A DNA stretch of 64,000 nucleotides from Massilia rubra (lineage in GTDB: Bacteria > Pseudomonadota > Gammaproteobacteria > Burkholderiales > Burkholderiaceae_D): assembly GCF_011682065.1 (NCBI RefSeq), contig NZ_VUYU01000035.1, positions 1-64,000 on the forward strand, written 5' to 3'. The position numbers were made by a program, and so were the translations under genes. Positions 1 to 64,000 of the stretch are shown piece by piece. The notes under the pieces were generated by a model that was given only the letters and a program-made list of their open reading frames with translations, had not been told where the DNA came from and ran no database searches. Each line of letters begins with the position of its first letter. Position 1 is the stretch's first letter.

Positions 1-2
1 AT

Positions 3-179
<177 letters not shown>

Positions 180-205
180 ACACATGGTGTGTTCGGTAAC
201 GGAGG

Positions 206-266
206 TGTATCAGCTTTAAATCGCTGGCACTACGAAAACTGTATCAGTTTTAAATCGCCGTTGACA
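206..266. repeat. IS21 terminal direct repeats and outer end
   Basis: The repeats are at 206-225 and 240-259 and differ at one base of the core. The outer copy continues into GTTGACA, whose reverse complement begins TGTCAAC, a TG...CA type end as expected for IS21. These repeats are where the transposase would bind. Confidence 0.65.
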
Positions 267-844
267 CGCTGGTCTATATCGTCTATCAAACGCTGTTGAG
301 GCAGGCTTTGCTGGCATGGCTGCCGCGCGCTGTCAGCGTGCGCATGGGCCCGCCCGCCCTGCCTGCGCGCAACGCACGGGCAGTCTGGACGATCCTTTTG
401 TCGCTCGCCATCGGCGCCGCCACGCACATTTTCTGGGACGCGTTCACGCATCCCGATACGATCCCCGTCAATTACTTCGCAGCGCTGCGCGAGCGGGTGT
501 CGCTCGGCGACTACGAGCTGCCGGCGTTCAAGATTCTCCAGCACGGCAGCAGTCTGCTCGGATTGATCGTGATGGCGACCTGCACGTTTGCTTGGGTTGC
601 TGGTACGGAACCTCGCTCGCCATCTCCGCCAACGATGCGCAATTGGCAGCGCTGGCTGGCCGTCGCGGCGGTGCTGGCGGCGGCCCTTGGCGCCGCATGT
701 GCCTACCTGAGCGCTGACCCGGCCCATCCCCAGCGTGTTCCATTTGCCGTCATCACGACCGGCATGGCGGCCGGGGCCATCGCTGTCGTGCTGTTGTGTA
801 GCGGATGGATGGCATTTGCCGGCAAAGCGGCCGGCAAGGGCTGA
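267..844 (+). pseudogene. DUF4184 family membrane protein, 5' end removed by IS21
   Basis: The frame is open from the IS end to a TGA at 844 and gives about 190 residues. It contains the DUF4184 signature around IGAATHIFWDAFTH (roughly residues 47-60 from the frame start), and several hydrophobic segments consistent with a polytopic membrane protein. DUF4184 proteins normally begin with a conserved N-terminal membrane segment and metal-ligand-like residues; these are missing because the IS21 element replaces everything upstream. A TTG at 296 could start translation, but a native start is not visible. The gene is best read as disrupted. The function of the family is not established. Confidence 0.7.
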
Positions 845-1093
845 CGGCCGCAGACACCGGCGCGCGCCGCCACCGAGACGATTGATTGCGACTCGGGGAT
901 TGCCCTGGGCGCCGAAGCAAGCAATCAGTATGTGGCGCTGGGAGTGCGCTTTCCCTCCCGTTCCATCATCTCCGCCTTCTTCGGCACCAGGTAATCAGTC
1001 TATCAGGACGACACGCGGAATTTGCCACCTTGACCTGTCAAGTGACTTACCTGACAATCGTCGGCACGGAAAAAAATTTCTCGAGGATCTGGA

Positions 1094-2335
1094 ATGAGCG
1101 ATTGGGCAGAGTATTGCGATAGCATTGGCATGAACGCCGGTAGTGAAAATGACTATGATGATTGGCTTGACGGCCTCAGTAGATCTGCCGATGAAAAAAA
1201 CGGCGTCAACCAAAAAACGCACGCGCCTAAAGTTTGCGAACCCACGCTCAGCCAAGATGAGATGATCGAGCTGTTGATTAAATCGACATGCACTGACAGT
1301 GGATTAGACACCAGAGTCAATTCGCTGACCTGTAACGACCCCAATGCCGACTTCGATATTTTCGCCATAGACGGTTTTCAAGAAGGAGAAAGCAGTGCGC
1401 TCGAAATAACAATCGACCACGAGCAGTACGTGTCACCTTCATTTCTCGCTCATTCGACCAAGCTCAGTGGCGTCCCCTTATTCGTCGATGATTACCAAAA
1501 CGGATGGATTGCATGGGACTCGGAGGAACAGTGTCTTCGGACAGGGCCATCTTGTGCTCATCATGCCAAAAATCATAGAAACGCGAAATCAATTGCCAGG
1601 GAGCACCTGCATCCCGAATCCGAAGAAGCACGCCTGTTGATTTTTTTGAAGCGATGTGCCCTCTCAACAGATCATGGCAAAAAGCCGATCTTGTTGCGAT
1701 GGGAAACCATAGATGAAGCTGCACCCGGACATGAGTTGAAAATTGAAAACCCAAGAACGCTGGGTTCAAATGAGCACGAAAATTACGTGCTGGCTTTTTA
1801 CGACAGGTCAGGAAAAGTTCGCGTCCTTCCTCTAACCACGGCCGTAAAGCTCGGCGTTCCCCTTGCTACCCGCAATGCGACGTACTATGAGGATAGCGAC
1901 ACTTTGTATCCCAGCATAAATAACGCCAGCCTGCTTTCGCACGGCTTTTTAATGGCTACCAAACAAGATGTCTCCAAGTTTGATTACTTTCGCGTTCGGA
2001 CGCAGGCTTCCATCTTTAGCTCCGTTATCGAACGCATCGAGCCCCCTCGGAACCTGAAGTATTCTTCCTTTGCCCTGAATGAACCCAACGATGCGCTAAA
2101 CTTGGCCAGGCACATCGTTCAGTGGAGCGAAGCGTTACCGGACACGATTTATGTAAGCAACGGTGGGCACCCTTTGGAAGCGCAACTGGTTACGACTCCA
2201 AAAATGCTGCTTTACGCAACTCAAAAACTCGACACCCACGGCTGGGTTCGCGTGTACGATAACGCTCAGCGCAAATTCGTCATGAAACCAAAAGCGGAAA
2301 TCTCTGGCTATGGTATAAATGAAATTCTCTTCTGA
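1094..2335 (+). CDS. Hypothetical protein, 413 residues, unknown family
   Basis: I do not recognise this protein. It starts at an ATG preceded by GAGGA about eight bases upstream. Its first 60 residues are acidic and likely flexible. The rest looks like a compact soluble protein with no signal peptide or membrane helix. Base composition is visibly less GC-rich than most of the window and codon choice is more AT-ending, which suggests transfer. It converges on the PLD-like gene at 2491-3714 with a 155-base gap, and the pair is bracketed by IS remnants. A link between the two is inference from position only. The CAHHAKNH stretch (about residues 154-161) is histidine-rich but fits no motif I can name. 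Confidence 0.75.
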   Translation: MSDWAEYCDSIGMNAGSENDYDDWLDGLSRSADEKNGVNQKTHAPKVCEPTLSQDEMIELLIKSTCTDSGLDTRVNSLTCNDPNADFDIFAIDGFQEGESSALEITIDHEQYVSPSFLAHSTKLSGVPLFVDDYQNGWIAWDSEEQCLRTGPSCAHHAKNHRNAKSIAREHLHPESEEARLLIFLKRCALSTDHGKKPILLRWETIDEAAPGHELKIENPRTLGSNEHENYVLAFYDRSGKVRVLPLTTAVKLGVPLATRNATYYEDSDTLYPSINNASLLSHGFLMATKQDVSKFDYFRVRTQASIFSSVIERIEPPRNLKYSSFALNEPNDALNLARHIVQWSEALPDTIYVSNGGHPLEAQLVTTPKMLLYATQKLDTHGWVRVYDNAQRKFVMKPKAEISGYGINEILF

Positions 2336-2490
2336 ACGATCTAAGTGTTCGGGCGTCGCTCCAGTTATCGCTTAATTCGCCCCTGTTGACGCAATGTATC
2401 CGAATTGCAGGCATAAACTGCAGCGCCATTGCAGGCGAAACGCTGCCCCATATTAGCTGCCGTGCGCCAATGTATTCCTATCGAATGCGA

Positions 2491-3714
2491 TCAAAGTCGG
2501 AATTTCGCTCTATAAATGAATGCCGATCTTTCGTCGCCCTTCGATACTTCAGCAATTTCGAGGCCAGTCAACCTGTTCGCGCTATAGCTTACGCGTGGCA
2601 AAAGGTCGGCCTCGGCCATATCTCCTACTTCAGTTCGGCGCATGCGTACAACGTCATGGATAGCGTCATAGTCGCGATGCACCAACTGACCGCCCTTGAC
2701 TGACCGTGGCGTGAAGAATTGGAGAAAATCCGGATCCGTTTGGCTAAGCCGGGTCGGTCCCGGTCTGCGTTCGCGCCGTGGATTAGGGCTATCCGATACC
2801 CATACTGTTGTTGGTTCCTCGACTGAATCAATTCGGAACACTGCCTGTGAAGGGGTATTAGTTGCCCCGACTTCTTGTGCGACAAGCTGAAAGATTCCAT
2901 TGTTTTGCTCGATCACATAATCCGCGCCTTGCCAGTTTGCGGGGATGCCACGTTGCGGATGGTATTCCGTAAAATTGAGCGCGGTGAGTGTGCCAGAGTA
3001 TGCGGTTTCAGCCAAGGGACGAGACCCGTATCTTCGCAGCGCATTCTTCATGTGAAGGTACAACCAGACAGCACCCGGTGGTCGCATTTCCTTGTCATAT
3101 GCAGTCGACGCCGGCCGCAGATGCACGTGCCAGGGCAGCGGTTTCAGTTCGATTGAACATTCCGCGTGAACTACCAAGGTTTGTTCAGGGCGCAAGGCCG
3201 GTGGGGGATTAGCGGGATCAAAAACCTTTGCTTCCGCTTTGCATTGCTGGAGATGTTGCAGTGCGCTTTGAAAGGGGAGTTCATCCACTGTACCAGTCAA
3301 TAAAATTGCAGCCTCCCGGTTCACTCCCTGCAGGGCAGAAGCGGTCAGATTATGGCTCCCGGTCCATAACCAGCATTGCCGTCCCGCTCTCGCAAAGAAA
3401 ACTTTTGAATGCATGAGGCCAGAGCCAACACCGGTCTCATATGGCAATTGAGAGCCGAGGTGATAGTAAATGTGGCCTGGCGCCAATTTGTGGAGTTTTT
3501 CGAGCGCCTCCTCATCGGTCGGCGTACCCCAAGCGACCACCAAAAATGATTCCGGCAACCGAAGCCGCTCAACATGGCGCTCCAAAAATTTTGCACCTCC
3601 CGCTGTCAAGAAAGCACAAGCGATGGAAATTTGATCTACCCCTTGCTCAAGAATTTCGTGGAGCACTGTGATTGCTCGCTCCTGCGGGTTAGCTGCGATG
3701 AATTCAGCTTGCAT
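2491..3714 (-). CDS. Phospholipase D-like domain protein with one HKD motif
   Basis: The protein has 407 residues. Its N-terminal 150 residues look like a phospholipase D-like nuclease domain: HSKVFF followed by WTGSHNLT matches the HxK...GSxN core. The usual Asp of HxK(x)4D(x)6GS is not obvious, and an Arg occupies about that place, so activity is uncertain. Only one HKD motif is seen, as in dimeric nucleases of the Nuc/BfiI type. The C-terminal 230 residues match nothing I recognise. There is no signal peptide. It lies opposite the unknown gene at 1094 in a lower-GC patch flanked by IS remnants. Such PLD proteins often act in restriction or defence; that role here is inference. Confidence 0.75.
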   Translation of the reverse strand: MQAEFIAANPQERAITVLHEILEQGVDQISIACAFLTAGGAKFLERHVERLRLPESFLVVAWGTPTDEEALEKLHKLAPGHIYYHLGSQLPYETGVGSGLMHSKVFFARAGRQCWLWTGSHNLTASALQGVNREAAILLTGTVDELPFQSALQHLQQCKAEAKVFDPANPPPALRPEQTLVVHAECSIELKPLPWHVHLRPASTAYDKEMRPPGAVWLYLHMKNALRRYGSRPLAETAYSGTLTALNFTEYHPQRGIPANWQGADYVIEQNNGIFQLVAQEVGATNTPSQAVFRIDSVEEPTTVWVSDSPNPRRERRPGPTRLSQTDPDFLQFFTPRSVKGGQLVHRDYDAIHDVVRMRRTEVGDMAEADLLPRVSYSANRLTGLEIAEVSKGDERSAFIYRAKFRL

Positions 3715-3789
3715 TGTCTATACTAACTTTCTGATCTATTTTACGAAAATGACTGTTGACGAGAAAAGCAAGGGACTCTACTGTACTCT

Positions 3790-3900
3790 GGCATGTCATT
3801 TCGAGGGCAAAGAAGGCCGAGTCCTTTTCAGGATGGTTACGTCCTGCCGGAGTTGCTGATTTTCCAGTTCCAATTGCCGTCTCCTCTGCTGCTCGGCAGT
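3790..3900 (-). pseudogene. IS3-family orfA C-terminal fragment, frameshifted
   Basis: On the minus strand the frame ends EQQRRRQLELENQQLRQDV, then TILK, resembling the coiled-coil end of IS3-family OrfA proteins. The typical following block (KKxSAFFAxE) is present only after a one-base shift, where the sequence reads KDSAFFALEM. No orfB or terminal repeats are visible nearby. It is a short degraded remnant; the call rests on about 30 residues. Confidence 0.45.
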
Positions 3901-3953
3901 CCCGGTTCGGCCCAAGCGCGCGGCAAGGCGCGGACTGCCCGCCCGGTAAACGA

Positions 3954-3978
3954 CGACGGGGCCACCAAGGCCCCGTCG
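3954..3978 (-). terminator. Hairpin downstream of the tail-specific protease gene
   Basis: A perfect 10-bp stem (CGACGGGGCC with its complement) encloses a 5-base loop, 22 bases past the stop of the protease gene. The stem is strong, but only a weak T-run follows on the minus strand, so it may be an imperfect intrinsic terminator or an mRNA-stabilising hairpin. Confidence 0.55.
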
Positions 3979-4000
3979 CTGCAACTTACCGCATCCCTGC

Positions 4001-6262
4001 TCAGTTACCGGCTTTAACCGCCGGCAGATAAGGCATCAGGCGTGCCGCCATGCGCGTATCGCCCTTGAGCATCTCGATCTCGTCCGAGAGAATATGCGCC
4101 GCTTCCTGCAACATCACGTCCTTGGCGTCCTTGGCCGCTTTTTCGGCGGCCAGTTCGGATGCCAGGTTGCGCTCGTCGGCCTGCAAGCCATCATCCTGGC
4201 GGTTCGGCTTGGTGGCGGCGGCTTTGGTGGTCCTGGCCGGCGGCGCCAGCTTGCTGCGCGCATCCTTGGCGTCGGTCACGTCGGCCGGCTCGTCGGTGAC
4301 GGCGGCGCGCAGGGCCACCTGGCGCGCTTCGCGCTGCTTCGCCTTCGCTTCCAGCGCATCGCGTTCCTTGCGCCGCACCGCTTCGTTGAGCGAAATCACG
4401 TTGTCCTTGCGCAGCTTACGCAACTCGGTCATGTCTTCCTGCAAGTACTGGAAGTCCTTGTCCTTGGCGATGCGCGTTTCGTGACGTTTTTGCAGCGGGG
4501 CAATCAGTTGCTTCAAATTGCCCGACGGCGTGAACGCGACCGGCTTGATGGCCACCCATGGCAAGGCGTTGTCGTAGCTCGATTCGCCAAAGCCTTCCGG
4601 ATCGGACGTGACCGGCATCTTGATGTCGGGCGTGACGCCGCGCAACTGCGTGGTGCCACCGTTGATGCGGAAGAACTGCGCGATCGTCATCTTGAGCTCG
4701 CCGTAGCGGGCTTTTTCGCCGGGGTTGCCACGGTCGAGGTTGACCAGGGTCTGGACCGTGCCCTTGCCGAAGCTCGGTTCGCCCAGCACCAGGCCACGGC
4801 CGTAATCCTGGATCGCGGCGGCAAAGATTTCGGACGCCGAGGCCGAGCCACGGTTGATCAGCACGCCCATCGGGCCATCCCAGGCCAGGCCGGCCTGGGT
4901 GTCGCTCTCGACCGCCACGCCGCCGTCGGCGCTGCGCTGCATCACGACCGGGCCCTTGTCGATGAACAGGCCGGTCAGCTCGACCGCTTCGCCCAGGGCG
5001 CCGCCGCCATTGTTGCGCAGGTCGATCAGCACATTGTCGACCTTTTCTTTCTTGAGCTCGCCGAGGATGCGGGCCACGTCGCGCGTGGCGCTCTTGTAGT
5101 CCTTGTCGCCGCGGCGGCGCGCTTCGAAGTCGAGGTAGAAGGTCGGCAAGGAAATCACGCCGACCCGGCGCTTGACGCCGCCATCCTTGACTTCGATGAT
5201 GGTTTTCTTGGCGGCCTGCTCTTCCATATTGATTTTCTTGCGCACCAGCGCCACCGTGACGGTCTTGCCGTCGGTGCCGGCGTCGACCGGCAGCACGTTC
5301 AGGCGCACCACCGATTCCTTGGGACCACGGATCAGCTGGACCACGTCGTCGATGCGCCAGCCGAGCACGTCGGTGAAGCCCGGCGAATCGGCCTGGGCCA
5401 CGCCGACGATGCGGTCGCCCACTTTCAGCTTGCCGGACATGCCGGCCGGGCTGCCGACCACGATCTCGCGGATGACGGTGTAGTCTTCGCGCTGCTGCAG
5501 CACGGCGCCGATGCCGTCGAGCGAGAGGCGCATGGCGATGGCGAAGTTGTCGGCCGAGCGCGGGCCGAGGTAGTTGGTGTGCGGCTCGATCGAGGTGGCG
5601 TAGGCGTTCATGAAGGTCATGAACACGTCTTCGCTGTCGACCTTGCCCATGCGGCCGACGTAGTTTTCGTAGCGCTTGTCGAGCGTTTCGCGGATCGACT
5701 TGTCGTCTTTACCTGCCAGCTTCAGGCGCAGCCAGTCGTTCTTGACGCGCTTGCGCCACAGGTCGCGCGCTTCCTCGATATTCTTCGGCCAGGCCGCCTT
5801 TTCGCGGTCGATCTGGAAGGTTTCGTCGGTGGTGAAGTCGAACTTGCCTTTGAGCAGCTCACGCGAATACGCGAAACGCTCGTTGAAGCGCTGCTGGTAC
5901 AGGCTGTACATGGAAAACGGCGTGGCCAGGTTTTCCGCCTTGATCGCATCGTCGAGCCTGGTGCGGATCGGCTCGAAGCCATCGATATCGCTCTGCAGGA
6001 AATGCAGGCGGTCGCTGTCGAGCGACTTGAGGTAGCGGTCGAAAATCTTGTCCGACATCGCATCGTCAAGCGGGGTGACCTTGTAATGGTGGCGTCCAAA
6101 GACCGTGGCGGCCCAGGCGGCGGCCTGGGTTTGCGTGGCAACCGGCTTGAGCGGCGTGGTGCCGGCTTTGGCAGGCTGGGCAACCGCCTTGACGGGCTGC
6201 GGGACTGCCGCTTGTGTCGTCGCGGCAAATGCCAGTGCGACCATCAACATGTGCTTCTTCAT
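4001..6262 (-). CDS. prc: Carboxy-terminal processing (tail-specific) protease
   Basis: This 753-residue periplasmic serine protease trims C-termini of envelope proteins, a role known for Prc/Tsp in E. coli. The start at 6262 gives a clear signal peptide (MKKHMLMVALAFAATTQAA) and has GGAGAG upstream; longer in-frame starts lack both. A Tsp N-terminal domain leads, then a PDZ domain around residues 246-335, then the S41 catalytic core with GSASASEIF (catalytic Ser475) and FGKGTVQ (Lys500), the Ser-Lys dyad of the family. The last 190 residues are the charged DUF3340-type C-terminal domain. Length and layout match family norms. It appears monocistronic, with a hairpin downstream. Confidence 0.95.
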   Translation of the reverse strand: MKKHMLMVALAFAATTQAAVPQPVKAVAQPAKAGTTPLKPVATQTQAAAWAATVFGRHHYKVTPLDDAMSDKIFDRYLKSLDSDRLHFLQSDIDGFEPIRTRLDDAIKAENLATPFSMYSLYQQRFNERFAYSRELLKGKFDFTTDETFQIDREKAAWPKNIEEARDLWRKRVKNDWLRLKLAGKDDKSIRETLDKRYENYVGRMGKVDSEDVFMTFMNAYATSIEPHTNYLGPRSADNFAIAMRLSLDGIGAVLQQREDYTVIREIVVGSPAGMSGKLKVGDRIVGVAQADSPGFTDVLGWRIDDVVQLIRGPKESVVRLNVLPVDAGTDGKTVTVALVRKKINMEEQAAKKTIIEVKDGGVKRRVGVISLPTFYLDFEARRRGDKDYKSATRDVARILGELKKEKVDNVLIDLRNNGGGALGEAVELTGLFIDKGPVVMQRSADGGVAVESDTQAGLAWDGPMGVLINRGSASASEIFAAAIQDYGRGLVLGEPSFGKGTVQTLVNLDRGNPGEKARYGELKMTIAQFFRINGGTTQLRGVTPDIKMPVTSDPEGFGESSYDNALPWVAIKPVAFTPSGNLKQLIAPLQKRHETRIAKDKDFQYLQEDMTELRKLRKDNVISLNEAVRRKERDALEAKAKQREARQVALRAAVTDEPADVTDAKDARSKLAPPARTTKAAATKPNRQDDGLQADERNLASELAAEKAAKDAKDVMLQEAAHILSDEIEMLKGDTRMAARLMPYLPAVKAGN

Positions 6263-6435
6263 TCGTTGTCTCTCCGAGCGGGAACTGGTGTTATCTGCGG
6301 GCGAAACCGTGCAGTGCAAGGGCGCCCAGCCGCTAAATCGGCTACTGCTTCCGATTCTAACAGGATAGTGGCATAACACAGGGCGAGCCACGCAGCGGCG
6401 CGAAACCGAGCTTACGGGCTGACGGCGCTACCGCT

Positions 6436-6945
6436 TCATGGATTTACAAATTGAAACAGGTGTGGCCGGAAGTGGAACACCGTCCAGCCCGCACCGCCGA
6501 TGATGAACAGATAAGGCCAGGACCGCACCGCGATGCGCCAGTCGACCATCGAAGGCCAGAACGAGAGGAACTGGGGCGCCAGCGCCAGCGCGATGAGCAG
6601 GTCGCGCGGGTCGAACTGCCAAGCCTGGCGTGTGCGCCACCAGGCCACGCAGAGCGGCAGCAGCACAATCACCAGCGGCGCCAGGGCGGCCGGGGCGGCG
6701 TTGTACCAGCGCACCCGGGTCAGCGTGACCGAGCCGAGTTCCCAGTGGCGCCCGACCCGGCGCGGGATCACGGTAAACGAGGCGGGCCGTGCGCCGGTCA
6801 GCAGGCCGGCCACGAAATGGGCCAGCTCGTGGCAGATGGTGCCGGCCACGGTGAACAGGAAAAAGAAGGGATGGGCTCCGGCCAGCACCCGGATCACCAG
6901 CGCCAGCGCGACCGAGGGCGCGAGGTAGAGGAGGATGTCTTTCAT
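6436..6945 (-). CDS. M50-like membrane metallopeptidase family protein
   Basis: This small integral membrane protein has 169 residues. HELAH at residues 39-43 sits in a hydrophobic segment (ICHELAHFVAGLLTG), matching the HExxH zinc site of site-2-protease-like (M50) proteins. Three or four further hydrophobic segments follow. The second conserved M50 motif (NxxPxxxxDG) is not evident, so protease activity is uncertain. The start at 6945 is chosen because longer versions run into the divergent M24-like gene; the ribosome site is weak. It is transcribed divergently from that gene, about 100 bases away. Confidence 0.75.
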   Translation of the reverse strand: MKDILLYLAPSVALALVIRVLAGAHPFFFLFTVAGTICHELAHFVAGLLTGARPASFTVIPRRVGRHWELGSVTLTRVRWYNAAPAALAPLVIVLLPLCVAWWRTRQAWQFDPRDLLIALALAPQFLSFWPSMVDWRIAVRSWPYLFIIGGAGWTVFHFRPHLFQFVNP

Positions 6946-7048
6946 GATGCGGGAAACTGTCCGGCGTTCATGGCCAAACTTATACCATAGACCAGCCCGG
7001 CAAGACGCAGGCATGGTATCGTGCGCCCCCCTTACACCGCACTGCGCC

Positions 7049-7840
7049 ATGCCGATGTTTACCACTATCCGCCCTACCACCCCCAATTCGCCGGCGCTGA
7101 ATGCGCAACTGGCCATACTGACGCATGCTCACAGCGAGCTGATGGCCGCCGTGCTCGGCGCAGTCCAGCCGGGCATGGCCACCGCCGACCTGGCCGACAT
7201 GGCCCGCGAACAAGCGAAGAAACGGGGCATTGGCCTGACGATGCGCACCAACATGGGTTTTCCCGACGATATATCGGTGTGCCTCAATACGCAGGCGATG
7301 AATGCGATTCCGAGCCGGACCACGCTGATCAAGGATGGCGACGCAGTCAAGTTGGCAGTGTGCGGCACCGACGGCGCAGGCGCATTTTGCGTGCAGAACT
7401 GGAGCATGCAGGCCGGCACGATCCTGCCCCGACGACGCCTCCTGCTCGAGCACGCCCGCGCATGCATCGACGCCGCCGTGCCCTTGTGCCGCCCCGGCGT
7501 GACCGTGTCGGCGCTGGCGGCGCAACTGGGCAAGTCGGCGCTCGAAAAGGGGATCTTCCTCTCGCCGCAGTTTGCCGGCCATATGATCGGCGCGGAACCG
7601 ATCCTGCCGCCGATGATCGTAAAACCGAAAAGCTGGTTCGGCACCGACCATGTACTGACCGAAGGCACGGTGCTGTCGCTGTTCGTGCTGGCCCATGAGG
7701 GCAAGCCGACGCTGACGGAGAGAGGCGATGGCTGGACCGTGATCGACCGCCAGGGTGGCCTGTCGGCCGCCTTCAGCCACATGGTGCGGGTGGCGAGCGC
7801 GCCGCAGGTGCTGACAGGGGCGTATCCCCTGCACGCCTGA
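7049..7840 (+). CDS. M24-fold (methionine aminopeptidase-like) protein, probably inactive
   Basis: The protein has 263 residues with the pita-bread fold of M24 peptidases, recognised by the N-terminal helix region, the central VKLAVCGTDGAGAF block, GHMIG and the final LTEGTVLSLF strand. In active family members the two metal-binding Asp residues sit in the central block (roughly ..DVxxxxDGxxxDxxR), and a Glu follows in the 'TIEP' strand. Here Ala and Leu occupy those places, while the GH histidine is kept. It is therefore likely a pseudo-enzyme or has a new role. It is divergent from an M50-like gene and ends 14 bases from the convergent DUF1963 gene. Start is the ATG at 7049 (a second ATG is two codons on). 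Confidence 0.75.
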   Translation: MPMFTTIRPTTPNSPALNAQLAILTHAHSELMAAVLGAVQPGMATADLADMAREQAKKRGIGLTMRTNMGFPDDISVCLNTQAMNAIPSRTTLIKDGDAVKLAVCGTDGAGAFCVQNWSMQAGTILPRRRLLLEHARACIDAAVPLCRPGVTVSALAAQLGKSALEKGIFLSPQFAGHMIGAEPILPPMIVKPKSWFGTDHVLTEGTVLSLFVLAHEGKPTLTERGDGWTVIDRQGGLSAAFSHMVRVASAPQVLTGAYPLHA

Positions 7841-7854
7841 ACCCTAAGTAAGTG

Positions 7855-8532
7855 CTAGTAAAACTGGCAATCCCAGCGCCACTGGCCATCCGGCGCGCGG
7901 AAGAAGTAGCCGACGCCATTGTCGCCCCACATCCAGCCGACCTTCTCTTCCGAGCCAACCTGGAACACAAAGTCGTGAAGGCCGACGCCGTGCTGGATTT
8001 CGTACGGATAACCGCCCACCTTGGTGCCGGTATAGCGCGTAAAGCCGTCGAAAAACGCGTCGGTCGCGGCCTCGTCGTCATTGACCGCAGCCAGGTCGAC
8101 GATTTCCCAGGCGCCTTCCCAGGCCGGCGCGTCATCGTCCACCCTGGTCCAGCGGATGGGAAACGGCTTGACGGGTTTCGTTACCTCCGGCAAAGGAACC
8201 AGGCCGTCGAGGCGCGCGTACTCCCGGATCAGCCATCCTTCGCCGTGCGGCAGATCGAAGGGATGGCGCGACTGGTTGTGGAACAGCACCAGCAAGGCAA
8301 CGTCGCGCAACTGCTCGGGGACGTACGGCAGCTCGGCCACGTGGATTTGCAGCAGCGGGAACATCGGCTTGCCTTCAAACTCGGGCAAGGTCTCGTGCGG
8401 CAAGCCGACGCCGCGCCCGAACCAGGACGTCAGCGGGTCCTGCGGCGGACGAAAACCGCCAGCCGTGGCCAGCGCGGCACTGCGCAGGTGCTGGCGCAGC
8501 TCGTCCAGTTGCACACGGGCGACGGGATTCAT
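7855..8532 (-). CDS. DUF1963 (YwqG-like) family protein
   Basis: A 225-residue soluble protein. The pattern GKPMFPLLQI, then LLVLFHN, a GGYPYEIQ-like segment and the closing VGWMWGDNGVGYFF follow DUF1963/YwqG proteins, where a jelly-roll-like fold begins with 'l.gqi....P' and ends with a cold-spot 'w.d.G.lyff.. d'. The family has no established biochemical role, though members often sit with SMI1/KNR4-type immunity or antitoxin proteins. There is no signal peptide. Its 3' end faces the M24-like gene with 14 bases between. Confidence 0.75.
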   Translation of the reverse strand: MNPVARVQLDELRQHLRSAALATAGGFRPPQDPLTSWFGRGVGLPHETLPEFEGKPMFPLLQIHVAELPYVPEQLRDVALLVLFHNQSRHPFDLPHGEGWLIREYARLDGLVPLPEVTKPVKPFPIRWTRVDDDAPAWEGAWEIVDLAAVNDDEAATDAFFDGFTRYTGTKVGGYPYEIQHGVGLHDFVFQVGSEEKVGWMWGDNGVGYFFRAPDGQWRWDCQFY

Positions 8533-8717
8533 GCTGCGCCGTTCTCGGACAAAAAACCGCCTTGCGGTATCCAGACCACGTCATCCCCTTTGCACAAATG
8601 AATATCCCCGGTGACACAATCGCGATGTAAACACAGCGCGGCGGCATCAGCGGGGACAAAATTGGATTACGGGTTCGCCAGCCCGGCCCGATAAGGGCAG
8701 GACGGCATCAAATCGTT

Positions 8718-8966
8718 CTATTTATAGAACGCTTCGACCGTGCCTTTGAGTTTGATCAGCATCGGATGGCCCTTGCGGTCCAGTGCTTTGCCGGATGGAA
8801 TCTTGATCCAGCCTTCGCTGATGCAATATTCCTCGACATTCAGGTGCTCTTTACCGTTGAGCTTGATGGCGACGTCGCGTTCGAACGCCGCTTCATTGTG
8901 AAAAGGGCTGCGCGGGTCGATCGACAGGCGGTCGGGCAATGGGGGGAGTGTAGTGGTATCGTTCAT
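8718..8966 (-). CDS. DUF3297 family protein
   Basis: This 82-residue protein contains the DUF3297 pattern: LPDRLSIDPRSPFHN near the N-terminus, then VEEYCISEGWIKI and the C-terminal GHPMLIKLKGTVEAFY. The family is widespread in proteobacteria and its function is unknown. The start at 8966 is preceded by GGGGGA at a good distance; a longer in-frame version would add about 35 unlikely residues. The gene is divergent from the one at 9086. Confidence 0.85.
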   Translation of the reverse strand: MNDTTTLPPLPDRLSIDPRSPFHNEAAFERDVAIKLNGKEHLNVEEYCISEGWIKIPSGKALDRKGHPMLIKLKGTVEAFYK

Positions 8967-9085
8967 GGACGAATTATCCCCCAGATCGGCGACGAGTACA
9001 ACGCTCTTCGGTAGCGCCTTTTGCGCCAATGGCAAGTATGGCATCATGCGCCTTTCGGGCGAGCTGCCCAACCTAAAAGGAAATC

Positions 9086-9787
9086 ATGACAGCACTGACA
9101 CGTTTCAGCGACGCGGAAGACGCCCTGCACGAGGGCCGCCACGACGAGGCGCTCCAAGGCTTTATCTGGTTCTACCAGCACGCCCTGGACGAAGATCCGG
9201 CACTGGAAGAAATACGCTACTACCTGGTCGGCATGTGGGCCGAACTGGGCCGTGCCTACCCCAAGGCGCTCGACGCGCTGCGCACCGTCCGCGCCGACAA
9301 GGCCAAGGCGCTGCTGGCCGGCGCCAACGACCGCGAAGCGTTCTGGGATATCGTCATCATCGATTCGGAACTCGGCGATACGGCGGCGACCTATCAGTTC
9401 TACAAGGCGCTGGCCGCAGCCTCGCCGGTATTTGCCGCCGACTGCGCGCTCATTGCCATGCCGGCCATTGTGGAGGCGCGCGACTACGCCCTGGCGGCAA
9501 AACTGATGCCGCCGGCCGAGCCGTTCGTGCGCGAGATGGCGCGCGTGCTGGAACAAGACATCGCGGCGATCAAACAGCGCCCGTTCTCGCACTTACCCGA
9601 GCGGCGCGCCGAAATCACGACCTACGTCAGCGAAGTCCGGCGGGTACTGACCGTTTTGGCCGGCAATGGCGAACTTGATGAAGCCGCCAGTATCAAGGCG
9701 CTGGCGGTGAGCCTGATCAAAAACCCGTCCGTACGCAGGGAGGTCGCGGCCGGATTGAACAAGCGTTCCAGGGCGCGGGTTTCCTGA
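9086..9787 (+). CDS. Hypothetical helical protein
   Basis: A 233-residue protein, rich in Ala and Glu and likely all-helical. The first 130 residues look like two or three degenerate tetratricopeptide-like helix pairs (DAEDALHEGRHDEALQGF is typical of the first helix). No signal peptide or membrane segment is seen. AAAGGAAATC precedes the ATG. The protein may be a scaffold or partner-binding protein, but nothing nearby points to the partner. It converges on the gene at 9813. Confidence 0.7.
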   Translation: MTALTRFSDAEDALHEGRHDEALQGFIWFYQHALDEDPALEEIRYYLVGMWAELGRAYPKALDALRTVRADKAKALLAGANDREAFWDIVIIDSELGDTAATYQFYKALAAASPVFAADCALIAMPAIVEARDYALAAKLMPPAEPFVREMARVLEQDIAAIKQRPFSHLPERRAEITTYVSEVRRVLTVLAGNGELDEAASIKALAVSLIKNPSVRREVAAGLNKRSRARVS

Positions 9788-9812
9788 CAGCGCCAGCGGC
9801 GACCCGGGCGCC

Positions 9813-10235
9813 TCACACTGCCGCGTAAGCGTGCAGCAGCGCGTCCTGGTTCGCCGCTTCCGCAATATGCAACAACACGGTTTGCTTGAGTTCGACTACC
9901 GGATGCACCGCGTCGTACTTGCAAAAGCCGAACACCTCCTCGATCGGATCGTCGGCATGCCATGAAGTGGGAATGAAATGCTGGTCGGGGATATCGCCGA
10001 AGTCGAACGCTTCGATATTGGCCATATCGACCGCGTCGTCCCAGGAACTGCAATCGACGCCCCAGGCGATCATGTAGCGGCAACCGGACTTGACGATCCA
10101 ATCGCTCACCTGCGATTGCCATTCGGGCGCGACCGCCGCGTCGGCGATGACCACCATTTTGTACGGCGCCGGCTGCACCCGCCCTGTGGGCAGGCTGCCG
10201 GGCGCCAGATGAATATAGGTGACAGGATGGGACAT
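9813..10235 (-). CDS. Conserved hypothetical protein
   Basis: A 140-residue soluble protein. A consensus-quality ribosome site (AAGGAGGTG) lies just before its ATG, suggesting strong translation. The WGVDCSSWDDAVDMAN segment and the acidic DPIEEVFGF region look like a conserved small domain; I think it matches the recently named DUF7684, but I cannot confirm this. It lies 27 bases downstream of the thymidine kinase gene on the same strand, so the two may be co-transcribed. Confidence 0.7.
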   Translation of the reverse strand: MSHPVTYIHLAPGSLPTGRVQPAPYKMVVIADAAVAPEWQSQVSDWIVKSGCRYMIAWGVDCSSWDDAVDMANIEAFDFGDIPDQHFIPTSWHADDPIEEVFGFCKYDAVHPVVELKQTVLLHIAEAANQDALLHAYAAV

Positions 10236-10262
10236 GCAACACCTCCTTACCCTCGGGCCGTG

Positions 10263-10814
10263 TCAGCCCGCGTAAAAACACCGGCCGCAGGCCTGGCGGT
10301 ATTGCTCGTTGCCGCCAATGGACACTTGCTCGCCTTCCCTGATCCGCTTGCCCTGCTCGTCCACGCGGATGTTCATCGTGGCTTTTTTGCCGCAGGTGCA
10401 GATATTCTTCAATTCCTCGATGTCGTCGGCCAGCGCCAGCAAATAGGCCGAACCAGGAAACGGCTCGCCCCGGAAATCGCTGCGCAAACCATAGCAGATG
10501 ACCGGCACGCCGCGCACCTGCGCCAGCTGGTGCAATTGCTGCACCTGCGCGGTCGACAAAAACTGCGCCTCGTCGACCAGCACGCAGGCCACTTTCGGCA
10601 CCTCGGTCAGGAAATCGGTCGCGCCATCGAAGATATCGACCTCGCGCTGCGGTCCCAGGCGCGATGTGACCTGCCCCACGCCGTAGCGGCTGTCGATCGC
10701 GGCCGTGTACAGCTTGACCTGCTGGCCCTGCTCTTCATAGTTATGCGCAACTTGCAGCAGCGCTGTCGACTTGCCGGCGTTCATCGCCGAATACCTGAAA
10801 TAAAGTTTTGCCAC
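10263..10814 (-). CDS. tdk: Thymidine kinase (type II)
   Basis: The enzyme phosphorylates thymidine to dTMP for the salvage pathway. With the GTG start at 10814 it has 183 residues and begins MAKLYFRYSAMNAGKST, the family's usual N-terminus, with the P-loop at residues 9-17. DEAQF at 81-85 carries the catalytic Glu. CTCG and a late CGRC pair supply the structural zinc site of type II enzymes. An ATG ten codons upstream is possible but unusual for the family. Spacing of 27 bases suggests an operon with the downstream hypothetical gene. Confidence 0.93.
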   Translation of the reverse strand: MAKLYFRYSAMNAGKSTALLQVAHNYEEQGQQVKLYTAAIDSRYGVGQVTSRLGPQREVDIFDGATDFLTEVPKVACVLVDEAQFLSTAQVQQLHQLAQVRGVPVICYGLRSDFRGEPFPGSAYLLALADDIEELKNICTCGKKATMNIRVDEQGKRIREGEQVSIGGNEQYRQACGRCFYAG

Positions 10815-10880
10815 TGCGTGTTCCCACCGATTGAAGCGCGTCATTATAGCAAGCGCGGCGGACGCGTCTGTTGCATCTTA

Positions 10881-11069
10881 GAGCCTATCTCAGTAGATCG
10901 GGGGAAGCTGATGGCGACATGCGCGTAGGCGATGCATGGCAAGCGAGGGCAATGCGCGAGGAGGCCGCATGGCTAGCCATGCAACGACGAGGGTATTCCG
11001 AAGGAATACCGAGGCCGCACTCGCTTGCCAGGCGTGCCAGCAGCGACTCCGATCTACTGAGATAGGCTC
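10881..11069. mobile_element. MITE-like element with perfect 21-bp terminal inverted repeats
   Basis: The ends GAGCCTATCTCAGTAGATCGG (10881-10901) and their exact complement (11049-11069) are flanked on both sides by TTA (10878-10880 and 11070-11072), a 3-base target duplication of the TNA kind used by several IS5-family groups. The 189-bp element has no gene. Inside are a second inverted repeat (GGCAAGCGAG at 10938, CTCGCTTGCC at 11020), a 16-bp palindrome at 10967-10982 and a GGTATTCC/GGAATACC hairpin at 10992-11010. The parent transposase is not in the window. Confidence 0.8.
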
Positions 11070-11075
11070 TTAGTA

Positions 11076-12002
11076 TCAGCGGGTGAAATCGACGACCACT
11101 TTGCCGGGCCCATGCCCGCTGTGGCTTTCTTCGATGGCCTGCGCCAGGCCGTCGATGCCGATGACGCGGGCAATCGTCGAGCGCAGCGTCCCTGCGGCGA
11201 CCATGGCGGCGATCTCGCTCAATTGCTGCCGGTCCGGCGCCATCGTGAACCACAGGCCGCGCCGCCCGGCCGGTGCGCGCGCCGCGATGTCGGGAGCGGC
11301 CGTGCTGACAATGGCGCCACCCTCGGCCAACACCTGCCACGAGCGATCGAGCGTGTCGCCGCCCACCAGGTCGAGCACCAGGTCGATGTCGCGCACCTGC
11401 TCCTCGAAGCGTTCGGCGTGCCGGTCGACTACGCGGTCCGCGCCCAGCGCCAGCACATGGCCGCGACTGGCCGCCGACGCCGTCGCCAGCACCACCGCAC
11501 CCGCCGCCTTGGCAAACTGCAGCGCAAAGCCCCCTACCCCGCCGGCCGCGCCGTGGATCAGCACCTGCCGGCCGGGCAGCAGCGGGCCGGCGGCGCGCAA
11601 TGCCTGCCACGCGGTCAGGCTGGCCACCGGCAGCGCCGCGGCCTGCACGTAATCCATCGCCTGCGGCACCAGCGCCAGCTTGTACGCCGCCACCGCCACC
11701 ACGTCGGCGTAGGCGCCCAGGGCGCCGAACGGTCCCATGACCCGGTCGCCCGGCGCAAAGTCGGTCACGCCATCGCCGAGCGCCATCACCTCCCCGGCCA
11801 GCTCGATGCCGAGGGTGGCCGGCAGCGCAAGGGGGAACACCGCCTGCAGATACCCCTGGCGGATCTTCCAGTCCAGCGCATTGACGCCGGCGGCGCGCAC
11901 CCGCACCAGCACCTCGCCGGCGCCTGGCGCGGGCACGTCAACCTGGTCGACCCGCACCGCGTCGGCGCCGCCGTACGCGTGAATGCGAACCGCGCGCTTC
12001 AT
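11076..12002 (-). CDS. Zinc-independent MDR alcohol dehydrogenase/quinone oxidoreductase family protein
   Basis: A 308-residue NAD(P)H-dependent oxidoreductase of the medium-chain superfamily. The N-terminal GroES-like domain contains AAGVNALDWKIRQG; the Rossmann domain contains HGAAGGVGGFALQFAKAAGA around residue 150. The zinc-binding Cys/His residues of classical alcohol dehydrogenases are absent, so it belongs to the quinone-reductase-like branch. Its ATG overlaps the stop of the upstream old-yellow-enzyme gene by four bases (ATGA), so the two are translationally coupled. A role in reducing electrophiles or quinones is inferred. The MITE lies just downstream. Confidence 0.9.
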   Translation of the reverse strand: MKRAVRIHAYGGADAVRVDQVDVPAPGAGEVLVRVRAAGVNALDWKIRQGYLQAVFPLALPATLGIELAGEVMALGDGVTDFAPGDRVMGPFGALGAYADVVAVAAYKLALVPQAMDYVQAAALPVASLTAWQALRAAGPLLPGRQVLIHGAAGGVGGFALQFAKAAGAVVLATASAASRGHVLALGADRVVDRHAERFEEQVRDIDLVLDLVGGDTLDRSWQVLAEGGAIVSTAAPDIAARAPAGRRGLWFTMAPDRQQLSEIAAMVAAGTLRSTIARVIGIDGLAQAIEESHSGHGPGKVVVDFTR

Positions 12003-13066
12003 GCCGCTTCTCCCAGCGCCGGGTAATCGGTGTAGCCGGCCGCGCCGGGCGAGTAGAAGGTGGCTGAATCGGGCGCATTGAGCGGCGCGTCGAGCCGCAA
12101 GCGCCGCACCAGGTCGGGGTTGGCCAGGTAAAGGCCACCGAACACCGCGGCGTCGGCACGCTGCGCGCCGATGGCCGCGTCAGCGCTCTCTTTTACCAGC
12201 CCGCCGCCTTGCAGGTAAGCGCCGGCGAACAGCGGGCGCAGCGCCGCGTGGTAGTCGAATGATGTCTTGAATTGGGCCACGTGCAGGTAGGCCAGCTTGA
12301 GCGGGGCCAGTTGCCGCACCAGGTAGTTGTAGGTCTCCTGCGGCGCGGCGTCGCTGATGTCGTTAAAACCCATCTCCGGCGCGATCTTGATGCCGACCCG
12401 CGCGCCGCCCGCCTCGCCGGCCATCGCGGCCAGCACGTCGAGGATGAAACGCGCGCGGTTTTCCAGCGAGCCGCCATATTGGTCGGTGCGCTCGTTGGTG
12501 GACGAGGACAGGAACTGCTCCGGCAAATAGCCCGACGCCGCATGCAGCTCGACCCCGTCGAAGCCGGCGGCGAGCGCGTTGCGGGTGGCAATACGGTACT
12601 CCTCGATCACGCCTTGCACCTCGCTGGTCGACAGTGCGCGCGGCTGCGTCAGTTCGAGCGGGCCGGCGGCGGTATAGACCGTGCCGGCCGGCTTGATCGC
12701 CGATGGCGCAAGCGGCGCCGCGCCGCCAGGCAGCATGCTCGGATGCGACATGCGCCCGCAGTGCATCAACTGCATGAAGATCCGTCCGCCCTTGCGGTGC
12801 ACGGCGTCGGTGACATCCTTCCAGGCGGCGATCTGCGCATCGGTATGAATGCCGGGGGTGCGCACATAGCCCTTGCCCATCGGGCCAGGAAAGGTGCCTT
12901 CGGTGATCAGGAGGCCGGCGTCGGCGCGCTGTTCGTAATACGTGGCGACGGCGGCGGACGGCACGCCGCTGGCGTCGTCGGAGCGCGAGCGCGTCATGGG
13001 CGCCATCATGATGCGGTTGGGCAGTGTCAGGTGGCCGAGTTCGAGCGGAGTGAATAAGGTGTTCAT
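11999..13066 (-). CDS. Old yellow enzyme family alkene reductase
   Basis: A 355-residue FMN-dependent ene-reductase of the NemA/OYE type, which reduces activated C=C bonds and nitroesters using NAD(P)H. Seen in the sequence are the N-terminal LPNRIMMAPMTRSR, GPMGKGYVRTPGIHT, and the FDGVELHAASGYLPEQFLS block with the substrate-binding pair, followed by TDQYGGSLENR. It is the first gene of a two-gene operon with the MDR oxidoreductase and is divergent from a LysR regulator 102 bases away, which likely controls it. Confidence 0.92.
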   Translation of the reverse strand: MNTLFTPLELGHLTLPNRIMMAPMTRSRSDDASGVPSAAVATYYEQRADAGLLITEGTFPGPMGKGYVRTPGIHTDAQIAAWKDVTDAVHRKGGRIFMQLMHCGRMSHPSMLPGGAAPLAPSAIKPAGTVYTAAGPLELTQPRALSTSEVQGVIEEYRIATRNALAAGFDGVELHAASGYLPEQFLSSSTNERTDQYGGSLENRARFILDVLAAMAGEAGGARVGIKIAPEMGFNDISDAAPQETYNYLVRQLAPLKLAYLHVAQFKTSFDYHAALRPLFAGAYLQGGGLVKESADAAIGAQRADAAVFGGLYLANPDLVRRLRLDAPLNAPDSATFYSPGAAGYTDYPALGEAA

Positions 13067-13168
13067 CTGTTTCCCTTCTGGCTGAGTGAGAACCCATGGT
13101 ACATTGCTGCATCAATGAGATAAACAGCCAAAAACAAGATTCACTGCTGCATAAATGGAGCAATCGGC
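13067..13168. promoter_or_regulatory. Divergent promoter region between ene-reductase operon and LysR gene
   Basis: This 102-base gap contains ATTG-N6-CAAT at 13103-13116 and a related TGCTGCATAAATG copy near 13147-13160. The short interrupted dyad plus second half-like copy is what LysR-type regulators usually bind. No single promoter can be fixed by eye. Confidence 0.4.
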
Positions 13169-14056
13169 ATGCAATTACTGAACTACATGCAGCTCTACGT
13201 GGAAGTGGCGAAGACCAAAAACTTCCGCAAGGCGGCCGTCACGCTCGGCATGTCCAGTTCCACGCTGTCGCGTAATATCGCCGCGCTGGAAAAGGAAATC
13301 GGCGTGCGCTTGCTGCACCGCTCCACGCGCCGGGTCGAGCTGACCGACGCCGGGCAGGCGTACTTCAACCGCTGCCAGGGCATCGTCGAAGAAGCCAACG
13401 TGGCGCACGAAGCGCTGCGCGGCGATGCGGCTCGTCCGAGCGGCACCTTGCGCGTCTCGATGCCGGTGGACCTGGCGATCAACTACCTGGCGCCGCTGCT
13501 GGCCGAATTCGCCATCGCCTATCCGCTGATCGACTTCGAACTCGACGCGGCCTCGCGCCGGGTCGACCTGCTGGCCGAGCCGTTCGACCTGGCGATTCGC
13601 ATGGGGCCTGCGCCGACCGCGCCATCGACGCTGGTCGCACGCCAGATCGCGCTGCTCGAGCGCCAGCTATATGCGGCGCCGGCCTACCTCGACCGGGCGC
13701 CCCCGCTCGACCATCCGGACGACCTGATACGGCACGCCTTGTGCGCCGCTCCGGGCATCCGGCAGGATGGATGGACCTTGTTTAAGGGCGCGGCCAGCGT
13801 CACGGTGCCGGTCAGGGCGCGCTTCCTGATGAACAACGTGGGGTTGAGCCGTGCGCTGGCGGCCGAAGGCGCCGGCATTGCGATCCTCGACAACGTGATC
13901 GCGCGCGAAGAACTGGCCTCGGGACGGCTGCTGCGGGTGCTGCCGGAATGGCGCCTGGCGCCGATCCCGGTGCATGCGATTACCGATACGCGCCTGCTGT
14001 CGGCGCGCACGCGGCTGTTCGTCGACTTTTTGAAGGCGCGCCTGCTAGCGGCTTAG
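13169..14056 (+). CDS. LysR-family transcriptional regulator
   Basis: A 295-residue regulator. The winged helix-turn-helix spans about residues 1-60 (KNFRKAAVTLGMSSSTLSRNIAALEKEIGVRLLHRSTRRVELT). The effector-binding domain follows from residue 90 and matches the CrgA/PA2206-like LysR subgroup. It is divergent from the ene-reductase/MDR operon, the usual arrangement for a local activator responding to an electrophile or aromatic substrate. Its last 12 bases overlap the convergent acetyltransferase gene. Confidence 0.92.
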   Translation: MQLLNYMQLYVEVAKTKNFRKAAVTLGMSSSTLSRNIAALEKEIGVRLLHRSTRRVELTDAGQAYFNRCQGIVEEANVAHEALRGDAARPSGTLRVSMPVDLAINYLAPLLAEFAIAYPLIDFELDAASRRVDLLAEPFDLAIRMGPAPTAPSTLVARQIALLERQLYAAPAYLDRAPPLDHPDDLIRHALCAAPGIRQDGWTLFKGAASVTVPVRARFLMNNVGLSRALAAEGAGIAILDNVIAREELASGRLLRVLPEWRLAPIPVHAITDTRLLSARTRLFVDFLKARLLAA

Positions 14057-14599
14057 GACGCGCGCAGGGTTGCCGACAGCGGTGGCGCCGGCCGGCACGT
14101 CGCGCGTGACCACGCTGCCGGCGCCGATGACGGCATCGTCACCGATGCTCACACCGGGCAGGATGATGGCGCCGCCGCCGATCCAGACATTGCGTCCGAT
14201 GCTGACCGGGCGGCCCCACTCCAGTCCCGCTTTACGCTGCGCCGGATCGCGCGGGTGGTCGGCCGTGTAAATCTGCACGGCGGGGCCGATCTGCGTGCCC
14301 TCGCCGATGGTCACGCTCACCACGTCGAGAATGACGCAGTTAAAGTTCAGGAACACGTCTTTGCCGAGGTGGATGTTGTAGCCGTAGTCGCAGTGGAACG
14401 GCGGGCGGATCACCGCACCCTCGCCCACCGCGCCGAACTGCGCGGCCAGCAAAACGCGGCGCGCCGACGCCGACTCGCCCAGGGCGGCGTTGTAGCGCAC
14501 CATCCACGCCTTGGCGACCGACTGGTCGGCCTGGATTTCCGCGTCGCCGGGGCGATACGCTTCGCCGGCCAGCATTTTCTGTTTTTCGCTCAAAATCAC
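14045..14599 (-). CDS. Sugar O-acetyltransferase (maltose/galactoside acetyltransferase family)
   Basis: A 184-residue left-handed beta-helix acetyltransferase that moves acetyl from acetyl-CoA to sugars. The N-terminal 'MLAGEAYRPGDAEI' module is the maltose-acetyltransferase cap. Hexapeptide repeats begin near residue 70 and include IGEGTQIGPAVQIYTADHP with the catalytic His and the later GRNVWIGGGAIILPGVSIGDDAVIGAGSVV. The length is normal. It lies 9 bases downstream of the S45 acylase gene on the same strand, so co-transcription is likely. Confidence 0.92.
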   Translation of the reverse strand: MILSEKQKMLAGEAYRPGDAEIQADQSVAKAWMVRYNAALGESASARRVLLAAQFGAVGEGAVIRPPFHCDYGYNIHLGKDVFLNFNCVILDVVSVTIGEGTQIGPAVQIYTADHPRDPAQRKAGLEWGRPVSIGRNVWIGGGAIILPGVSIGDDAVIGAGSVVTRDVPAGATAVGNPARVLSR

Positions 14600-14608
14600 G
14601 TTGCGCTC

Positions 14609-16825
14609 CTATTGGCCGGGATGGTATTTGCGTTCGAGGTGCTTCTCGATATCGGCTTTGTAAAACAGGACGTCCTTGAACTGCCCCTTGCTGTACATCT
14701 CGGCCTGGTCGCTGAAATGCGGTGAAGCCGGATTGCCGCTGTTGCCGCCGGCCAGAATGCTTTTGGCGCGCACGCGCGGCCCGAACTCCACGACCGCCAC
14801 GAAGCTGTTGCCACGGTCGCCGTAGATGCGCTTCGTCGTTTGCGGCGCCACCATGCCGAAGGCGGCCAGCGAACCCCAGTTGGCCGACGCGAACGCCACC
14901 GGATAACTCGGTTTGGCGTCATCGTACTGCTGCCTGACATCGCCGCTGATGCGCTGGAAGCGGTTGATCTCGCCCCATGGCGTTTGCCAGGCGCCAAAGT
15001 CCGTCTCCAGCCTGGCCGTGGCGCGCACCAGCGCTTGAAGGCGCTCGGCCGGCGCCAGGCTGTCGCGGATGTAGTCGAGCGTCGGCACGCCCTTCGCCTT
15101 GGCGGCGGCGGACGCATGCGCGACCATCTCCTGGCCCCAGTAGACGGCCAGCGAGGTCGGAACCGAGTCGACGCCGTAACGGCGGTCCCACGCGCGCAAG
15201 GCGGCCATTTGCGGCGCCAGCTGCGCCTTGAGCGCGTCGCCGGCGGGCAGCTCGTCGTAGGCGGCGGCCAGTGAGGCGATCAGCGGATCGAAGGCGGTCA
15301 GGTGGCTATCGTACGCGGCGGCGATCAGACTATCGAGCGTGAAATCCTTGCGGTTTTCCAGCACGGCCACGGCATGCAGGCCGCGCGCGTTCTCCGGCAG
15401 CGACCACATATACGCAGGGTAGTCCTGCTGGCGCGGACTGTTCGCACCCGCCGCCGCGAACGGCCAGTTGTTGGTGTTCTGGATCCAGCCGCTGGCCGGG
15501 TTGAGCAGCGTGATGGTCTCGTCAATGGCGTGCAAGCCTTGCCATTCGGTGGCCGGATTGCTGCCGTCGACGGGCTTGTTCCAGTCGAAGGCGGTGTCGC
15601 GCTTCGGCACAAAATTGCCGTGGAAGTAGGCGATGGCGCCGTCGGCATCCGCATACACGGTATTGTTCGACGAGTTGGTGCGCAGCTCCATCGTCGTGCG
15701 GAACGCCTTGTAATTGCGGGCCTTGGTGCGCATGTACGACTGCGTGAGGGCCTTGAGCGGCTCCTCCATCAGCTTGACCGCGACCCACTTGCCGTCCTGC
15801 GCGCGCACCACCGGACCGTGGTGGCTGAAGTAGGCGGTGACGCTCTTGCTGGCCATGCCGCCGGCGCTCTTGTAGGGCAAGGTGATCTTGACTTCGCGCA
15901 GGGAGCGCTCGCCGCCGCCGTACTGGTAGACGTACCTGCCGTCTTTTTCGGTCACCGTTTCGAGGTACTCGTCGATCACATCGCCGCCGCCCGAGGTATG
16001 CATCCAGCCGGCTTTGTCGTTGAATCCCTGGTAGACGAAGAACTGGCCCCAGGTCACGGCGCCGTAGGCGTTCAGGCCCTCGTTGCTGACGACGTGGACT
16101 TCGGGCCGGAAGTAGAACGAGGTGTGCGGGTTGATCAGCAGGAGCGCGCGCCCGGACGCGCTCAGTTTGGGGGCGATGGCGAAGCCGTTCGAGCCGCGCG
16201 GTTCGCGGTCGAGGGCATTCGGGGCGTCCGCCAGCGCCAGCGCGCTCTTCTTGCCGTAAAACTGCTCCAGCTCCTTGAGACTGATCGACTCGATATCGCC
16301 GCCGATGCTGCCTTCGCTGAACGCGAGCGCCATCCACGGCTCGAAATGCGTAATCAGCCTGGGCTTGACCTCGGGATGGGTGTGCAGGTAAAAGTTCAGG
16401 CCATCGGCAAAGGCGACCATCAATTTTTTAAGCCACGCCGGGCTGGCCGCGTACCTGGCCCGCATGTCGCCCGGCGTGATGAACATCTTCATGCGCAGGT
16501 CGCGCCAGATTTCGGCCTCGCCTTCGACTTCGGCCAGGCGCCCGAGCGCGTTGATGTAATTGAGTTCGACCCGGTTGAAATCGTCCTCCGCCTGCGCGTA
16601 CAGCAGGCCGAAGACGGCGTCGGCGTCGCTCTTGCCGAAGACGTGGGGAATGCCCCACTTGTCGCGCATGATGGTCACGCGCTGCGCTGTCTTGTGCCAG
16701 CGCGCCTGTTCGGGCGTCACAGCTGATGGCACGCCGGCGCGCTTGTCAGGCGCGGCGCCGGCGGCCATCGCGCTGGCGATGGTGGCGCAGCCAAGCAGTG
16801 TCGAAACGAGAAAGGGTCGAAACAT
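14609..16825 (-). CDS. Penicillin acylase family (S45) amidohydrolase
   Basis: A 738-residue exported N-terminal-nucleophile hydrolase. A signal peptide covers residues 1-22 (STLLGCATIASAMAAG). The proenzyme is expected to cut itself before Ser212 in RGSNGFAIAP, giving an alpha chain and a beta chain led by the catalytic Ser; the beta chain shows LINPHTSFYF and WMHTSGGGDVID as in aculeacin A acylase and AHL acylases. The substrate cannot be told from sequence: lactone signals, beta-lactams and lipopeptides are all possible. It shares an operon with the acetyltransferase. Confidence 0.9.
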   Translation of the reverse strand: MFRPFLVSTLLGCATIASAMAAGAAPDKRAGVPSAVTPEQARWHKTAQRVTIMRDKWGIPHVFGKSDADAVFGLLYAQAEDDFNRVELNYINALGRLAEVEGEAEIWRDLRMKMFITPGDMRARYAASPAWLKKLMVAFADGLNFYLHTHPEVKPRLITHFEPWMALAFSEGSIGGDIESISLKELEQFYGKKSALALADAPNALDREPRGSNGFAIAPKLSASGRALLLINPHTSFYFRPEVHVVSNEGLNAYGAVTWGQFFVYQGFNDKAGWMHTSGGGDVIDEYLETVTEKDGRYVYQYGGGERSLREVKITLPYKSAGGMASKSVTAYFSHHGPVVRAQDGKWVAVKLMEEPLKALTQSYMRTKARNYKAFRTTMELRTNSSNNTVYADADGAIAYFHGNFVPKRDTAFDWNKPVDGSNPATEWQGLHAIDETITLLNPASGWIQNTNNWPFAAAGANSPRQQDYPAYMWSLPENARGLHAVAVLENRKDFTLDSLIAAAYDSHLTAFDPLIASLAAAYDELPAGDALKAQLAPQMAALRAWDRRYGVDSVPTSLAVYWGQEMVAHASAAAKAKGVPTLDYIRDSLAPAERLQALVRATARLETDFGAWQTPWGEINRFQRISGDVRQQYDDAKPSYPVAFASANWGSLAAFGMVAPQTTKRIYGDRGNSFVAVVEFGPRVRAKSILAGGNSGNPASPHFSDQAEMYSKGQFKDVLFYKADIEKHLERKYHPGQ

Positions 16826-16873
16826 CGATGCATCTCCTGACGATTTTCAATAGCGGCTTGCGCCCCCGCGCGG

Positions 16874-17662
16874 CTACGCGGCGCTCTCGCCCAGTGCCGC
16901 GAGACGCTCCCTGAGGGCCTGGTTCTCGGCGCCCAGGGCATCGACCTTCTCGCGCAGGGTTGCCACCTGGGCGCGCAAGTCGGCTTCGGCGTCGGCCGGC
17001 GGCTCCTTGGGCGGACGGCTTGACGCCTTCTGTTCGCGCACCTGGCGCGCCGCCTGTTGCAGTTCCTTGCGCCCGCCGGCCACCGCCGCGATCTGCACCG
17101 ATTCCGGCAGCGACGCCACGTTGGCGGCGGCGTTGATCGAGATCGTCCCCGAGCGCACCGCTTCAACCAGCTGCGGCGTGGCCGCCTTCTGGATGCGTTC
17201 AATCTGGCTGATCGTATTGCTCGACACGCGCGCGGCCTTGGCCACGTCTTCGCGCGTGTTCCAGGGCGGCGACTCGGGCGCCTTGGCCGCGTCGGGCGCG
17301 GCCTGCGCAGCTTCCGGTTCGGTGGCGCGCTGGGCCACGCGGGCGGCGACGATGTCTTTTTTGCGCAGCGCGAGCACGCCGCGCTGGTAGTCCGAGACGC
17401 TGCGGCGCGCCAGGTGGTTATCGATCATCCACAGCATGACGTCGTCGAGCGAGTCGAAGGTCGCGTTCTGCACGGTTTTGAAGGGGATGCTGTGCTTCTG
17501 GCAGATGTCGTAGCGATTGTGGCCGTCGATCAGCACATCGTTCCACAGCACCAGCGCGTCGCGGCAGCCCTCGGCCAGCAGGCTGCGTTCGAGCGCGGCG
17601 TATTCGTTGGCGGTGAGCGGGTCGATGAAGGAACGCAGTTCCTCGTTGATAGTGATGTTCAA
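16874..17662 (-). CDS. ParB-like N-terminal domain protein (plasmid replication/partition related)
   Basis: A 262-residue protein. The ParB/sulfiredoxin-like fold is seen at residues 10-120, with the LIDGHNRYDIC motif near residue 47. A helix-turn-helix follows around EDVAKAARVSSNTISQIERIQ, then an Arg/Glu-rich coiled coil to the C-terminus. The start is TTG at 17662, preceded by AAGGA at seven bases; longer ATG versions add low-quality sequence. No ParA, parS-like cluster or plasmid backbone is near, so it is an orphan. A regulatory or chromosomal role is possible; known relatives are annotated only by similarity. Confidence 0.8.
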   Translation of the reverse strand: MNITINEELRSFIDPLTANEYAALERSLLAEGCRDALVLWNDVLIDGHNRYDICQKHSIPFKTVQNATFDSLDDVMLWMIDNHLARRSVSDYQRGVLALRKKDIVAARVAQRATEPEAAQAAPDAAKAPESPPWNTREDVAKAARVSSNTISQIERIQKAATPQLVEAVRSGTISINAAANVASLPESVQIAAVAGGRKELQQAARQVREQKASSRPPKEPPADAEADLRAQVATLREKVDALGAENQALRERLAALGESAA

Positions 17663-18092
17663 TTCGTGTCCTTGTAAGTACTGCGGCGGGCCGGACTGCG
17701 GCGCGCCGCCACGAATGCTACACCATACCGCTGGCCGAGGGAATGGAACGGGCGCGCCACACCTGATCGTTTGAGGAATCGCGGTCATCGCTAGCCGATG
17801 GATGGGAATATTGTTCTTGCTCGCAATGCTCAAATCGCTTGATTCGGAGGCGTCGGATAACTCGCTCCGATGTGGCACACATCGACCAACTGCTACGACC
17901 CTGTTCATCCACCAATTAATGCGACTACACAGCAAAAGACGCGACTGAGCCGGCAAGGGAAGGTTCCTCTTTTGCAATTTTGCTGAGTTATACTGATTTC
18001 GATCAACTTCCGCTCGCGGCCAAAAGTGGGGCTTAGCCGCACATGGCGTCGAGTCGGCCTCATTCCAATTTGCGATTAACAGGAAAAGCGAT
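17663..18092. other. 430-base region with no gene
   Basis: This lies between the divergent ParB-like and SMI1/KNR4 genes. It must contain both promoters, but no clear paired -35/-10 boxes or strong dyads stand out. The first 300 bases stay open in the ParB frame, but no ribosome site supports an earlier start. Confidence 0.5.
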
Positions 18093-18656
18093 ATGCGTAG
18101 TTCATGGACCAGATTCGAAGTATGGCTATCAGAGCATTGGCCTGAAGGGCTCGCTGGCCTTAACCCACCGGCGACGGATGAACAGATTGCGGGCCTTCAG
18201 GAAGCAATTGGAATCACCTTGCCAGACGATTATGTGGCCTGCCTCAAGATCCATAATGGCCAGAATCCGGATACAGGCGGATTGTTTGAGGGTTCCGAAT
18301 TCCTGTCAACGGATGAAATCCTGGCGCAATGGACGGTATGGAAGGATCTGCTCGACGGTGGGGACTTTGCAGGTATTCATTCTGATCCCTCAAGTGGAAT
18401 TCAGAGCGACTGGTGGAATGCCAGATGGATTCCATTTACCCACAACGGTGGTGGCGATCACCTTTGTCTCGATCTTGCCCCAGATGCATCCGGATCGGCG
18501 GGACAGGTGATCACCATGTGGCACGATTCAGGCGAGCGGGAGCTAGTCGCCCCACATTTCGGTTCGTGGTTCACGTCGTATACGAAACGCGTATTTTCTG
18601 GCGACCTCGTTTACTCGGATGAGTACGGGGGTTTAATTGACCGCGAAGACGCCTGA
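18093..18656 (+). CDS. SMI1/KNR4 family protein
   Basis: A 187-residue soluble protein with the SMI1/KNR4 (SUKH) signature: PPATDEQIAGLQEAIGITLPDDYVACLKIHNGQ at about 25-57, WIPFTHNGGGDHLCLDL in the middle and SFTSYTKR-like residues near the C-terminus. SUKH proteins often act as immunity proteins against contact-dependent or polymorphic toxins, or as regulators. No toxin gene is adjacent, so the function here is open. Confidence 0.88.
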   Translation: MRSSWTRFEVWLSEHWPEGLAGLNPPATDEQIAGLQEAIGITLPDDYVACLKIHNGQNPDTGGLFEGSEFLSTDEILAQWTVWKDLLDGGDFAGIHSDPSSGIQSDWWNARWIPFTHNGGGDHLCLDLAPDASGSAGQVITMWHDSGERELVAPHFGSWFTSYTKRVFSGDLVYSDEYGGLIDREDA

Positions 18657-18778
18657 TTGACATCGTTTTAAGGTGCGCTCCCGCCAATTGCAGCACTTGT
18701 CGAGCGACTGCTTTGGGGCGATATGGCCGGTCGCCACAGGCCACTTGCAGCCAGGGGGATCTATTGAATGAGAGAAAA

Positions 18779-19162
18779 ATGAAGAAACTTGTTGTTGCAC
18801 TTGCCCTGGTCCAGTTTGCTGCATTTTCCAACGCAAGCCCCGGTTTGGAAGGGGAGTATGTCTGCGATAGTTGCCACGGATACCTGACGGTGAAAGCAAT
18901 CAAGGCAAAGACTTACAAGGTTTGGCTAGGCACAGGCGGTGGCAGTTGTGGTGGTGAAGTCTTCGCCAAAAGTAATATGGCGCAGGCAGTCGGCAACACA
19001 ATCACCTTTACCTGGAAGCTTAAGAATAAAGTATGCAAAACCAAGATCTCGATTGAGGGGGCGCATGCTTTTGTTAGCGATAGCTGTACCCGCCCGGAGG
19101 ATGAGGACGACTCAACCTGTGCGGTGCTTGGCAAGTATACGAAGCGGGAAAAAGAACGGTAA
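18779..19162 (+). CDS. Small secreted hypothetical protein
   Basis: A 127-residue protein with a clear signal peptide (MKKLVVALALVQFAAFSNA). The mature part has six Cys, including CDSCHG, which could form disulfides in the periplasm. It matches no family I know. An ATG twelve bases upstream is in another frame, and the chosen ATG has GAGAGAAAA before it. It lies 122 bases after the SMI1/KNR4 gene on the same strand. Confidence 0.7.
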   Translation: MKKLVVALALVQFAAFSNASPGLEGEYVCDSCHGYLTVKAIKAKTYKVWLGTGGGSCGGEVFAKSNMAQAVGNTITFTWKLKNKVCKTKISIEGAHAFVSDSCTRPEDEDDSTCAVLGKYTKREKER

Positions 19163-19523
19163 AACCTGCGTTCCAGTCAAACAAAGCCTATTGTTTCATC
19201 TGCTGCTTTGTCGGCGGGTCGTACCGGCGACCAGCAGGCCGCTTTCGGTCAACAGCGTCCAGCTGACGCCCAAATTGCGTCACAACATGATGGGCGAAAG
19301 CCCGATGAAATGGCTGCGGTACATATTGAGCGTTCTACCGATCCTGCGATCTAATCTGTGGCAGAGCGGCGCTCCGCGACGCGCTCGACCTGACGTACTT
19401 AAGCGGCCAACGGACCCGGTGTTGCCACCGTCCATCTACTTTTTTGGCACTGCCATTGCCAATTCCTCTGTCATTTTTTTGGCAAAACCCAGACCGACCC
19501 GGATTTCGCTCAACGTACAGGCG
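19163..19523. other. Intergenic stretch without a recognisable gene
   Basis: About 360 bases before the tRNA-Leu terminator. One open frame passes through it, but it continues an out-of-frame overlap of the secreted protein and has no start or family match. Nothing else is seen. Confidence 0.5.
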
Positions 19524-19524
19524 T

Positions 19525-19570
19525 AAAAAAGTCCGGCTTCCTCCATGAGAACGGAGGAGGCCGGACTTTC
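19525..19570 (-). terminator. Strong intrinsic terminator of the tRNA-Leu gene
   Basis: Read on the minus strand, AAAGTCCGGCCTCCTCC pairs with GGAGGAAGCCGGACTTT with one mismatch around an 8-base loop, then six T residues follow. It begins about 27 bases after the tRNA 3' end, so it is the expected end of that transcript. Confidence 0.85.
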
Positions 19571-19596
19571 CCTTGAAATGCACACTTTGTTAGGAG

Positions 19597-19680
19597 TGCC
19601 CGGAGCCGGAATCGAACCGGCACGCCCTTACGAGCACGAGATTTTAAGTCTCGGGTGTCTACCAGTTTCACCATCCGGGC
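19597..19680 (-). tRNA. tRNA-Leu (anticodon UAA)
   Basis: An 84-base class II tRNA on the minus strand. Acceptor GCCCGGA pairs with TCCGGGC plus an A discriminator. The anticodon stem CGAGA/TCTCG holds the loop CTTAAAA, with anticodon TAA at 19644-19646. A variable arm is present, and the T-loop GGTTCGATTCC is standard. CCA is not encoded. It reads UUA/UUG leucine codons. The gene stands alone with its own terminator. Confidence 0.95.
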
Positions 19681-19862
19681 AGCGGGCGAGATTCTAGCAC
19701 AGGAAATGGTCGATACGGCCACTTTTCCCGCGATCACCACGCCTGCGCGCCTGCGCATGGCGAACAGGAATGCGCGTCCGTTATGGAACCGACAGGCGTT
19801 TTACTGGTCTGACAAATGACAACTGGCCACCCCGGCCGGCGCAAACGCGATGCGAGAACACG

Positions 19863-20354
19863 ATGATCGATAACCCTTATGCCCCGCCCCAAGCGACCAA
19901 TGGCACCACTACCGGCGACACCAGGCTGAGCCCGCCGCTCTGGAATCCAAGCGCGGCAGTTGCGTGGTGCCTGCTGTTCGGCATCATGTTCGGTTCCTGG
20001 ATTCACATGAAAAACTGGCAAATGCTGGGCCAGCCCGCCAAGGCGGCGGCATCGAAACGCTGGCTGATCGGTAGTGCGCTTCTGTTTCTCGTGTCGTTCA
20101 CGCTGGCGTTCGCCATGCCGGAGTCAGGTCCGGTTGGCACGTTTAACTTCTTCTTCGGCTTTGCGGTCATCATCGCCTGGTACTTCATCAGCGCGCGCGA
20201 CCAGATCCGCTTCGTCGCCACGACGTACGGCAAGAACTACCAGCACCGGAGCTGGGGTACGCCATTGCTGTATTGCTTGCTGGTCATTATCGGCGTTGGC
20301 GTCGTCGGGGCTATCGCAGGGATCGTCACAGCGGTTGCGAACCGGGCGGCGTGA
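19863..20354 (+). CDS. Hypothetical membrane protein
   Basis: A 163-residue protein. The N-terminal 30 residues begin with the MIDNPYAPP motif often seen in small bacterial membrane proteins. Four hydrophobic segments follow: about residues 30-46, 68-86, 92-110 and 133-157. I do not recognise a functional domain. The start at 19863 is chosen because the upstream in-frame extension overlaps the tRNA promoter region; the ribosome site is weak. Confidence 0.65.
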   Translation: MIDNPYAPPQATNGTTTGDTRLSPPLWNPSAAVAWCLLFGIMFGSWIHMKNWQMLGQPAKAAASKRWLIGSALLFLVSFTLAFAMPESGPVGTFNFFFGFAVIIAWYFISARDQIRFVATTYGKNYQHRSWGTPLLYCLLVIIGVGVVGAIAGIVTAVANRAA

Positions 20355-20487
20355 CCGTTGTCCCGACCATCCCGGCTTCCTGCGCCGGTGCTGGCGCGAA
20401 AGAATATGATCACTGCGACCGAATAAAGTTACATTTTTCACAAGTCATCTGATAACATACCATTTCTCGTTGTACAACATTTGAGGG

Positions 20488-22614
20488 ATGGACATGGATC
20501 AGCTTATTCGCAAGACATTGATTGCCAGCGCCAGCGCGCTGCTGGCCTGCAGCGCCGCGACACCGGCTTTCGCCGCCGATTGGCCGAGCGGGTATACCAA
20601 GTGCGCCGCCGAGAGAGAGACCTGTGTGGTCGGCGCCGCCAAGCGCTCGGTGTCTTATGGCGCAAGCAACAAGTGGGTCACGAAAAGCCTCTCCGGCAAT
20701 GTGGCGTGCAATAACGCCACGTTTGGAGACCCCATCGCGGGCAAGAAGAAGTATTGTGCGATCGGGCCGGTGACGCCGACTCCTACTCCGACGCCTACTC
20801 CTACTCCGACGCCGACTCCTACTCCTACCCCGACTCCTACCCCGACTCCGACGCCGACGCCAACGCCGACCCCGGTGGTCGATAATGGCACCACGACCAC
20901 CGTCTGGGCCACTGGCTGCGACAGCAACAAGCCCGCCACCACGCCGGGCACCTGGACCGCAGGCGGCCCCTCCCCCGACCGCCCGAACTACAAGCTGGTC
21001 AAGGAATCGGCGCACTTTGCCTTCTATTCCGACGAAAAGGTTTCCGACACCGACCTCAACCTGGCGGTCAGCACGCTCGAAAACACGGTGTGGCAGAACC
21101 TGTTCAACAGTAATCTGTTCATGCCCGAGCCGTTCTACAACACGGCCACCAAGATCAAGCCCTCGATCCACATCCACTCCACCGACGGCCTGACTGCCGG
21201 CGGCTGGGCGCGCGACCGGGTCGGCATGTGGATCGGGCCTGGCGCCCTGAAAGACCACTGGGGCCTGACCCACGAATTCACCCATGCCTGGCAATATTGG
21301 ATGGCGTACAACGGCGGCCTTGGCTGTCCCGACTCGAACACCTGCGGCTGGATCGCCGAGAGCCACGCCAACTACACGCCGCACCAGCTTCCCGAGTACA
21401 AGAACGAAGCCCACTGCTCCGAGATGCTGTCGAACGCGCCGCACCTGTACCTTGGTTCAACGCGCGACCGCTACTGCAACTGGCAGTTCATGGAGTACCT
21501 CAAGGACAAGCAGTGCCCGGTCGCGACCAACCAGATCTGGACCACCCCCGGTCCGGACCCGTTCACCAACATCCAGAAATCACGCGGATGGAGCATGTCC
21601 CAGCTCAACGACTTTTTCGGCGACTGGGCCATGCACAACGTGACATGGGACTACAAGGCCACGCCCGACGCCTTCCGCAACGCTTACGGCAACATCACCC
21701 AGGCCGACAAGTCCGAGCGCATGCACCGCTTGATGCCGCTCGAGGCGCTCGACACCAACTGGACCGGCAACCGCCGCTTCGTCTCGCCCAACTACGGCGC
21801 GCCGCAGCGCTTCGGCTATAACGTGGTGCGCCTGTATCCGGCCAGTGGCGCGACCACCATCACCGTCAAGTTCCGGGGCGTGAACCAGCCCGGCTCCGAC
21901 GCCGACTTCCGCTGGGGTCTGGTGGCCACCAACGCGCAGTTCACCGCGCCGCGCTACAGCGCCTTGCAAAAAGGCCTGGACGGCAACCTGACCTACAAGG
22001 TCAATGCCGGCGAACCGCTGTTCCTGGTGGTGACGGCCACGCCATCGGTGTTCAAGACCATCGTCGCCGAACAGGAGTACGGCACCATCTGGCGCTATCC
22101 GTACATGATCGAACTGGCGAACGCGTGGCCGCAGGGTTTCCAGAACGGCCAGCGCGATCCGTGCCCGGCCGGCACGGCGCGTCACGCCAACGGCGGCGGC
22201 TGCGCGCCATCGACGACGCCGGCCAGCGTGTTCGTCGGCCCTTACGCGACGGTCCTGGCGGGCAATTCGGTCACCGGCAATGCGCGCATCGAAGACCAGG
22301 CCATCGTCGCCAACGGCACGGTATCGGGCGGCACGGTGGGCGCTTTGAGCATCATCGGCGAGCGCGGCAACAACGGCGACAATGCCTTCATCGTCGGCGG
22401 CTCGGCCCAGGTGCGCACCACCTTCTACCCACTGGGATTCTTCGAACGGTCACAGGTCGCATCGGGCAGCCTGAACCTGTACGGCGATGTGGAATACCGC
22501 GGCGAAGGCCTCAACCTGAGTTCCGGCAATCGCTCGGGCTTCGTCGATGCCGAGTCGCGCGTGGGACAAGCGACCGACATCAACACCAAGGTGCGTCCGG
22601 TGTGGCGGCCTTGA
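20488..22614 (+). CDS. Secreted Svx/AvrXca-like protein (DUF6055) with Thr-Pro linker
   Basis: A 708-residue exported protein. The signal peptide ends near residue 30 (TPAFAAD). Residues 30-93 form a small Cys-containing module seen in secreted enzymes of xanthomonads and relatives (GYTKCAAERETC...YGASNKW). A 17-unit Thr-Pro linker follows at 96-129. The main domain carries HEFTHAWQYW (HExxH at 262-266) with a later GWIAESHANY, the metallopeptidase-like pattern of Svx/AvrXca virulence proteins. The last 170 residues are beta-rich. Svx of Pectobacterium is a secreted virulence factor; the host target here is unknown. A second ATG six bases downstream fits the GAGGG site better. Confidence 0.85.
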   Translation: MDMDQLIRKTLIASASALLACSAATPAFAADWPSGYTKCAAERETCVVGAAKRSVSYGASNKWVTKSLSGNVACNNATFGDPIAGKKKYCAIGPVTPTPTPTPTPTPTPTPTPTPTPTPTPTPTPTPTPVVDNGTTTTVWATGCDSNKPATTPGTWTAGGPSPDRPNYKLVKESAHFAFYSDEKVSDTDLNLAVSTLENTVWQNLFNSNLFMPEPFYNTATKIKPSIHIHSTDGLTAGGWARDRVGMWIGPGALKDHWGLTHEFTHAWQYWMAYNGGLGCPDSNTCGWIAESHANYTPHQLPEYKNEAHCSEMLSNAPHLYLGSTRDRYCNWQFMEYLKDKQCPVATNQIWTTPGPDPFTNIQKSRGWSMSQLNDFFGDWAMHNVTWDYKATPDAFRNAYGNITQADKSERMHRLMPLEALDTNWTGNRRFVSPNYGAPQRFGYNVVRLYPASGATTITVKFRGVNQPGSDADFRWGLVATNAQFTAPRYSALQKGLDGNLTYKVNAGEPLFLVVTATPSVFKTIVAEQEYGTIWRYPYMIELANAWPQGFQNGQRDPCPAGTARHANGGGCAPSTTPASVFVGPYATVLAGNSVTGNARIEDQAIVANGTVSGGTVGALSIIGERGNNGDNAFIVGGSAQVRTTFYPLGFFERSQVASGSLNLYGDVEYRGEGLNLSSGNRSGFVDAESRVGQATDINTKVRPVWRP
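20773..20874 (+). repeat. Seventeen-unit Thr-Pro coding repeat
   Basis: 102 bases of alternating ACN-CCN codons built from short units such as ACTCCT and ACGCCG. It encodes the flexible linker of the Svx-like protein. Such tracts gain or lose whole 6-base units easily without frameshift, so linker length may vary between strains. Confidence 0.9.
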
Positions 22615-22642
22615 CCGGCCCGGTGTAAGAGCGATGTACCTT

Positions 22643-22668
22643 GCCCGGTCGCGCTGGCGCGACCGGGC
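22643..22668. terminator. Hairpin between convergent genes
   Basis: A perfect 11-bp stem (GCCCGGTCGCG) with a CTGG loop lies between the stops of the Svx-like gene and the convergent hypothetical gene. There is no T-run on either side, so it may be a two-way transcription barrier rather than a classical terminator. Confidence 0.55.
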
Positions 22669-22682
22669 GTGCCGTCGCCTGG

Positions 22683-23267
22683 CTACATCTCGGCGCTGAA
22701 AATGACGAGCAAGCCTTCATCCAGCGCATTTTCCACCACCTTGAGCACGCTGCGCAGGTAGGTGAACAGGTAGTCGGCCGTGTCGCCCTCGTCGCCCCAC
22801 ACATTGGTGTCGGCATACGGGCTGGCGCTGACGTAATCGCGCGCTAGCGCCTTTTCGATATCGTCCTCGGACAGGTGGCCGAAGTCTTCCGCCTCATAGG
22901 CGATCATGGGATTGGCCTTGAGGGCGTCGAACAAGGCATTCATCTGGGTAATGACGGCGCGCTGCTTGTCGGCATCGAGCACCTCGACCAGCGTGGTGCC
23001 GTACTCGCCTTCGAAGGCATACCGCTGGCCGCTGTCGGTCAGGAAGGACAATGCCGGAAAATCGAAGGCGGCCAGGATGTTCCCGAAATAGTAGATCGCG
23101 TAACCGCTGCGCGTGCTGCCGAAGACGTGATGCAGCTTGTCGGTGCGCGCGCAGGCAAGCGCGCCTGGACCGCGCGCCAGGGCCTCATAGTCGTCGGCGC
23201 TGGACAGTACTGGCGGAACGCTCGCGGCAGGCGCCGAAAAAATGCGGGTTTCTGAGGTATGGGACAT
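22683..23267 (-). CDS. Hypothetical protein
   Basis: A 194-residue soluble protein, acidic, with aromatic clusters such as GSTRSGYAIYYFGNILAAFDFP. I recognise no family. The start at 23267 is used because the longer frame adds an Arg-rich, improbable N-terminus. It converges on the Svx-like gene and is divergent from the antiporter at 23527. Confidence 0.65.
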   Translation of the reverse strand: MSHTSETRIFSAPAASVPPVLSSADDYEALARGPGALACARTDKLHHVFGSTRSGYAIYYFGNILAAFDFPALSFLTDSGQRYAFEGEYGTTLVEVLDADKQRAVITQMNALFDALKANPMIAYEAEDFGHLSEDDIEKALARDYVSASPYADTNVWGDEGDTADYLFTYLRSVLKVVENALDEGLLVIFSAEM

Positions 23268-23526
23268 GGCAGGGTCTCGGAAGGACAGTAAACGGCGTAG
23301 CCGGCGACAACACCGACTATACCGCAGCAAGCGTGCCGGTGAACAGCGCCCTTCGCCCGGCTGCGCGCCGGCTTGTCGTCCCAACATAGTTGTTGAACTT
23401 ACTCAATTGTTGAGCTAGCATTGGCGCGCGGTATTTATGAAATTTTACTACATGATTTCGCCACCGCGCCCATGCAGCCCGAGGACCACACTCGCGCGCA
23501 CCATATAACAAGAACGAGACAGTCCC

Positions 23527-24738
23527 ATGCACACAGCCATGAACACGACGGAGATCTTCCTCCTCGCGATGCTCCTGATCTTCTCCATTCCCTACCTCAT
23601 CTGGCGCGTTTTCAAGACCGATTACTACGCCCCGCTGGTCGTGGTGCAAATCATCACCGGCGTCTTGCTGGGACCGGGCGTGATGGGTGCGGCGTATCCG
23701 GATTACTACAAATTCATTTTCAACCCCTCCGTCATGCTGGCCATGAACGGGATCGCCTGGTGGGCGGTGATGATCTTCGTGATGATCGCCGGCATCGAAC
23801 TCGACCTCAAGCAAGCCTGGGCGCACCGGCGCGAAACCACCATTACATCCAGCCTGGCGCTGGGCGTGCCGCTGGTCTTCGGCGCCGTGGTCGCGGCCGG
23901 CATGCTCGGCTACGCCGGCTGGGTCGGACCGAAAGCGATGACCTGGCAATTCGTGGTCGGGGTCGGCATGGCCTGCGCGGTGACGGCGCTGCCGATTCTG
24001 ATCCTGCTGATGGAAAAGCTCGATATCCTGCGCCAGCCGATCGGCCAGCGCATCTTGCGCTACGCCAGCCTGGACGACATCGCCATTTGGGGCGTACTGG
24101 CCCTGATCCTGCTCGACTGGAACCGGGTCGGACGCCAGCTCGGCTTCCTGCTTGCCTTCGGCATCGCCACGGTCCTGCACCGCCGCCTGATGGTCTGGTT
24201 GCCGGAGCGCGACCGCTGGTATGTTGGCCTGATCTGGCTGGCGTTGTGCGGTTTCGGCGCCGACTGGGCCGGGCTGCACTTCATGGTCGGCGCGTTCCTG
24301 GCTGGCGCGGTGATGGACGCGCACTGGTTCGACCAGGCCAAGATGGACCTGATGCGCCACCACGTACTGCTGGCGATCATGCCGGTGTACTTCCTCAGCA
24401 CGGGGCTGCGCACCAACTGGGACATGGGCAGCGCCGCCGTGTTCATTGCGGCCGGCGTGCTGCTGGTGGCCTCGGTCGGCGGCAAGCTGATCGGCGCGCA
24501 CATCGCGGGCCGCATCCTCAAATGGAAAAAGGGCGAAGCCGGCATCATTGGCTGGCTGCTGCAGACCAAGGCGCTGATCATGATCATCTTCGTCAACATC
24601 CTGCTCGACAAGCAGATCATCACCAGCGAGACCTTCACCGCCCTGCTGCTGATGGCCATAGCCAGCACCATGCTGACGGTGCCGGTGGTATATCCGAGGC
24701 TGCAACGGATGAAAGAACTCATTTTCCGCAACACCTGA
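23527..24738 (+). CDS. Cation:proton antiporter (CPA2 family)
   Basis: A 403-residue integral membrane protein with about 11-12 transmembrane helices. The Na/H exchanger fold is indicated by LVVVQIITGVLLGPGVMG (residues 34-51), MIAGIELDLKQAW, a discontinuous helix region near ACAVTALPILILL, and LDDIAIWG carrying the paired Asp typical of electrogenic members. There is no C-terminal TrkA-N domain, so it is a compact type. Transport of Na+ or K+ against H+ is the known family role. The upstream gap includes a CTCAA-TTG-TTGAG dyad at 23402. Confidence 0.88.
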   Translation: MHTAMNTTEIFLLAMLLIFSIPYLIWRVFKTDYYAPLVVVQIITGVLLGPGVMGAAYPDYYKFIFNPSVMLAMNGIAWWAVMIFVMIAGIELDLKQAWAHRRETTITSSLALGVPLVFGAVVAAGMLGYAGWVGPKAMTWQFVVGVGMACAVTALPILILLMEKLDILRQPIGQRILRYASLDDIAIWGVLALILLDWNRVGRQLGFLLAFGIATVLHRRLMVWLPERDRWYVGLIWLALCGFGADWAGLHFMVGAFLAGAVMDAHWFDQAKMDLMRHHVLLAIMPVYFLSTGLRTNWDMGSAAVFIAAGVLLVASVGGKLIGAHIAGRILKWKKGEAGIIGWLLQTKALIMIIFVNILLDKQIITSETFTALLLMAIASTMLTVPVVYPRLQRMKELIFRNT

Positions 24739-24756
24739 CGCCCAAAACGCCTACAA

Positions 24757-24935
24757 CCGGGGTCTGACCTCTGATTCGAAACATTTAACAATTGACGCAG
24801 CCTGGGGCCGTCGCCACAGTCTGCTCAGCTCGGATCAAGGCTTGAACAGCAGCCAAGGTATCTTCGGAGACAGAATTTGCGCGCATTTCATGGACCTTGA
24901 TTTAACAATGTTTCGAATCAGAGGTCAGACCCCGG
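24757..24935. repeat. Inverted-repeat element with perfect 29-bp ends
   Basis: CCGGGGTCTGACCTCTGATT and its continuation to 24785 are matched exactly in reverse complement at 24907-24935. The 179-bp unit has the GGGTCTGACC...GGTCAGACCCC ends typical of REP/MITE repeats that are common in Oxalobacteraceae. On the minus strand a 33-codon frame starting at an ATG near 24892 runs across the interior, with no family match. No clear target duplication is seen. Confidence 0.75.
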
Positions 24936-25048
24936 TGTGAGAGGGTTTGGGTCGTAGGAAACGTTGGATGATGGAAAGGCCGGCGCAGGCGATTTGCATT
25001 AAGATGCTGCCATTCCGTCTACCGGCTTCGTCGGGCCGTTGCTGCATC

Positions 25049-26470
25049 ATGAAACTTTACGAGGCGCTTGCGCGCGATATTTCCGAATCGATCCTGAGCG
25101 GCGCGCTGCAGCCCGGCGACCGCCTACCGTCCGTGCGCAAGACCAGCGCCAGCCGCGGGGTCAGCCCGGCCACCGTGTTCGAGGCCTATTACACCCTCGA
25201 AGCCCAGGGACTGGTGCAGGCGCGCGAGCGCTCCGGCTATTTTGTCAGCGTCAGCGCCGGGCGCCTGCCGCCCGAGCCCGATACCGCCTCGCGCCCTGCC
25301 GAAGACGCGCTGCCACTGGCCATGAGCGAGCGCGTGTTCGACCTGCTCGAAACCACCATGCGGCGCGATGTGGTGCCGTTCGGCTCGGCCTTTCCGAGCC
25401 CGCTGCTGTTCCCGCTGGCGCGCCTGGCACGCTTGATGAGCACCAACGTGCAACAGCTCGATCCCTGGGCCAGCGTCGACGATCTCACCCCCGGCAACGC
25501 GCGCTTGCGGCGCCAGCTGTCGCTGCGCTACCTGATCGATGGCATGACGGTGCACGCCGACGAGATCGTCGTCACCAACGGCGCGCTCGAAGCGCTCAAC
25601 CTGTGCCTGATGGCGGTGGCGCGTCCCGGCGACGCGGTGCTGATCGAGTCGCCCGCCTTCTACGGTTCGCTGCAGGCGATCGAGCGCCAGGGCCTGGAGG
25701 CGATCGCGGTGCCGACCCACCCGCGCGACGGCATGGACCTGGCCGCGGCCGAACGCGCGCTCGAACGGCATCGCCCCAAAGCTTGCTGGCTGATGACGAA
25801 CTTCCAGAATCCCCTGGGCAGCCTGATGCCCGACGAGAAAAAACGCGACCTGGTGCGCCTGCTGGCGCGCTACCAGGTGCCGCTGATCGAGGACGATGTC
25901 TTCGGCGAGCTGTATTTCGGCGCCAAGCGCCCGCTGCCGGCCAAGGCCTTCGATAGCGAGGGCCTGGTGATGCACTGTTCGTCATTTTCGAAATGCCTGG
26001 CGCCCGGTTACCGGGTCGGCTGGGTGGCGGCCGGCCGCTTTACGCGCCAGGTGGCGCGCCAGAAGCTGGCCAGTACCCTGACCACCTGCGCGCCGGCCCA
26101 GGGCGCGCTGGCGCTGTATTTGGAAAAAGGCGGCTACGACCGCCATCTGCGCCTGTTGCGCCACACCCTGGCGGCGCAGCAGGTGCAGTTCATGGACGCC
26201 GTGCGGCGCCACTTCCCCGAGGGCACGCGCGTCACGCGCCCCAAGGGCGGCTATCTGTTATGGCTGGAGTTGCCCGGCGCGGCCGATGCGCTGGCGGTGC
26301 ACGCCGCCGCGCTGGCCGAGGGCATCAGCGTGGCGCCGGGACCGATCTTTTCGCCCCAGCCGGGGTTCGAGAACTGCCTGCGCCTGAACTACGGCCACTT
26401 GTGGGACGCGCGCGCCGAGGCGGCGCTGGCCACGCTGGGGCGCATCGTCCACGCACACGTCACACCTTAG
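25049..26470 (+). CDS. MocR-type regulator (GntR HTH fused to aminotransferase-like domain)
   Basis: A 473-residue PLP-binding regulator. Residues 1-70 form a GntR-type winged HTH (LYEALARDISESILSGALQPGDRLPSVR). Residues 100-470 form an aminotransferase fold type I domain, with TNGALEALNLCL, NFQNPLGS and the PLP lysine in SSFSKCLAPGYRVGW (Lys315). MocR proteins such as PdxR and GabR sense PLP or amino compounds. The likely target is not adjacent, since the next gene is an ion channel on the other strand. It overlaps that gene's 3' end by four bases. Confidence 0.92.
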   Translation: MKLYEALARDISESILSGALQPGDRLPSVRKTSASRGVSPATVFEAYYTLEAQGLVQARERSGYFVSVSAGRLPPEPDTASRPAEDALPLAMSERVFDLLETTMRRDVVPFGSAFPSPLLFPLARLARLMSTNVQQLDPWASVDDLTPGNARLRRQLSLRYLIDGMTVHADEIVVTNGALEALNLCLMAVARPGDAVLIESPAFYGSLQAIERQGLEAIAVPTHPRDGMDLAAAERALERHRPKACWLMTNFQNPLGSLMPDEKKRDLVRLLARYQVPLIEDDVFGELYFGAKRPLPAKAFDSEGLVMHCSSFSKCLAPGYRVGWVAAGRFTRQVARQKLASTLTTCAPAQGALALYLEKGGYDRHLRLLRHTLAAQQVQFMDAVRRHFPEGTRVTRPKGGYLLWLELPGAADALAVHAAALAEGISVAPGPIFSPQPGFENCLRLNYGHLWDARAEAALATLGRIVHAHVTP

Positions 26471-27144
26471 TCGCGGCCGTCCTTGGTCTGCTGCAGGGTA
26501 AAGCCGATCAGGCGCGACACCACCGCCGCCAGGTACATCAGGCCGACGAACATTTCGACGCTGGCCAGCGCGCGCGCGTGCGCCGTGAGCGGTATCACGT
26601 CGCCGATGCCGGTGCTCGATAGCAGCGCGAAGCTGAGGTAATTGAGTTCGGTCCAGGTGCGCGCGTCGGCGGCGTTGACGGCCGCCGCGTAGGTCCCCGG
26701 GTGCATGGCCTGCACCAGCACGAACAGGTGCGTAAAACCCCAGGCGATCAGGGTGAAGGTGGCGCCGGCGGCGAACAGTTCGTCGGTGGTGGCGCGGTGG
26801 TCTTCCATCATGTAGGCGATCAGGCTGGCCGCCGCATAAAAGTAGAACAGCGCTTCGAGCGCGGACGACCAGGGCAGCAGCGTCTCGCGACCGAAGATCA
26901 TTTGCAGCACCAGCAGCACGATGATCGGCAGGGCGATGCCGGCGCTGATCCACGCGTGCCCGGGCGTGCGCCGCACCATGCGGGTGGTAAATCCGAGCAC
27001 GATGATGCCGAAGGCATTGAACACCACCAGCCCGCTCGGGGTCGATTCGATGAAGGGATATAGCAGCATCCCGAGCAGCTGTACCAGCAGCAGGATGGCG
27101 GACGGGTGGCGGTGGGTGCTGCGCATCAGGTTAAAAGCGTTCAT
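26467..27144 (-). CDS. Ion channel family protein
   Basis: A 225-residue membrane protein with about six hydrophobic segments. The C-terminal pore region reads TELNYLSFALLSSTGIGDVIP, a K+-channel-type P-loop with STGIGD in place of TVGYGD. The following helix VEMFVGLMYLAAVVSRLIGF completes the two-TM pore module. The filter change may alter selectivity. The N-terminal half supplies four further helices, as in several bacterial two-TM channel relatives. Regulation is not evident. Confidence 0.82.
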   Translation of the reverse strand: MNAFNLMRSTHRHPSAILLLVQLLGMLLYPFIESTPSGLVVFNAFGIIVLGFTTRMVRRTPGHAWISAGIALPIIVLLVLQMIFGRETLLPWSSALEALFYFYAAASLIAYMMEDHRATTDELFAAGATFTLIAWGFTHLFVLVQAMHPGTYAAAVNAADARTWTELNYLSFALLSSTGIGDVIPLTAHARALASVEMFVGLMYLAAVVSRLIGFTLQQTKDGRD

Positions 27145-27251
27145 GGTCGACCAGGTTCATACGGACAAGCCCGCATTGTAGACCAGTCAATACGGGCGCT
27201 GGCGGGGCTTGGCCAGAAAAAACCGCGCCGCGCCAGCGCAGCGGGCCAGGG

Positions 27252-28214
27252 TCAGGAGGCCAGCGCCATGTCTTCCCGATCGGCCTGCGCCATGCCGGAC
27301 GCCGGTTTGAGCAGCAACAACTGCCCTTCCAGTACGCGAAACACCAGCGGCGCATCGAGCTGCGTCACCTCGCCATCGATCGCGACCTTCATGCGGCGCC
27401 GCCCCACCAGGCCGCGCTGCTTGACGGTCATGCGGGTCAGGCCGAAGGCGTGCAGGTTGGGGGCCTCGCTCAAGCGCCCGAGCGCGCCGCGTGCCAGCAA
27501 GGCCAGCATGCCGAACTTGCCCACCGGCTGGGGCGCCAGCGCGGCCAGCTTGCCATCGTCGATGCGCTCGGCCAGCGGGGCGAAGCCGACTTGTTCCATC
27601 TGCAAACGGTTGTTGCCGACGAACAGGGTGGGCGTGCGCAGGGTGCGCGTCTTGCCATCGAGTTCGACGGTGATGTGCAGGTGCCGGTACGATCCGAGCA
27701 CCGTTTTCAGGGCCGACAGCATGGCTACCAGCCGGCTGCGTCCGTATTGCTTCTTGTCGATCTCACGTTCTTCGAGCAAGGTGGGGTACAGGCCGATGCT
27801 GGCGTTGACCAGGAATACGCGCTCGTTGACCAGCCCCACCTGCACCGGCTCCACCCGCGCCGTGAGCAGCGCACGCACGGCCTCGCCCAGGTCTTCCGGA
27901 ATGCTGTGGGTGCGGCCGAAATAGTTGAAAGTGCCTTGCGGCAGCACGCCGAACTGGCAGCCGCTCTCGACCGCCTGGCGCGCCACGGTGTTGATGGTGC
28001 CGTCGCCGCCGGCGGCAACCAGCACGCCCCCGCTCTGGCACGCGCGCGCGGCCATGTGCCGCGCAATGTCGCCCAGCTCGCCCGCCTGGTCCACCACGGC
28101 CAGTTCGAATTCGCGCCCGGCAGCGGTGAGCAGGTCTTCGATGGTGGTGCGCTGGAGTTCGGTTTCGGCGTGGCCGGAACCGGCGTTGAGAATGATAAAT
28201 AGCGGCGCGGGCAT
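27252..28214 (-). CDS. Diacylglycerol kinase family (DagK/YegS-like) lipid kinase
   Basis: A 320-residue cytoplasmic or membrane-associated kinase. The catalytic domain begins IILNAGSGHAETE and carries GGDGTINTVA near residue 73, the nucleotide-binding motif of the DagK/sphingosine-kinase fold; GTFNYFGR follows. The C-terminal beta-sandwich (RHLHITVELDGK, FVGNNRLQMEQVG) matches YegS/DgkB. The substrate lipid is unknown. A TTG start ten codons upstream is possible. The 270-base gap to the sensor kinase holds no gene. Confidence 0.88.
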   Translation of the reverse strand: MPAPLFIILNAGSGHAETELQRTTIEDLLTAAGREFELAVVDQAGELGDIARHMAARACQSGGVLVAAGGDGTINTVARQAVESGCQFGVLPQGTFNYFGRTHSIPEDLGEAVRALLTARVEPVQVGLVNERVFLVNASIGLYPTLLEEREIDKKQYGRSRLVAMLSALKTVLGSYRHLHITVELDGKTRTLRTPTLFVGNNRLQMEQVGFAPLAERIDDGKLAALAPQPVGKFGMLALLARGALGRLSEAPNLHAFGLTRMTVKQRGLVGRRRMKVAIDGEVTQLDAPLVFRVLEGQLLLLKPASGMAQADREDMALAS

Positions 28215-28484
28215 GGGGGCTGACGTGGAGTTCAATGATGCCAAACTTTATCACCGGCGTGGAAAATTGCGTTTTCAATACGATAGCGCGGGTGTCCCGA
28301 GGGGGATCGTCGCGCGGCATCGGACAACAGCCCCGCCGTGCGCCGCCACCAAGGCTGACGCTGCCGCCCTTGCGTTCATCCCGATCCGCGCGGCGGGGCG
28401 CGCGCCGGTTCGCCAGCGGCGCAAGCCGCCCCCGAGGCGCCCGGCAAGCAGGTCCTGTATCGTCAAGCCCGCGCCAGGCCGGCG

Positions 28485-31031
28485 TCAGCCCTCGATCCGC
28501 TCCGCAACGGGCGAACCCTGCCTTGCGCGCGGCACCGGCTTGATGCGGGCCAGCACGCCGATCAGCTCGGCGGTGTTGGCCGGCTTGACGAAATAATGGT
28601 CGAAGCCGGCCTGCACCGCGCTGGCCTTGTCGTACTTGTTGCCATAGCCGGTCACCGCGATCAAGGTGGCTGCGCGCGCGCGTGCGGTGGCCCTGAGCCG
28701 GCGCGCCAGTTCGTTGCCATCCATGCCGGGCAGGCCGATATCGAGCAGGCAGGCGTCGGGCGCAAAGTTGCCCACGCTTTCCAGCGCGCGCAGCGGATCG
28801 TGCTCGACCATGACCACGTGGCCGGCCGATTCCAGTACCATGGCCATGGCGTTGGCGGCGTCTTTGTTGTCGTCGACCAGCATCAGGCGCAAGCCCTCGC
28901 CCGCATGGCTGCCGGGTCCGCGACTGGCCGCGCCGGCGCTGCCGGCCAGCGCGTGCTTTTGCAGGTACACCGAAAAGGTCGCCCCCTCCCCCGGCCCCGG
29001 ACTGGCCGCCGTCACGTGCCCGCCATGCAGCAGCACCAGGCTGCGCACCAGCGCCAGCCCCAGGCCGAGCCCGCCCTGCGAGCGGTCGGACGAGCGTTTT
29101 TCTTGCGTGAACAACTCAAAAATATGCGGCATCAGCAGCGCCTCGACACCGATGCCGTTGTCGCGCACGTGCAACTCGACCGTGTCGCCATGATGGCTGG
29201 CCTCGAGCGCGATGCGCCCGCCGGCCGGCGTGTACTTGGCCGCGTTGTGCAGCAGGTTGGTCAGCACCTGCACCAGCCGCTTGCGGTCGCCCATCACCGC
29301 CACCACCCCCTCGGCCGGCACGTCCAGGCGCAACTCGTGGCCGCGCTCGCTGATGAGCGGCTGGGTCTGCTCGACCGATTCCTGCACCACCTGATGCAGG
29401 TCGATCACCTCCTTGTCGAGCACCACCAGCCCGGTGTTGACCCGCGACACATCAAGCAGGTCGTTGATCAGGCTGGTCATATGATTGACCTGGCGTTCGA
29501 TGATGACACTCGACATCTTCACCCTGGAAATATTTTCCGGCGCCATACCCAGCAAATGCGCTGCGGAACGAATCGGCGCCAGCGGATTGCGCAGTTCGTG
29601 CGACAGCATCGCCAAAAATTCATCTTTGTGGCGCCCCGCCTCGCGCAAGGATTCCTCGGCACGCTTGCGGGCGCTGACATCGATCGATACGCCGCGTATG
29701 CACCTGGCATTGCCGGCCTCGTCCGCAACCACCGTGCCGTACACCTGCAACCAGACAAGCTGGTCATTGTCCGGGCGGCGCAGGCGCACCACATCGCCAT
29801 AGCTTCCATGACATTGGAGTGCCTCGCTGCGCGCAAGTTCCATCCGTTTCAGGTCGGCGGGGTCGAAACAGTGCCATACCTGGCGCATATTGGTCCAGTT
29901 GGCGCCGAACAGTTCGGGTGCGTTGTCCGAGAACACCACATCGTTGCTGTCCAGGTCCCAGTCCCACACCACCATGCGCGCCACGGTCAGCCCTTCCTTC
30001 AGGCGCAGCTCGCTGTGCTGCAAGGCCTGGCGCGCCATGGAGCGGTCGGTCACGTCGAAACCCTGCACGAAAATGCCGCTGACAGCGCCGTTTTCCAGGA
30101 TCGGCTGGTACACGAAGTCGATGTAGGCATGGGTCGGCGCGCTGTCGGGCGCCTGGCGCAGTTCGATGCGCAGGTCGCCCGCCTTGTACGGCATGCCGCT
30201 GGCATACACGCCATCGAGCAGCTCGACAAATCCCTGCCCCACCATCTCCGGCAGCGCTTCGCGCACGCTCTTGCCGATCAGCGCACGCTGGCCCACCAGG
30301 CGCAGGTAGGCCGAATTGACGAATTCAAACACATGCTCCGGCCCGCGCAGGATGCAGATGAAGCCGTGGGCCTGCTCGAACAGCAGGCGCAGGCGCATGG
30401 ATTCGGCTTCGCGCTGTTCGCGCAGGGCTTGTTCGGCGCGCAGGCGCTGCGAAGTCTGGATCGCTTCATGCCGCTGCGCATGCTCGCGCTGCGCGATCTG
30501 CTCGGTCAGGGCCAGGTTCATGCGCTCGAGCGCGGCTTTGGCCTTGTGCTGGGCGGTTACGTCGTTGCACACCACCAACACGCCGTGCACGCCGTCATGG
30601 TCCTCGATCGGACTGTAGCCGTAGGTCCACCAGACATCTTCGCGCCTGCCGTGGCGCGTGACCGGCACCAGCTGGTCTTCGTTCCAGGTGCTGCCGCCGC
30701 CGTTCATGACCAGTTCGATCTGGGGGCCGATGATGGGCCAGATTTCTTCCCAGCACTCCCGCCCGCAGCCGCCCAAGGCGCTCGGATGACGTTCCGGCCC
30801 CATGGTCTGGCGATAGGCGTCGTTGTAGAACTGCACCAGGTCCCTGCCCCACCACAGGAACATCGGGTGGCTGGACGTGAGGATCAGCCGGATCGTGCTC
30901 TTGAGCAGCGTGGGCCATTGTTCGGGTGGACCGAGCGGCGTCGCGCTCCAGTCCTTGGCGCGCATCAGGGCGCCGAGTTCTCCGCCGTTGGAGAGGAAGT
31001 CAAATGTCAAACGCATCCAGTGCCCGGTCAT
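28485..31031 (-). CDS. Hybrid PAS sensor histidine kinase/response regulator
   Basis: About 848 residues with no transmembrane segment, so probably cytoplasmic. Three PAS-type domains come first: one near residues 30-160 (FLWWGRDLVQFYNDAYRQ), then a coiled coil, one around 215-335 and one near 340-455. HisKA follows with SHELRNP (phospho-His478), then HATPase with an N-box near NLLHNAAKYTP and DNGIG/GLGLGLAL, and a C-terminal receiver with LVDDNKDAANA and phospho-Asp764. It would autophosphorylate in response to small ligands or redox. The output partner is not adjacent. A start at 31016 is also possible. Confidence 0.92.
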   Translation of the reverse strand: MTGHWMRLTFDFLSNGGELGALMRAKDWSATPLGPPEQWPTLLKSTIRLILTSSHPMFLWWGRDLVQFYNDAYRQTMGPERHPSALGGCGRECWEEIWPIIGPQIELVMNGGGSTWNEDQLVPVTRHGRREDVWWTYGYSPIEDHDGVHGVLVVCNDVTAQHKAKAALERMNLALTEQIAQREHAQRHEAIQTSQRLRAEQALREQREAESMRLRLLFEQAHGFICILRGPEHVFEFVNSAYLRLVGQRALIGKSVREALPEMVGQGFVELLDGVYASGMPYKAGDLRIELRQAPDSAPTHAYIDFVYQPILENGAVSGIFVQGFDVTDRSMARQALQHSELRLKEGLTVARMVVWDWDLDSNDVVFSDNAPELFGANWTNMRQVWHCFDPADLKRMELARSEALQCHGSYGDVVRLRRPDNDQLVWLQVYGTVVADEAGNARCIRGVSIDVSARKRAEESLREAGRHKDEFLAMLSHELRNPLAPIRSAAHLLGMAPENISRVKMSSVIIERQVNHMTSLINDLLDVSRVNTGLVVLDKEVIDLHQVVQESVEQTQPLISERGHELRLDVPAEGVVAVMGDRKRLVQVLTNLLHNAAKYTPAGGRIALEASHHGDTVELHVRDNGIGVEALLMPHIFELFTQEKRSSDRSQGGLGLGLALVRSLVLLHGGHVTAASPGPGEGATFSVYLQKHALAGSAGAASRGPGSHAGEGLRLMLVDDNKDAANAMAMVLESAGHVVMVEHDPLRALESVGNFAPDACLLDIGLPGMDGNELARRLRATARARAATLIAVTGYGNKYDKASAVQAGFDHYFVKPANTAELIGVLARIKPVPRARQGSPVAERIEG

Positions 31032-31168
31032 GGTCGCCGATAATGAGAAGTGGTATGCGCACCGCTGGGGCGCATGCCAGATCGTATCATTATTGTGAAA
31101 GCATGCGCCGTCCGTTTTGTCCAATCAAGGCAGGCCGACGACACCGCCCCGGCGCGGCGTCAACCGCA

Positions 31169-31933
31169 TCAGGTCCAGCCGGCGTCGACCACGAATTCCT
31201 GGGCCGTGATCATGCGGCTGTCATGCGCGCCGAGAAACAGCGCCATGCTGGCCACGTCGGCGCCGACGATGCGCCCTGGCAAGCACTGGTTGTCATCCAT
31301 GGCGCGCTCGCCGGCCGGGTCCACCCATTTGTCGAGCTGGCGCGGGGTCATCACCCAGCCCGGCGTGAGCGTGTTGACGCGGATGCCGCTCTTGCCGTAT
31401 TCGCGCGCCAGGCTGCGGGTCAGGCCGTTCACGGCCGACTTGGCCGTGGCGTACACCGGGTAGCCGGCCACCTTGTTCTTCCAGCCGGTCGAGCCGAGGT
31501 TGATGATGGCGCCGCCGCCGCGCCGCTGCATGCCTTCGATCACCGCCTGGGCCGCGAAGAACGCGACCTTCAGGTTGATCGCCATCTTGGCGTCGAAATA
31601 CTCCGGCGTGACGTGCAAGAAGTCGTGGCGCTCGTCGTTGGCGGTGTTATTGACCAGCACATCGAAGTCGCCCAGCTTCTCGCCGGCCGCCTTGACGCTG
31701 GCGCGCAGCGCATCGATATCGGACAGGTCGCAGCCGATGAAGTACGGCGTGTGCGCAACGGCGCCGGCCAGGCCGTCGACCAGTTCGGTGGACGAGGCGA
31801 TGTCGCGGTCGGCAAAGGCCACGCGCGCGCCCTGGCGCGCAAAAGCGGCCACGATATCGGCACCGATGCCGGAGCCGCCGCCAGTGACGAAAACGGCTTT
31901 GCCGGCCAGGCTGGGATAGTTCGCAAATTCCAT
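31169..31933 (-). CDS. SDR-family dehydrogenase, probable sugar 1-dehydrogenase
   Basis: A 254-residue short-chain dehydrogenase. TGGGSGIG (residues 17-24) binds NAD(P), NNTA lies in the fourth strand, and Tyr161-x3-Lys165 is the catalytic pair. It is the last gene of the galactonate cluster. Since that cluster lacks any other enzyme for the first step, it is the best candidate to oxidise D-galactose to galactonolactone (family members from relatives do this). That is inference from context. AGGA precedes the ATG. The upstream neighbour dgoA ends 46 bases away. Confidence 0.88.
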   Translation of the reverse strand: MEFANYPSLAGKAVFVTGGGSGIGADIVAAFARQGARVAFADRDIASSTELVDGLAGAVAHTPYFIGCDLSDIDALRASVKAAGEKLGDFDVLVNNTANDERHDFLHVTPEYFDAKMAINLKVAFFAAQAVIEGMQRRGGGAIINLGSTGWKNKVAGYPVYATAKSAVNGLTRSLAREYGKSGIRVNTLTPGWVMTPRQLDKWVDPAGERAMDDNQCLPGRIVGADVASMALFLGAHDSRMITAQEFVVDAGWT

Positions 31934-31979
31934 GAGGGTTCCTGCTTGTTGGTGTTGATCTGGAGGTTGACGGTCGCGC

Positions 31980-32618
31980 TTATGTTTTCTGCGTGGCATT
32001 CCAGGCGTCGACGAACGCTTGCGCGCGCGAACTGAGGATCTCGGGCGTGGTGCCGGGCGAATACAAGGCCCCGCCGATGCCGAACCCGGTGGCCCCGGCC
32101 GCGACCCAATCGGCCATGGTGTCCGGCGCGACGCCGCCGACCGGCCACAGGGGCGTGCCCGCCGGCAGCACGGTCTTGAACGCTTTCAGGCCGGCGTAGC
32201 CGACCATCTCGGCCGGGAAGATCTTGAGCGCGTGGGCGCCGGCGGCGAGCGCTTCGAACGCTTCGCTCGGGGTGGCCACGCCGGGCGCGCACAGCATGCC
32301 GAGGGCGGCGGCGCGCGCGATCACGGCCGTGTTGCAGTTCGGCGCGACCAGCATGCGACCGCCGGCCGCGTGCACCGCGTCCACGTCGGCCACGCTGAGC
32401 ATGGTGCCGCCGCCGACGATGGCGCCGGCCGGCGCCATGCGCGCCAGCAGCGCGATCGATGCGAGCGCGCCGGGGCGGTTGAGCGGCACTTCGAGCAGGC
32501 GAAAGCCGGCCCCGAACAAGGCCGCCCCGGCCGCTTCGGCCTCGTGCGCTTGCAGGCCGCGCAAGATGGCGACCAGGGGTGGCTTGAATTGAGTGGTATC
32601 CATGATAGTCGTGTCCAT
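31980..32618 (-). CDS. dgoA: 2-dehydro-3-deoxy-6-phosphogalactonate aldolase
   Basis: A 212-residue class I aldolase (KDPG/KDPGal family) that splits 2-keto-3-deoxy-6-phosphogalactonate into pyruvate and glyceraldehyde-3-phosphate. The LLEVPLNRP segment holds Glu43, and ALKIFPAE holds the Schiff-base Lys132. PVGGVAPDTMADW and the GGGTM loop are as in DgoA. It begins two bases after the dgoK stop. The second Met (residue 6) could be the true start. It provides the last step of the De Ley-Doudoroff pathway. Confidence 0.92.
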   Translation of the reverse strand: MDTTIMDTTQFKPPLVAILRGLQAHEAEAAGAALFGAGFRLLEVPLNRPGALASIALLARMAPAGAIVGGGTMLSVADVDAVHAAGGRMLVAPNCNTAVIARAAALGMLCAPGVATPSEAFEALAAGAHALKIFPAEMVGYAGLKAFKTVLPAGTPLWPVGGVAPDTMADWVAAGATGFGIGGALYSPGTTPEILSSRAQAFVDAWNATQKT

Positions 32619-32620
32619 AA

Positions 32621-33496
32621 CTAAACGCTTTCGAAAAAATAGGCCAGCGCGGCCAGGTAAACGTCGTCGGGGTCGTGCGCGCGCGCCGGCATGCCGAAGT
32701 GCGCGGCCGCGCTCTCGTAGTGCGCGCTCAAAGCGGGCGAGCCGATGATGTCGATGGCGCCGTCGGCGTGGCCCTGCGCGGCCACGAATTCGGCGCCGAT
32801 CAGCAGGCCGCTCACAAACGAACGCGCCTGCGTCGCCGCCATCGTTTTCGACACCACGCGCGCGCGCACGCCGAACAGCGCGTTCGACAGCGGGCGCGCG
32901 CGCCGCGCTTCCTGCAGGCCGGCGGCAAAGGCGCTGTCGTCGTCAAGCCCGCCCGCCATCAGCGCGGCCAGGGTGCCGCCGGCGGCCAGCATCGAGAACA
33001 GTTCGCCGGTCATGTAGGTCACCAGCTGGTCGACCTTGCCGGCGCGCAAGTAGACCCACTTGCTGTGGGTGCCGGGCAGGACCACCCAGCCATCGAGCAG
33101 GCCGCGCCCGACCGCGCCGAGCAGTTGCGTCTCTTCGCCGCGCATCACGTCCACCGCGCCGTCGCGGGTGCAGTAGCCGGGCACGATGAAGCAGCCGGGG
33201 TGGCCTGTCACGGGCGCCAGGTGGGCCGGCAGGCCGGTCAGCGGGACTTTGGTGTCGAGATAGGGCACTTCCTGCCAGCCGCTGGCCGAGCCGACCATGC
33301 CCGACATCACGACCGCGACGTCGGGCGCCACGCCCATCCGTTCGCGCAGGCTGGCCAGCGCGCCGGCGAAATCGCCGCCGACCGCCAGCATGCCCTGGTC
33401 GTCGGCATGGCGGGCGAGGCACTTGCCGTCGCGCCGGACCAGGTAGGCCCGGCGGTTGCTGGTTCCCCAGTCGATTCCAAGTAATTGCGTGTGCAT
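32621..33496 (-). CDS. dgoK: 2-dehydro-3-deoxygalactonokinase
   Basis: A 291-residue kinase that phosphorylates 2-keto-3-deoxygalactonate at C6. The N-terminal LGIDWGTSNRRAYL is the ATP-binding phosphate-1 motif of the DgoK family. Other family blocks are DQGMLAVGG, VVMSGMVGSASGWQEVPYL and VVLPGTHSKWVYL. The ATG at 33496 has GAGGGGAAGC before it. It is coupled to dgoA (2-base gap). A 232-base gap separates it from the LysR gene, so it probably has its own promoter. Confidence 0.92.
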   Translation of the reverse strand: MHTQLLGIDWGTSNRRAYLVRRDGKCLARHADDQGMLAVGGDFAGALASLRERMGVAPDVAVVMSGMVGSASGWQEVPYLDTKVPLTGLPAHLAPVTGHPGCFIVPGYCTRDGAVDVMRGEETQLLGAVGRGLLDGWVVLPGTHSKWVYLRAGKVDQLVTYMTGELFSMLAAGGTLAALMAGGLDDDSAFAAGLQEARRARPLSNALFGVRARVVSKTMAATQARSFVSGLLIGAEFVAAQGHADGAIDIIGSPALSAHYESAAAHFGMPARAHDPDDVYLAALAYFFESV

Positions 33497-33687
33497 GCTT
33501 CCCCTCATGATAGGTACGACGAGCCGGGGCGCGGGCGCCATCCGGCGCCGGCCGTTCCCCGCTCGTGCGGATGGTCCGCGCCGCTGCGGGCGATTGTTTG
33601 ATTGGTCAGCTTATCGACAGCAAAACGCCGCCGAAGTTTCGACAGCGCGCCCTCGGGCGCATGATGACGATGCTACCGGGTCCCGGG

Positions 33688-33734
33688 ATATGATTCCAAT
33701 TGCTTATTTAGAAATTAGCATGCCGGAATCATAT
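33688..33734. promoter_or_regulatory. Inverted repeat upstream of dgoK
   Basis: ATATGATTCC (33688-33697) and GGAATCATAT (33725-33734) form a perfect 10-bp dyad with a 27-base AT-rich centre. The right arm covers the stop codon of the LysR gene. It could be an operator for the dgoK promoter or a terminator hairpin for lysR; the lack of a T-run favours the former. Confidence 0.4.
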
Positions 33735-34691
33735 AGATGAGTTCGCTTTCGGATAGCGCAGCGCCGCCACTTCGCGCATCGTGGCCAGCATGCTCTCGGC
33801 CCCCGGCGAGAGTTGGTGGTGACGGCGCGTGATGATGCCGTACATGTCCATGCGGATACCCAGGTCGAACGGCAGCACGGTCAACAGGCCCGTTTGCAGG
33901 TAAGGCTGCACCAGTTCCAGCGGCAGCGCCACCACCATGTCGCTGCCGGTGAGCAGGTGGGCGATGACCGGCAGGGCCAGCGTTTCGACCGTTTCGGCCG
34001 GCGGCTCGAGCCCGCGCGCGAGGAACAAGGCGGTCAGGCGGTCGCGCAAGATGCTGCCGTTGGGCGGCAAGATCCAGCCCTGGCGCGCCAGTTCGTCCAG
34101 CGTCAGGCCGGTGCGCCCGGCCAAGGGATGGCCGGCGCGCGCGATCAGGCTGTGCGGTTCGTCGGTGACCGGTTCAAAGTGCAGTTCGGCGGCGGCCCCG
34201 GTGTCGAGAATGCGCCCGACCACCAGGTCGAGTTCGCCGGCGCGCAGGCGCTGCACCAGGATCTTGCTGGTATCGACGCTGATCGACACATGCACGCGCG
34301 CGTGGCGCGCCTTGAGCAGGTTGACCGCCTCCGGCACCAGGCGGGTGGACGGCGTGAGCACGGTGCCCACGTCGACCCGGCCGCGCAGGCCGGAGAGCAG
34401 TTCCATGACTTCCTGGTGGGCGGCGTCCATTTCGGCCAGGGCGGCGCCGGCGCGGCGGATCAGCACCTGGCCGTACCAGGTCGGCGCCACGCCGCGCGGC
34501 AGGCGCTCGAACAACTGCACGCCGAGCGCGTGTTCGAGTTCGCCGAGCAGCTTGGAGGCAGCGGGCTGGGTCAGGTTCGCGGCCTGGGCCGCATGCATGA
34601 TGGAGCCGTGCCGGCCAAGCTCCACCAGCAGCACCAGGTGGCGGGTTTTGAGGTGCGAGCGGACAAATCGGTCGGAGCGTGGATCGGGCAT
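33729..34691 (-). CDS. LysR-family regulator, probable controller of galactose genes
   Basis: A 320-residue regulator with HTH at about 20-78 (HLVLLVELGRHGSIMHAAQAANLTQPAASKLLGELEHALGVQLFER) and a LysR effector domain. The N-terminal layout resembles GbpR of Azospirillum and Agrobacterium, which controls ChvE/GguAB sugar transport, and it lies between the sugar ABC transporter and dgoK in the same direction. That supports galactose or arabinose as effector, by inference. The start at 34691 fits family length; a longer frame runs to 34751. Confidence 0.9.
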   Translation of the reverse strand: MPDPRSDRFVRSHLKTRHLVLLVELGRHGSIMHAAQAANLTQPAASKLLGELEHALGVQLFERLPRGVAPTWYGQVLIRRAGAALAEMDAAHQEVMELLSGLRGRVDVGTVLTPSTRLVPEAVNLLKARHARVHVSISVDTSKILVQRLRAGELDLVVGRILDTGAAAELHFEPVTDEPHSLIARAGHPLAGRTGLTLDELARQGWILPPNGSILRDRLTALFLARGLEPPAETVETLALPVIAHLLTGSDMVVALPLELVQPYLQTGLLTVLPFDLGIRMDMYGIITRRHHQLSPGAESMLATMREVAALRYPKANSSI

Positions 34692-34804
34692 GGATGGCTG
34701 TCGGGGTCGGGGATGTCGATGATATATGCGCAATGGCCAAAACGTCAACATGTATGACCTCCTATCTCAGCGTTTGCGCACGCCGCCGCCCTCCGCACCG
34801 TATT

Positions 34805-35787
34805 TTACGTCCGCCGTTCGCCGCGCGTCTTCAACTGGTCCAGCAGCACCGCCGCCAGCAGGATCGAGCCGCGCACCAGGTACTGGTAGAACGAATCGAC
34901 ATTGAGCAGATTCATCACATTTTCCACGGTCCCCATGATCAGCACTCCGATCAGCACTCCGAAAATGCGCGCCTTGCCGCCCTGCAGCGACACGCCCCCC
35001 AGCACGCAGGCCGAAATCACATCGAGCTCGAACCCCTGCGCCGCATTCGGCTGGCCGCTGGTGATGCGCGACGCCAGGATCAGGCCCGCCAGCGCGGTGA
35101 CCAGCCCTTGCAGCAAGAAGATCCAGACGCGCAGCTTCTCGACCTTGACCCCCGCCAGGCGCGCCGCTTCCGGATTGCCACCGATGGCCAGGGTATTGCG
35201 TCCGAAGACCGTATGATTGAGCAGCACCCCGAACACCAGGAAGCAGGCGCCCGCCACCAGCACCGGCAGCGGCAGGCCCAGCACCTGGGCGTCGCCAAAG
35301 GCGATGAAGGCGTCGGAATTGATCCCGACCGCCTGCCCTTGCGAGGCGATAAACGCCAGCCCGCGCACCATCAGCATGGTGGCCAGGGTGGCGATCAGCG
35401 CATTGACGCGCAGGTAGGCAATGAGCACGCCGTTGCCGGCGCCGATCAAGGCGCCGGCGCCCAGGCCCGCCCCGACGGCCAGCGTGACGCTGCCGGTGCG
35501 TTCCAGGACCATGGCCCCGAGCACGCCGGCAAAGGCGATGGTGGAGCCGACCGACAGGTCGAAGTCGCGCGAGGCCAGGCACAGCATCATGGTGCAGGCG
35601 ACCATGCCGATCTGCGCGACCGACAGCATCAGGCCGACCACGTTGGCGACCGAGAAGAAGTTATCGACCGTGGCCGCCAGCACGGCGAACAGCACCGCGT
35701 AGGCCAGCGGCATGCTGTATTCGATCAGGAGCGCGCGCTGGCGGTTGGCCAGCGCCGGGGCGCCGCCGTGGGTGACTGGGATGGTGC

Positions 35788-35791
<4 letters not shown>
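34805..35791 (-). CDS. Sugar ABC transporter permease (AraH/GguB-like)
   Basis: A 328-residue inner-membrane permease of the CUT2 family with about eight to ten helices. The motif [17 protein letters not shown] and the later [18 protein letters not shown] (EAA-like loop) are typical. It overlaps the ATPase gene by four bases (ATGA) and works with it and the binding protein upstream. The substrate is inferred from the AraF-like binding protein and the galactonate genes, so galactose and probably arabinose. Confidence 0.92.
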
Positions 35792-37344
<1,553 letters not shown>

Positions 37345-37350
37345 CGTCGA

Positions 37351-38337
37351 TCACTGTCCCATCTCGGCGCGCACCTTGTCAGCATTGGCGCGCGTCATGA
37401 GCATGCCGGCGGTGAGCGTTTCCGCCGCCGGGACCTTGTTGGTGGCGATCCAGTCGTACAGGTTGGCCGCGGTTTCGTAACCGTGGCGTTTCGGGCTGAT
37501 CATCACGGTGCCGAAGAAACCGGTCGGCTGCGGCTTGGCGAATTCGTTCTGCGCCGTCTTGCTGCCGCCGATGCCGATGCCGATCATGGCGTCGGCGCGC
37601 ATGCCGCGTCCTTCGGCGGCGCGCACCGCGCCCATCACCGATTCGTCGTTCAAGGCCACCGCGACCCACTTCTTGAAACGCGGCTGCTTGGTGTAGGCGA
37701 TGTTGGCGGCGTTGAAGGCCGACTCGGTATCGGTCTTCGCTTGCGTGGCGTCGATCACGTTGGCCGCCGGTACGCCGGCCGCCTTGAGCGTGTCGACCGC
37801 GCCCATGGTGCGCTCCTTGGCCGTCGGCAGCTGGTCGTAGGCCACCCGCAGGACCCCGACTTCGGCCGGGTTCCAGCCGCGCGCCTTGATTTCGGCAACC
37901 AGACCGGCGCCCACTTGCTTGCCGATTTCGTAGCCCGAAATACCCATGTGCGGCACCGACGCCAGCGGCTTGCCGGCGCCGTCCAGCAGGCGGTCGTCGA
38001 CCGAGATGACTTTCATCTTGTTGCGCGAGGCGGCGCGTTCGACCGCCTTGCCCAGCTTGACGTCGGGCGCGCAGATGACGAAGCCCTGGGCTTTTTGGGC
38101 GGCCAGGTTATCGATCGCGGCGATCATTTTTTCGCCGTTCGGAATGCCGATCTTGATCAGGGTGAAACCCTTGTCCTTGGCGGCCTGCTCGGCGAAACGC
38201 CATTCATCCTGGAACCACGGTTCCTCGGCCTGCTTGACCAGGAAGCCGATCTTGACCGGATCGGCCGCGTGGGCGGCGCCGAAAGCGCATGTCACCAGGG
38301 CGGCGGCGGCGAGTTTTGCAAAGGTACGTAATTTCAT
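37351..38337 (-). CDS. Periplasmic sugar-binding protein (AraF-like)
   Basis: A 328-residue exported protein; the signal peptide is about residues 1-24 (AAAALVTCAFGAAHA). The mature part begins VKIGFLVKQAEEPWFQDEW and continues GFVICAPDVKLG and VALNDESVMGAVRAAEG, closely following E. coli AraF, which binds L-arabinose, D-fucose and D-galactose. This differs from the ChvE/GbpS type. It is followed directly by ATPase and permease genes and preceded by an SMP-30-like gene. Confidence 0.92.
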   Translation of the reverse strand: MKLRTFAKLAAAALVTCAFGAAHAADPVKIGFLVKQAEEPWFQDEWRFAEQAAKDKGFTLIKIGIPNGEKMIAAIDNLAAQKAQGFVICAPDVKLGKAVERAASRNKMKVISVDDRLLDGAGKPLASVPHMGISGYEIGKQVGAGLVAEIKARGWNPAEVGVLRVAYDQLPTAKERTMGAVDTLKAAGVPAANVIDATQAKTDTESAFNAANIAYTKQPRFKKWVAVALNDESVMGAVRAAEGRGMRADAMIGIGIGGSKTAQNEFAKPQPTGFFGTVMISPKRHGYETAANLYDWIATNKVPAAETLTAGMLMTRANADKVRAEMGQ

Positions 38338-38369
38338 GGTGGTCTCCTGTTGTCTTAGTTATTGGTTAG

Positions 38370-39254
38370 TTATTGTGGTCGATGATCGTCGAACGGACTA
38401 TCTGCCTGACCCGCGACGCCGGGAACAGGGACGGTAAACAAGCCGCCCGCGCCAACGGCGGCGAGCTGCGTCAGGCCGGCGCCGCCAAAGGCGACGCTGG
38501 TGCAATCGTGCGCGATGCGCTGTACTACCTTGCCATCGGGTGCGTAGCGCAGCAGCTGGCCGGCCTGGGCGCTCCACAGGCAGCCATCTACGTCGAGCGC
38601 CGCGCCGCGCGGGCTGCGTCCGGCGTCGAGCTGCGCGAACACCTCCGGCGCGCCCACGCCGCCCGCTTCGGCGTCGTAGTCGCAGGCCATGATCCGGCTG
38701 GCGCGGGCGTCGGCGAAGAACATGCGCCTGCCGTCGGCGCTAAAGCAGATGGAGCTCGCCTCGGCCACCACCGGCAAGGCCAGGCGGCGCAAGCCATGCT
38801 GGCGCGAATACTGGTAAAAACTGCCGATCGCGCGCCCATCTTCGGCCACGTTGCGGGTGCCGAAGACCAAAAAACCCCGGCGGTCGGTGCAGCCGTCGCT
38901 GATCGCGGTGCGCGGTTCGGCCGCGTCCACCGCCACCAGCGGCTGCACGCGCAACTGGCGCGCGCCGGTTTCCGTGTTCGGCTGCGCCAGCCCGAGGCGT
39001 TTGCTCAATCCCAGCAGCACCCGCCCGGACTGGCAGTGCGCCAGCAGGCCGGCGGCATCGGGCAGGCGGCATGCCAGCGGCGCGGCGCCCTCGCCGGCGT
39101 ACGCGTGCAGTGCGTGGACGCTGGCGCCGGCCCACCACCAGCGGCGGCCGTGCGCATCCCAGCGCAGGGAGCGCCCGGGATGGTGCGACAGGCGCGACGG
39201 CTGCGCCAACGCCGTCAGCGAGCACCACGACGATGACGCGAGCACGGCTACCAC
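38370..39254 (-). CDS. SMP-30/gluconolactonase-like protein with altered metal ligands
   Basis: About 294 residues of a six-bladed propeller of the SMP-30/LRE family. Seen are [30 protein letters not shown] and [11 protein letters not shown]. Position in the operon suggests sugar lactonase activity on galactonolactone. However, the N-terminal Glu (EGPxW) and the Asn residues of the NDG and SNG blocks, which hold the metal in active lactonases, are replaced, so activity is doubtful. The start is uncertain: a GTG at 39254 overlaps the dgoD stop by seven bases; GTG at 39284 is an alternative. Confidence 0.75.
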
Positions 39255-40396
39255 TCGGCGACGCTGCCGTCCTCGTGGCGCCACAAGGGATTACGCCAGT
39301 CGGGCGCGTTCTTGCTCGCTTCGATCACGCGTTCTTCGTCGACCTCCACGCCCAGGCCCGGCTTTGTCAGGGCGGCGATGTAACCGCCGTCCATGCGGAA
39401 GTCTTCCTTGTTGATGACGTAGTCGAGCAGTTCGGCGCCCTGGTTGTAATGGATGCCCATGCTCTGCTCCTGCAGCACGGCGTTGTGCGATACAAAATCG
39501 AGGTGCAGGCAGGCCGCCAGCGCCACCGGGCCGAGCGGGCAATGCGGCGCCACGGCGACGTCGTAGGCTTCGGCCATGGCCGCGATCTTGACGCACTCGG
39601 TGATGCCGCCGGCGTGCGACAGGTCCGGTTGCAGGATTGCCAGGCCACCCTGTTCGAGCACGCGCTTGAATTCGAAGCGCGAGTACATGCGCTCGCCGGC
39701 CGCCAGCGGGATCGAGGTCGCTTCGGCCAGGCGCGGGTAATACTCGGCCTGCTCGGCCAGCACCGGCTCTTCGACGAACAGGGGGCGGTACGGCTCCAAT
39801 GCGCGCAGCAGCACCTTGGCCATGGGCGCGGCCACGCGGCCGTGGAAGTCGATGCCGAATTCGATGTCGTTGCCGAACGCTTCGCGGATCTCGGCGATGC
39901 GCCCGACCGCCTGGTCGACCGCGCGCGCGCTGTCCAACATGCGCAGTTCTTCGGTGCCGTTCATCTTGAAGGTGTCGATGCCGACTTCGCGCAGCTTGCG
40001 GATGCCGGCGATGACATCAAGCGGACGGTCGCCGCCGACCCAGCTGTACATCTTCATCTTGTCGCGCACCCGGCCGCCCAGCAGGTCGTAGACCGGCACC
40101 CCGAGCGCCTTGCCCTTGATGTCCCACAGGGCCTGGTCGATGCCGGCGATGGCGCTCATCAAGATCGCGCCGCCCCGGTAAAAGCCGCCGCGGTACATGG
40201 CTTGCCACAGGTCGTTGATGCGGCCCGGATCCTGGCCGATCAAAAATGGCGTCATCTCGTGAACGGCCGCTTCGACCGTGCGCGCGCGCCCTTCGATCAC
40301 GGGTTCGCCCCAGCCGACGATGCCTTCGTCTGTCTCGATCTTGAGCAGCATCCAGCGCGGCGGAACCCGGTACGTCGTCAGTTTGATGATTTTCAT
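39248..40396 (-). CDS. dgoD: D-galactonate dehydratase
   Basis: A 382-residue enolase-superfamily enzyme that dehydrates D-galactonate to 2-keto-3-deoxygalactonate. The metal ligands match E. coli DgoD even in number: Asp183 (FGIDFHGR), Glu209 (LFVEEPVL) and Glu235 (AAGERMYSR). Length is identical to the family norm. It is the first gene of the cluster and has no clear ribosome site. A dyad lies about 75 bases upstream. The next gene overlaps its stop. Confidence 0.96.
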
Positions 40397-40471
40397 TGCT
40401 TAGCCATTAGTCAAGGGTGACAAGGAGTCTAAGCCTGCGAGCCACCCCCGAAATATGAATATTCGCGAAAA

Positions 40472-40494
40472 AGCTATACGCAAATCGCATAGCT
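40472..40494. promoter_or_regulatory. Dyad upstream of dgoD
   Basis: AGCTAT-N11-ATAGCT is a perfect 6-bp dyad with 11-base spacing, in the 171-base gap between dgoD and the divergent PEP-CTERM gene. T-N11-A dyads are the usual LysR site, so this is a candidate operator for the LysR regulator at 33729. An AT-rich GAATATTC lies beside it. Confidence 0.45.
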
Positions 40495-40567
40495 ATTCTT
40501 CACCGGGCCGCCTGCCTATGATGGGCCATCCGATCGACGGCGTGGACCACCGTTTCAAGAGGAGCTC

Positions 40568-41383
40568 ATGGGCATGAAGTTACGTCATTCATTACTTCGT
40601 TCATCGCTTGCCTGCACTGCGGCCATCGCCGCGCTGGCTATGCCCGGCGCGGCGCGCGCCATTCCCATCGCCAGCAGCGGCACCGAAGGCCTGGCCGTGC
40701 TGGCGACAGGCCCGGGCGCCGTGGTGGCGACCTACCTGGGCAGCTCGGCCGACTATGCGGACGATGTATACCTGTTCACCGATGACGGGGTCGACAACAA
40801 CGACGTGTTCATGTTTAACAATCGCAGCACGCCGGTGGGCAAGACGCTCGACCTGGGCCGGTTTGCGGCCGGCAGCGAACTGGTGTTTCGGCTGCATGTT
40901 AACAATACGGGGCGCGATTTTTTCTCGGGCAAGTCCAGCCGCAATGCCGACCGCCGTGCCCATGCGCGCGCCCAGGCGAACTGGATGCCGGATGTCACGC
41001 TGGTCAGCTTCGAGGACTTGCGCGGCGGGCCGTACGAATTCAACGACTTGAGTTTTTCCCTGAGCCAGGCGGCGATCACGGTGCCGCCCGCAGGGGCGCC
41101 CGAGCCTGCCTCGCTCGCCCTGGTCTGCCTTGGCCTGGCCGGCATGCTGGGCCTGCGGCGGCGCGCGTCGGCGCCGTGGCATTTTTTGAAAGCAGGCTAT
41201 CGCAACGGCGGATGGGATTGGTATTTTTATGTCCGTATCCGAATACGGCAACACCACCCTTGCATCTCCGTCAAAAGTTCCCACTGGAAATACCACGATA
41301 ATTTCACCAGGCCTGCGCAGGCATGCCGTGCTCACGGAGCCGGGCAGGAAGTCGATCAACGAACCGGAAGGAAGACAGCATGA
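40568..41383 (+). CDS. PEP-CTERM protein with an unusual C-terminal extension
   Basis: The 271-residue frame has a signal peptide (residues 1-32), a DUF4114-like beta domain ending [19 protein letters not shown], and the PEP-CTERM sorting signal [23 protein letters not shown] at about 178-200. PEP-CTERM proteins normally end within a few residues of the Arg cluster. Here the frame goes on for about 70 residues of atypical, His/Arg/Trp-rich sequence and ends at a TGA overlapping the start of the lectin gene. AGGAG precedes two ATGs; the second (40574) has better spacing. Confidence 0.8.
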
Positions 41384-42717
41384 AATCAATGCAATCGGAT
41401 AGTACGGAAAACATGGACGGCATGAGCAGCGGCGCGATGCATGGCGCCGGCGGCAGCGGTAGTGGCGCCAGCGCCGCCGCGCAAGGCGCGCACGGCATGC
41501 CGGGCGCGAGCATGAGAAGCCAGCCGGCGGCCGGCGCCGCCGGCCAGGGCGATACTCCCGGCGCCCAGGCGCTGGCGCTGCAAGCCGGCCCGCGCAAGCC
41601 CAGCTCGGGCCCAGTCGTGGCATGGGGTCCGAACCGGCTTGATGTGTTCACCCTCGGCACCAATCGCGGCATGTATCACAAGTGGTGGAACGGGTCGAGC
41701 TGGAACCCGTCCGTGACCGGCTACGAATTCATGGGCGGGGTCGGCACCAGCGTGCCGCAGGCCATCTCGACCCAGCCCAACCGCCTCGACCTGTTTGTAA
41801 CAGGCACCGACAGCGCCCTGTATCACAAGAATTTCAACGGCAGCGCCTGGGTGCCGTCGCTGACCGGCTACACCAACCTGGGCGGCGTGTGCATCGGCGA
41901 CCCGCGCGCCATCTCGTGGGGCCCCAACCGGCTCGACGTGTTCGTGCTCGGCACCGACCGTGCGCTGTATCACAAGTGGCGCAGCGGCACGACCTGGGGA
42001 CCGTCGCTGACCGGCTACGAAAACATGGGCGGCATCATCATGGAGCAGCCCGAAGTCGTCTCCTGGGGGCCGAACCGCCTCGACGTGTTCGTCATCGGCA
42101 CCGACCGCGCGCTGTATCACAAGTGGTGGGACGGCAGCAACTGGGGACCGTCGCTGACCGGCTACGAAAAACTGGGCGGCGTGTGCACCTCGGCCCCGCG
42201 CGCGGTTGCATGGGGCAACAACCGCCTTGATGTGTTTGTCACCGGCACGGACGGCGCCCTGTATCACAAGTGGTGGAACGGCAGCCAGTGGCTGCCCGCC
42301 GGGAATAACCTGGAACGCCTCGGCGGCGTGTGCATCGGCAACCCCGAAGCTGTGTCGTGGGGACCGAACCGGATCGACGTATTCGTGGTCGGCACCGACA
42401 GTGCGCTGTATCACAAATGGTGGGACGGCAGCAACTGGGGTCCGTCCCTGCTCGGCTTCGAAGGCATGGGCGGCATCCTGTCCTCGCAACCGCACGTGGT
42501 GTCGTGGGCGGCCAACCGTCTCGATGTCTTCGCCACGGGGTCGGACAGCGCGCTGTATCACAAGTGGTGGGACGGCAGCAGCTGGGGGCCGTCGCTGACC
42601 GGTTACGAATTTATGGGCGGCACCATTCAATCCTTCGGCCAGACGCCGGTGGGCGCGTCCGACGCACTCAATTCATCGGGACAGCCGGCGCAGCTGAACG
42701 ACGATACGGATAGCTGA
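41380..42717 (+). CDS. PLL-type seven-repeat lectin (DUF346-like propeller)
   Basis: The protein has 445 residues. After a 90-residue Ala/Gly/Met-rich N-terminus come seven repeats of about 48 residues (residues 88-430), each with NRLDVFxxGTDxALYHKWW and [13 protein letters not shown]. This is the pattern of Photorhabdus PLL lectins, seven-bladed propellers that bind fucose and O-methylated sugars. There is no signal peptide, as in PLL. Strong GGAAGGAAG precedes the ATG, which overlaps the upstream frame by four bases. A hairpin terminator follows. The sugar bound here is unknown. Confidence 0.88.
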
Positions 42718-42762
42718 CGCCCCCTGGGGCGGCACCGGAAAATCCGGCTTTGCCGGCACTTC

Positions 42763-42784
42763 AAGCCCACGCATGCGTGGGCTT
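42763..42784. terminator. Intrinsic terminator after the lectin gene
   Basis: AAGCCCACGCA pairs exactly with TGCGTGGGCTT, followed on the plus strand by TTTTCATTTTTT. The complement has AA before it, so it probably also serves the convergent sugar dehydrogenase gene. Confidence 0.85.
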
Positions 42785-42807
42785 TTCATTTTTTCATCGG
42801 ATAGCGC

Positions 42808-43986
42808 TTACTGCGGCACGATGCGCAGCAACTGGCCGTTGTCCTCGTCGGTGATGACGTACAGATGCCCGTCGGGTCCCTGGCGCACATCGCGCACGCG
42901 CTTGCCGATCAGCAGGCGTTCCTGCGACACCACATTCGCGTCCTTGTCGAGCACGATGCGGCGCACGTCGGTGGTGGCCAGGCCGCCGCTGAACAGGCTG
43001 CCGCGCCACTGCGGAAACTGGCTGCCGCTGTACTGCACCAGGCCGGACGCGCCCGGCGACGGCACCCAGGCAATCCTGGGCTGCGTCATGCCGGGCACGA
43101 CCAACTGGCCGACCGGCTCGCCCGTGCGGTAATCGCGCCCGTAGCTTTGCAGCGGCCAGCCATAATTTTGGCCCCCTTCGATCAGGTTGAGTTCATCGCC
43201 GCCGCGTGGTCCATGTTCGGTGGCCCACACGCGGCCGTTGGCGTCGAGCGCCATTCCCTGGATGTTGCGGTGGCCGTAGCTCCAGATTTCGGGCAGCGCA
43301 CCCGGGCGCGTGGCCAGCGGATTGCCCGGCGCGGCCTTGCCGGCATCGGTCAGGCGCAGGATCGACCCGTTGTGGCTGCCCAGGTTCTGGGCCTGGTCGC
43401 GCGCCAGCATGCCGCCCACCTGCTGTGGTGGATTGCCGCCGTCGCCGATACTCATCAACAAGGTGCCATCCTTCTGCCACAGCAGGCGCGAGCCGAAATG
43501 CTGGCCGCCGCTCTTGTCGGGCTGGGCGCGGAACAAGGTCTTGATGCCGCTCACGCGCTTGCCATCGAACACGCCCTGCACCAGGGTGGTCCGGTTGGCC
43601 TGGTCGGTGCCGGTGGCCATGGTCATGTAGATGCGCGGATTGGCCTTGTCGCCCGGATGGATGGCGATGTCGAGCAGGCCGCCCTGCCCGTTGCTGAAGA
43701 CCGGCGGCAAGCCTTCCATCGGCACTTCCTCGAAGCGCTTGCCCTTGAGCATATACAGCTTGCCATTCTTGGTGCTGACCAGCAGTCGCCCGTCCGGCAA
43801 CCAGCTCATGGCCCAGGGATGGGACAAGCCTTCGCTCACCGTTTCCGCGCGCCAGCCTTTGGCGGCCGGCGGCGCATCACTGGTGGGCAACTGCGCCAGT
43901 GCGGCTGGCGGCGCCAGCGCCGTCAGGGCGGCGATGCAACAGGACAAGGGGGTGCGTAACAGGGTAGGCAACAGGGTGGGCAACAT
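42808..43986 (-). CDS. PQQ-dependent sugar dehydrogenase family protein
   Basis: A 392-residue exported propeller protein. The signal peptide ends near residue 32. GLSHPWAMSWLPDGRLLVSTKNG, QGGLLDIAIHP, HFGSRLLW, EIWSYGHRNIQGMA and ATEHGPRGGDELNLI match the soluble aldose dehydrogenase (Asd/YliI) family, which oxidises aldoses with PQQ in the periplasm. The residues around SYGHRN are kept, so PQQ binding is likely. It stands alone. Confidence 0.92.
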   Translation of the reverse strand: MLPTLLPTLLRTPLSCCIAALTALAPPAALAQLPTSDAPPAAKGWRAETVSEGLSHPWAMSWLPDGRLLVSTKNGKLYMLKGKRFEEVPMEGLPPVFSNGQGGLLDIAIHPGDKANPRIYMTMATGTDQANRTTLVQGVFDGKRVSGIKTLFRAQPDKSGGQHFGSRLLWQKDGTLLMSIGDGGNPPQQVGGMLARDQAQNLGSHNGSILRLTDAGKAAPGNPLATRPGALPEIWSYGHRNIQGMALDANGRVWATEHGPRGGDELNLIEGGQNYGWPLQSYGRDYRTGEPVGQLVVPGMTQPRIAWVPSPGASGLVQYSGSQFPQWRGSLFSGGLATTDVRRIVLDKDANVVSQERLLIGKRVRDVRQGPDGHLYVITDEDNGQLLRIVPQ

Positions 43987-44142
43987 GGGGGATCTCCTTC
44001 AACGATACGGTTTTTCCCTGCATCGTAACGGATCGCTGCCACATGCGCGCGCCCGGTCGTCAAACCAGGCGCGCCGTATTGACGATGCGCCAGCCGTCAC
44101 CGGCCAGTCGCATCGGGGGAGTTGTCGCTGTTTTACAGGCGA

Positions 44143-45627
44143 TCAGTGCTGATAGGCGCCGATGTCGAAGCCGGTCGTCGTATCGCGTGGACGCTCGAGG
44201 AAGTCGTAGTCGAGCGCTTCGGCCGGGGTGCCGCGCCCGATCGCGGGCGAACTGCTCGACAGGCGCAAGTCCGGCATGCCGCTGCGGCTGTAGGCCACGA
44301 ACAGCGGCTCGGAACTGACGGTGCCGGTGTGGGTCAGGCCGTTTCTGAGCTGCCAGTTGTAGGTCGCATTCTTGAATACCAGGTTGTTGCTGTAGGTATT
44401 GTTTTTGCCCGTCTTGCCCTGCTCCGACACGCCCATCTTGTTGTCGTACACGATGTTGCTGTACACGGCGATGTAATCGGCCGGCCCCTTGGTGTGATAG
44501 AAGTCGCCGCCGCCGACAATGATGCCGGTGTTCGAGGTCGTCACCGTATTGTTGGTGATGATCACGCGGTTGGCGTCGTGCCACAGGTGGATCGCGCCTT
44601 CGGCCACGCGGTAGACCACGTTGTTCTTCACGCTGCCCGAGGTACTGACGTAGATGCCTTGCACGAAACGGCAACCGGCCGGGCCGATATCGTGCACGAG
44701 GTTGCCGACGACGTCGGACTTGACGCCCTTGTAGTAGCTGTCCACGCCGATCGCCGAACCGCCGCCGCTGTTGCAGGCGACACCCTTGGCGATGTCGTGC
44801 ACATAATTGGCGCGGATCATGTCGTAGGAACCGCCGTTGTAGATGCCGCCGGTCCACTTGCCACCCTTGCCGTTGACTTCGAAGCCGACGATATCGACGT
44901 AGTTGCCCCTGTTATCCCAACCGGTCTTGCCGCTCGAACCGGAAGCGACGATCTTCGCGCCCCATTTGGTGGTCGAGACGAAATAGATGCGCGCCGAAGC
45001 GGACCCGCTGACGGTAGTTTTGATCCCGCCGGCGTAGGTGCCGGGCGCCACGAACACGGTGGTGCTGCCCTTGCTTGCGCGCGCGGCGCGGGCAATCGTC
45101 CTGAACGGCGCGGCGGCGCTGCCGGCGCTGCTGTCGTTGCCGTTTGGCGCCACGTAAAACTTGTAGGTCGTCGAGGGGATGACGGGTACCGCTTGCGCCG
45201 ATACCGTCACGTCCGAGCCCTGGGGCGCGGTGGCGGCGGCCAAGGCGGCCGCATCGGTGGCGCCGTAGGCGGTTGCCGTGGCCGGCACGGCGTCGCCGGC
45301 GCCGTAACCGATGAGGGCAAAATCTTTCTCGCTGTAATTGGATGGAGCGGTGTCCGCAGCCTGGCCGGCGCCGTCCGGGGCCGCAACCGTGCTTGCATCG
45401 GCCTGGTCGCCGTCGGCACGGGTGGCCATCAGCGCGTCGACCGGTGCCGCCTCGGCGCTGGCCCCTTCTGCGCTGGCCATGTAGCTGGCCGTCTGCGTTT
45501 GTTGCTTAGCCTGGGACAAGTCCTGTTCGCCGCTGCCGCCGCCGCAAGCGGCCAGCAAGACCGTCATGCTGCTGCACAGCAACGCGTTGACACGGATTTC
45601 CGAAGCAAAAGTGACAAATTTATTCAT
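44143..45627 (-). CDS. Lipoprotein with right-handed parallel beta-helix
   Basis: A 494-residue exported lipoprotein. LLAACGGGSG gives the lipobox with Cys28. A 120-residue Ala/Ser/Asp-rich spacer follows, then from about residue 155 the DUF1565/pectate-lyase-like beta-helix, with YVAPNGNDSSAGSAAAPFRTIARA at the first coil and repeated N-x-V/I ladders (NYVDIVGFEV, NRVIITNNTV, NLVFKNATYNW). Polysaccharide lyase activity is possible; no catalytic residues can be fixed by eye. AAGGAA precedes the ATG. Confidence 0.85.
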   Translation of the reverse strand: MNKFVTFASEIRVNALLCSSMTVLLAACGGGSGEQDLSQAKQQTQTASYMASAEGASAEAAPVDALMATRADGDQADASTVAAPDGAGQAADTAPSNYSEKDFALIGYGAGDAVPATATAYGATDAAALAAATAPQGSDVTVSAQAVPVIPSTTYKFYVAPNGNDSSAGSAAAPFRTIARAARASKGSTTVFVAPGTYAGGIKTTVSGSASARIYFVSTTKWGAKIVASGSSGKTGWDNRGNYVDIVGFEVNGKGGKWTGGIYNGGSYDMIRANYVHDIAKGVACNSGGGSAIGVDSYYKGVKSDVVGNLVHDIGPAGCRFVQGIYVSTSGSVKNNVVYRVAEGAIHLWHDANRVIITNNTVTTSNTGIIVGGGDFYHTKGPADYIAVYSNIVYDNKMGVSEQGKTGKNNTYSNNLVFKNATYNWQLRNGLTHTGTVSSEPLFVAYSRSGMPDLRLSSSSPAIGRGTPAEALDYDFLERPRDTTTGFDIGAYQH

Positions 45628-45696
45628 TACAGGTTCCTTACATTGTGACGTGAATGAACAAGGTTTGAGCGGGATCAAAGATTTAGGTTCAATGAT

Positions 45697-45718
45697 TTGA
45701 CAAAAAAATTTCTGTCAA
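45697..45718. promoter_or_regulatory. TTGACA-N10-TGTCAA dyad in divergent gap
   Basis: The dyad is centred between the beta-helix lipoprotein gene (minus) and the gene at 45826 (plus). Both arms equal a consensus -35 box, so it may be an operator overlapping divergent promoters. The surrounding 100 bases are distinctly AT-rich. Confidence 0.4.
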
Positions 45719-45825
45719 GTATGAAAACCATATTTTTAGTTCCTTCATGGAAATCAAACACTTAAATGCAACTCACGCGCGCCGGGCCGCTCTAAAGACA
45801 GTCAATTCACGTCGATGGAGAACCT

Positions 45826-46197
45826 ATGTACGACTATACGAACCTCAGGCACGCCCTTTGCGCCGGAGAGCACTACGCCGGCCTGATTCTCGGAAAAAAC
45901 AATTGTCGCGACCACCATCTGGTGCTGTTGCCGGATGAAGTGACGGACGTGTCGTGGGGAATCGCCCGCGACTGGGCGCTGGCCTGTGGTGGGGAATTGC
46001 CGACGCGGCGCGAGCTGGCATTGCTCTACGCCAACCTCCATGAGCACTTCCAGCGCATGTGGTACTGGTCGTGCGAAATGCAGGAGCCGCGCGCGCACCT
46101 GGTGTGGGGGCAAAACTTCACGAGCGGCATCCAGACCGTGTATGGCCGGCCATTCCGGGGGCGCGCCCGGGCCGTGCGCCGCGTGCCGGTCGACTGA
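45826..46197 (+). CDS. DUF1566-like protein
   Basis: A 123-residue protein: DVSWGIARDWALACGGELPTRRELALLYANLHEHF and MWYWSCEMQEP...WGQNFTSGIQ follow the DUF1566 (Lcl-type) fold, where 'LPTr.El' leads to a 'yWSs.. ' block. It is shorter than typical Lcl repeats and has no signal peptide; small stand-alone versions occur on phages and in genomes of this family. Function unknown. A ribosome site GGAGAAC precedes the ATG. Confidence 0.78.
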   Translation: MYDYTNLRHALCAGEHYAGLILGKNNCRDHHLVLLPDEVTDVSWGIARDWALACGGELPTRRELALLYANLHEHFQRMWYWSCEMQEPRAHLVWGQNFTSGIQTVYGRPFRGRARAVRRVPVD

Positions 46198-46297
46198 GGG
46201 CTTATGTGCCCTACCGAACGGATCGACCGATGCTTTTCCGATATCGTCCGTTCTGTTGCACTACTTATCAATAACAACAGCCGTATTGGAAAACAAA

Positions 46298-46489
46298 ATG
46301 AATATCCTCATCAGCCTCATCATCTACCTGGTCATCTTCGGATTGATCTGGTGGCTCGTCAGCATGCTGCCGCTGCCGGCTCCCGTTGCGCAGATCGTCC
46401 GCGTGCTGTTCATCATTCTCCTGATCCTGATCGTCCTGTCGGTCTTCGGAATCATTCCAGGCGGCTACCTGCCACGCCTGAACCTGTAG
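46298..46489 (+). CDS. Small membrane protein (Thivi_2564-like)
   Basis: A 63-residue protein with two hydrophobic helices (residues 2-24 and 33-52) separated by LPLPAPV. The LIIYLVIFGLIWWLVSMLPL start and a short C-terminal tail match the small family called Thivi_2564-like. Function unknown. A strong terminator follows 19 bases later. The ATG is chosen over a longer, Arg-rich frame. Confidence 0.7.
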   Translation: MNILISLIIYLVIFGLIWWLVSMLPLPAPVAQIVRVLFIILLILIVLSVFGIIPGGYLPRLNL

Positions 46490-46507
46490 AAGATACACAG
46501 TCAAGCG

Positions 46508-46544
46508 GCCCGGCCAGTTCCCAACGGAACCGCCGGGCTTTTTT
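46508..46544 (+). terminator. Intrinsic terminator after the small membrane protein gene
   Basis: GCCCGGC pairs with GCCGGGC, with an inner GTTCC/GGAAC stem, followed by six T residues. It ends the transcript of the small membrane protein and insulates the next gene. Confidence 0.85.
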
Positions 46545-46580
46545 ACGTCTGGAAACGCATGGCCGGCATATAATCCGGTC

Positions 46581-47432
46581 ATGACGCAAGCACAGATCCA
46601 GCCCTTCTACGACGACAGCACCGCCACCATCACCTATGTGGTCCACGCGGGACCGGGCACGCCGTGCGCGATCATCGACCCGGTGCTCGATTTCGATCCC
46701 AAGTCGGGACGCACGTCCACCGCGTCGGCCGAGCGGGTGATCGACTTCGTGCGCGCGCAGGCGCTCACGGTGGCGTGGCTGCTCGAAACCCACGCCCACG
46801 CCGACCACCTGTCGGCGGCGCCCTTCCTGGCCGCGCAACTGGGCGGGCGCACCGCCATCGGCGCCGGCATCCGCACCGTGCAGCGCGCCTTTGCGGCGCT
46901 GTTTGCCGACGCCGGCGAAGCAAGCCGCTTCAACCACCTGTTCGCGCCCGACGAAGACTTCGCCATCGGCGAGCTGCAAGCGCGCGCGCTGCACGTGCCG
47001 GGGCATACGCCGGCCGACATAGCGTACCGGATCGGCGACGCCGTGTTTGTCGGCGATACGTTGTTCATGCCGGATGTGGGGACCGCGCGCTGCGACTTCC
47101 CCGGCGGCAGCGCGGCCATGCTGTACCGGTCGGTGCGCCGCATCCTGGCGCTGGCCCCGGGCACGCGCCTGTTCATGTGCCACGACTATCCACCCGAAGG
47201 GCGCGCGCCGGCCTGGGAAACCACGGTCGCCGCCCAGCGCGCGCACAACATCCACGTGCACGACGGCGTGAGCGAAACCGACTTCGTGGCCATGCGCACG
47301 CGGCGCGACGCCACCCTGGCCATGCCCACCCTGATCCTGCCCGCGATCCAGGTCAACCTCAACGCCGGCCAACTGCCGCCGCCCGAGGCGAACGGCGTGC
47401 GTTACCTGAAGATTCCGCTCGACGCCTTCTGA
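46581..47432 (+). CDS. MBL-fold hydrolase, persulfide dioxygenase-like
   Basis: A 283-residue metallo-beta-lactamase-fold enzyme. HAHADH at residues 71-76, HVPGHTPADIAY and FVGDTLFMPDVGTARCDFPGGSA match the ETHE1/BLH persulfide dioxygenase group, which oxidises glutathione persulfide to sulfite using one iron. The DVGTARCDFPGG block separates it from glyoxalase II. No rhodanese domain is fused. The gene converges on the M28 peptidase, with 5 bases between them. Confidence 0.9.
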   Translation: MTQAQIQPFYDDSTATITYVVHAGPGTPCAIIDPVLDFDPKSGRTSTASAERVIDFVRAQALTVAWLLETHAHADHLSAAPFLAAQLGGRTAIGAGIRTVQRAFAALFADAGEASRFNHLFAPDEDFAIGELQARALHVPGHTPADIAYRIGDAVFVGDTLFMPDVGTARCDFPGGSAAMLYRSVRRILALAPGTRLFMCHDYPPEGRAPAWETTVAAQRAHNIHVHDGVSETDFVAMRTRRDATLAMPTLILPAIQVNLNAGQLPPPEANGVRYLKIPLDAF

Positions 47433-47437
47433 GGCGC

Positions 47438-48874
47438 TTACTCCTTTACGGCGTCGACCCAGCGCGCCACCGGCTTGTCGGTATTGGCCAGGAACCAGGT
47501 GGTGGCGGCCATCACCGCCACATGGCGGCGCAGGTTTTCCGGATCGACCTTGTCGAGCGTGTCGGCCGCCGAATGGTGGTAGTGGAAGTAGTTGGCGGTG
47601 TCGATCAGCGGCGCAAAACTCGGCACGCCCGCCTGTTCGAGTTCGTGCAGGTCGCTGCTGCCGAGTGCATCGCTGCGCTGGAAGGCGCCGGCGCCCATCG
47701 GCTCGAGTGCGGCCTGCAGCGGCGCGAACTGCGCCACGTCGCGCGCGAGCACGCTGGCGCGCAGCCCGAACGGACGCCCCGCACCGCTGTCGCTCTCGAT
47801 CGCGGCAATCTGCTTGCCCAGCGCCGCCTTGTTCGCTTCGAAGTAAGCCTGCGCACCGCGCCCGCCGTTTTCTTCGTTGGCCCAGGCGATCACGCGGATC
47901 GTGCGGCGCGGCCGGTAGTCGAGTTTTTTCAGCGTCTCGATCACCGCCATCGCGCTGGCCACGCCGGCGCCGTCGTCGTTGGCGCCGGTGGCCAGGTCCC
48001 AGGAATCGAGGTGGCCCGAGACGATCACGATTTCGTCGGCCTTGTCGGTGCCGGGCAAGTCGGCGATCACATTGAAACTGTCGGCGTCGGGCAGCGTTTG
48101 CGGGGTGAGCGTCAGGCGCATCGACAAGGGACCGCGCGCGGCCAGGCGCACCATCAGCATCGCGTCTTCGGCGCTGACGGCGGCCGCCGGAATGCGCGCG
48201 CCGTCGCGCATGCCGCTGTTGCCGGTGTGCGGCAAGCGGAAGTCGGCCCCGCCGACCGAGCGCACCAGCGCCGCCGCCGCGCCCATCTCGGCCGCCATGC
48301 GCGGCCCGCCCACGCGGTACTTGGCGCCCTGGCGATAGGCTTGCGACGCCTGGCCGCGCTCGGCCATGCCCTGGTCGAAGGCGACGTCGAACAGCACGAT
48401 GCGCCCTTTCACCCCGGCGCCGCGCGCCTTGAGCTCATCGAAACTGCGCACCACGATCACCGGCGCCACCAGGCCGGCCGCCGGGGTGGCCGAGGAGCCG
48501 CCCAGGGCGGTGAGCACCACGCGCTGGGTCACGCCGGCCGGGCGCCCGCGAAAGTCCACCAGTTCGCCCTTTTCTTCGCCGCGCACCCAGTGCGGCACCT
48601 TGACCGGCTGCAGCGTGACGGTGGCGCCCAGCTTGCGCATGGCGTCGGCCACCTGGGTCACGGCGGCGGCGGCGCCGGCCGATCCGGACAGGCGCGGGCC
48701 GATCAGGTCCGTCATGTCGGCCAGGCGCTCGTAGGCCCAGTCGCTTTTGAGCGCGCTGTCGCGGATGGCGGCCAGCGCGGCGGGGTCGTTACCGGGAGCG
48801 GCGGCGAGCGCGCCGCCACTGATCATGCTGGCGGCGAGGAGGGACAACACAGGCTGATGGTACGTGCGTGACAT
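47438..48874 (-). CDS. M28-family metallopeptidase
   Basis: A 478-residue exported zinc aminopeptidase-like protein. The signal peptide is about residues 1-25. A PA-type insert lies in the first half. The M28 core shows VSGHLDSWDLATGANDDGAGVA, AWANEENGGRGAQAYF and later SDLHELEQAGVP and YFHYHHSAADTLDKVD, supplying the metal His/Asp/Glu ligands and the catalytic Glu of NEENGG. It probably cleaves peptides in the periplasm. Transcribed alone. Confidence 0.92.
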   Translation of the reverse strand: MSRTYHQPVLSLLAASMISGGALAAAPGNDPAALAAIRDSALKSDWAYERLADMTDLIGPRLSGSAGAAAAVTQVADAMRKLGATVTLQPVKVPHWVRGEEKGELVDFRGRPAGVTQRVVLTALGGSSATPAAGLVAPVIVVRSFDELKARGAGVKGRIVLFDVAFDQGMAERGQASQAYRQGAKYRVGGPRMAAEMGAAAALVRSVGGADFRLPHTGNSGMRDGARIPAAAVSAEDAMLMVRLAARGPLSMRLTLTPQTLPDADSFNVIADLPGTDKADEIVIVSGHLDSWDLATGANDDGAGVASAMAVIETLKKLDYRPRRTIRVIAWANEENGGRGAQAYFEANKAALGKQIAAIESDSGAGRPFGLRASVLARDVAQFAPLQAALEPMGAGAFQRSDALGSSDLHELEQAGVPSFAPLIDTANYFHYHHSAADTLDKVDPENLRRHVAVMAATTWFLANTDKPVARWVDAVKE

Positions 48875-48955
48875 GCGGTCAATCCTTGAAGATGGCGGAG
48901 GGATTCCAACGATAGCGCATTTGCGCCAGGCTTGCCGGGGATCGTTGCGATCTAG

Positions 48956-49110
48956 TGTCCCGAGTTAGAAATTCGTTGATGATTAAATGTGGTGAGATCG
49001 TAACGAGACAAGGAACAAAGCGCAGACAGGCCGAGGCCTGGCGAGCATTTGTGACGCAGTATCGGTGCGATTGTCGCCATATTTATTCAACGAATTTCTA
49101 ACTCGGGACA
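48956..49110. mobile_element. MITE-like element with CTAG target duplication
   Basis: TGTCCCGAGTTAGAAATTCG and its continuation to 48979 are matched exactly in reverse complement at 49087-49110. CTAG flanks it on both sides (48952-48955 and 49111-49114). The 155-bp element has no gene. TG...CA ends and a 4-base duplication suggest mobilisation by an outside transposase. The right-hand CTAG supplies the stop codon of the Syd-like gene. Confidence 0.8.
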
Positions 49111-49581
49111 CTAGGCCAGCGCTGTCAAAAACGCTGCGAGCGACGGCGCCACTTCACGCAGCGGCGGGTATCCCGGCTCACACAGCCATACAGCGCCGGA
49201 GGCGTTGTCCACGCCGAAAAAGAGATCGGAATCGGTGGTAGCGATGAAGACAGGTTCACCGGCGGCGGCCTGGGACGCCAGGGACGCCCTGATCTGAGCT
49301 GATTCATGCGCGTTCCACGCCACGGTCAGGAAGACAGCCTCTCCATCGTGCCCGCCTTCCCATCCCCTGCCCCAAAAACTTGTATAGAACTCGATGATGT
49401 CCGGCCGTAGCCCAAGGCCCGAAAAGTCGGGTGACGGTTCCATCGCCACAGGCCGCCACGCGACCATATTATCGGCATCGGGCGGCAGCACGGCGCAAGG
49501 AGATGGCCATTCGGGGTCGTACTCTACCGGTTGCGAGGCCTGCTCCAGTAATTTCAACAGCGTTCGAGCCACTTCGCCCAC
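49111..49581 (-). CDS. Syd-like (SecY-interacting) protein
   Basis: A 156-residue soluble protein. IIEFYTSFWGRG, the central FLTVAWNAHE region and especially VFIATTDSDLFFGVDNASGAVWLCEPGYPPLREVAPSLAAFL closely follow the Syd family, which in E. coli binds SecY and checks its assembly. Syd is mainly known from gammaproteobacteria, so its role here is uncertain. The TAG stop is part of the CTAG duplication of the neighbouring MITE, so the C-terminus may have been trimmed or preserved by chance. Confidence 0.78.
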   Translation of the reverse strand: MGEVARTLLKLLEQASQPVEYDPEWPSPCAVLPPDADNMVAWRPVAMEPSPDFSGLGLRPDIIEFYTSFWGRGWEGGHDGEAVFLTVAWNAHESAQIRASLASQAAAGEPVFIATTDSDLFFGVDNASGAVWLCEPGYPPLREVAPSLAAFLTALA

Positions 49582-49660
49582 GGTATTCTCCCGTTCTGTG
49601 TTCAGCGCACGTCAGGATTGACGCCGTCGGCACACAGTATGAGGCCCGGCACTGCGGCGA

Positions 49661-50794
49661 TCAAGCGGCCACCAGGCGCACCCGCGTGATTTCGGACGGC
49701 GCCCCGAAGCGCTTGGGCGGCCCCCAGTAGCCGGTGCCGCGACTGGTGTACACCCACAGATCGCGCATGCGGTTCAGGCCTGCGGTGAACGGCTGCTGCA
49801 AGGGCACGAACAGGTTCCACGGGAAGAACTGGCCGCCGTGCGTGTGGCCCGACAGTTGCAGGTGAAAGCCGGCGTCCGCCGCCGCCGGGGCGCTGCGCGG
49901 CTGGTGCGCGAGCAGGATGCGCACGGTCACGTGATCGGGCGCGCCCGCCGCCGCCGCGCGCGGATTGCTGCGGTGCGATTCGTTGAAGTGGTGCGCGGTG
50001 AAGTCGGTCACGCCGGCGATCATCAGGGCCGCGTCGCCGCGCTCGCACACCACGTGCTGGTTCATCAGCACCGTCAGGCCCAGGCGGCGCATCTCGGCGA
50101 TCCATTCGTCGGCGCCGGAATAGTATTCGTGGTTGCCGGTGACGAAAAACGCGCCGTCGCGCGCCGCCAGACGCCCCAGCGGCTCGGTATGCGCGCGCAG
50201 GCGTCGCACGCTGCCGTCGACCGTGTCGCCGGTAATCGCAATGGCGTCGGGCTTGAGCGCATTGACCCTGGTGACGATGGCATTCAGGTAGCCGCGCTTG
50301 ATGGTCTGACCCACATGCAGGTCGGAGATCTGGACAATCGTGTAGCCGTGCAGCGCGGCCGGCAGGCCGGCGATCGGCACCTCCACCTCGACTACCCGCG
50401 CCACCCGGCGCGCGTTGACCAGGCCAATCAGGGTCACGCCCAGCGCCACCAGCGGCACGGCAATGGCCGTGCCGCGCACGACCGGCTGGCCGGCGGCGCC
50501 GAACACGGCCAGCACCAGCAGCGCCACATCGCGCAGCACCGTCAGTACCAGCAGGGAGGAGAACAAACCCATGGTCAGCATGCCGGCCCACGCCAGCTGG
50601 TCGGACCAGCGCCAGCGCTTGAAGCGCACCGACAGCAACCCGGCCGGCATCAGCAAGGTCGATGCGGCCAGCAGCGCGACCGCCACGGCCACGCCCAGCG
50701 GCCCCGGATCGATGGCCGGCACCAGACGCATGCCTATATAGAGGTGCAACATTGACAGAAGTGCCAATACGATGAAGACGGCGCGCGCGGGCAT
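49661..50794 (-). CDS. Membrane-anchored metallophosphoesterase
   Basis: A 377-residue protein with four N-terminal hydrophobic segments (about residues 1-130), then a calcineurin-type phosphoesterase domain: ISDLHVGQ, ITGDTVDG, VTGNHEYYSGADEW, LLAHQP and SGHTHGGQFFPWN. This is the YkuE/YaeI-like group, some of which act on lipid A or UDP-diacylglucosamine. All metal ligands appear present. The start may instead be at 50842. Confidence 0.9.
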   Translation of the reverse strand: MPARAVFIVLALLSMLHLYIGMRLVPAIDPGPLGVAVAVALLAASTLLMPAGLLSVRFKRWRWSDQLAWAGMLTMGLFSSLLVLTVLRDVALLVLAVFGAAGQPVVRGTAIAVPLVALGVTLIGLVNARRVARVVEVEVPIAGLPAALHGYTIVQISDLHVGQTIKRGYLNAIVTRVNALKPDAIAITGDTVDGSVRRLRAHTEPLGRLAARDGAFFVTGNHEYYSGADEWIAEMRRLGLTVLMNQHVVCERGDAALMIAGVTDFTAHHFNESHRSNPRAAAAGAPDHVTVRILLAHQPRSAPAAADAGFHLQLSGHTHGGQFFPWNLFVPLQQPFTAGLNRMRDLWVYTSRGTGYWGPPKRFGAPSEITRVRLVAA

Positions 50795-51007
50795 GGGCAG
50801 GTCCGGAAGAAGGGGTAACCGGTTGCAGATGGGGCAGCGCACGCCTTACGCAAGGGGAAAGATGGTAGCGCGGCCCTTGTTTCACGATTCCAGGATTTGT
50901 AAGTTTATGTATTAAGAATGGAATTCCCATGAAGCCGGGATATAGTGCAGTCATGCCCCAGCGCTTGCGTGATCATCCCGATCTCGGTTGAGGCCAAAGG
51001 AAACGCT

Positions 51008-51481
51008 ATGTTGAACACAAAATTTGCTGGTGCGGTGGTTCTGGCCGCAGCGGCCATCTCCTCCACAGCAATGGCTAGCGACCGTGGCGTCAATACGGCA
51101 ATCGGCGCCGTCGCCGGCGCAGCCCTCGGCAACAGCACCGGATCGCGCAACGGTGCCCTGGTCGGCGGCGTGCTCGGCGCGGTGGTCGGCAATTCGATCA
51201 GCACCCGTGACCGCGACAACAACCGCGGCTACTACGACAACCGTTATGACAATCGCTACGAAACCCGCTACGAAGAGCGCCGTTATGAGCGCCCGTACCG
51301 TGAACCGGCGCCCGTGTATGTGGAATCGCGCAGCTATTACCAGCCAGCCCCGGTGTATTACGCACCGCCTCCACGCTACTATGGCCCACCGGCGGTCGTG
51401 TATGTTGAACGTGGTCGCGGACATCGCCATGGTTACGGCCATGGACGCGGTCGCGGATATGGCCACGGGTACGGCCGCTAA
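51008..51481 (+). CDS. Secreted glycine-zipper protein with Tyr/Arg-rich tail
   Basis: A 157-residue protein. The signal peptide is MLNTKFAGAVVLAAAAISSTAMA. Residues 28-63 are a glycine-zipper (VNTAIGAVAGAALGNSTGS, GGVLGAVVGN), as in small outer-membrane or YMGG-type proteins. From residue 70 comes an Asn/Arg/Tyr-rich and then a Gly/His/Arg-rich tail. AAAGGAAA precedes the ATG. A terminator follows. Membrane insertion or surface binding is a guess. Confidence 0.82.
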   Translation: MLNTKFAGAVVLAAAAISSTAMASDRGVNTAIGAVAGAALGNSTGSRNGALVGGVLGAVVGNSISTRDRDNNRGYYDNRYDNRYETRYEERRYERPYREPAPVYVESRSYYQPAPVYYAPPPRYYGPPAVVYVERGRGHRHGYGHGRGRGYGHGYGR

Positions 51482-51509
51482 TCAAGCGTAGCTTTCCCAG
51501 GTTTGCCCG

Positions 51510-51534
51510 GGCACGAGATTCTCGTGCCTTTTTT
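51510..51534 (+). terminator. Intrinsic terminator
   Basis: GGCACGAG-ATT-CTCGTGCC followed by six T residues, 29 bases past the glycine-zipper gene. It separates that gene from the kinase operon. Confidence 0.9.
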
Positions 51535-51619
51535 CGTTTACGTGCGTTGAAGCGCCCGTTTTCCCCTTCCCTCCGCTATCGCTTGCTGACGGCACTTGCC
51601 GGCGCCTCGTGGGGGAAGC

Positions 51620-52621
51620 ATGGAAACAGCGGACGCGATCATCGCACTTGGCGCGGGCCAGTACCGCCTGTGCGGCCAGTTGGGCGGCTCCGCCTACGGC
51701 GTGGTGTGGCGCGCCACTGGGCCGGCCGGCGACGTGGCGCTCAAGCTGGTCAACCGCGCACAGATGGCGCGCGCCCATCCCCTGCAGCAGGAACGCTGGA
51801 TCGCCAGCGCCCGCAACGAAATCGCCTTCCTGCGCTCGCTCGCGCCCTGGGACGAGCGTCATGTGGTGCGCCTGCTCGACAGCGGCGAACACGATGGCTT
51901 GCCCGTCATGGCGCTCGAACTGCTCGACACCGATCTTGGCCGCCATATCGCCATCGAACGCGATGCCGGGCGCCCGATCACAAAAACGCAACTGCTCGAC
52001 TGGCTCGGGCAGATCAACCAGGCGCTGGCCAAGGTCCACCAGTACGGCTGGTCGTACCTCGACCTGAAACCGGCCAATGTGCTGCTCTCGCGCCGGAACG
52101 GCAGCGTCAAGCTGGCCGATTTCGGCACCAGCCGCCCGCTGGCCGACGGCCACGCCAGCGCGTACGCCGGCACGGCCAGCTGGCAGGCGCCGGAACAGTT
52201 TTTCCCGGACGCGAACGGCTACCACACCGACGCCCGCACCGATTACTTTGCCCTCGGGGCGCTGTTCTACTATCTGGTCACCGGTGGCTTGCCGCTGCGC
52301 TTTTGCAGCGAGTGCGGCCAGGCCTATCGCGAGCACCGTGGCGACGGCGCGGCCATGCTGCTGGCACGCCACGGCAATCGCCCTCCGCCCACCCTGCACG
52401 AGGATGAAGCGGCGCATTTCGCACGGGCCTTCGGCGCCCAGGCCGACGCCGGCACCTGGAGTCCGGACGACGCCCCGCACGACGGCGGCGCGGCCGAAGC
52501 GCTGCTCCTGCTGCGCGCCCTGCTCCATGCCGACCGCGCGCAGCGCCCGTGCCACGCCATGCAGATCAGCCGCATGCTCGGCGCCATCCGCGCCGCCCTG
52601 CCGGCGAGCGAGCGGCCATGA
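51620..52621 (+). CDS. Eukaryotic-like serine/threonine protein kinase, soluble
   Basis: A 333-residue protein, essentially one kinase domain with no membrane helix or sensor domain. Glycine loop GGSAYGVVW (22-30), Lys42, catalytic YLDLKPANVLL with Asp148 (the usual HRD is YLD), ADFGTS with Asp167, and QAPEQFF with Glu192. All essential catalytic residues are kept. GGGGGAAGC precedes the ATG at 51620. Its stop overlaps the ATG of the FHA-SEDS gene (ATGA), so the two are made together. It is likely to phosphorylate Thr residues read by the FHA proteins nearby (inference). Confidence 0.92.
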   Translation: METADAIIALGAGQYRLCGQLGGSAYGVVWRATGPAGDVALKLVNRAQMARAHPLQQERWIASARNEIAFLRSLAPWDERHVVRLLDSGEHDGLPVMALELLDTDLGRHIAIERDAGRPITKTQLLDWLGQINQALAKVHQYGWSYLDLKPANVLLSRRNGSVKLADFGTSRPLADGHASAYAGTASWQAPEQFFPDANGYHTDARTDYFALGALFYYLVTGGLPLRFCSECGQAYREHRGDGAAMLLARHGNRPPPTLHEDEAAHFARAFGAQADAGTWSPDDAPHDGGAAEALLLLRALLHADRAQRPCHAMQISRMLGAIRAALPASERP

Positions 52622-55008
52622 GGCACTTCGCGGACCGCTCGCCCGGTTTCCTCCTTACCGCCGCCCTGCTCGCGGTGCTGTGCCTGTTGCAGCTGGTGTG
52701 CCTGTGGCGCGCGCCGCCGGCCTGGTCGCCCGAGCGTATTTCGGTGCTGCTGCGGCCCGGCGAGTCGCTCACCCTGGGCAGCGCCGAACTGGCCGCGCCG
52801 CAAGCCGACAACGCCCATCTGGCCCTGCGCCGCGCCGCCGATGGCCACTGGTGGGCCAGCAATGCCAGCGCCGGCAAACAGGTGCTGCTGCAGCGCGACG
52901 GCGTCGACCGCCGCATGGGCTCGAGCGCACTGCGCACCGGCCAATCGTTCCGGATTGGCGCGGCGCGCTTCGATGTGGAAGACGCCAACGCGCGCCAGGT
53001 CGCCTTCTCCGGCCCCGTCGCCCAGTGGCGCTACGACGGCGCCACCCTGTACCGCAACGACAGCGCGCAGCCGGCCTGCCCCGACGCCGGCGTCGCCGCA
53101 CGCACCATCGCGCTGTGGAACCGCGCCATGCCGCAGGCGTTGACGGTGGCGCGTCCGCTGACCTTTGGCGGCAATCTGTATTGCGGCAACCGGCTTGGCA
53201 TCGCCTATGTGGAAGGCGCCAGCGCCACCATCGCACGCAGCAAAGAGGGCCTGCTGCTCGCGGGCGCCGCCGACCGCGCGCCGCTCCTGATCTCGTCAAG
53301 CGCCGGCCAGGTCGACCTGGCGCGCCGTGCGGAACCGCTGGCCGGCGTGCAAACGCTGGTCGCAGGCCGCACCCGCCTGGGTGTGCGGATCGACGATGGC
53401 GTGCTGCACCTGCTGCCGCAACGCCATGTGGCGCTGTACGCCGACGCCGATGCGCTGCTGCCGGCGCAAGTGACGTGGCAGTGGAAAAAGCGCGGCCTGT
53501 GGACGCTGCCGGCCGGGCGTGCATGGCCCGTTGCGCTGGGCCTGTGCCTGTTGCTGGCGGTGGCGGCGGCCATCCAATGGCAGCGCGGCGCCTGGCCTTT
53601 TACGCGCGCTACAAGCGATGCGGTGCGCGCGGCGGCGGCAGGCAGCGCGCTGCTGGTCATCGCCGGCGTGGCCGCGCTGCTGTCGCAGCGATCGGGCAGC
53701 GCGCCGGGGGTCGGCTGGTCGATGCTGCTGGCCTGGGCCGCGCTGTGGGGCTGCCTGCTGCTGCCCGCGCGCCTGACCCTGGCCAGCGCCGCCGGCGTGC
53801 TGCTGCTGGCGGTCGGCCTGCTGGCGCAGCTCGAACTCGGTTTCGGCGGCGCCGAATCGGCCGCGCTGCGCCACTTCCAGAAATCGGTGGCGCTGCTGGC
53901 GATCGGCCTTGGCATCAGCGCGCACCTGCGCCTGCGGGCATGGGCCGCCGCCCCGGCCATGCCGCAGGCCACCCTCGAATGGGTGCTCGCCCTGTTTGCG
54001 CTGGCGGCGCTGGGCGCGCTCCTGATGCAGGTCGTCTTCGGCGACGAAACCGGCGTGTTCGACTTGCAGCCGGTCGAATTTGCCAAGCTGGCCTTGACCG
54101 CGCTTACCGCGCACTGCCTCGCCATCGGCCTTGGCTGGCACGCGCACATGCCGGAGCAGTCGAGTCCCGCGCGGCGCTGGCTGCGCCTGGCCGCACCGGT
54201 GCTGCTGTTCGCCGCCCTGCTCGGGCTGGCCCTGGTCCAGGTGGACGATTATTCGCCCCTGATCCTGTTACTGGTGTGGTGCATGGCGATGGCCCTGGCC
54301 TGGTCGCTCGCCACCCGCACCCACGGCGCCACCGCCGCCTTGTTCGGCGTCGCTTGCGTGGCCGCCGGCGGCATCGCCTGGCTGCGCGGCGCCGGCGTGG
54401 CCGAGGTGGCGCAATGGGGTTTTTACGCCGACCGCTTCCTGGTGTGGCTCGACCCGGCCCAGCATCCGCATACCGGCCAGCAGTTGCTGCTGGCCGCGCG
54501 CGCCATCGCCGAAGGCGCGTGGTGGGGCGCCGACAGCCGGCTTGGCCTGGGCGCCATGGGCCAGGTCGGCGGCAGCGCTTTGCATATCCCGGCGGTGCAG
54601 GATGACTTTGCGCCCTCCTTCTTTTTGAACCGCCACGGCTTGCTGGGCGCACTGGCGCTGTGGGCCTTGCAGGCGCTGTTTTTGGTCGGCCTGCTGCAAA
54701 CGGCGGCGCGCGCCTTTGGCGCCAGCGAGCAAACGCGCGACTTCCGCCAGGCCTGGCTGTGGCGCTTCCGCTGCTTCGCCCTGTGCGGCGGCGCGGCCTT
54801 TGTGCTGGGCCACTTTTTGCTGTCGTGGGGGACCAACCTGGCGATCTTCCCGATCATGGGCCAGCCCATGAGTTTTCTGTCGGCCGGCGGCAGCCATCTG
54901 CTGTTTTTCATCTGCCCCCTGCTAACGTTCAGTGCAATCAGTGCGCAATCATTCGAGGAGAATCAACCATGCCGGTCTACGTCCAACATGAAGTCCTGGG
55001 CAAGGTGA
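52618..55008 (+). CDS. FHA-like domain fused to SEDS (FtsW/RodA/SpoVE) membrane protein
   Basis: A 796-residue protein. One helix (about residues 11-30) is followed by a soluble region to about 298 with an FHA-like fold at 37-122 (LTLGSAELAAPQADNAHLAL, FRIGAARFDV) and a second beta domain. Then come some 13 helices. The last ten match SEDS polymerases: QPVEFAKL (484-491), IPAVQDDFAPSFFLNRHGLLGA with the catalytic-type Asp663, and PMSFLSAGGSHLL (750-762). SEDS proteins polymerise peptidoglycan glycans together with a PBP. The FHA-like part lacks the usual Arg and Ser. It is translationally coupled to the kinase and overlaps the next gene by 40 bases. Confidence 0.88.
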   Translation: MRHFADRSPGFLLTAALLAVLCLLQLVCLWRAPPAWSPERISVLLRPGESLTLGSAELAAPQADNAHLALRRAADGHWWASNASAGKQVLLQRDGVDRRMGSSALRTGQSFRIGAARFDVEDANARQVAFSGPVAQWRYDGATLYRNDSAQPACPDAGVAARTIALWNRAMPQALTVARPLTFGGNLYCGNRLGIAYVEGASATIARSKEGLLLAGAADRAPLLISSSAGQVDLARRAEPLAGVQTLVAGRTRLGVRIDDGVLHLLPQRHVALYADADALLPAQVTWQWKKRGLWTLPAGRAWPVALGLCLLLAVAAAIQWQRGAWPFTRATSDAVRAAAAGSALLVIAGVAALLSQRSGSAPGVGWSMLLAWAALWGCLLLPARLTLASAAGVLLLAVGLLAQLELGFGGAESAALRHFQKSVALLAIGLGISAHLRLRAWAAAPAMPQATLEWVLALFALAALGALLMQVVFGDETGVFDLQPVEFAKLALTALTAHCLAIGLGWHAHMPEQSSPARRWLRLAAPVLLFAALLGLALVQVDDYSPLILLLVWCMAMALAWSLATRTHGATAALFGVACVAAGGIAWLRGAGVAEVAQWGFYADRFLVWLDPAQHPHTGQQLLLAARAIAEGAWWGADSRLGLGAMGQVGGSALHIPAVQDDFAPSFFLNRHGLLGALALWALQALFLVGLLQTAARAFGASEQTRDFRQAWLWRFRCFALCGGAAFVLGHFLLSWGTNLAIFPIMGQPMSFLSAGGSHLLFFICPLLTFSAISAQSFEENQPCRSTSNMKSWAR

Positions 55009-56498
55009 ACGATGTGTTCAACGCCGAAACCCTGTGGCAGGCGCCCGGCCTGGCCCTGTTCTCGCGCCGCCCGCTGCTGCGCGACCTGCTGGAACGCTCC
55101 CCGCGCGAGCACCGGGGCCGCGCTCCCACGCGCTGCTTCTCGCACATCACCCTGATGCTGGCGCAGGACGAAGTCGACGACGACCGCCACCTGACGCGCG
55201 GCGCCCGCGTGCGCGACCTGGCGCAGTCGCTCACGGCCCTGCACCAGAAAGATTTTGGCGACCTGCTCGGCAGCGACGACGTGCGCTACGACGTCGTCGG
55301 CACCGATGCGCTCGAACCGGGCCAGGTGGAAGTCAAGTTCGGCCACGCGGTCTACCTGCCGGCCGCCGGCGAGCAGCCCTTGTATACAGTGGAAACCTCG
55401 CGCGACAGCGCCATCTGGCAGGCGGTGTGCCCGATCTATCCGCAACAGCGCCTGGCGCTGATCGGTCACGACGCCGACCTGGCCAGCCACGCGGTACCAA
55501 GCTGGCCGTTCGGCACCGTCGGCGCCATTTTGCTCATTAACGATGGTCCCGACGCCCCGATCGAGGTGCAGGTGCGGCCCAAGGGCGCGTTCGACTGCGT
55601 GCTCGATGCGCTCAGCGGCCAGTACCTCGTCAGCGCCAGGGGCGACCCGGCCGCGCGCCTGCTGATGCGCGTGCGGCGCGCCGGTTCCGCCACAACGTCG
55701 GCCCCGATCCCTGCTCCCTCAGCCAAGCCGGCCGCCGTGTGGAAGCCGCGCGCTCCCGCCGGCATCGACAGCGGCGACACCGCGGTGCCCTTCAGCCACC
55801 GCCCGGCCGCCGCCCCGGTCGAAAGCGACGCCACCTACGCCCCGCTGGCGCGGCAACGTGTCAGCCTGGTCGGCCTGGCGCTGCCCTGCCTGTCGCGCTA
55901 CCGCGACACCGGCGCGGTGTCGATGGAGATCGGGCTGGCCCCGTCCCTGCTGCTGGCAAGCGACGGCGAAGCGGCGGCCCTGACCTTCGGCGTCAATGCG
56001 GACGACCAGTTGTACGCGCTCACCAGCGCCGGGCGCCAGCCGATTGCGGCGCCAGCCACCTTTACGCCGGTCGACGCGCGCACGGTCGAACTGCTGGCGG
56101 TTGCACCGGCGATGGCCGAGCGCTACTGCGCCGTGCTGCGCCTGCCGCACCCGATCGCGGCGCCGGTCGCCGGCGGTGCGCGCTTTGCCTTCGGGCGCAG
56201 CGCGCCCATGCTGGCCGCGCTGCGCGTGCTCGATTCGCCGCGCTTCCTGCACCTGGTGAGCGGGGCGGACAGCGCCAGCGCCGACCGCATCGGCCTCTCG
56301 CGCAGCGCCTTCAGCTTCGAGGCGGGGCCGAACGGTTACCTGATCGGGCGCCTGTCCGCCACCCAGGCGCTGTATCACCTCGACGACAAGCTCGCTTTTG
56401 TGGCCAGCATCGGCGAAGCGAGCGTCGAGCAACCGTACACGCTGCCCGCCGGTCACCATCTGGTGGCGGGCCACTACGTGCTGCGTTTCGACGCGTAA
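54969..56498 (+). CDS. Unknown protein with FHA-like C-terminal region
   Basis: A 509-residue soluble protein. The N-terminal 230 residues are a beta-rich domain I do not recognise. A Pro/Ala-rich linker follows at about 235-285. The C-terminal part includes FAFGRSAPMLAALRVLD...IGLSRSAFSFEAGPNGYLIGRLS, resembling an FHA domain (GRS, LSR, then a G-rich strand). It begins inside the end of the SEDS gene and is followed after 10 bases by an SH3 gene. It is probably a phospho-reader or adaptor for the kinase, by inference. Confidence 0.75.
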   Translation: MPVYVQHEVLGKVNDVFNAETLWQAPGLALFSRRPLLRDLLERSPREHRGRAPTRCFSHITLMLAQDEVDDDRHLTRGARVRDLAQSLTALHQKDFGDLLGSDDVRYDVVGTDALEPGQVEVKFGHAVYLPAAGEQPLYTVETSRDSAIWQAVCPIYPQQRLALIGHDADLASHAVPSWPFGTVGAILLINDGPDAPIEVQVRPKGAFDCVLDALSGQYLVSARGDPAARLLMRVRRAGSATTSAPIPAPSAKPAAVWKPRAPAGIDSGDTAVPFSHRPAAAPVESDATYAPLARQRVSLVGLALPCLSRYRDTGAVSMEIGLAPSLLLASDGEAAALTFGVNADDQLYALTSAGRQPIAAPATFTPVDARTVELLAVAPAMAERYCAVLRLPHPIAAPVAGGARFAFGRSAPMLAALRVLDSPRFLHLVSGADSASADRIGLSRSAFSFEAGPNGYLIGRLSATQALYHLDDKLAFVASIGEASVEQPYTLPAGHHLVAGHYVLRFDA

Positions 56499-56508
56499 GG
56501 ACAGTGCC

Positions 56509-56952
56509 ATGCCAAGCGCGAACTCCCTCACCGTGCTCGCCTACGCGGCCGGCCTGATCGCCACCCTGGTGCTGGCGGCGTGGCTCACGCCCGCGCGCTG
56601 GTGGCGCCGGCCGAACCTGCGCGCGGCGGGTATCCTGGCGGCCGGCACCTGGGGGCTGGGCGCCCTGCTGCTGTCGCTGCTGCCCGCAAGCGGCCCGGTC
56701 ATGGCCGCAGCCGCGCCGCCCTCGCCCTCCCATGCGGGCGTCAGCTACACCGTCTTCGACGACCTGAACCTGCGCGCGGACAAAGGCATCGGCGCGCCGC
56801 GCATCGCGGTGGCGCCGGCGGGCACGGTGGTCACCACGACCGGACTGCGCGACGGCGACTGGTGGCAGGTCAGCGCAAACATCGATGGCAGGCAGGTGCG
56901 CGGCTGGTCGAGCAGCCTGTGGCTGCGGCGCGCCGAGGAAGCGCGGCGCTGA
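56509..56952 (+). CDS. Membrane protein with SH3-type domain
   Basis: A 147-residue protein. Two hydrophobic segments (about 8-24 and 38-63) precede a bacterial SH3 domain at 80-140 (YTVFDDLNLRADKGIGAPRIAVAPAGTVVTTTGLRDGDWWQV...GWSSSLWL). Bacterial SH3 domains commonly bind cell-wall peptides. As the last gene of the kinase-SEDS operon it fits a cell-wall sensing role, by inference. ATG spacing is 10 bases after the previous stop. Confidence 0.85.
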   Translation: MPSANSLTVLAYAAGLIATLVLAAWLTPARWWRRPNLRAAGILAAGTWGLGALLLSLLPASGPVMAAAAPPSPSHAGVSYTVFDDLNLRADKGIGAPRIAVAPAGTVVTTTGLRDGDWWQVSANIDGRQVRGWSSSLWLRRAEEARR

Positions 56953-56957
56953 CCCTG

Positions 56958-57413
56958 TCAGCCAGGGCGCTTCATCGGGTTGAAGTACAAGCCATTCACG
57001 CATTGCATCGGCGCGGTGCGCTCGAAACCCATCGCTTCGTAGACCGGCAGCGCGTAGTTGGAGGCGTTGACGGTAAAGCTGCCATCGCCGCCGGCCACGA
57101 TCGCCGCGCGCCGCGCCACGTCCCACAAGGCGCGCGCGATACCGCGTCCATGGAATTGTTTGGCAACGAACATGTGGTACAGGTGCTGGCGCTCGCGCAC
57201 CGCAATGAAGCCGGCCAGTTCGCCATCGATCTCGGCGACGTGATAGGCATGCCCGAGGCGCAAAAACCCGTGAAAACCTTCTTCGTCATTGTCTCGCAAG
57301 AAGGTGGCCGCCGCTTCCGGCGACGATTCGTGGACGATGAATTCGATGGCGAGCGCGCGGAACAGGGCGGCGACGGCCGGGACATCGCTGTGCTCGATAG
57401 GACGGATGTGCAT
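56958..57413 (-). CDS. GNAT-family N-acetyltransferase
   Basis: A 151-residue acetyltransferase. HIRPIEHSDVPAVAALFRAL starts the fold, and HLYHMFVAKQFHGRGIARALWD contains the Q/RxxGxG/A acetyl-CoA loop. NASNYALPVYEAMGFERT is the typical C-terminal block. The substrate is unknown. It lies between the kinase operon and the MFS gene on the opposite strand and converges on the SH3 gene with 5 bases between. Confidence 0.9.
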   Translation of the reverse strand: MHIRPIEHSDVPAVAALFRALAIEFIVHESSPEAAATFLRDNDEEGFHGFLRLGHAYHVAEIDGELAGFIAVRERQHLYHMFVAKQFHGRGIARALWDVARRAAIVAGGDGSFTVNASNYALPVYEAMGFERTAPMQCVNGLYFNPMKRPG

Positions 57414-57529
57414 TATCGGTATGGGACGGTTGACAGAACGCTCATTGTGCACGTTTGGCCGCGAATGTGCAGGTCATTTGCGCCGGTATGTTGACGCACG
57501 GCACCAACGCGCTTTAGACTGGAACGATC

Positions 57530-58783
57530 ATGCCTAAACCGAGCCTGTCCGTACCGCTGCCGGCGCCGTCGCTGCGGCCCAAGGTGCCCTTGTCCAAGCC
57601 GCTGCGCCACGCGCGCTACCGGCAACTGTGGATCGCCAACCTGATATCGAACCTCGGTACCTGGACCCAGACCTTCGCCTCGGCCTGGCTGATTACCCTT
57701 GTGGCAAGTTCGGCCTCCACCGCCAGCCTGGTGCAGACCGCCAGCTATATCCCCATCTTTTTGTTCGCCCTGTTTGCCGGGGTGATCGCGGACGCCGTCG
57801 ACCGGCCCAAATTTTTGTTCTTCTGCAATCTGTTCATGGCCCTGTGCGCCTGCGTCATGGCGGCGCTGGCCATCAGCGGGCGCATTTCGACCGCGCCCGT
57901 GCTGGTATTGACGTTCTGCATGGGCGCCGGCGCGGCCTTCATGTGGCCGGCCTGGCAAGCGTCGATGTCGGGCCTGGTCGAGCCGGACGAGGTTGAAGCG
58001 GCCGCCACCCTGAACAACCTGAGCTACAACGTGGCGGCCATCCTCGGGCCGGCCCTGGGCGGACTGCTGTTCAACTGGGTCGGGGCCGGCGCGCTGTTCC
58101 TGGTCAATGCACTGTCCTTTGTCGGTTTGCTGACGGTGTATTGGTCGTGGTGGCGCGATGGCGTACCCGAGGTGCGCCCCAAGGTCGATTTTACAAGCAG
58201 CCTCAAGCTCGGCGTGCGTACCGCGCTTGGCTGCGCTCGCTACCGGCGCATCTTGCTCAATGTGTGCACGGTGTTTTTCTCGACGATTGCGTTCGCGGCC
58301 TTGCTGCCGGTGTTCGTCAAGCAAGTACTGCATAGGGATTCGAGCGTGTTCGGCATCCTGATGGGTAGCCTGGGCGCGGGCGCGGTGTGCGGCGCCTTCC
58401 TGCTGCCGTCGCTGCGTTGCCGTATCGGCAAGACGCACCTGTTAAGCGCGTCCTTGCTGGTGTATGGCGCCATGCTGTGCCTGTTGCCCTTCATCCGCTC
58501 GCTGGCCTTGCTGGTGCCGCTCATCGTGGCGGCCGGCATGGCCTGGTCGGCCACGGTGTCGACCCTGAACGCGGCGGCGCAGCTGGCTTTTCCGGCAAGC
58601 ATACGTGCGCGCACCCTGTCGATCTACCTGTTCGTCATGGCCGGCGGCTACACCCTGGGCAGCATGGCCTGGGGCGCGCTGGCCGACAAGCTCGGCGTGC
58701 AGGCGGCGCTGGCCGCCGCCGGCGCCTGCGTGATCGTCAACGCCATCGCACTGGCGACCGGAAAGCGGGAAACCTCCATCTGA
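57530..58783 (+). CDS. MFS transporter (MFS_3/EntS-like)
   Basis: A 417-residue protein with 12 predicted helices. RYRQLWIANLISNLGTWTQTFASAWL in helix 1, the AGVIADAVDRPKFL loop and QASMSGLVEPDEVEAAATLNNLSYNVAAILGPALGG are typical of the EntS-like drug/siderophore exporter branch. It precedes the PP2C gene by 67 bases on the same strand, so it could be co-transcribed, though no functional link is obvious. Confidence 0.9.
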   Translation: MPKPSLSVPLPAPSLRPKVPLSKPLRHARYRQLWIANLISNLGTWTQTFASAWLITLVASSASTASLVQTASYIPIFLFALFAGVIADAVDRPKFLFFCNLFMALCACVMAALAISGRISTAPVLVLTFCMGAGAAFMWPAWQASMSGLVEPDEVEAAATLNNLSYNVAAILGPALGGLLFNWVGAGALFLVNALSFVGLLTVYWSWWRDGVPEVRPKVDFTSSLKLGVRTALGCARYRRILLNVCTVFFSTIAFAALLPVFVKQVLHRDSSVFGILMGSLGAGAVCGAFLLPSLRCRIGKTHLLSASLLVYGAMLCLLPFIRSLALLVPLIVAAGMAWSATVSTLNAAAQLAFPASIRARTLSIYLFVMAGGYTLGSMAWGALADKLGVQAALAAAGACVIVNAIALATGKRETSI

Positions 58784-58850
58784 TCGTCGCTTTGGCGCGG
58801 CAAATTTTCCGATAAGCTGTCAGGATTGCCAACCATTCCGGCCACGCCCG

Positions 58851-59834
58851 ATGACAACAGCAGCTCCCAGCCTCGATTTTGGCCCCTATCTCGATGTGTC
58901 GGTGCATTCCAGCGCCGGCGCCGATGCGCCGCAGCGCCTCGAGAACCAGGATAATTACCTGGTCATCGACAGCGCCGGCAGCGCGGTGTTCCTGTACGAG
59001 CAGGCCGTACAGCGCCAGCAGGTGGCCGGCTGGCCGGGCGGCCACATGCGCGTGGCGGTGCTCGACGGCATGGGCGGCCACGGACGCGGACGCGAGGCGG
59101 CCGAGGCGGTCGTCGGCGGCTTGCTGGACATGCCGGCCTGCCACACCCTGGGCGAGCTGTCGGCCCGGCTCGACCTGCTGCATGCGCAGTTGCAAGAAGA
59201 GTTCGGCTGCGATCCGGTTACCGGCAAACGCCCCGGCACCACCCTGACCATGCTCGAACTGCGCTCCGGCAAGCCGGTACTGCTGTACCACGTGGGCGAT
59301 TCGCGCTTGTACGAAATTATCGATACGCAAGTTATACCGATGACCATCGACCACGTTCCCGCCACGGCCTTTGCGATGGGTGGCTTGCTGGGCGAGCACG
59401 AGTGGTGGCAGCAGGTGCATGGCGAGCACCGCTGCCAGATCTCGCAAGCCTTCATCCTGGGCAATGCGTTCGCCAATCCGGCCGAGCTGGCCGATGGCTT
59501 GTATGAGCTCTCGCCACGCAACTTGCCCTCGTATCTGTATCACTTGCCCGACCGGCGCGCGCTGGAACTCGATCCGCACGCGGTGTACCTGCTGGCCAGC
59601 GACGGTTTCTGGGCGTGCGCCGACCCGGGCGCCTGGCTGGCCCGTTGGCCGGCCCTGTTCAAGGCGCAGCCGGACGCGCGCGCCATGACCGACGCTTTGT
59701 TTGCCGAAATGAGCAGCAATCCGCCGCCCGAGCTGCACATCGACAACCTGACGGCCATCGTGCTGCGGCCCTTGGTCCACGATGACACGGCGGCGCCGAT
59801 AGCAAGCGAACAACTTTGCGGCGGAGAGCCTTGA
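58851..59834 (+). CDS. PP2C-family serine/threonine protein phosphatase
   Basis: A 327-residue soluble phosphatase. RLENQDN with Asp34, LDGMGGHGRG with Asp72, GTTLTM, LYHVGDSRLYE, LLASDGFWA and HIDNLTAIVL provide the metal-dependent catalytic set of PP2C enzymes. No regulatory or membrane domain is attached. It is the natural reversal partner of the kinase at 51620, and an FHA gene follows 117 bases later. Pairing is inferred from the locus. Confidence 0.92.
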   Translation: MTTAAPSLDFGPYLDVSVHSSAGADAPQRLENQDNYLVIDSAGSAVFLYEQAVQRQQVAGWPGGHMRVAVLDGMGGHGRGREAAEAVVGGLLDMPACHTLGELSARLDLLHAQLQEEFGCDPVTGKRPGTTLTMLELRSGKPVLLYHVGDSRLYEIIDTQVIPMTIDHVPATAFAMGGLLGEHEWWQQVHGEHRCQISQAFILGNAFANPAELADGLYELSPRNLPSYLYHLPDRRALELDPHAVYLLASDGFWACADPGAWLARWPALFKAQPDARAMTDALFAEMSSNPPPELHIDNLTAIVLRPLVHDDTAAPIASEQLCGGEP

Positions 59835-59951
59835 TGACTCGACAAGATGTTGTTTCAAAACACAAATATTGTTGTTAGGCACGGACGTTTGGCGTGCCGC
59901 ACTTCAAGAAAAGCGCGTATTCTTTGATACTCACGAACGGCGAATATTGCT

Positions 59952-61493
59952 ATGAAAAAATGCAACAACCCCTTGCATCCGCATTGCACCTTCTGGGTCA
60001 TGCCAGGGGAAACTGCATGCGCGAATGGCCATGGCCAGGCCGCCGTCGCTGTACCGGCCGCGGCTACGCCCGCGCCCGTGACCGCCCCAGCCAATTCCAG
60101 CTATGAGTTGATCAGCGCCCTGCGCAGCGCGCGCCCGAGCGCCAAGCCGGACGCGGCGCCGCTCGCGTATCCGGACCAGGCGCTGCCGGCGCTGCAGCGT
60201 CCGCACCTGCACATCAGCGGCTTCGACCCGCGCGCCGCTGGCGGACGCCAAGCCATCAAGGTCGAGCTGCGCGGCATGCCGCCCGACAGCGCGCCACTGG
60301 TCACCATGCAATTGCAGTCGGCCCTGATTGCGCAGGGCAACGCGCGCCACTCGTTCGTGCGCACCCTGCGCGGCGACTGGCGCCCGCTGTTCATCGAATT
60401 CTCCTCGCGCGACAAGGAACACGGGCAATACCGGATCGAGGTCGAGCTGTTCAACCTGCACGATGGCCGCATCCGCCATAAATGGGTGTGCACCCTGGTC
60501 ATCCTGGTGCCGCGTCCCGACGCCACCCTGACCGACATCCACCAGACTTTCCTGTCGACCCACAAAAACGTGCGCGTCATGGCGGACGACGCCTCCATCG
60601 CCCGGGTTAACGCCCAGGCCGGCGGTGGTCGGCTCGATATCGACGTGCATGCGCGCAACGCCTCGATCGCCCATTTGAACCTGGACGCCAAGCCGGGCAA
60701 GGTCGACATGGGCTTTTCGACCATTGCCTGGGATGAAGACCTGATCGAAATCGACGTGCCCGCGCATGCCGAGCCGCATCCGCACCCGACCGCCTGCGCC
60801 TGCCTGGTCAATGCGGCGCCCGAGCCCGGTTCGCAGCGCCAGGTGCGCCTGTTTGCCATGCCGGAGTGCGTGCTGGGCCGTTTTGAACTGTACGATCCGG
60901 ACGCCGACGTGCTGCTGACCCATTTTGGCGAAGACGGCCAGGACCGCGACGGCCTGACGCGCCGCCTGTCGGGGCGTCACGCGGTGATCCGGCGCGGCAT
61001 GAACGGTTTCGAGATCGAAGATGTGTCGCGCTATGGGATTTTGCTCGACGGCGTGTGGCCGGGCAAGAACAAGCCGGTGCCGCTACGGCTGGGCATGCGC
61101 ATCGAGCTGTCGGCCAGCATCAAGGGGATTGTGGTACTCAGTGTGACGGCGGTGATGCCGCACGGGGTGATCGTGCACCGCATCGACCAGGGTGCGCATG
61201 CCGAGTGTTTTTACTTTTTGGAGCCGGGCAAGCATCCGGGCTTCCCGGTGGCGCCGTTCGGCGCCGCGCCGAGGGCGGCGGTGATGCCGGTTCTGTATCA
61301 CCAGAACGGTGGTTTTTGGCATCTGGACCCGGCCACCGGCAAGGAAACCGCGCTCAGTCCGGGCGCGCCACTGGACCGGCTGACGCAGTTTGCGCGCCAC
61401 ACGCGCTTTGCCAGCGAGTCGTATCCGGAATGCTGGATCGTGCGCACGGCCCTGAAATCGACGCATGCGGCGGCGGAGATGCATACGGCTTGA
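59952..61493 (+). CDS. FHA-domain protein with zinc-ribbon-like N-terminus
   Basis: A 513-residue soluble protein. It begins with CNNPLHPHCTFWVMPGETAC and GH, a Cys/His knuckle. An unknown beta-rich region spans about 75-290. The FHA domain at about 300-395 has LGRFELYDP, SGRHAVIRRGMNGFEIEDVS and YGILLDG, with the Arg and Ser-Gly-Arg-His pThr-binding pattern intact. The C-terminal 110 residues are unknown. It follows the PP2C gene and is likely a phospho-Thr reader of the kinase, by inference. Confidence 0.88.
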   Translation: MKKCNNPLHPHCTFWVMPGETACANGHGQAAVAVPAAATPAPVTAPANSSYELISALRSARPSAKPDAAPLAYPDQALPALQRPHLHISGFDPRAAGGRQAIKVELRGMPPDSAPLVTMQLQSALIAQGNARHSFVRTLRGDWRPLFIEFSSRDKEHGQYRIEVELFNLHDGRIRHKWVCTLVILVPRPDATLTDIHQTFLSTHKNVRVMADDASIARVNAQAGGGRLDIDVHARNASIAHLNLDAKPGKVDMGFSTIAWDEDLIEIDVPAHAEPHPHPTACACLVNAAPEPGSQRQVRLFAMPECVLGRFELYDPDADVLLTHFGEDGQDRDGLTRRLSGRHAVIRRGMNGFEIEDVSRYGILLDGVWPGKNKPVPLRLGMRIELSASIKGIVVLSVTAVMPHGVIVHRIDQGAHAECFYFLEPGKHPGFPVAPFGAAPRAAVMPVLYHQNGGFWHLDPATGKETALSPGAPLDRLTQFARHTRFASESYPECWIVRTALKSTHAAAEMHTA

Positions 61494-61633
61494 TCCAGAC
61501 GTCTGGCATTCGAGCTGTCGCCCCGCCTGACAAAACGTATTGCTTGCCTCATTGGCAACAACCTCGTACACTGAGCCAGCCGGCGTACGGTGTCCGCCAG
61601 GAGCATACCTTCGCTCAACCATAAAAATCATCA

Positions 61634-62065
61634 ATGATGAAATCGAAAAACCCTATTGAACTTGCTGTGTCAAGTGCCTTGCCTGTTCCTCAGGTTGGGC
61701 TAACTGAGCCAACACCGCTATTCACTGCAAAAGATAAGTACTTTGTCGCAATGTGTTCGGGAGAATTCCCGTCGATAGCAGATGCAATAAGTGACACGCG
61801 TCTGCCGCCTGAAACCAAGGCAATGGGCGAGTGGCCCGCACTGCCAGGATCATCGAAAATTTTAGCGTTCAAAGCCCCGCCGCGAACAACCGATGACGAG
61901 AATGGCGTAGTCATCTTGATCATCGAGCCAGTCGCTCACGGGAAGGTGATTTTATGGTTAAGTGGTACCGATCTGGCACGCGAGCAGCGCGAGGACGCGG
62001 AAGACGACGTCGACAATTTTCTTGAGATTACCGGTGGCGAATACAAGATTTTCGAAAGGGTGTGA
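61634..62065 (+). CDS. Hypothetical protein
   Basis: A 143-residue acidic protein that I do not recognise. It has no signal peptide or membrane segment; AEDDVDNFLEITGGEYKIFERV ends it. Base composition is a little lower in GC than around it. No ribosome site is evident before the double ATG. It converges on the next gene with no spacer. Confidence 0.6.
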   Translation: MMKSKNPIELAVSSALPVPQVGLTEPTPLFTAKDKYFVAMCSGEFPSIADAISDTRLPPETKAMGEWPALPGSSKILAFKAPPRTTDDENGVVILIIEPVAHGKVILWLSGTDLAREQREDAEDDVDNFLEITGGEYKIFERV

Positions 62066-63433
62066 TCAGCCCGCTGTATCCACAACCTGGCCTCGTTCTT
62101 TTATGCGCCGTAACTGCGCCGCCTGATACGCCCCGAACACATCGTTGAACAAGCACCGGATCAGCGGATCGTCCACCAGTTCCGCACCGAGCAAATCGGC
62201 CTCGGTCTGTTGGTCGAACACCGCATCGTTCATGCGCATATACATGGAGGTGAGCGCCTCGCCCAGTTCCAGCGCCGCATACAGCCTGGCAACCGGTACT
62301 TCGGTGGTCCACGACAAGGCATCCGGCACGCCGGCCATCAGGTCGATCGTGTCGCCCTCGATGCGGTAATGGAAATGCGTGCCCTCCCCCGCATGATCGA
62401 ATACCGATAAACGCCACACGCGCGGCTTTTCGAAAAAACTCTCTTCCGGCAGTTCCATGCCGCGATATTTATCCAGCAAGCCCGAGGTGCAGTAATCGAT
62501 CACGCGCGCGTGTTCGTCGCTAGTGAGCGCCGGGAAATGGCGCGCGATATCGGCTGTTGGCGGCGGCGTCGCGTGGCCTTCGTACCGGTAATCGACGTCC
62601 TGCTCGCCGACCGGCACCACCCAGCTCAATGGCGGCGCGGCGTGGAGGCCATCGCGGTCCAGCACAAACGACACCGAAGGGTTCATCCGCACCACCTGCG
62701 CATCGGGCAATGCCGCGCCCACTTCTTGCTCGAACTGGCGGTAGGTGATCGGGAAAAACGCGTGGTTATACCAGGACCACGGCTCCTGCACGAACTGGCA
62801 GGAACTGGGAACGACATAACGCGGCTTGAGCGCCGCCAATTGCCCGATCCATTCTTCCGGCAGCTGCGGCGGCGCGGGCGACGCGCGCGAGGGCGATAAC
62901 ACTTCGATTTCGCGCATGGTCTGGAAGGGCCACAGCACCATGTCCCACGGCGCAAAGCGCGCCAGCGCCGGCAGCATGTCGGGATCGATCCACGAATCGA
63001 CGACATTGAGCACATTCAGGCCGCCAGCCTGGATGTGGAACATCGAGTCCACATCCGCATCCATGGCTTCGCGCGCGATCACCGTCATCGGGCCAACCTG
63101 CACCGGCGCGTCGAGGCGCAGCTGGTGCACCTTGCTAAACCCCAGTTCGCGCACCATGTCGAACAATTCGTCGAACACGCAGTAGATGTACAGCGGCGTG
63201 GCGCGGTCCAGCAGATCGAGGCTGTCGAACGAGCAGTGGTCGTCGTGGAAATGCGAAATGAAGACGGCGTCGAAATGCACCGCGCGGAACTGCGCGTGGT
63301 CGAAGCGCACTTCCGGAAAAGCGTGGCAATTGCGGCTGAACGGGTTTTCGACCACCGGATCGAAAGCGATGCGGGCGCCTTCGCATTCGAACACATAGCC
63401 GGCGTGGAGAATCCTGGAGATTTTGAGCGTCAT
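62066..63433 (-). CDS. MBL-fold metallohydrolase
   Basis: A 455-residue protein. The N-terminal half is a metallo-beta-lactamase fold with HFHDDH at residues 61-66, as in UlaG-like and lactonase-type hydrolases, with another His/Asp set near YVVPSSCQFV. The C-terminal 180 residues form a second domain I do not recognise (RVIDYCTSGLLDKYRGMELPEE, FHYRIEGDTIDLMAG), somewhat like the SCP2-type or Rieske-linked tail found in some members. The substrate is unknown. Starts at 63442 and 63457 are alternatives. Confidence 0.82.
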   Translation of the reverse strand: MTLKISRILHAGYVFECEGARIAFDPVVENPFSRNCHAFPEVRFDHAQFRAVHFDAVFISHFHDDHCSFDSLDLLDRATPLYIYCVFDELFDMVRELGFSKVHQLRLDAPVQVGPMTVIAREAMDADVDSMFHIQAGGLNVLNVVDSWIDPDMLPALARFAPWDMVLWPFQTMREIEVLSPSRASPAPPQLPEEWIGQLAALKPRYVVPSSCQFVQEPWSWYNHAFFPITYRQFEQEVGAALPDAQVVRMNPSVSFVLDRDGLHAAPPLSWVVPVGEQDVDYRYEGHATPPPTADIARHFPALTSDEHARVIDYCTSGLLDKYRGMELPEESFFEKPRVWRLSVFDHAGEGTHFHYRIEGDTIDLMAGVPDALSWTTEVPVARLYAALELGEALTSMYMRMNDAVFDQQTEADLLGAELVDDPLIRCLFNDVFGAYQAAQLRRIKERGQVVDTAG

Positions 63434-63552
63434 GGCCGCCATTATCTCATGCCGCATGCCATCCTAAAATGCATGGTGCGCCGGCCGATCGCCTATCATG
63501 GCGGTATTGACCGGGCATCCCGGTGGCTCAATTTTTTGCAAGTGGATAAACA

Positions 63553-64000
63553 ATGACGATCATCGAACTCCCGTTTCGGGCGACTACCGAACAATCCTGC
63601 GCGTGGATGGAACAGCAAACCGGCACGCCATGGACCCTGGCGCGACTGCTGGAAAACGCGCTCACACCGTATGTGTGGTTCGATTACGACGCCAATCACG
63701 CCGAGCTGTTCGGCGACGCCAACGGCGGTTATGCGGCGCCGATCTTCCTGGAAGCGGATGTGGCGCGCCTGGTGGCCGGCAGCGAGGATGTGCTGATCAC
63801 GACGACCAAGGACGCCTACAAGATCGTAGCCCAGTTGCCGGCGCCGGGTTTCCGGCGCGAGCTGCACGAGCTGCGCTTTCTCAAAAAGGAGCTGGAACGC
63901 CTGGTCGCCAAACTCAAACACGATGCGGAGCCGAAGCCGATGGTGGTTGAAACGGCCAGCGAGGCGCGCGTCGGCATCAGCAAGGATGAAGTGTTGGCGG
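63553..64000 (+). CDS. Hypothetical protein (truncated by the window end)
   Basis: 149 residues are visible. WMEQQTGTPWTLARLLENALTPYVWFDY resembles the N-terminal region of small phage-type or conserved Oxalobacteraceae proteins that I cannot name. A charged helix (HELRFLKKELERLVAKLKHD) follows. The frame is still open at the window end, so the total length is unknown. Confidence 0.65.
   Translation, partial: MTIIELPFRATTEQSCAWMEQQTGTPWTLARLLENALTPYVWFDYDANHAELFGDANGGYAAPIFLEADVARLVAGSEDVLITTTKDAYKIVAQLPAPGFRRELHELRFLKKELERLVAKLKHDAEPKPMVVETASEARVGISKDEVLA

Follow-up and report, generated by a model that had tools for sequence, protein, structure and literature searches.

Six open reading frames lie between positions 51620 and 61493 of the window (the whole 64,000-nucleotide stretch of Massilia rubra DNA that was analyzed). 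All six are open and follow the order given in the original prediction: a Ser/Thr kinase, an FHA-like/SEDS fusion (SEDS fusion), an FHA-like protein, an SH3 protein, a PP2C phosphatase, and a second FHA protein (FHA2). GNAT and MFS genes sit between the SH3 and PP2C genes.

51620..52621, + strand: soluble Ser/Thr kinase, 333 aa (Pkinase match, conserved residues)
52618..55008, + strand: SEDS fusion, 796 aa (Pfam, predicted structure, alignment)
54969..56498, + strand: FHA-like regulator, 509 aa (predicted fold, conserved residues)
56509..56952, + strand: membrane protein with C-terminal bacterial SH3 domain (SH3_3 match)
56958..57452, - strand: GNAT acetyltransferase, between the two halves, not counted in the module
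57530..58783, + strand: MFS transporter, between the two halves, not counted in the module
58851..59834, + strand: PP2C-type Ser/Thr phosphatase, 327 aa (Pfam, NCBIfam, motifs)
59952..61493, + strand: FHA2, 513 aa (Pfam FHA, conserved residues)

The kinase stop and the SEDS fusion start share an ATGA at 52618–52621, and the FHA-like gene starts with an ATG at 54969, which produces a 40 bp overlap with the SEDS fusion gene.

Conservation of the locus in relatives

A scan of the genome collection identified 178 relatives, and all counts of loci cover the best 80 of these 178. The predicted six-gene set proved to be a conserved neighborhood, with gene order and strand preserved across all six in 71 of the best 80, beyond what chance would produce. 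The exceptions are three short records missing SH3, PP2C, and FHA2 (L045, L069, and L090, the only loci of the 80 to lose SH3), a record that begins inside the SEDS gene and has no kinase (L110), one locus without FHA2 (L086), two without PP2C and FHA2 (L084 and L102), and two without PP2C that keep FHA2 (L104 and L114). Within about 10 kb, the FHA-like gene was found at 80 of these best 80 loci, the kinase at 79, SH3 at 77, FHA2 at 74, and PP2C at 73; GNAT was present in 41 and MFS in 27. The SEDS gene overlaps the FHA-like gene in 44 of the 80 loci and is no more than 30 bp away from it in the rest, and the kinase and SEDS genes overlap or lie within 20 bp of each other in 53 of 79 (start codons were picked by script). 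The loci are flanked by genes for an M28 peptidase (73/80) and a glycine-zipper protein (72/80), and these shared flanks indicate a single chromosomal site. Downstream of FHA2 in the window (61634–63457) are a short hypothetical gene and a gene for a 463-aa product, which occur in only 2 and 4 of the best 80 loci, respectively; therefore, the conserved block ends at FHA2 on that side.

By title, the best 80 of the 178 relatives come from Massilia, Duganella, Rugamonas, Janthinobacterium, Telluria, Pseudoduganella, and one Herbaspirillum; the remaining records are a few Oxalobacteraceae, Burkholderiaceae, or Pseudomonadota without a genus, including MAGs. Massilia, Janthinobacterium, and Herbaspirillum belong to the Oxalobacteraceae, as presumably do Duganella, Rugamonas, Telluria, and Pseudoduganella. 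Among 116 sampled genomes of the same family, 18 carry the SEDS fusion, and these represent 4 of 44 genera. Outside this group, few genomes carry the FHA-like family (7 of 399 in the order, 3 of 369 in the class, and 2 of 398 in the phylum, own genome included), in searches where nearly all genomes had 3–4 candidates scored each and distant members may be missed. In the distant relative G251, from another family of the order, the kinase, SEDS, and FHA-like genes are found together; G508, of the same genus as G251, lacks both the FHA-like gene and the penicillin-binding protein (PBP) described below. In G600, which belongs to a different order of the class, the SEDS gene adjoins the FHA-like gene, and G730 has the FHA-like gene near a contig start. 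Kinase, PP2C, and PBP queries found no match in the stretches fetched from G600 and G730, and a piece resembling the PBP N terminus lies at the end of another G600 contig (E = 1.3e-11).

Kinase, phosphatase, and FHA proteins

The kinase matched kinase models only (Pkinase, E = 3.7e-31, above the Pfam cut-off). No other domain was found by Pfam in its 333 aa, and no hydrophobic or transmembrane (TM) segment was seen by eye, which sets it apart from transmembrane PASTA kinases. Residue conservation was counted over distinct sequences, with identical ones merged and those below 70% of the length in the window excluded. On this basis, kinase residues K42, D148, N153, and D167-F168-G169 are invariant in 85/85 sequences, and the HRD motif is YLD in 79 and HLD in 6 of them, making the kinase non-RD. 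The PP2C protein is a weak match in Pfam (E = 0.017) and falls below the cut-off in NCBIfam (E = 4e-10); its PP2C motifs are invariant in 77/77 sequences, and no TM segment was seen by eye. FHA2 matched Pfam FHA above the cut-off (E = 4.1e-6), with R310, S340, H343, and an N-terminal Cys/His ribbon (C4, H9, C12, C23, and H27) invariant in 79/79. The SH3 protein (SH3_3, E = 1.6e-7) has two TM segments by eye, and its C-terminal SH3 domain is probably periplasmic.

No Pfam match was obtained for the FHA-like protein in any of 16 members, and its C-terminal FHA-like domain was recognized by predicted fold. The model has an N-terminal alpha/beta domain (about 19–125), an FHA-like sandwich (129–241), a low-confidence linker with conserved T271 and T289, and a C-terminal FHA fold (294–509) in which R410, S444, and R445 are conserved. 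Foldseek returned nothing at E ≤ 0.001; the best FHA match had E = 7e-3 at probability 1.00, which is weak on its own, and the VIA Z scores for FHA domains (8.6 and 8.7) were only just above the level that the tool calls common. GarA, OdhI, and DgcB structures rank among the fold matches. Homology of the N terminus to the FhaA N-terminal domain (FhaA_N, PF12401) is suspected but not confirmed: the helix/strand order of the predicted structure is similar by eye, whereas Pfam found no FhaA_N match for the FHA-like protein or elsewhere in its own genome, and no relevant PDB sequence match was found. The FhaA N-terminal domain is also absent from the fold matches listed, which excludes nothing.

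The SEDS fusion has an intact core and a missing loop

Residues 478–766 of the SEDS fusion matched FTSW_RODA_SPOVE above the Pfam cut-off (E = 1.6e-21), and this match together with a SEDS fold identifies it as a SEDS glycosyltransferase family member. The predicted structure comprises a TM helix (9–30), an FHA-fold beta region (36–291) containing the invariant C154 and C189, three extra TM segments within 302–381, and a 10-TM SEDS core (388–781). The FHA-like character of the N terminus, as originally proposed, was supported by structure, not by Pfam, but a phospho-reading role for it was rejected because the beta region is predicted to be periplasmic and has no phosphothreonine-binding residues recognizable by eye. 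The likely phospho-readers are thus the separate FHA-like protein, whose linker has conserved threonines, and FHA2.

Alignment with E. coli FtsW placed D663 at the catalytic D297, and this residue is present in 86/86 family members and also in G251 and G600. The equivalents of FtsW D297, Q147, E150, R246, P368, G371, and G381 are all invariant in the family. The FtsW KGAxRW loop/ECL2 segment (K133, A135, R137, and W138), however, is deleted in 86/86 members and in G251 and G600, and P196, L198, G199, R243, and Y379 are replaced in 86/86. PMC8765783 lists E. coli FtsW substitutions at those nine positions as dominant-negative and non-complementing; polymerase activity of the SEDS fusion is, therefore, not assured. 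Two ordinary SEDS proteins are encoded in the same genome besides the fusion, with K or N, A, R, and W at the ECL2 positions. One of them also has Gln at R243, so the R243 change alone means little.

A dedicated PBP lies in a second gene group

The original prediction noted that no PBP was present and suggested that the SEDS protein must borrow one or act differently. This is correct for the stretch read (51620–61493) but not for the genome, which encodes a 1051-aa PBP. The proposed search for a PBP that co-varies with the SEDS fusion found this protein in the identical 18 of 116 family genomes (18/18 with the SEDS fusion and 0/98 without it), although these 18 span 4 genera and thus represent few independent events. 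A lone SEDS protein without a PBP was rejected on the basis of this co-occurrence. The two genes are 14.5–27.5 kb apart in the 13 genomes that have both on one contig; in the other five, including that of the window, the assemblies are drafts and place the two genes on separate contigs, and the window's contig ends before the PBP group would be reached. Within the genus, SEDS was found in 15/17 genomes and PBP in 16/17: G1251 (100% complete) has neither, and G1256 (81% complete) has the PBP and no SEDS match. In G1255 (48% complete), the SEDS (C1:249751-252057) and PBP (270460-273572) matches are each split into several pieces with stops, from either decay or poor sequence.

The PBP has a transpeptidase domain (PF00905, E = 2e-13) with SxxK, SxN, and KTG motifs, present as GSTFK, S[LIV]NTWF, and KTGT in 17/17 genomes with a copy that spans them (16 family genomes and G251). 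Copies in G091 and G108 are fragments, and in G106 the motifs are spread over two frames. No other Pfam family, including a dimerization/pedestal domain, was found at E ≤ 0.05, and in NCBIfam the transpeptidase domain is closest to PBP2/MrdA (E = 1.7e-15, below the cut-off). The G251 homolog, a 1054-aa protein that also has a transpeptidase domain (E = 8.7e-15), is encoded next to the kinase gene in divergent orientation. The G106 locus is also missing PP2C, and its PBP match in two frames (L166:5252-8160 and L039) could reflect a decaying module or a sequencing error.

The PBP gene heads a second group of six genes, which also encodes three hypothetical proteins (about 415, 380, and 385 aa) that matched nothing in Pfam, a 756-aa zinc-ribbon protein with an SPFH match below the cut-off, and a 772-aa kinase-FGE protein. 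All six were matched in order in 10/10 further genomes examined. The kinase-FGE and FHA2 genes are convergent neighbors with ends 0.2–6.2 kb apart in 9/10 genomes compared; the gap is 12.4 kb in G111, which is close to the window's genome. Genes in the G111 gap (L152, G111:C23:428000-438000) were named by eye as OsmC-like, pirin-like, porin/phosphate-binding-like (duplicated), and glucanase-like.

Comparison with known systems

Control of cell-wall synthesis enzymes by protein phosphorylation is best known from Actinobacteria. In logic, the actinobacterial pstP locus (pstP-rodA-pbpA-pknA-pknB-fhaA-fhaB; PMC6554272) is the nearest known system, although the kinase type and several parts differ. 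In both, genes for a SEDS protein, a PBP, a Ser/Thr kinase, a PP2C phosphatase, and two FHA proteins are linked, and the FHA-like protein shares the arrangement of N-terminal globular domain, linker, and C-terminal FHA domain described for FhaA (PMC11898655). In contrast to the actinobacterial locus, the Massilia kinase is soluble and without PASTA domains, the phosphatase has no TM segment by eye, the PBP gene is not in one operon with the SEDS gene but in the second group, 14.5–27.5 kb from it, and the SEDS protein has a periplasmic FHA-fold domain and no ECL2 motif. The Massilia-type module also adds kinase-FGE and SPFH-like genes and coexists with two ordinary SEDS proteins.

The SEDS fusion and PBP resemble FtsW-FtsI and RodA-PBP2 in the 10-TM core with the catalytic Asp and in a transpeptidase domain nearest PBP2/MrdA, but the SEDS fusion adds an N-terminal TM helix, a beta region, and three TM segments and lacks the KGAxRW segment, and the PBP has a long N-terminal region. 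In GarA, OdhI, and DgcB, a phosphorylated tail is bound by the protein's own FHA domain. The FHA-like protein similarly has conserved Thr residues on a flexible segment that immediately precedes an FHA-like domain, but here we infer the tail phosphorylation. The open-access literature searched contained no described match to this module.

Proposed function and alternatives

We lean toward reading the locus as one half of a roughly twelve-gene module that would encode a third SEDS-bPBP peptidoglycan synthase under cytosolic kinase/phosphatase/FHA control. At the sequence level, this reading draws on the gene order, the PBP co-occurrence, the intact signature residues of the kinase, phosphatase, FHA2, and PBP, and the SEDS core with its catalytic Asp; we infer a peptidoglycan product, phosphorylation of T271/T289, the direction of control, and the signal. 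The SEDS fusion would polymerize and the 1051-aa PBP would crosslink a special wall, with the periplasmic FHA-fold region and the SH3 protein possibly positioning both. The soluble kinase may phosphorylate the FHA-like protein, most likely at linker residues T271/T289, and PP2C would reverse this. The phosphorylated tail could then be bound by the protein's own FHA domain, as in GarA, OdhI, and DgcB, or by FHA2, and this binding would switch the complex at the cytoplasmic face of SEDS. The second group (kinase-FGE and zinc-ribbon/SPFH-like proteins) may supply the upstream signal, perhaps membrane stress. By analogy, the best reading is that the Massilia-type module may be a proteobacterial counterpart of pstP-rodA-pbpA-pkn-fha.

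Several observations run against parts of this proposal. PP2C is absent from two of the best 80 of 178 loci that keep FHA2 and from the G106 locus. In G600 and G730, SEDS and FHA-like genes (G600) or an FHA-like gene (G730) occur without kinase, PP2C, or PBP matches in the fetched stretches, and G600 has only the PBP-like N-terminal piece on another contig. G1256 has the PBP without a SEDS match. The missing ECL2 segment and the changed P196, L198, G199, R243, and Y379 in 86/86 members count against a synthase. It is conceivable, if unlikely, that the SEDS fusion has ceased to polymerize peptidoglycan and, together with the PBP, handles another envelope glycan or acts as a sensor or scaffold, with the kinase and FHA proteins relaying the signal inward. 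Against this stand the equivalents of D297, Q147, E150, R246, G371, and G381, all invariant in the SEDS fusion, and a PBP with intact transpeptidase motifs that tracks it.

A stress or conflict (defense-like) module, with wall synthesis or damage as its output and triggering via the kinase-FGE, SPFH-like, and, in G251, caspase proteins, seems improbable. In its favor, the second group encodes a kinase-FGE protein along with a zinc-ribbon protein that matches SPFH weakly; near its SEDS-PBP genes, G251 encodes an AAA protein, two caspase-FGE proteins, and a zinc-ribbon/SPFH homolog; and PMC7159879 describes conflict systems with FGE, FHA, and zinc-ribbon kinase/PP2C components. However, the main text of PMC7159879 contains no occurrence of "FtsW," "transpeptidase," or "penicillin," and the M28 peptidase and glycine-zipper flanks mark one stable chromosomal site in the best 80 of 178 relatives. 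Of 10 proteins compared with PADLOC, seven had no match, and the matches obtained were confined to kinase domains (mad6 was the best, E = 2.8e-35 and 1.3e-57) and one caspase (E = 3e-10); a defense system was rejected on these results. A phage origin was likewise rejected, with no PHROG matches among four proteins. In G251 (L130:1265-6717, L164), AAA-type ATPase, PP2C, and caspase-FGE genes surround the SEDS-PBP genes, and a second caspase-FGE gene and the zinc-ribbon/SPFH homolog lie further on.

That the six genes are neighbors by descent only, without a common function, would fit one ancestral chromosomal site with common flanks but is very doubtful, given the order kept in 71 of the best 80 of 178 loci despite the variable presence of MFS and GNAT genes within it, the overlapping or touching gene starts, and the joint SEDS and FHA-like genes in another family (G251) and another order (G600). 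Least likely of all, and largely refuted, is type VI secretion (T6SS) PpkA/PppA/Fha signaling displaced beside a SEDS gene: FHA2 has a weak TagH match (E = 0.028, FHA region only), and VipB, the only T6SS gene searched and our marker for this counter-test of the original prediction, occurs somewhere in 16 of the 18 SEDS-fusion genomes searched, but it is absent from G003 and G251 and at least about 93 kb away when on the same contig, so by this one marker the genes are not encoded with T6SS structural genes, and the link was rejected on distance and absence.

The preferred reading of a phospho-controlled synthase can be taken a step further, as a tentative idea that we consider possible rather than probable. 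A separate proteobacterial SEDS subfamily, with a periplasmic FHA-fold domain, no ECL2 motif, and its own PBP, might build a special wall polymer or site and be switched by Thr phosphorylation of an FhaA-like adaptor. Bacteria would then have a second wall synthase under phospho-control, one that was assembled independently or acquired by horizontal transfer and whose chemistry is unlike that of FtsW/RodA. If so, Thr phosphorylation would control a dedicated peptidoglycan synthase in Gram-negatives on top of their two ordinary SEDS proteins, the loop requirements of SEDS catalysis would become directly testable in a natural SEDS family that lacks the ECL2 motif, and the communication of FHA adaptors with SEDS enzymes could be studied outside mycobacteria.

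The M. rubra genome also contains a partial, decayed duplicate of the SEDS fusion (L040:9504-10181; G000:C20, about 30504-31181), comprising the start and some TM segments, which adjoins murI-like and fumarase-like genes (names by eye).
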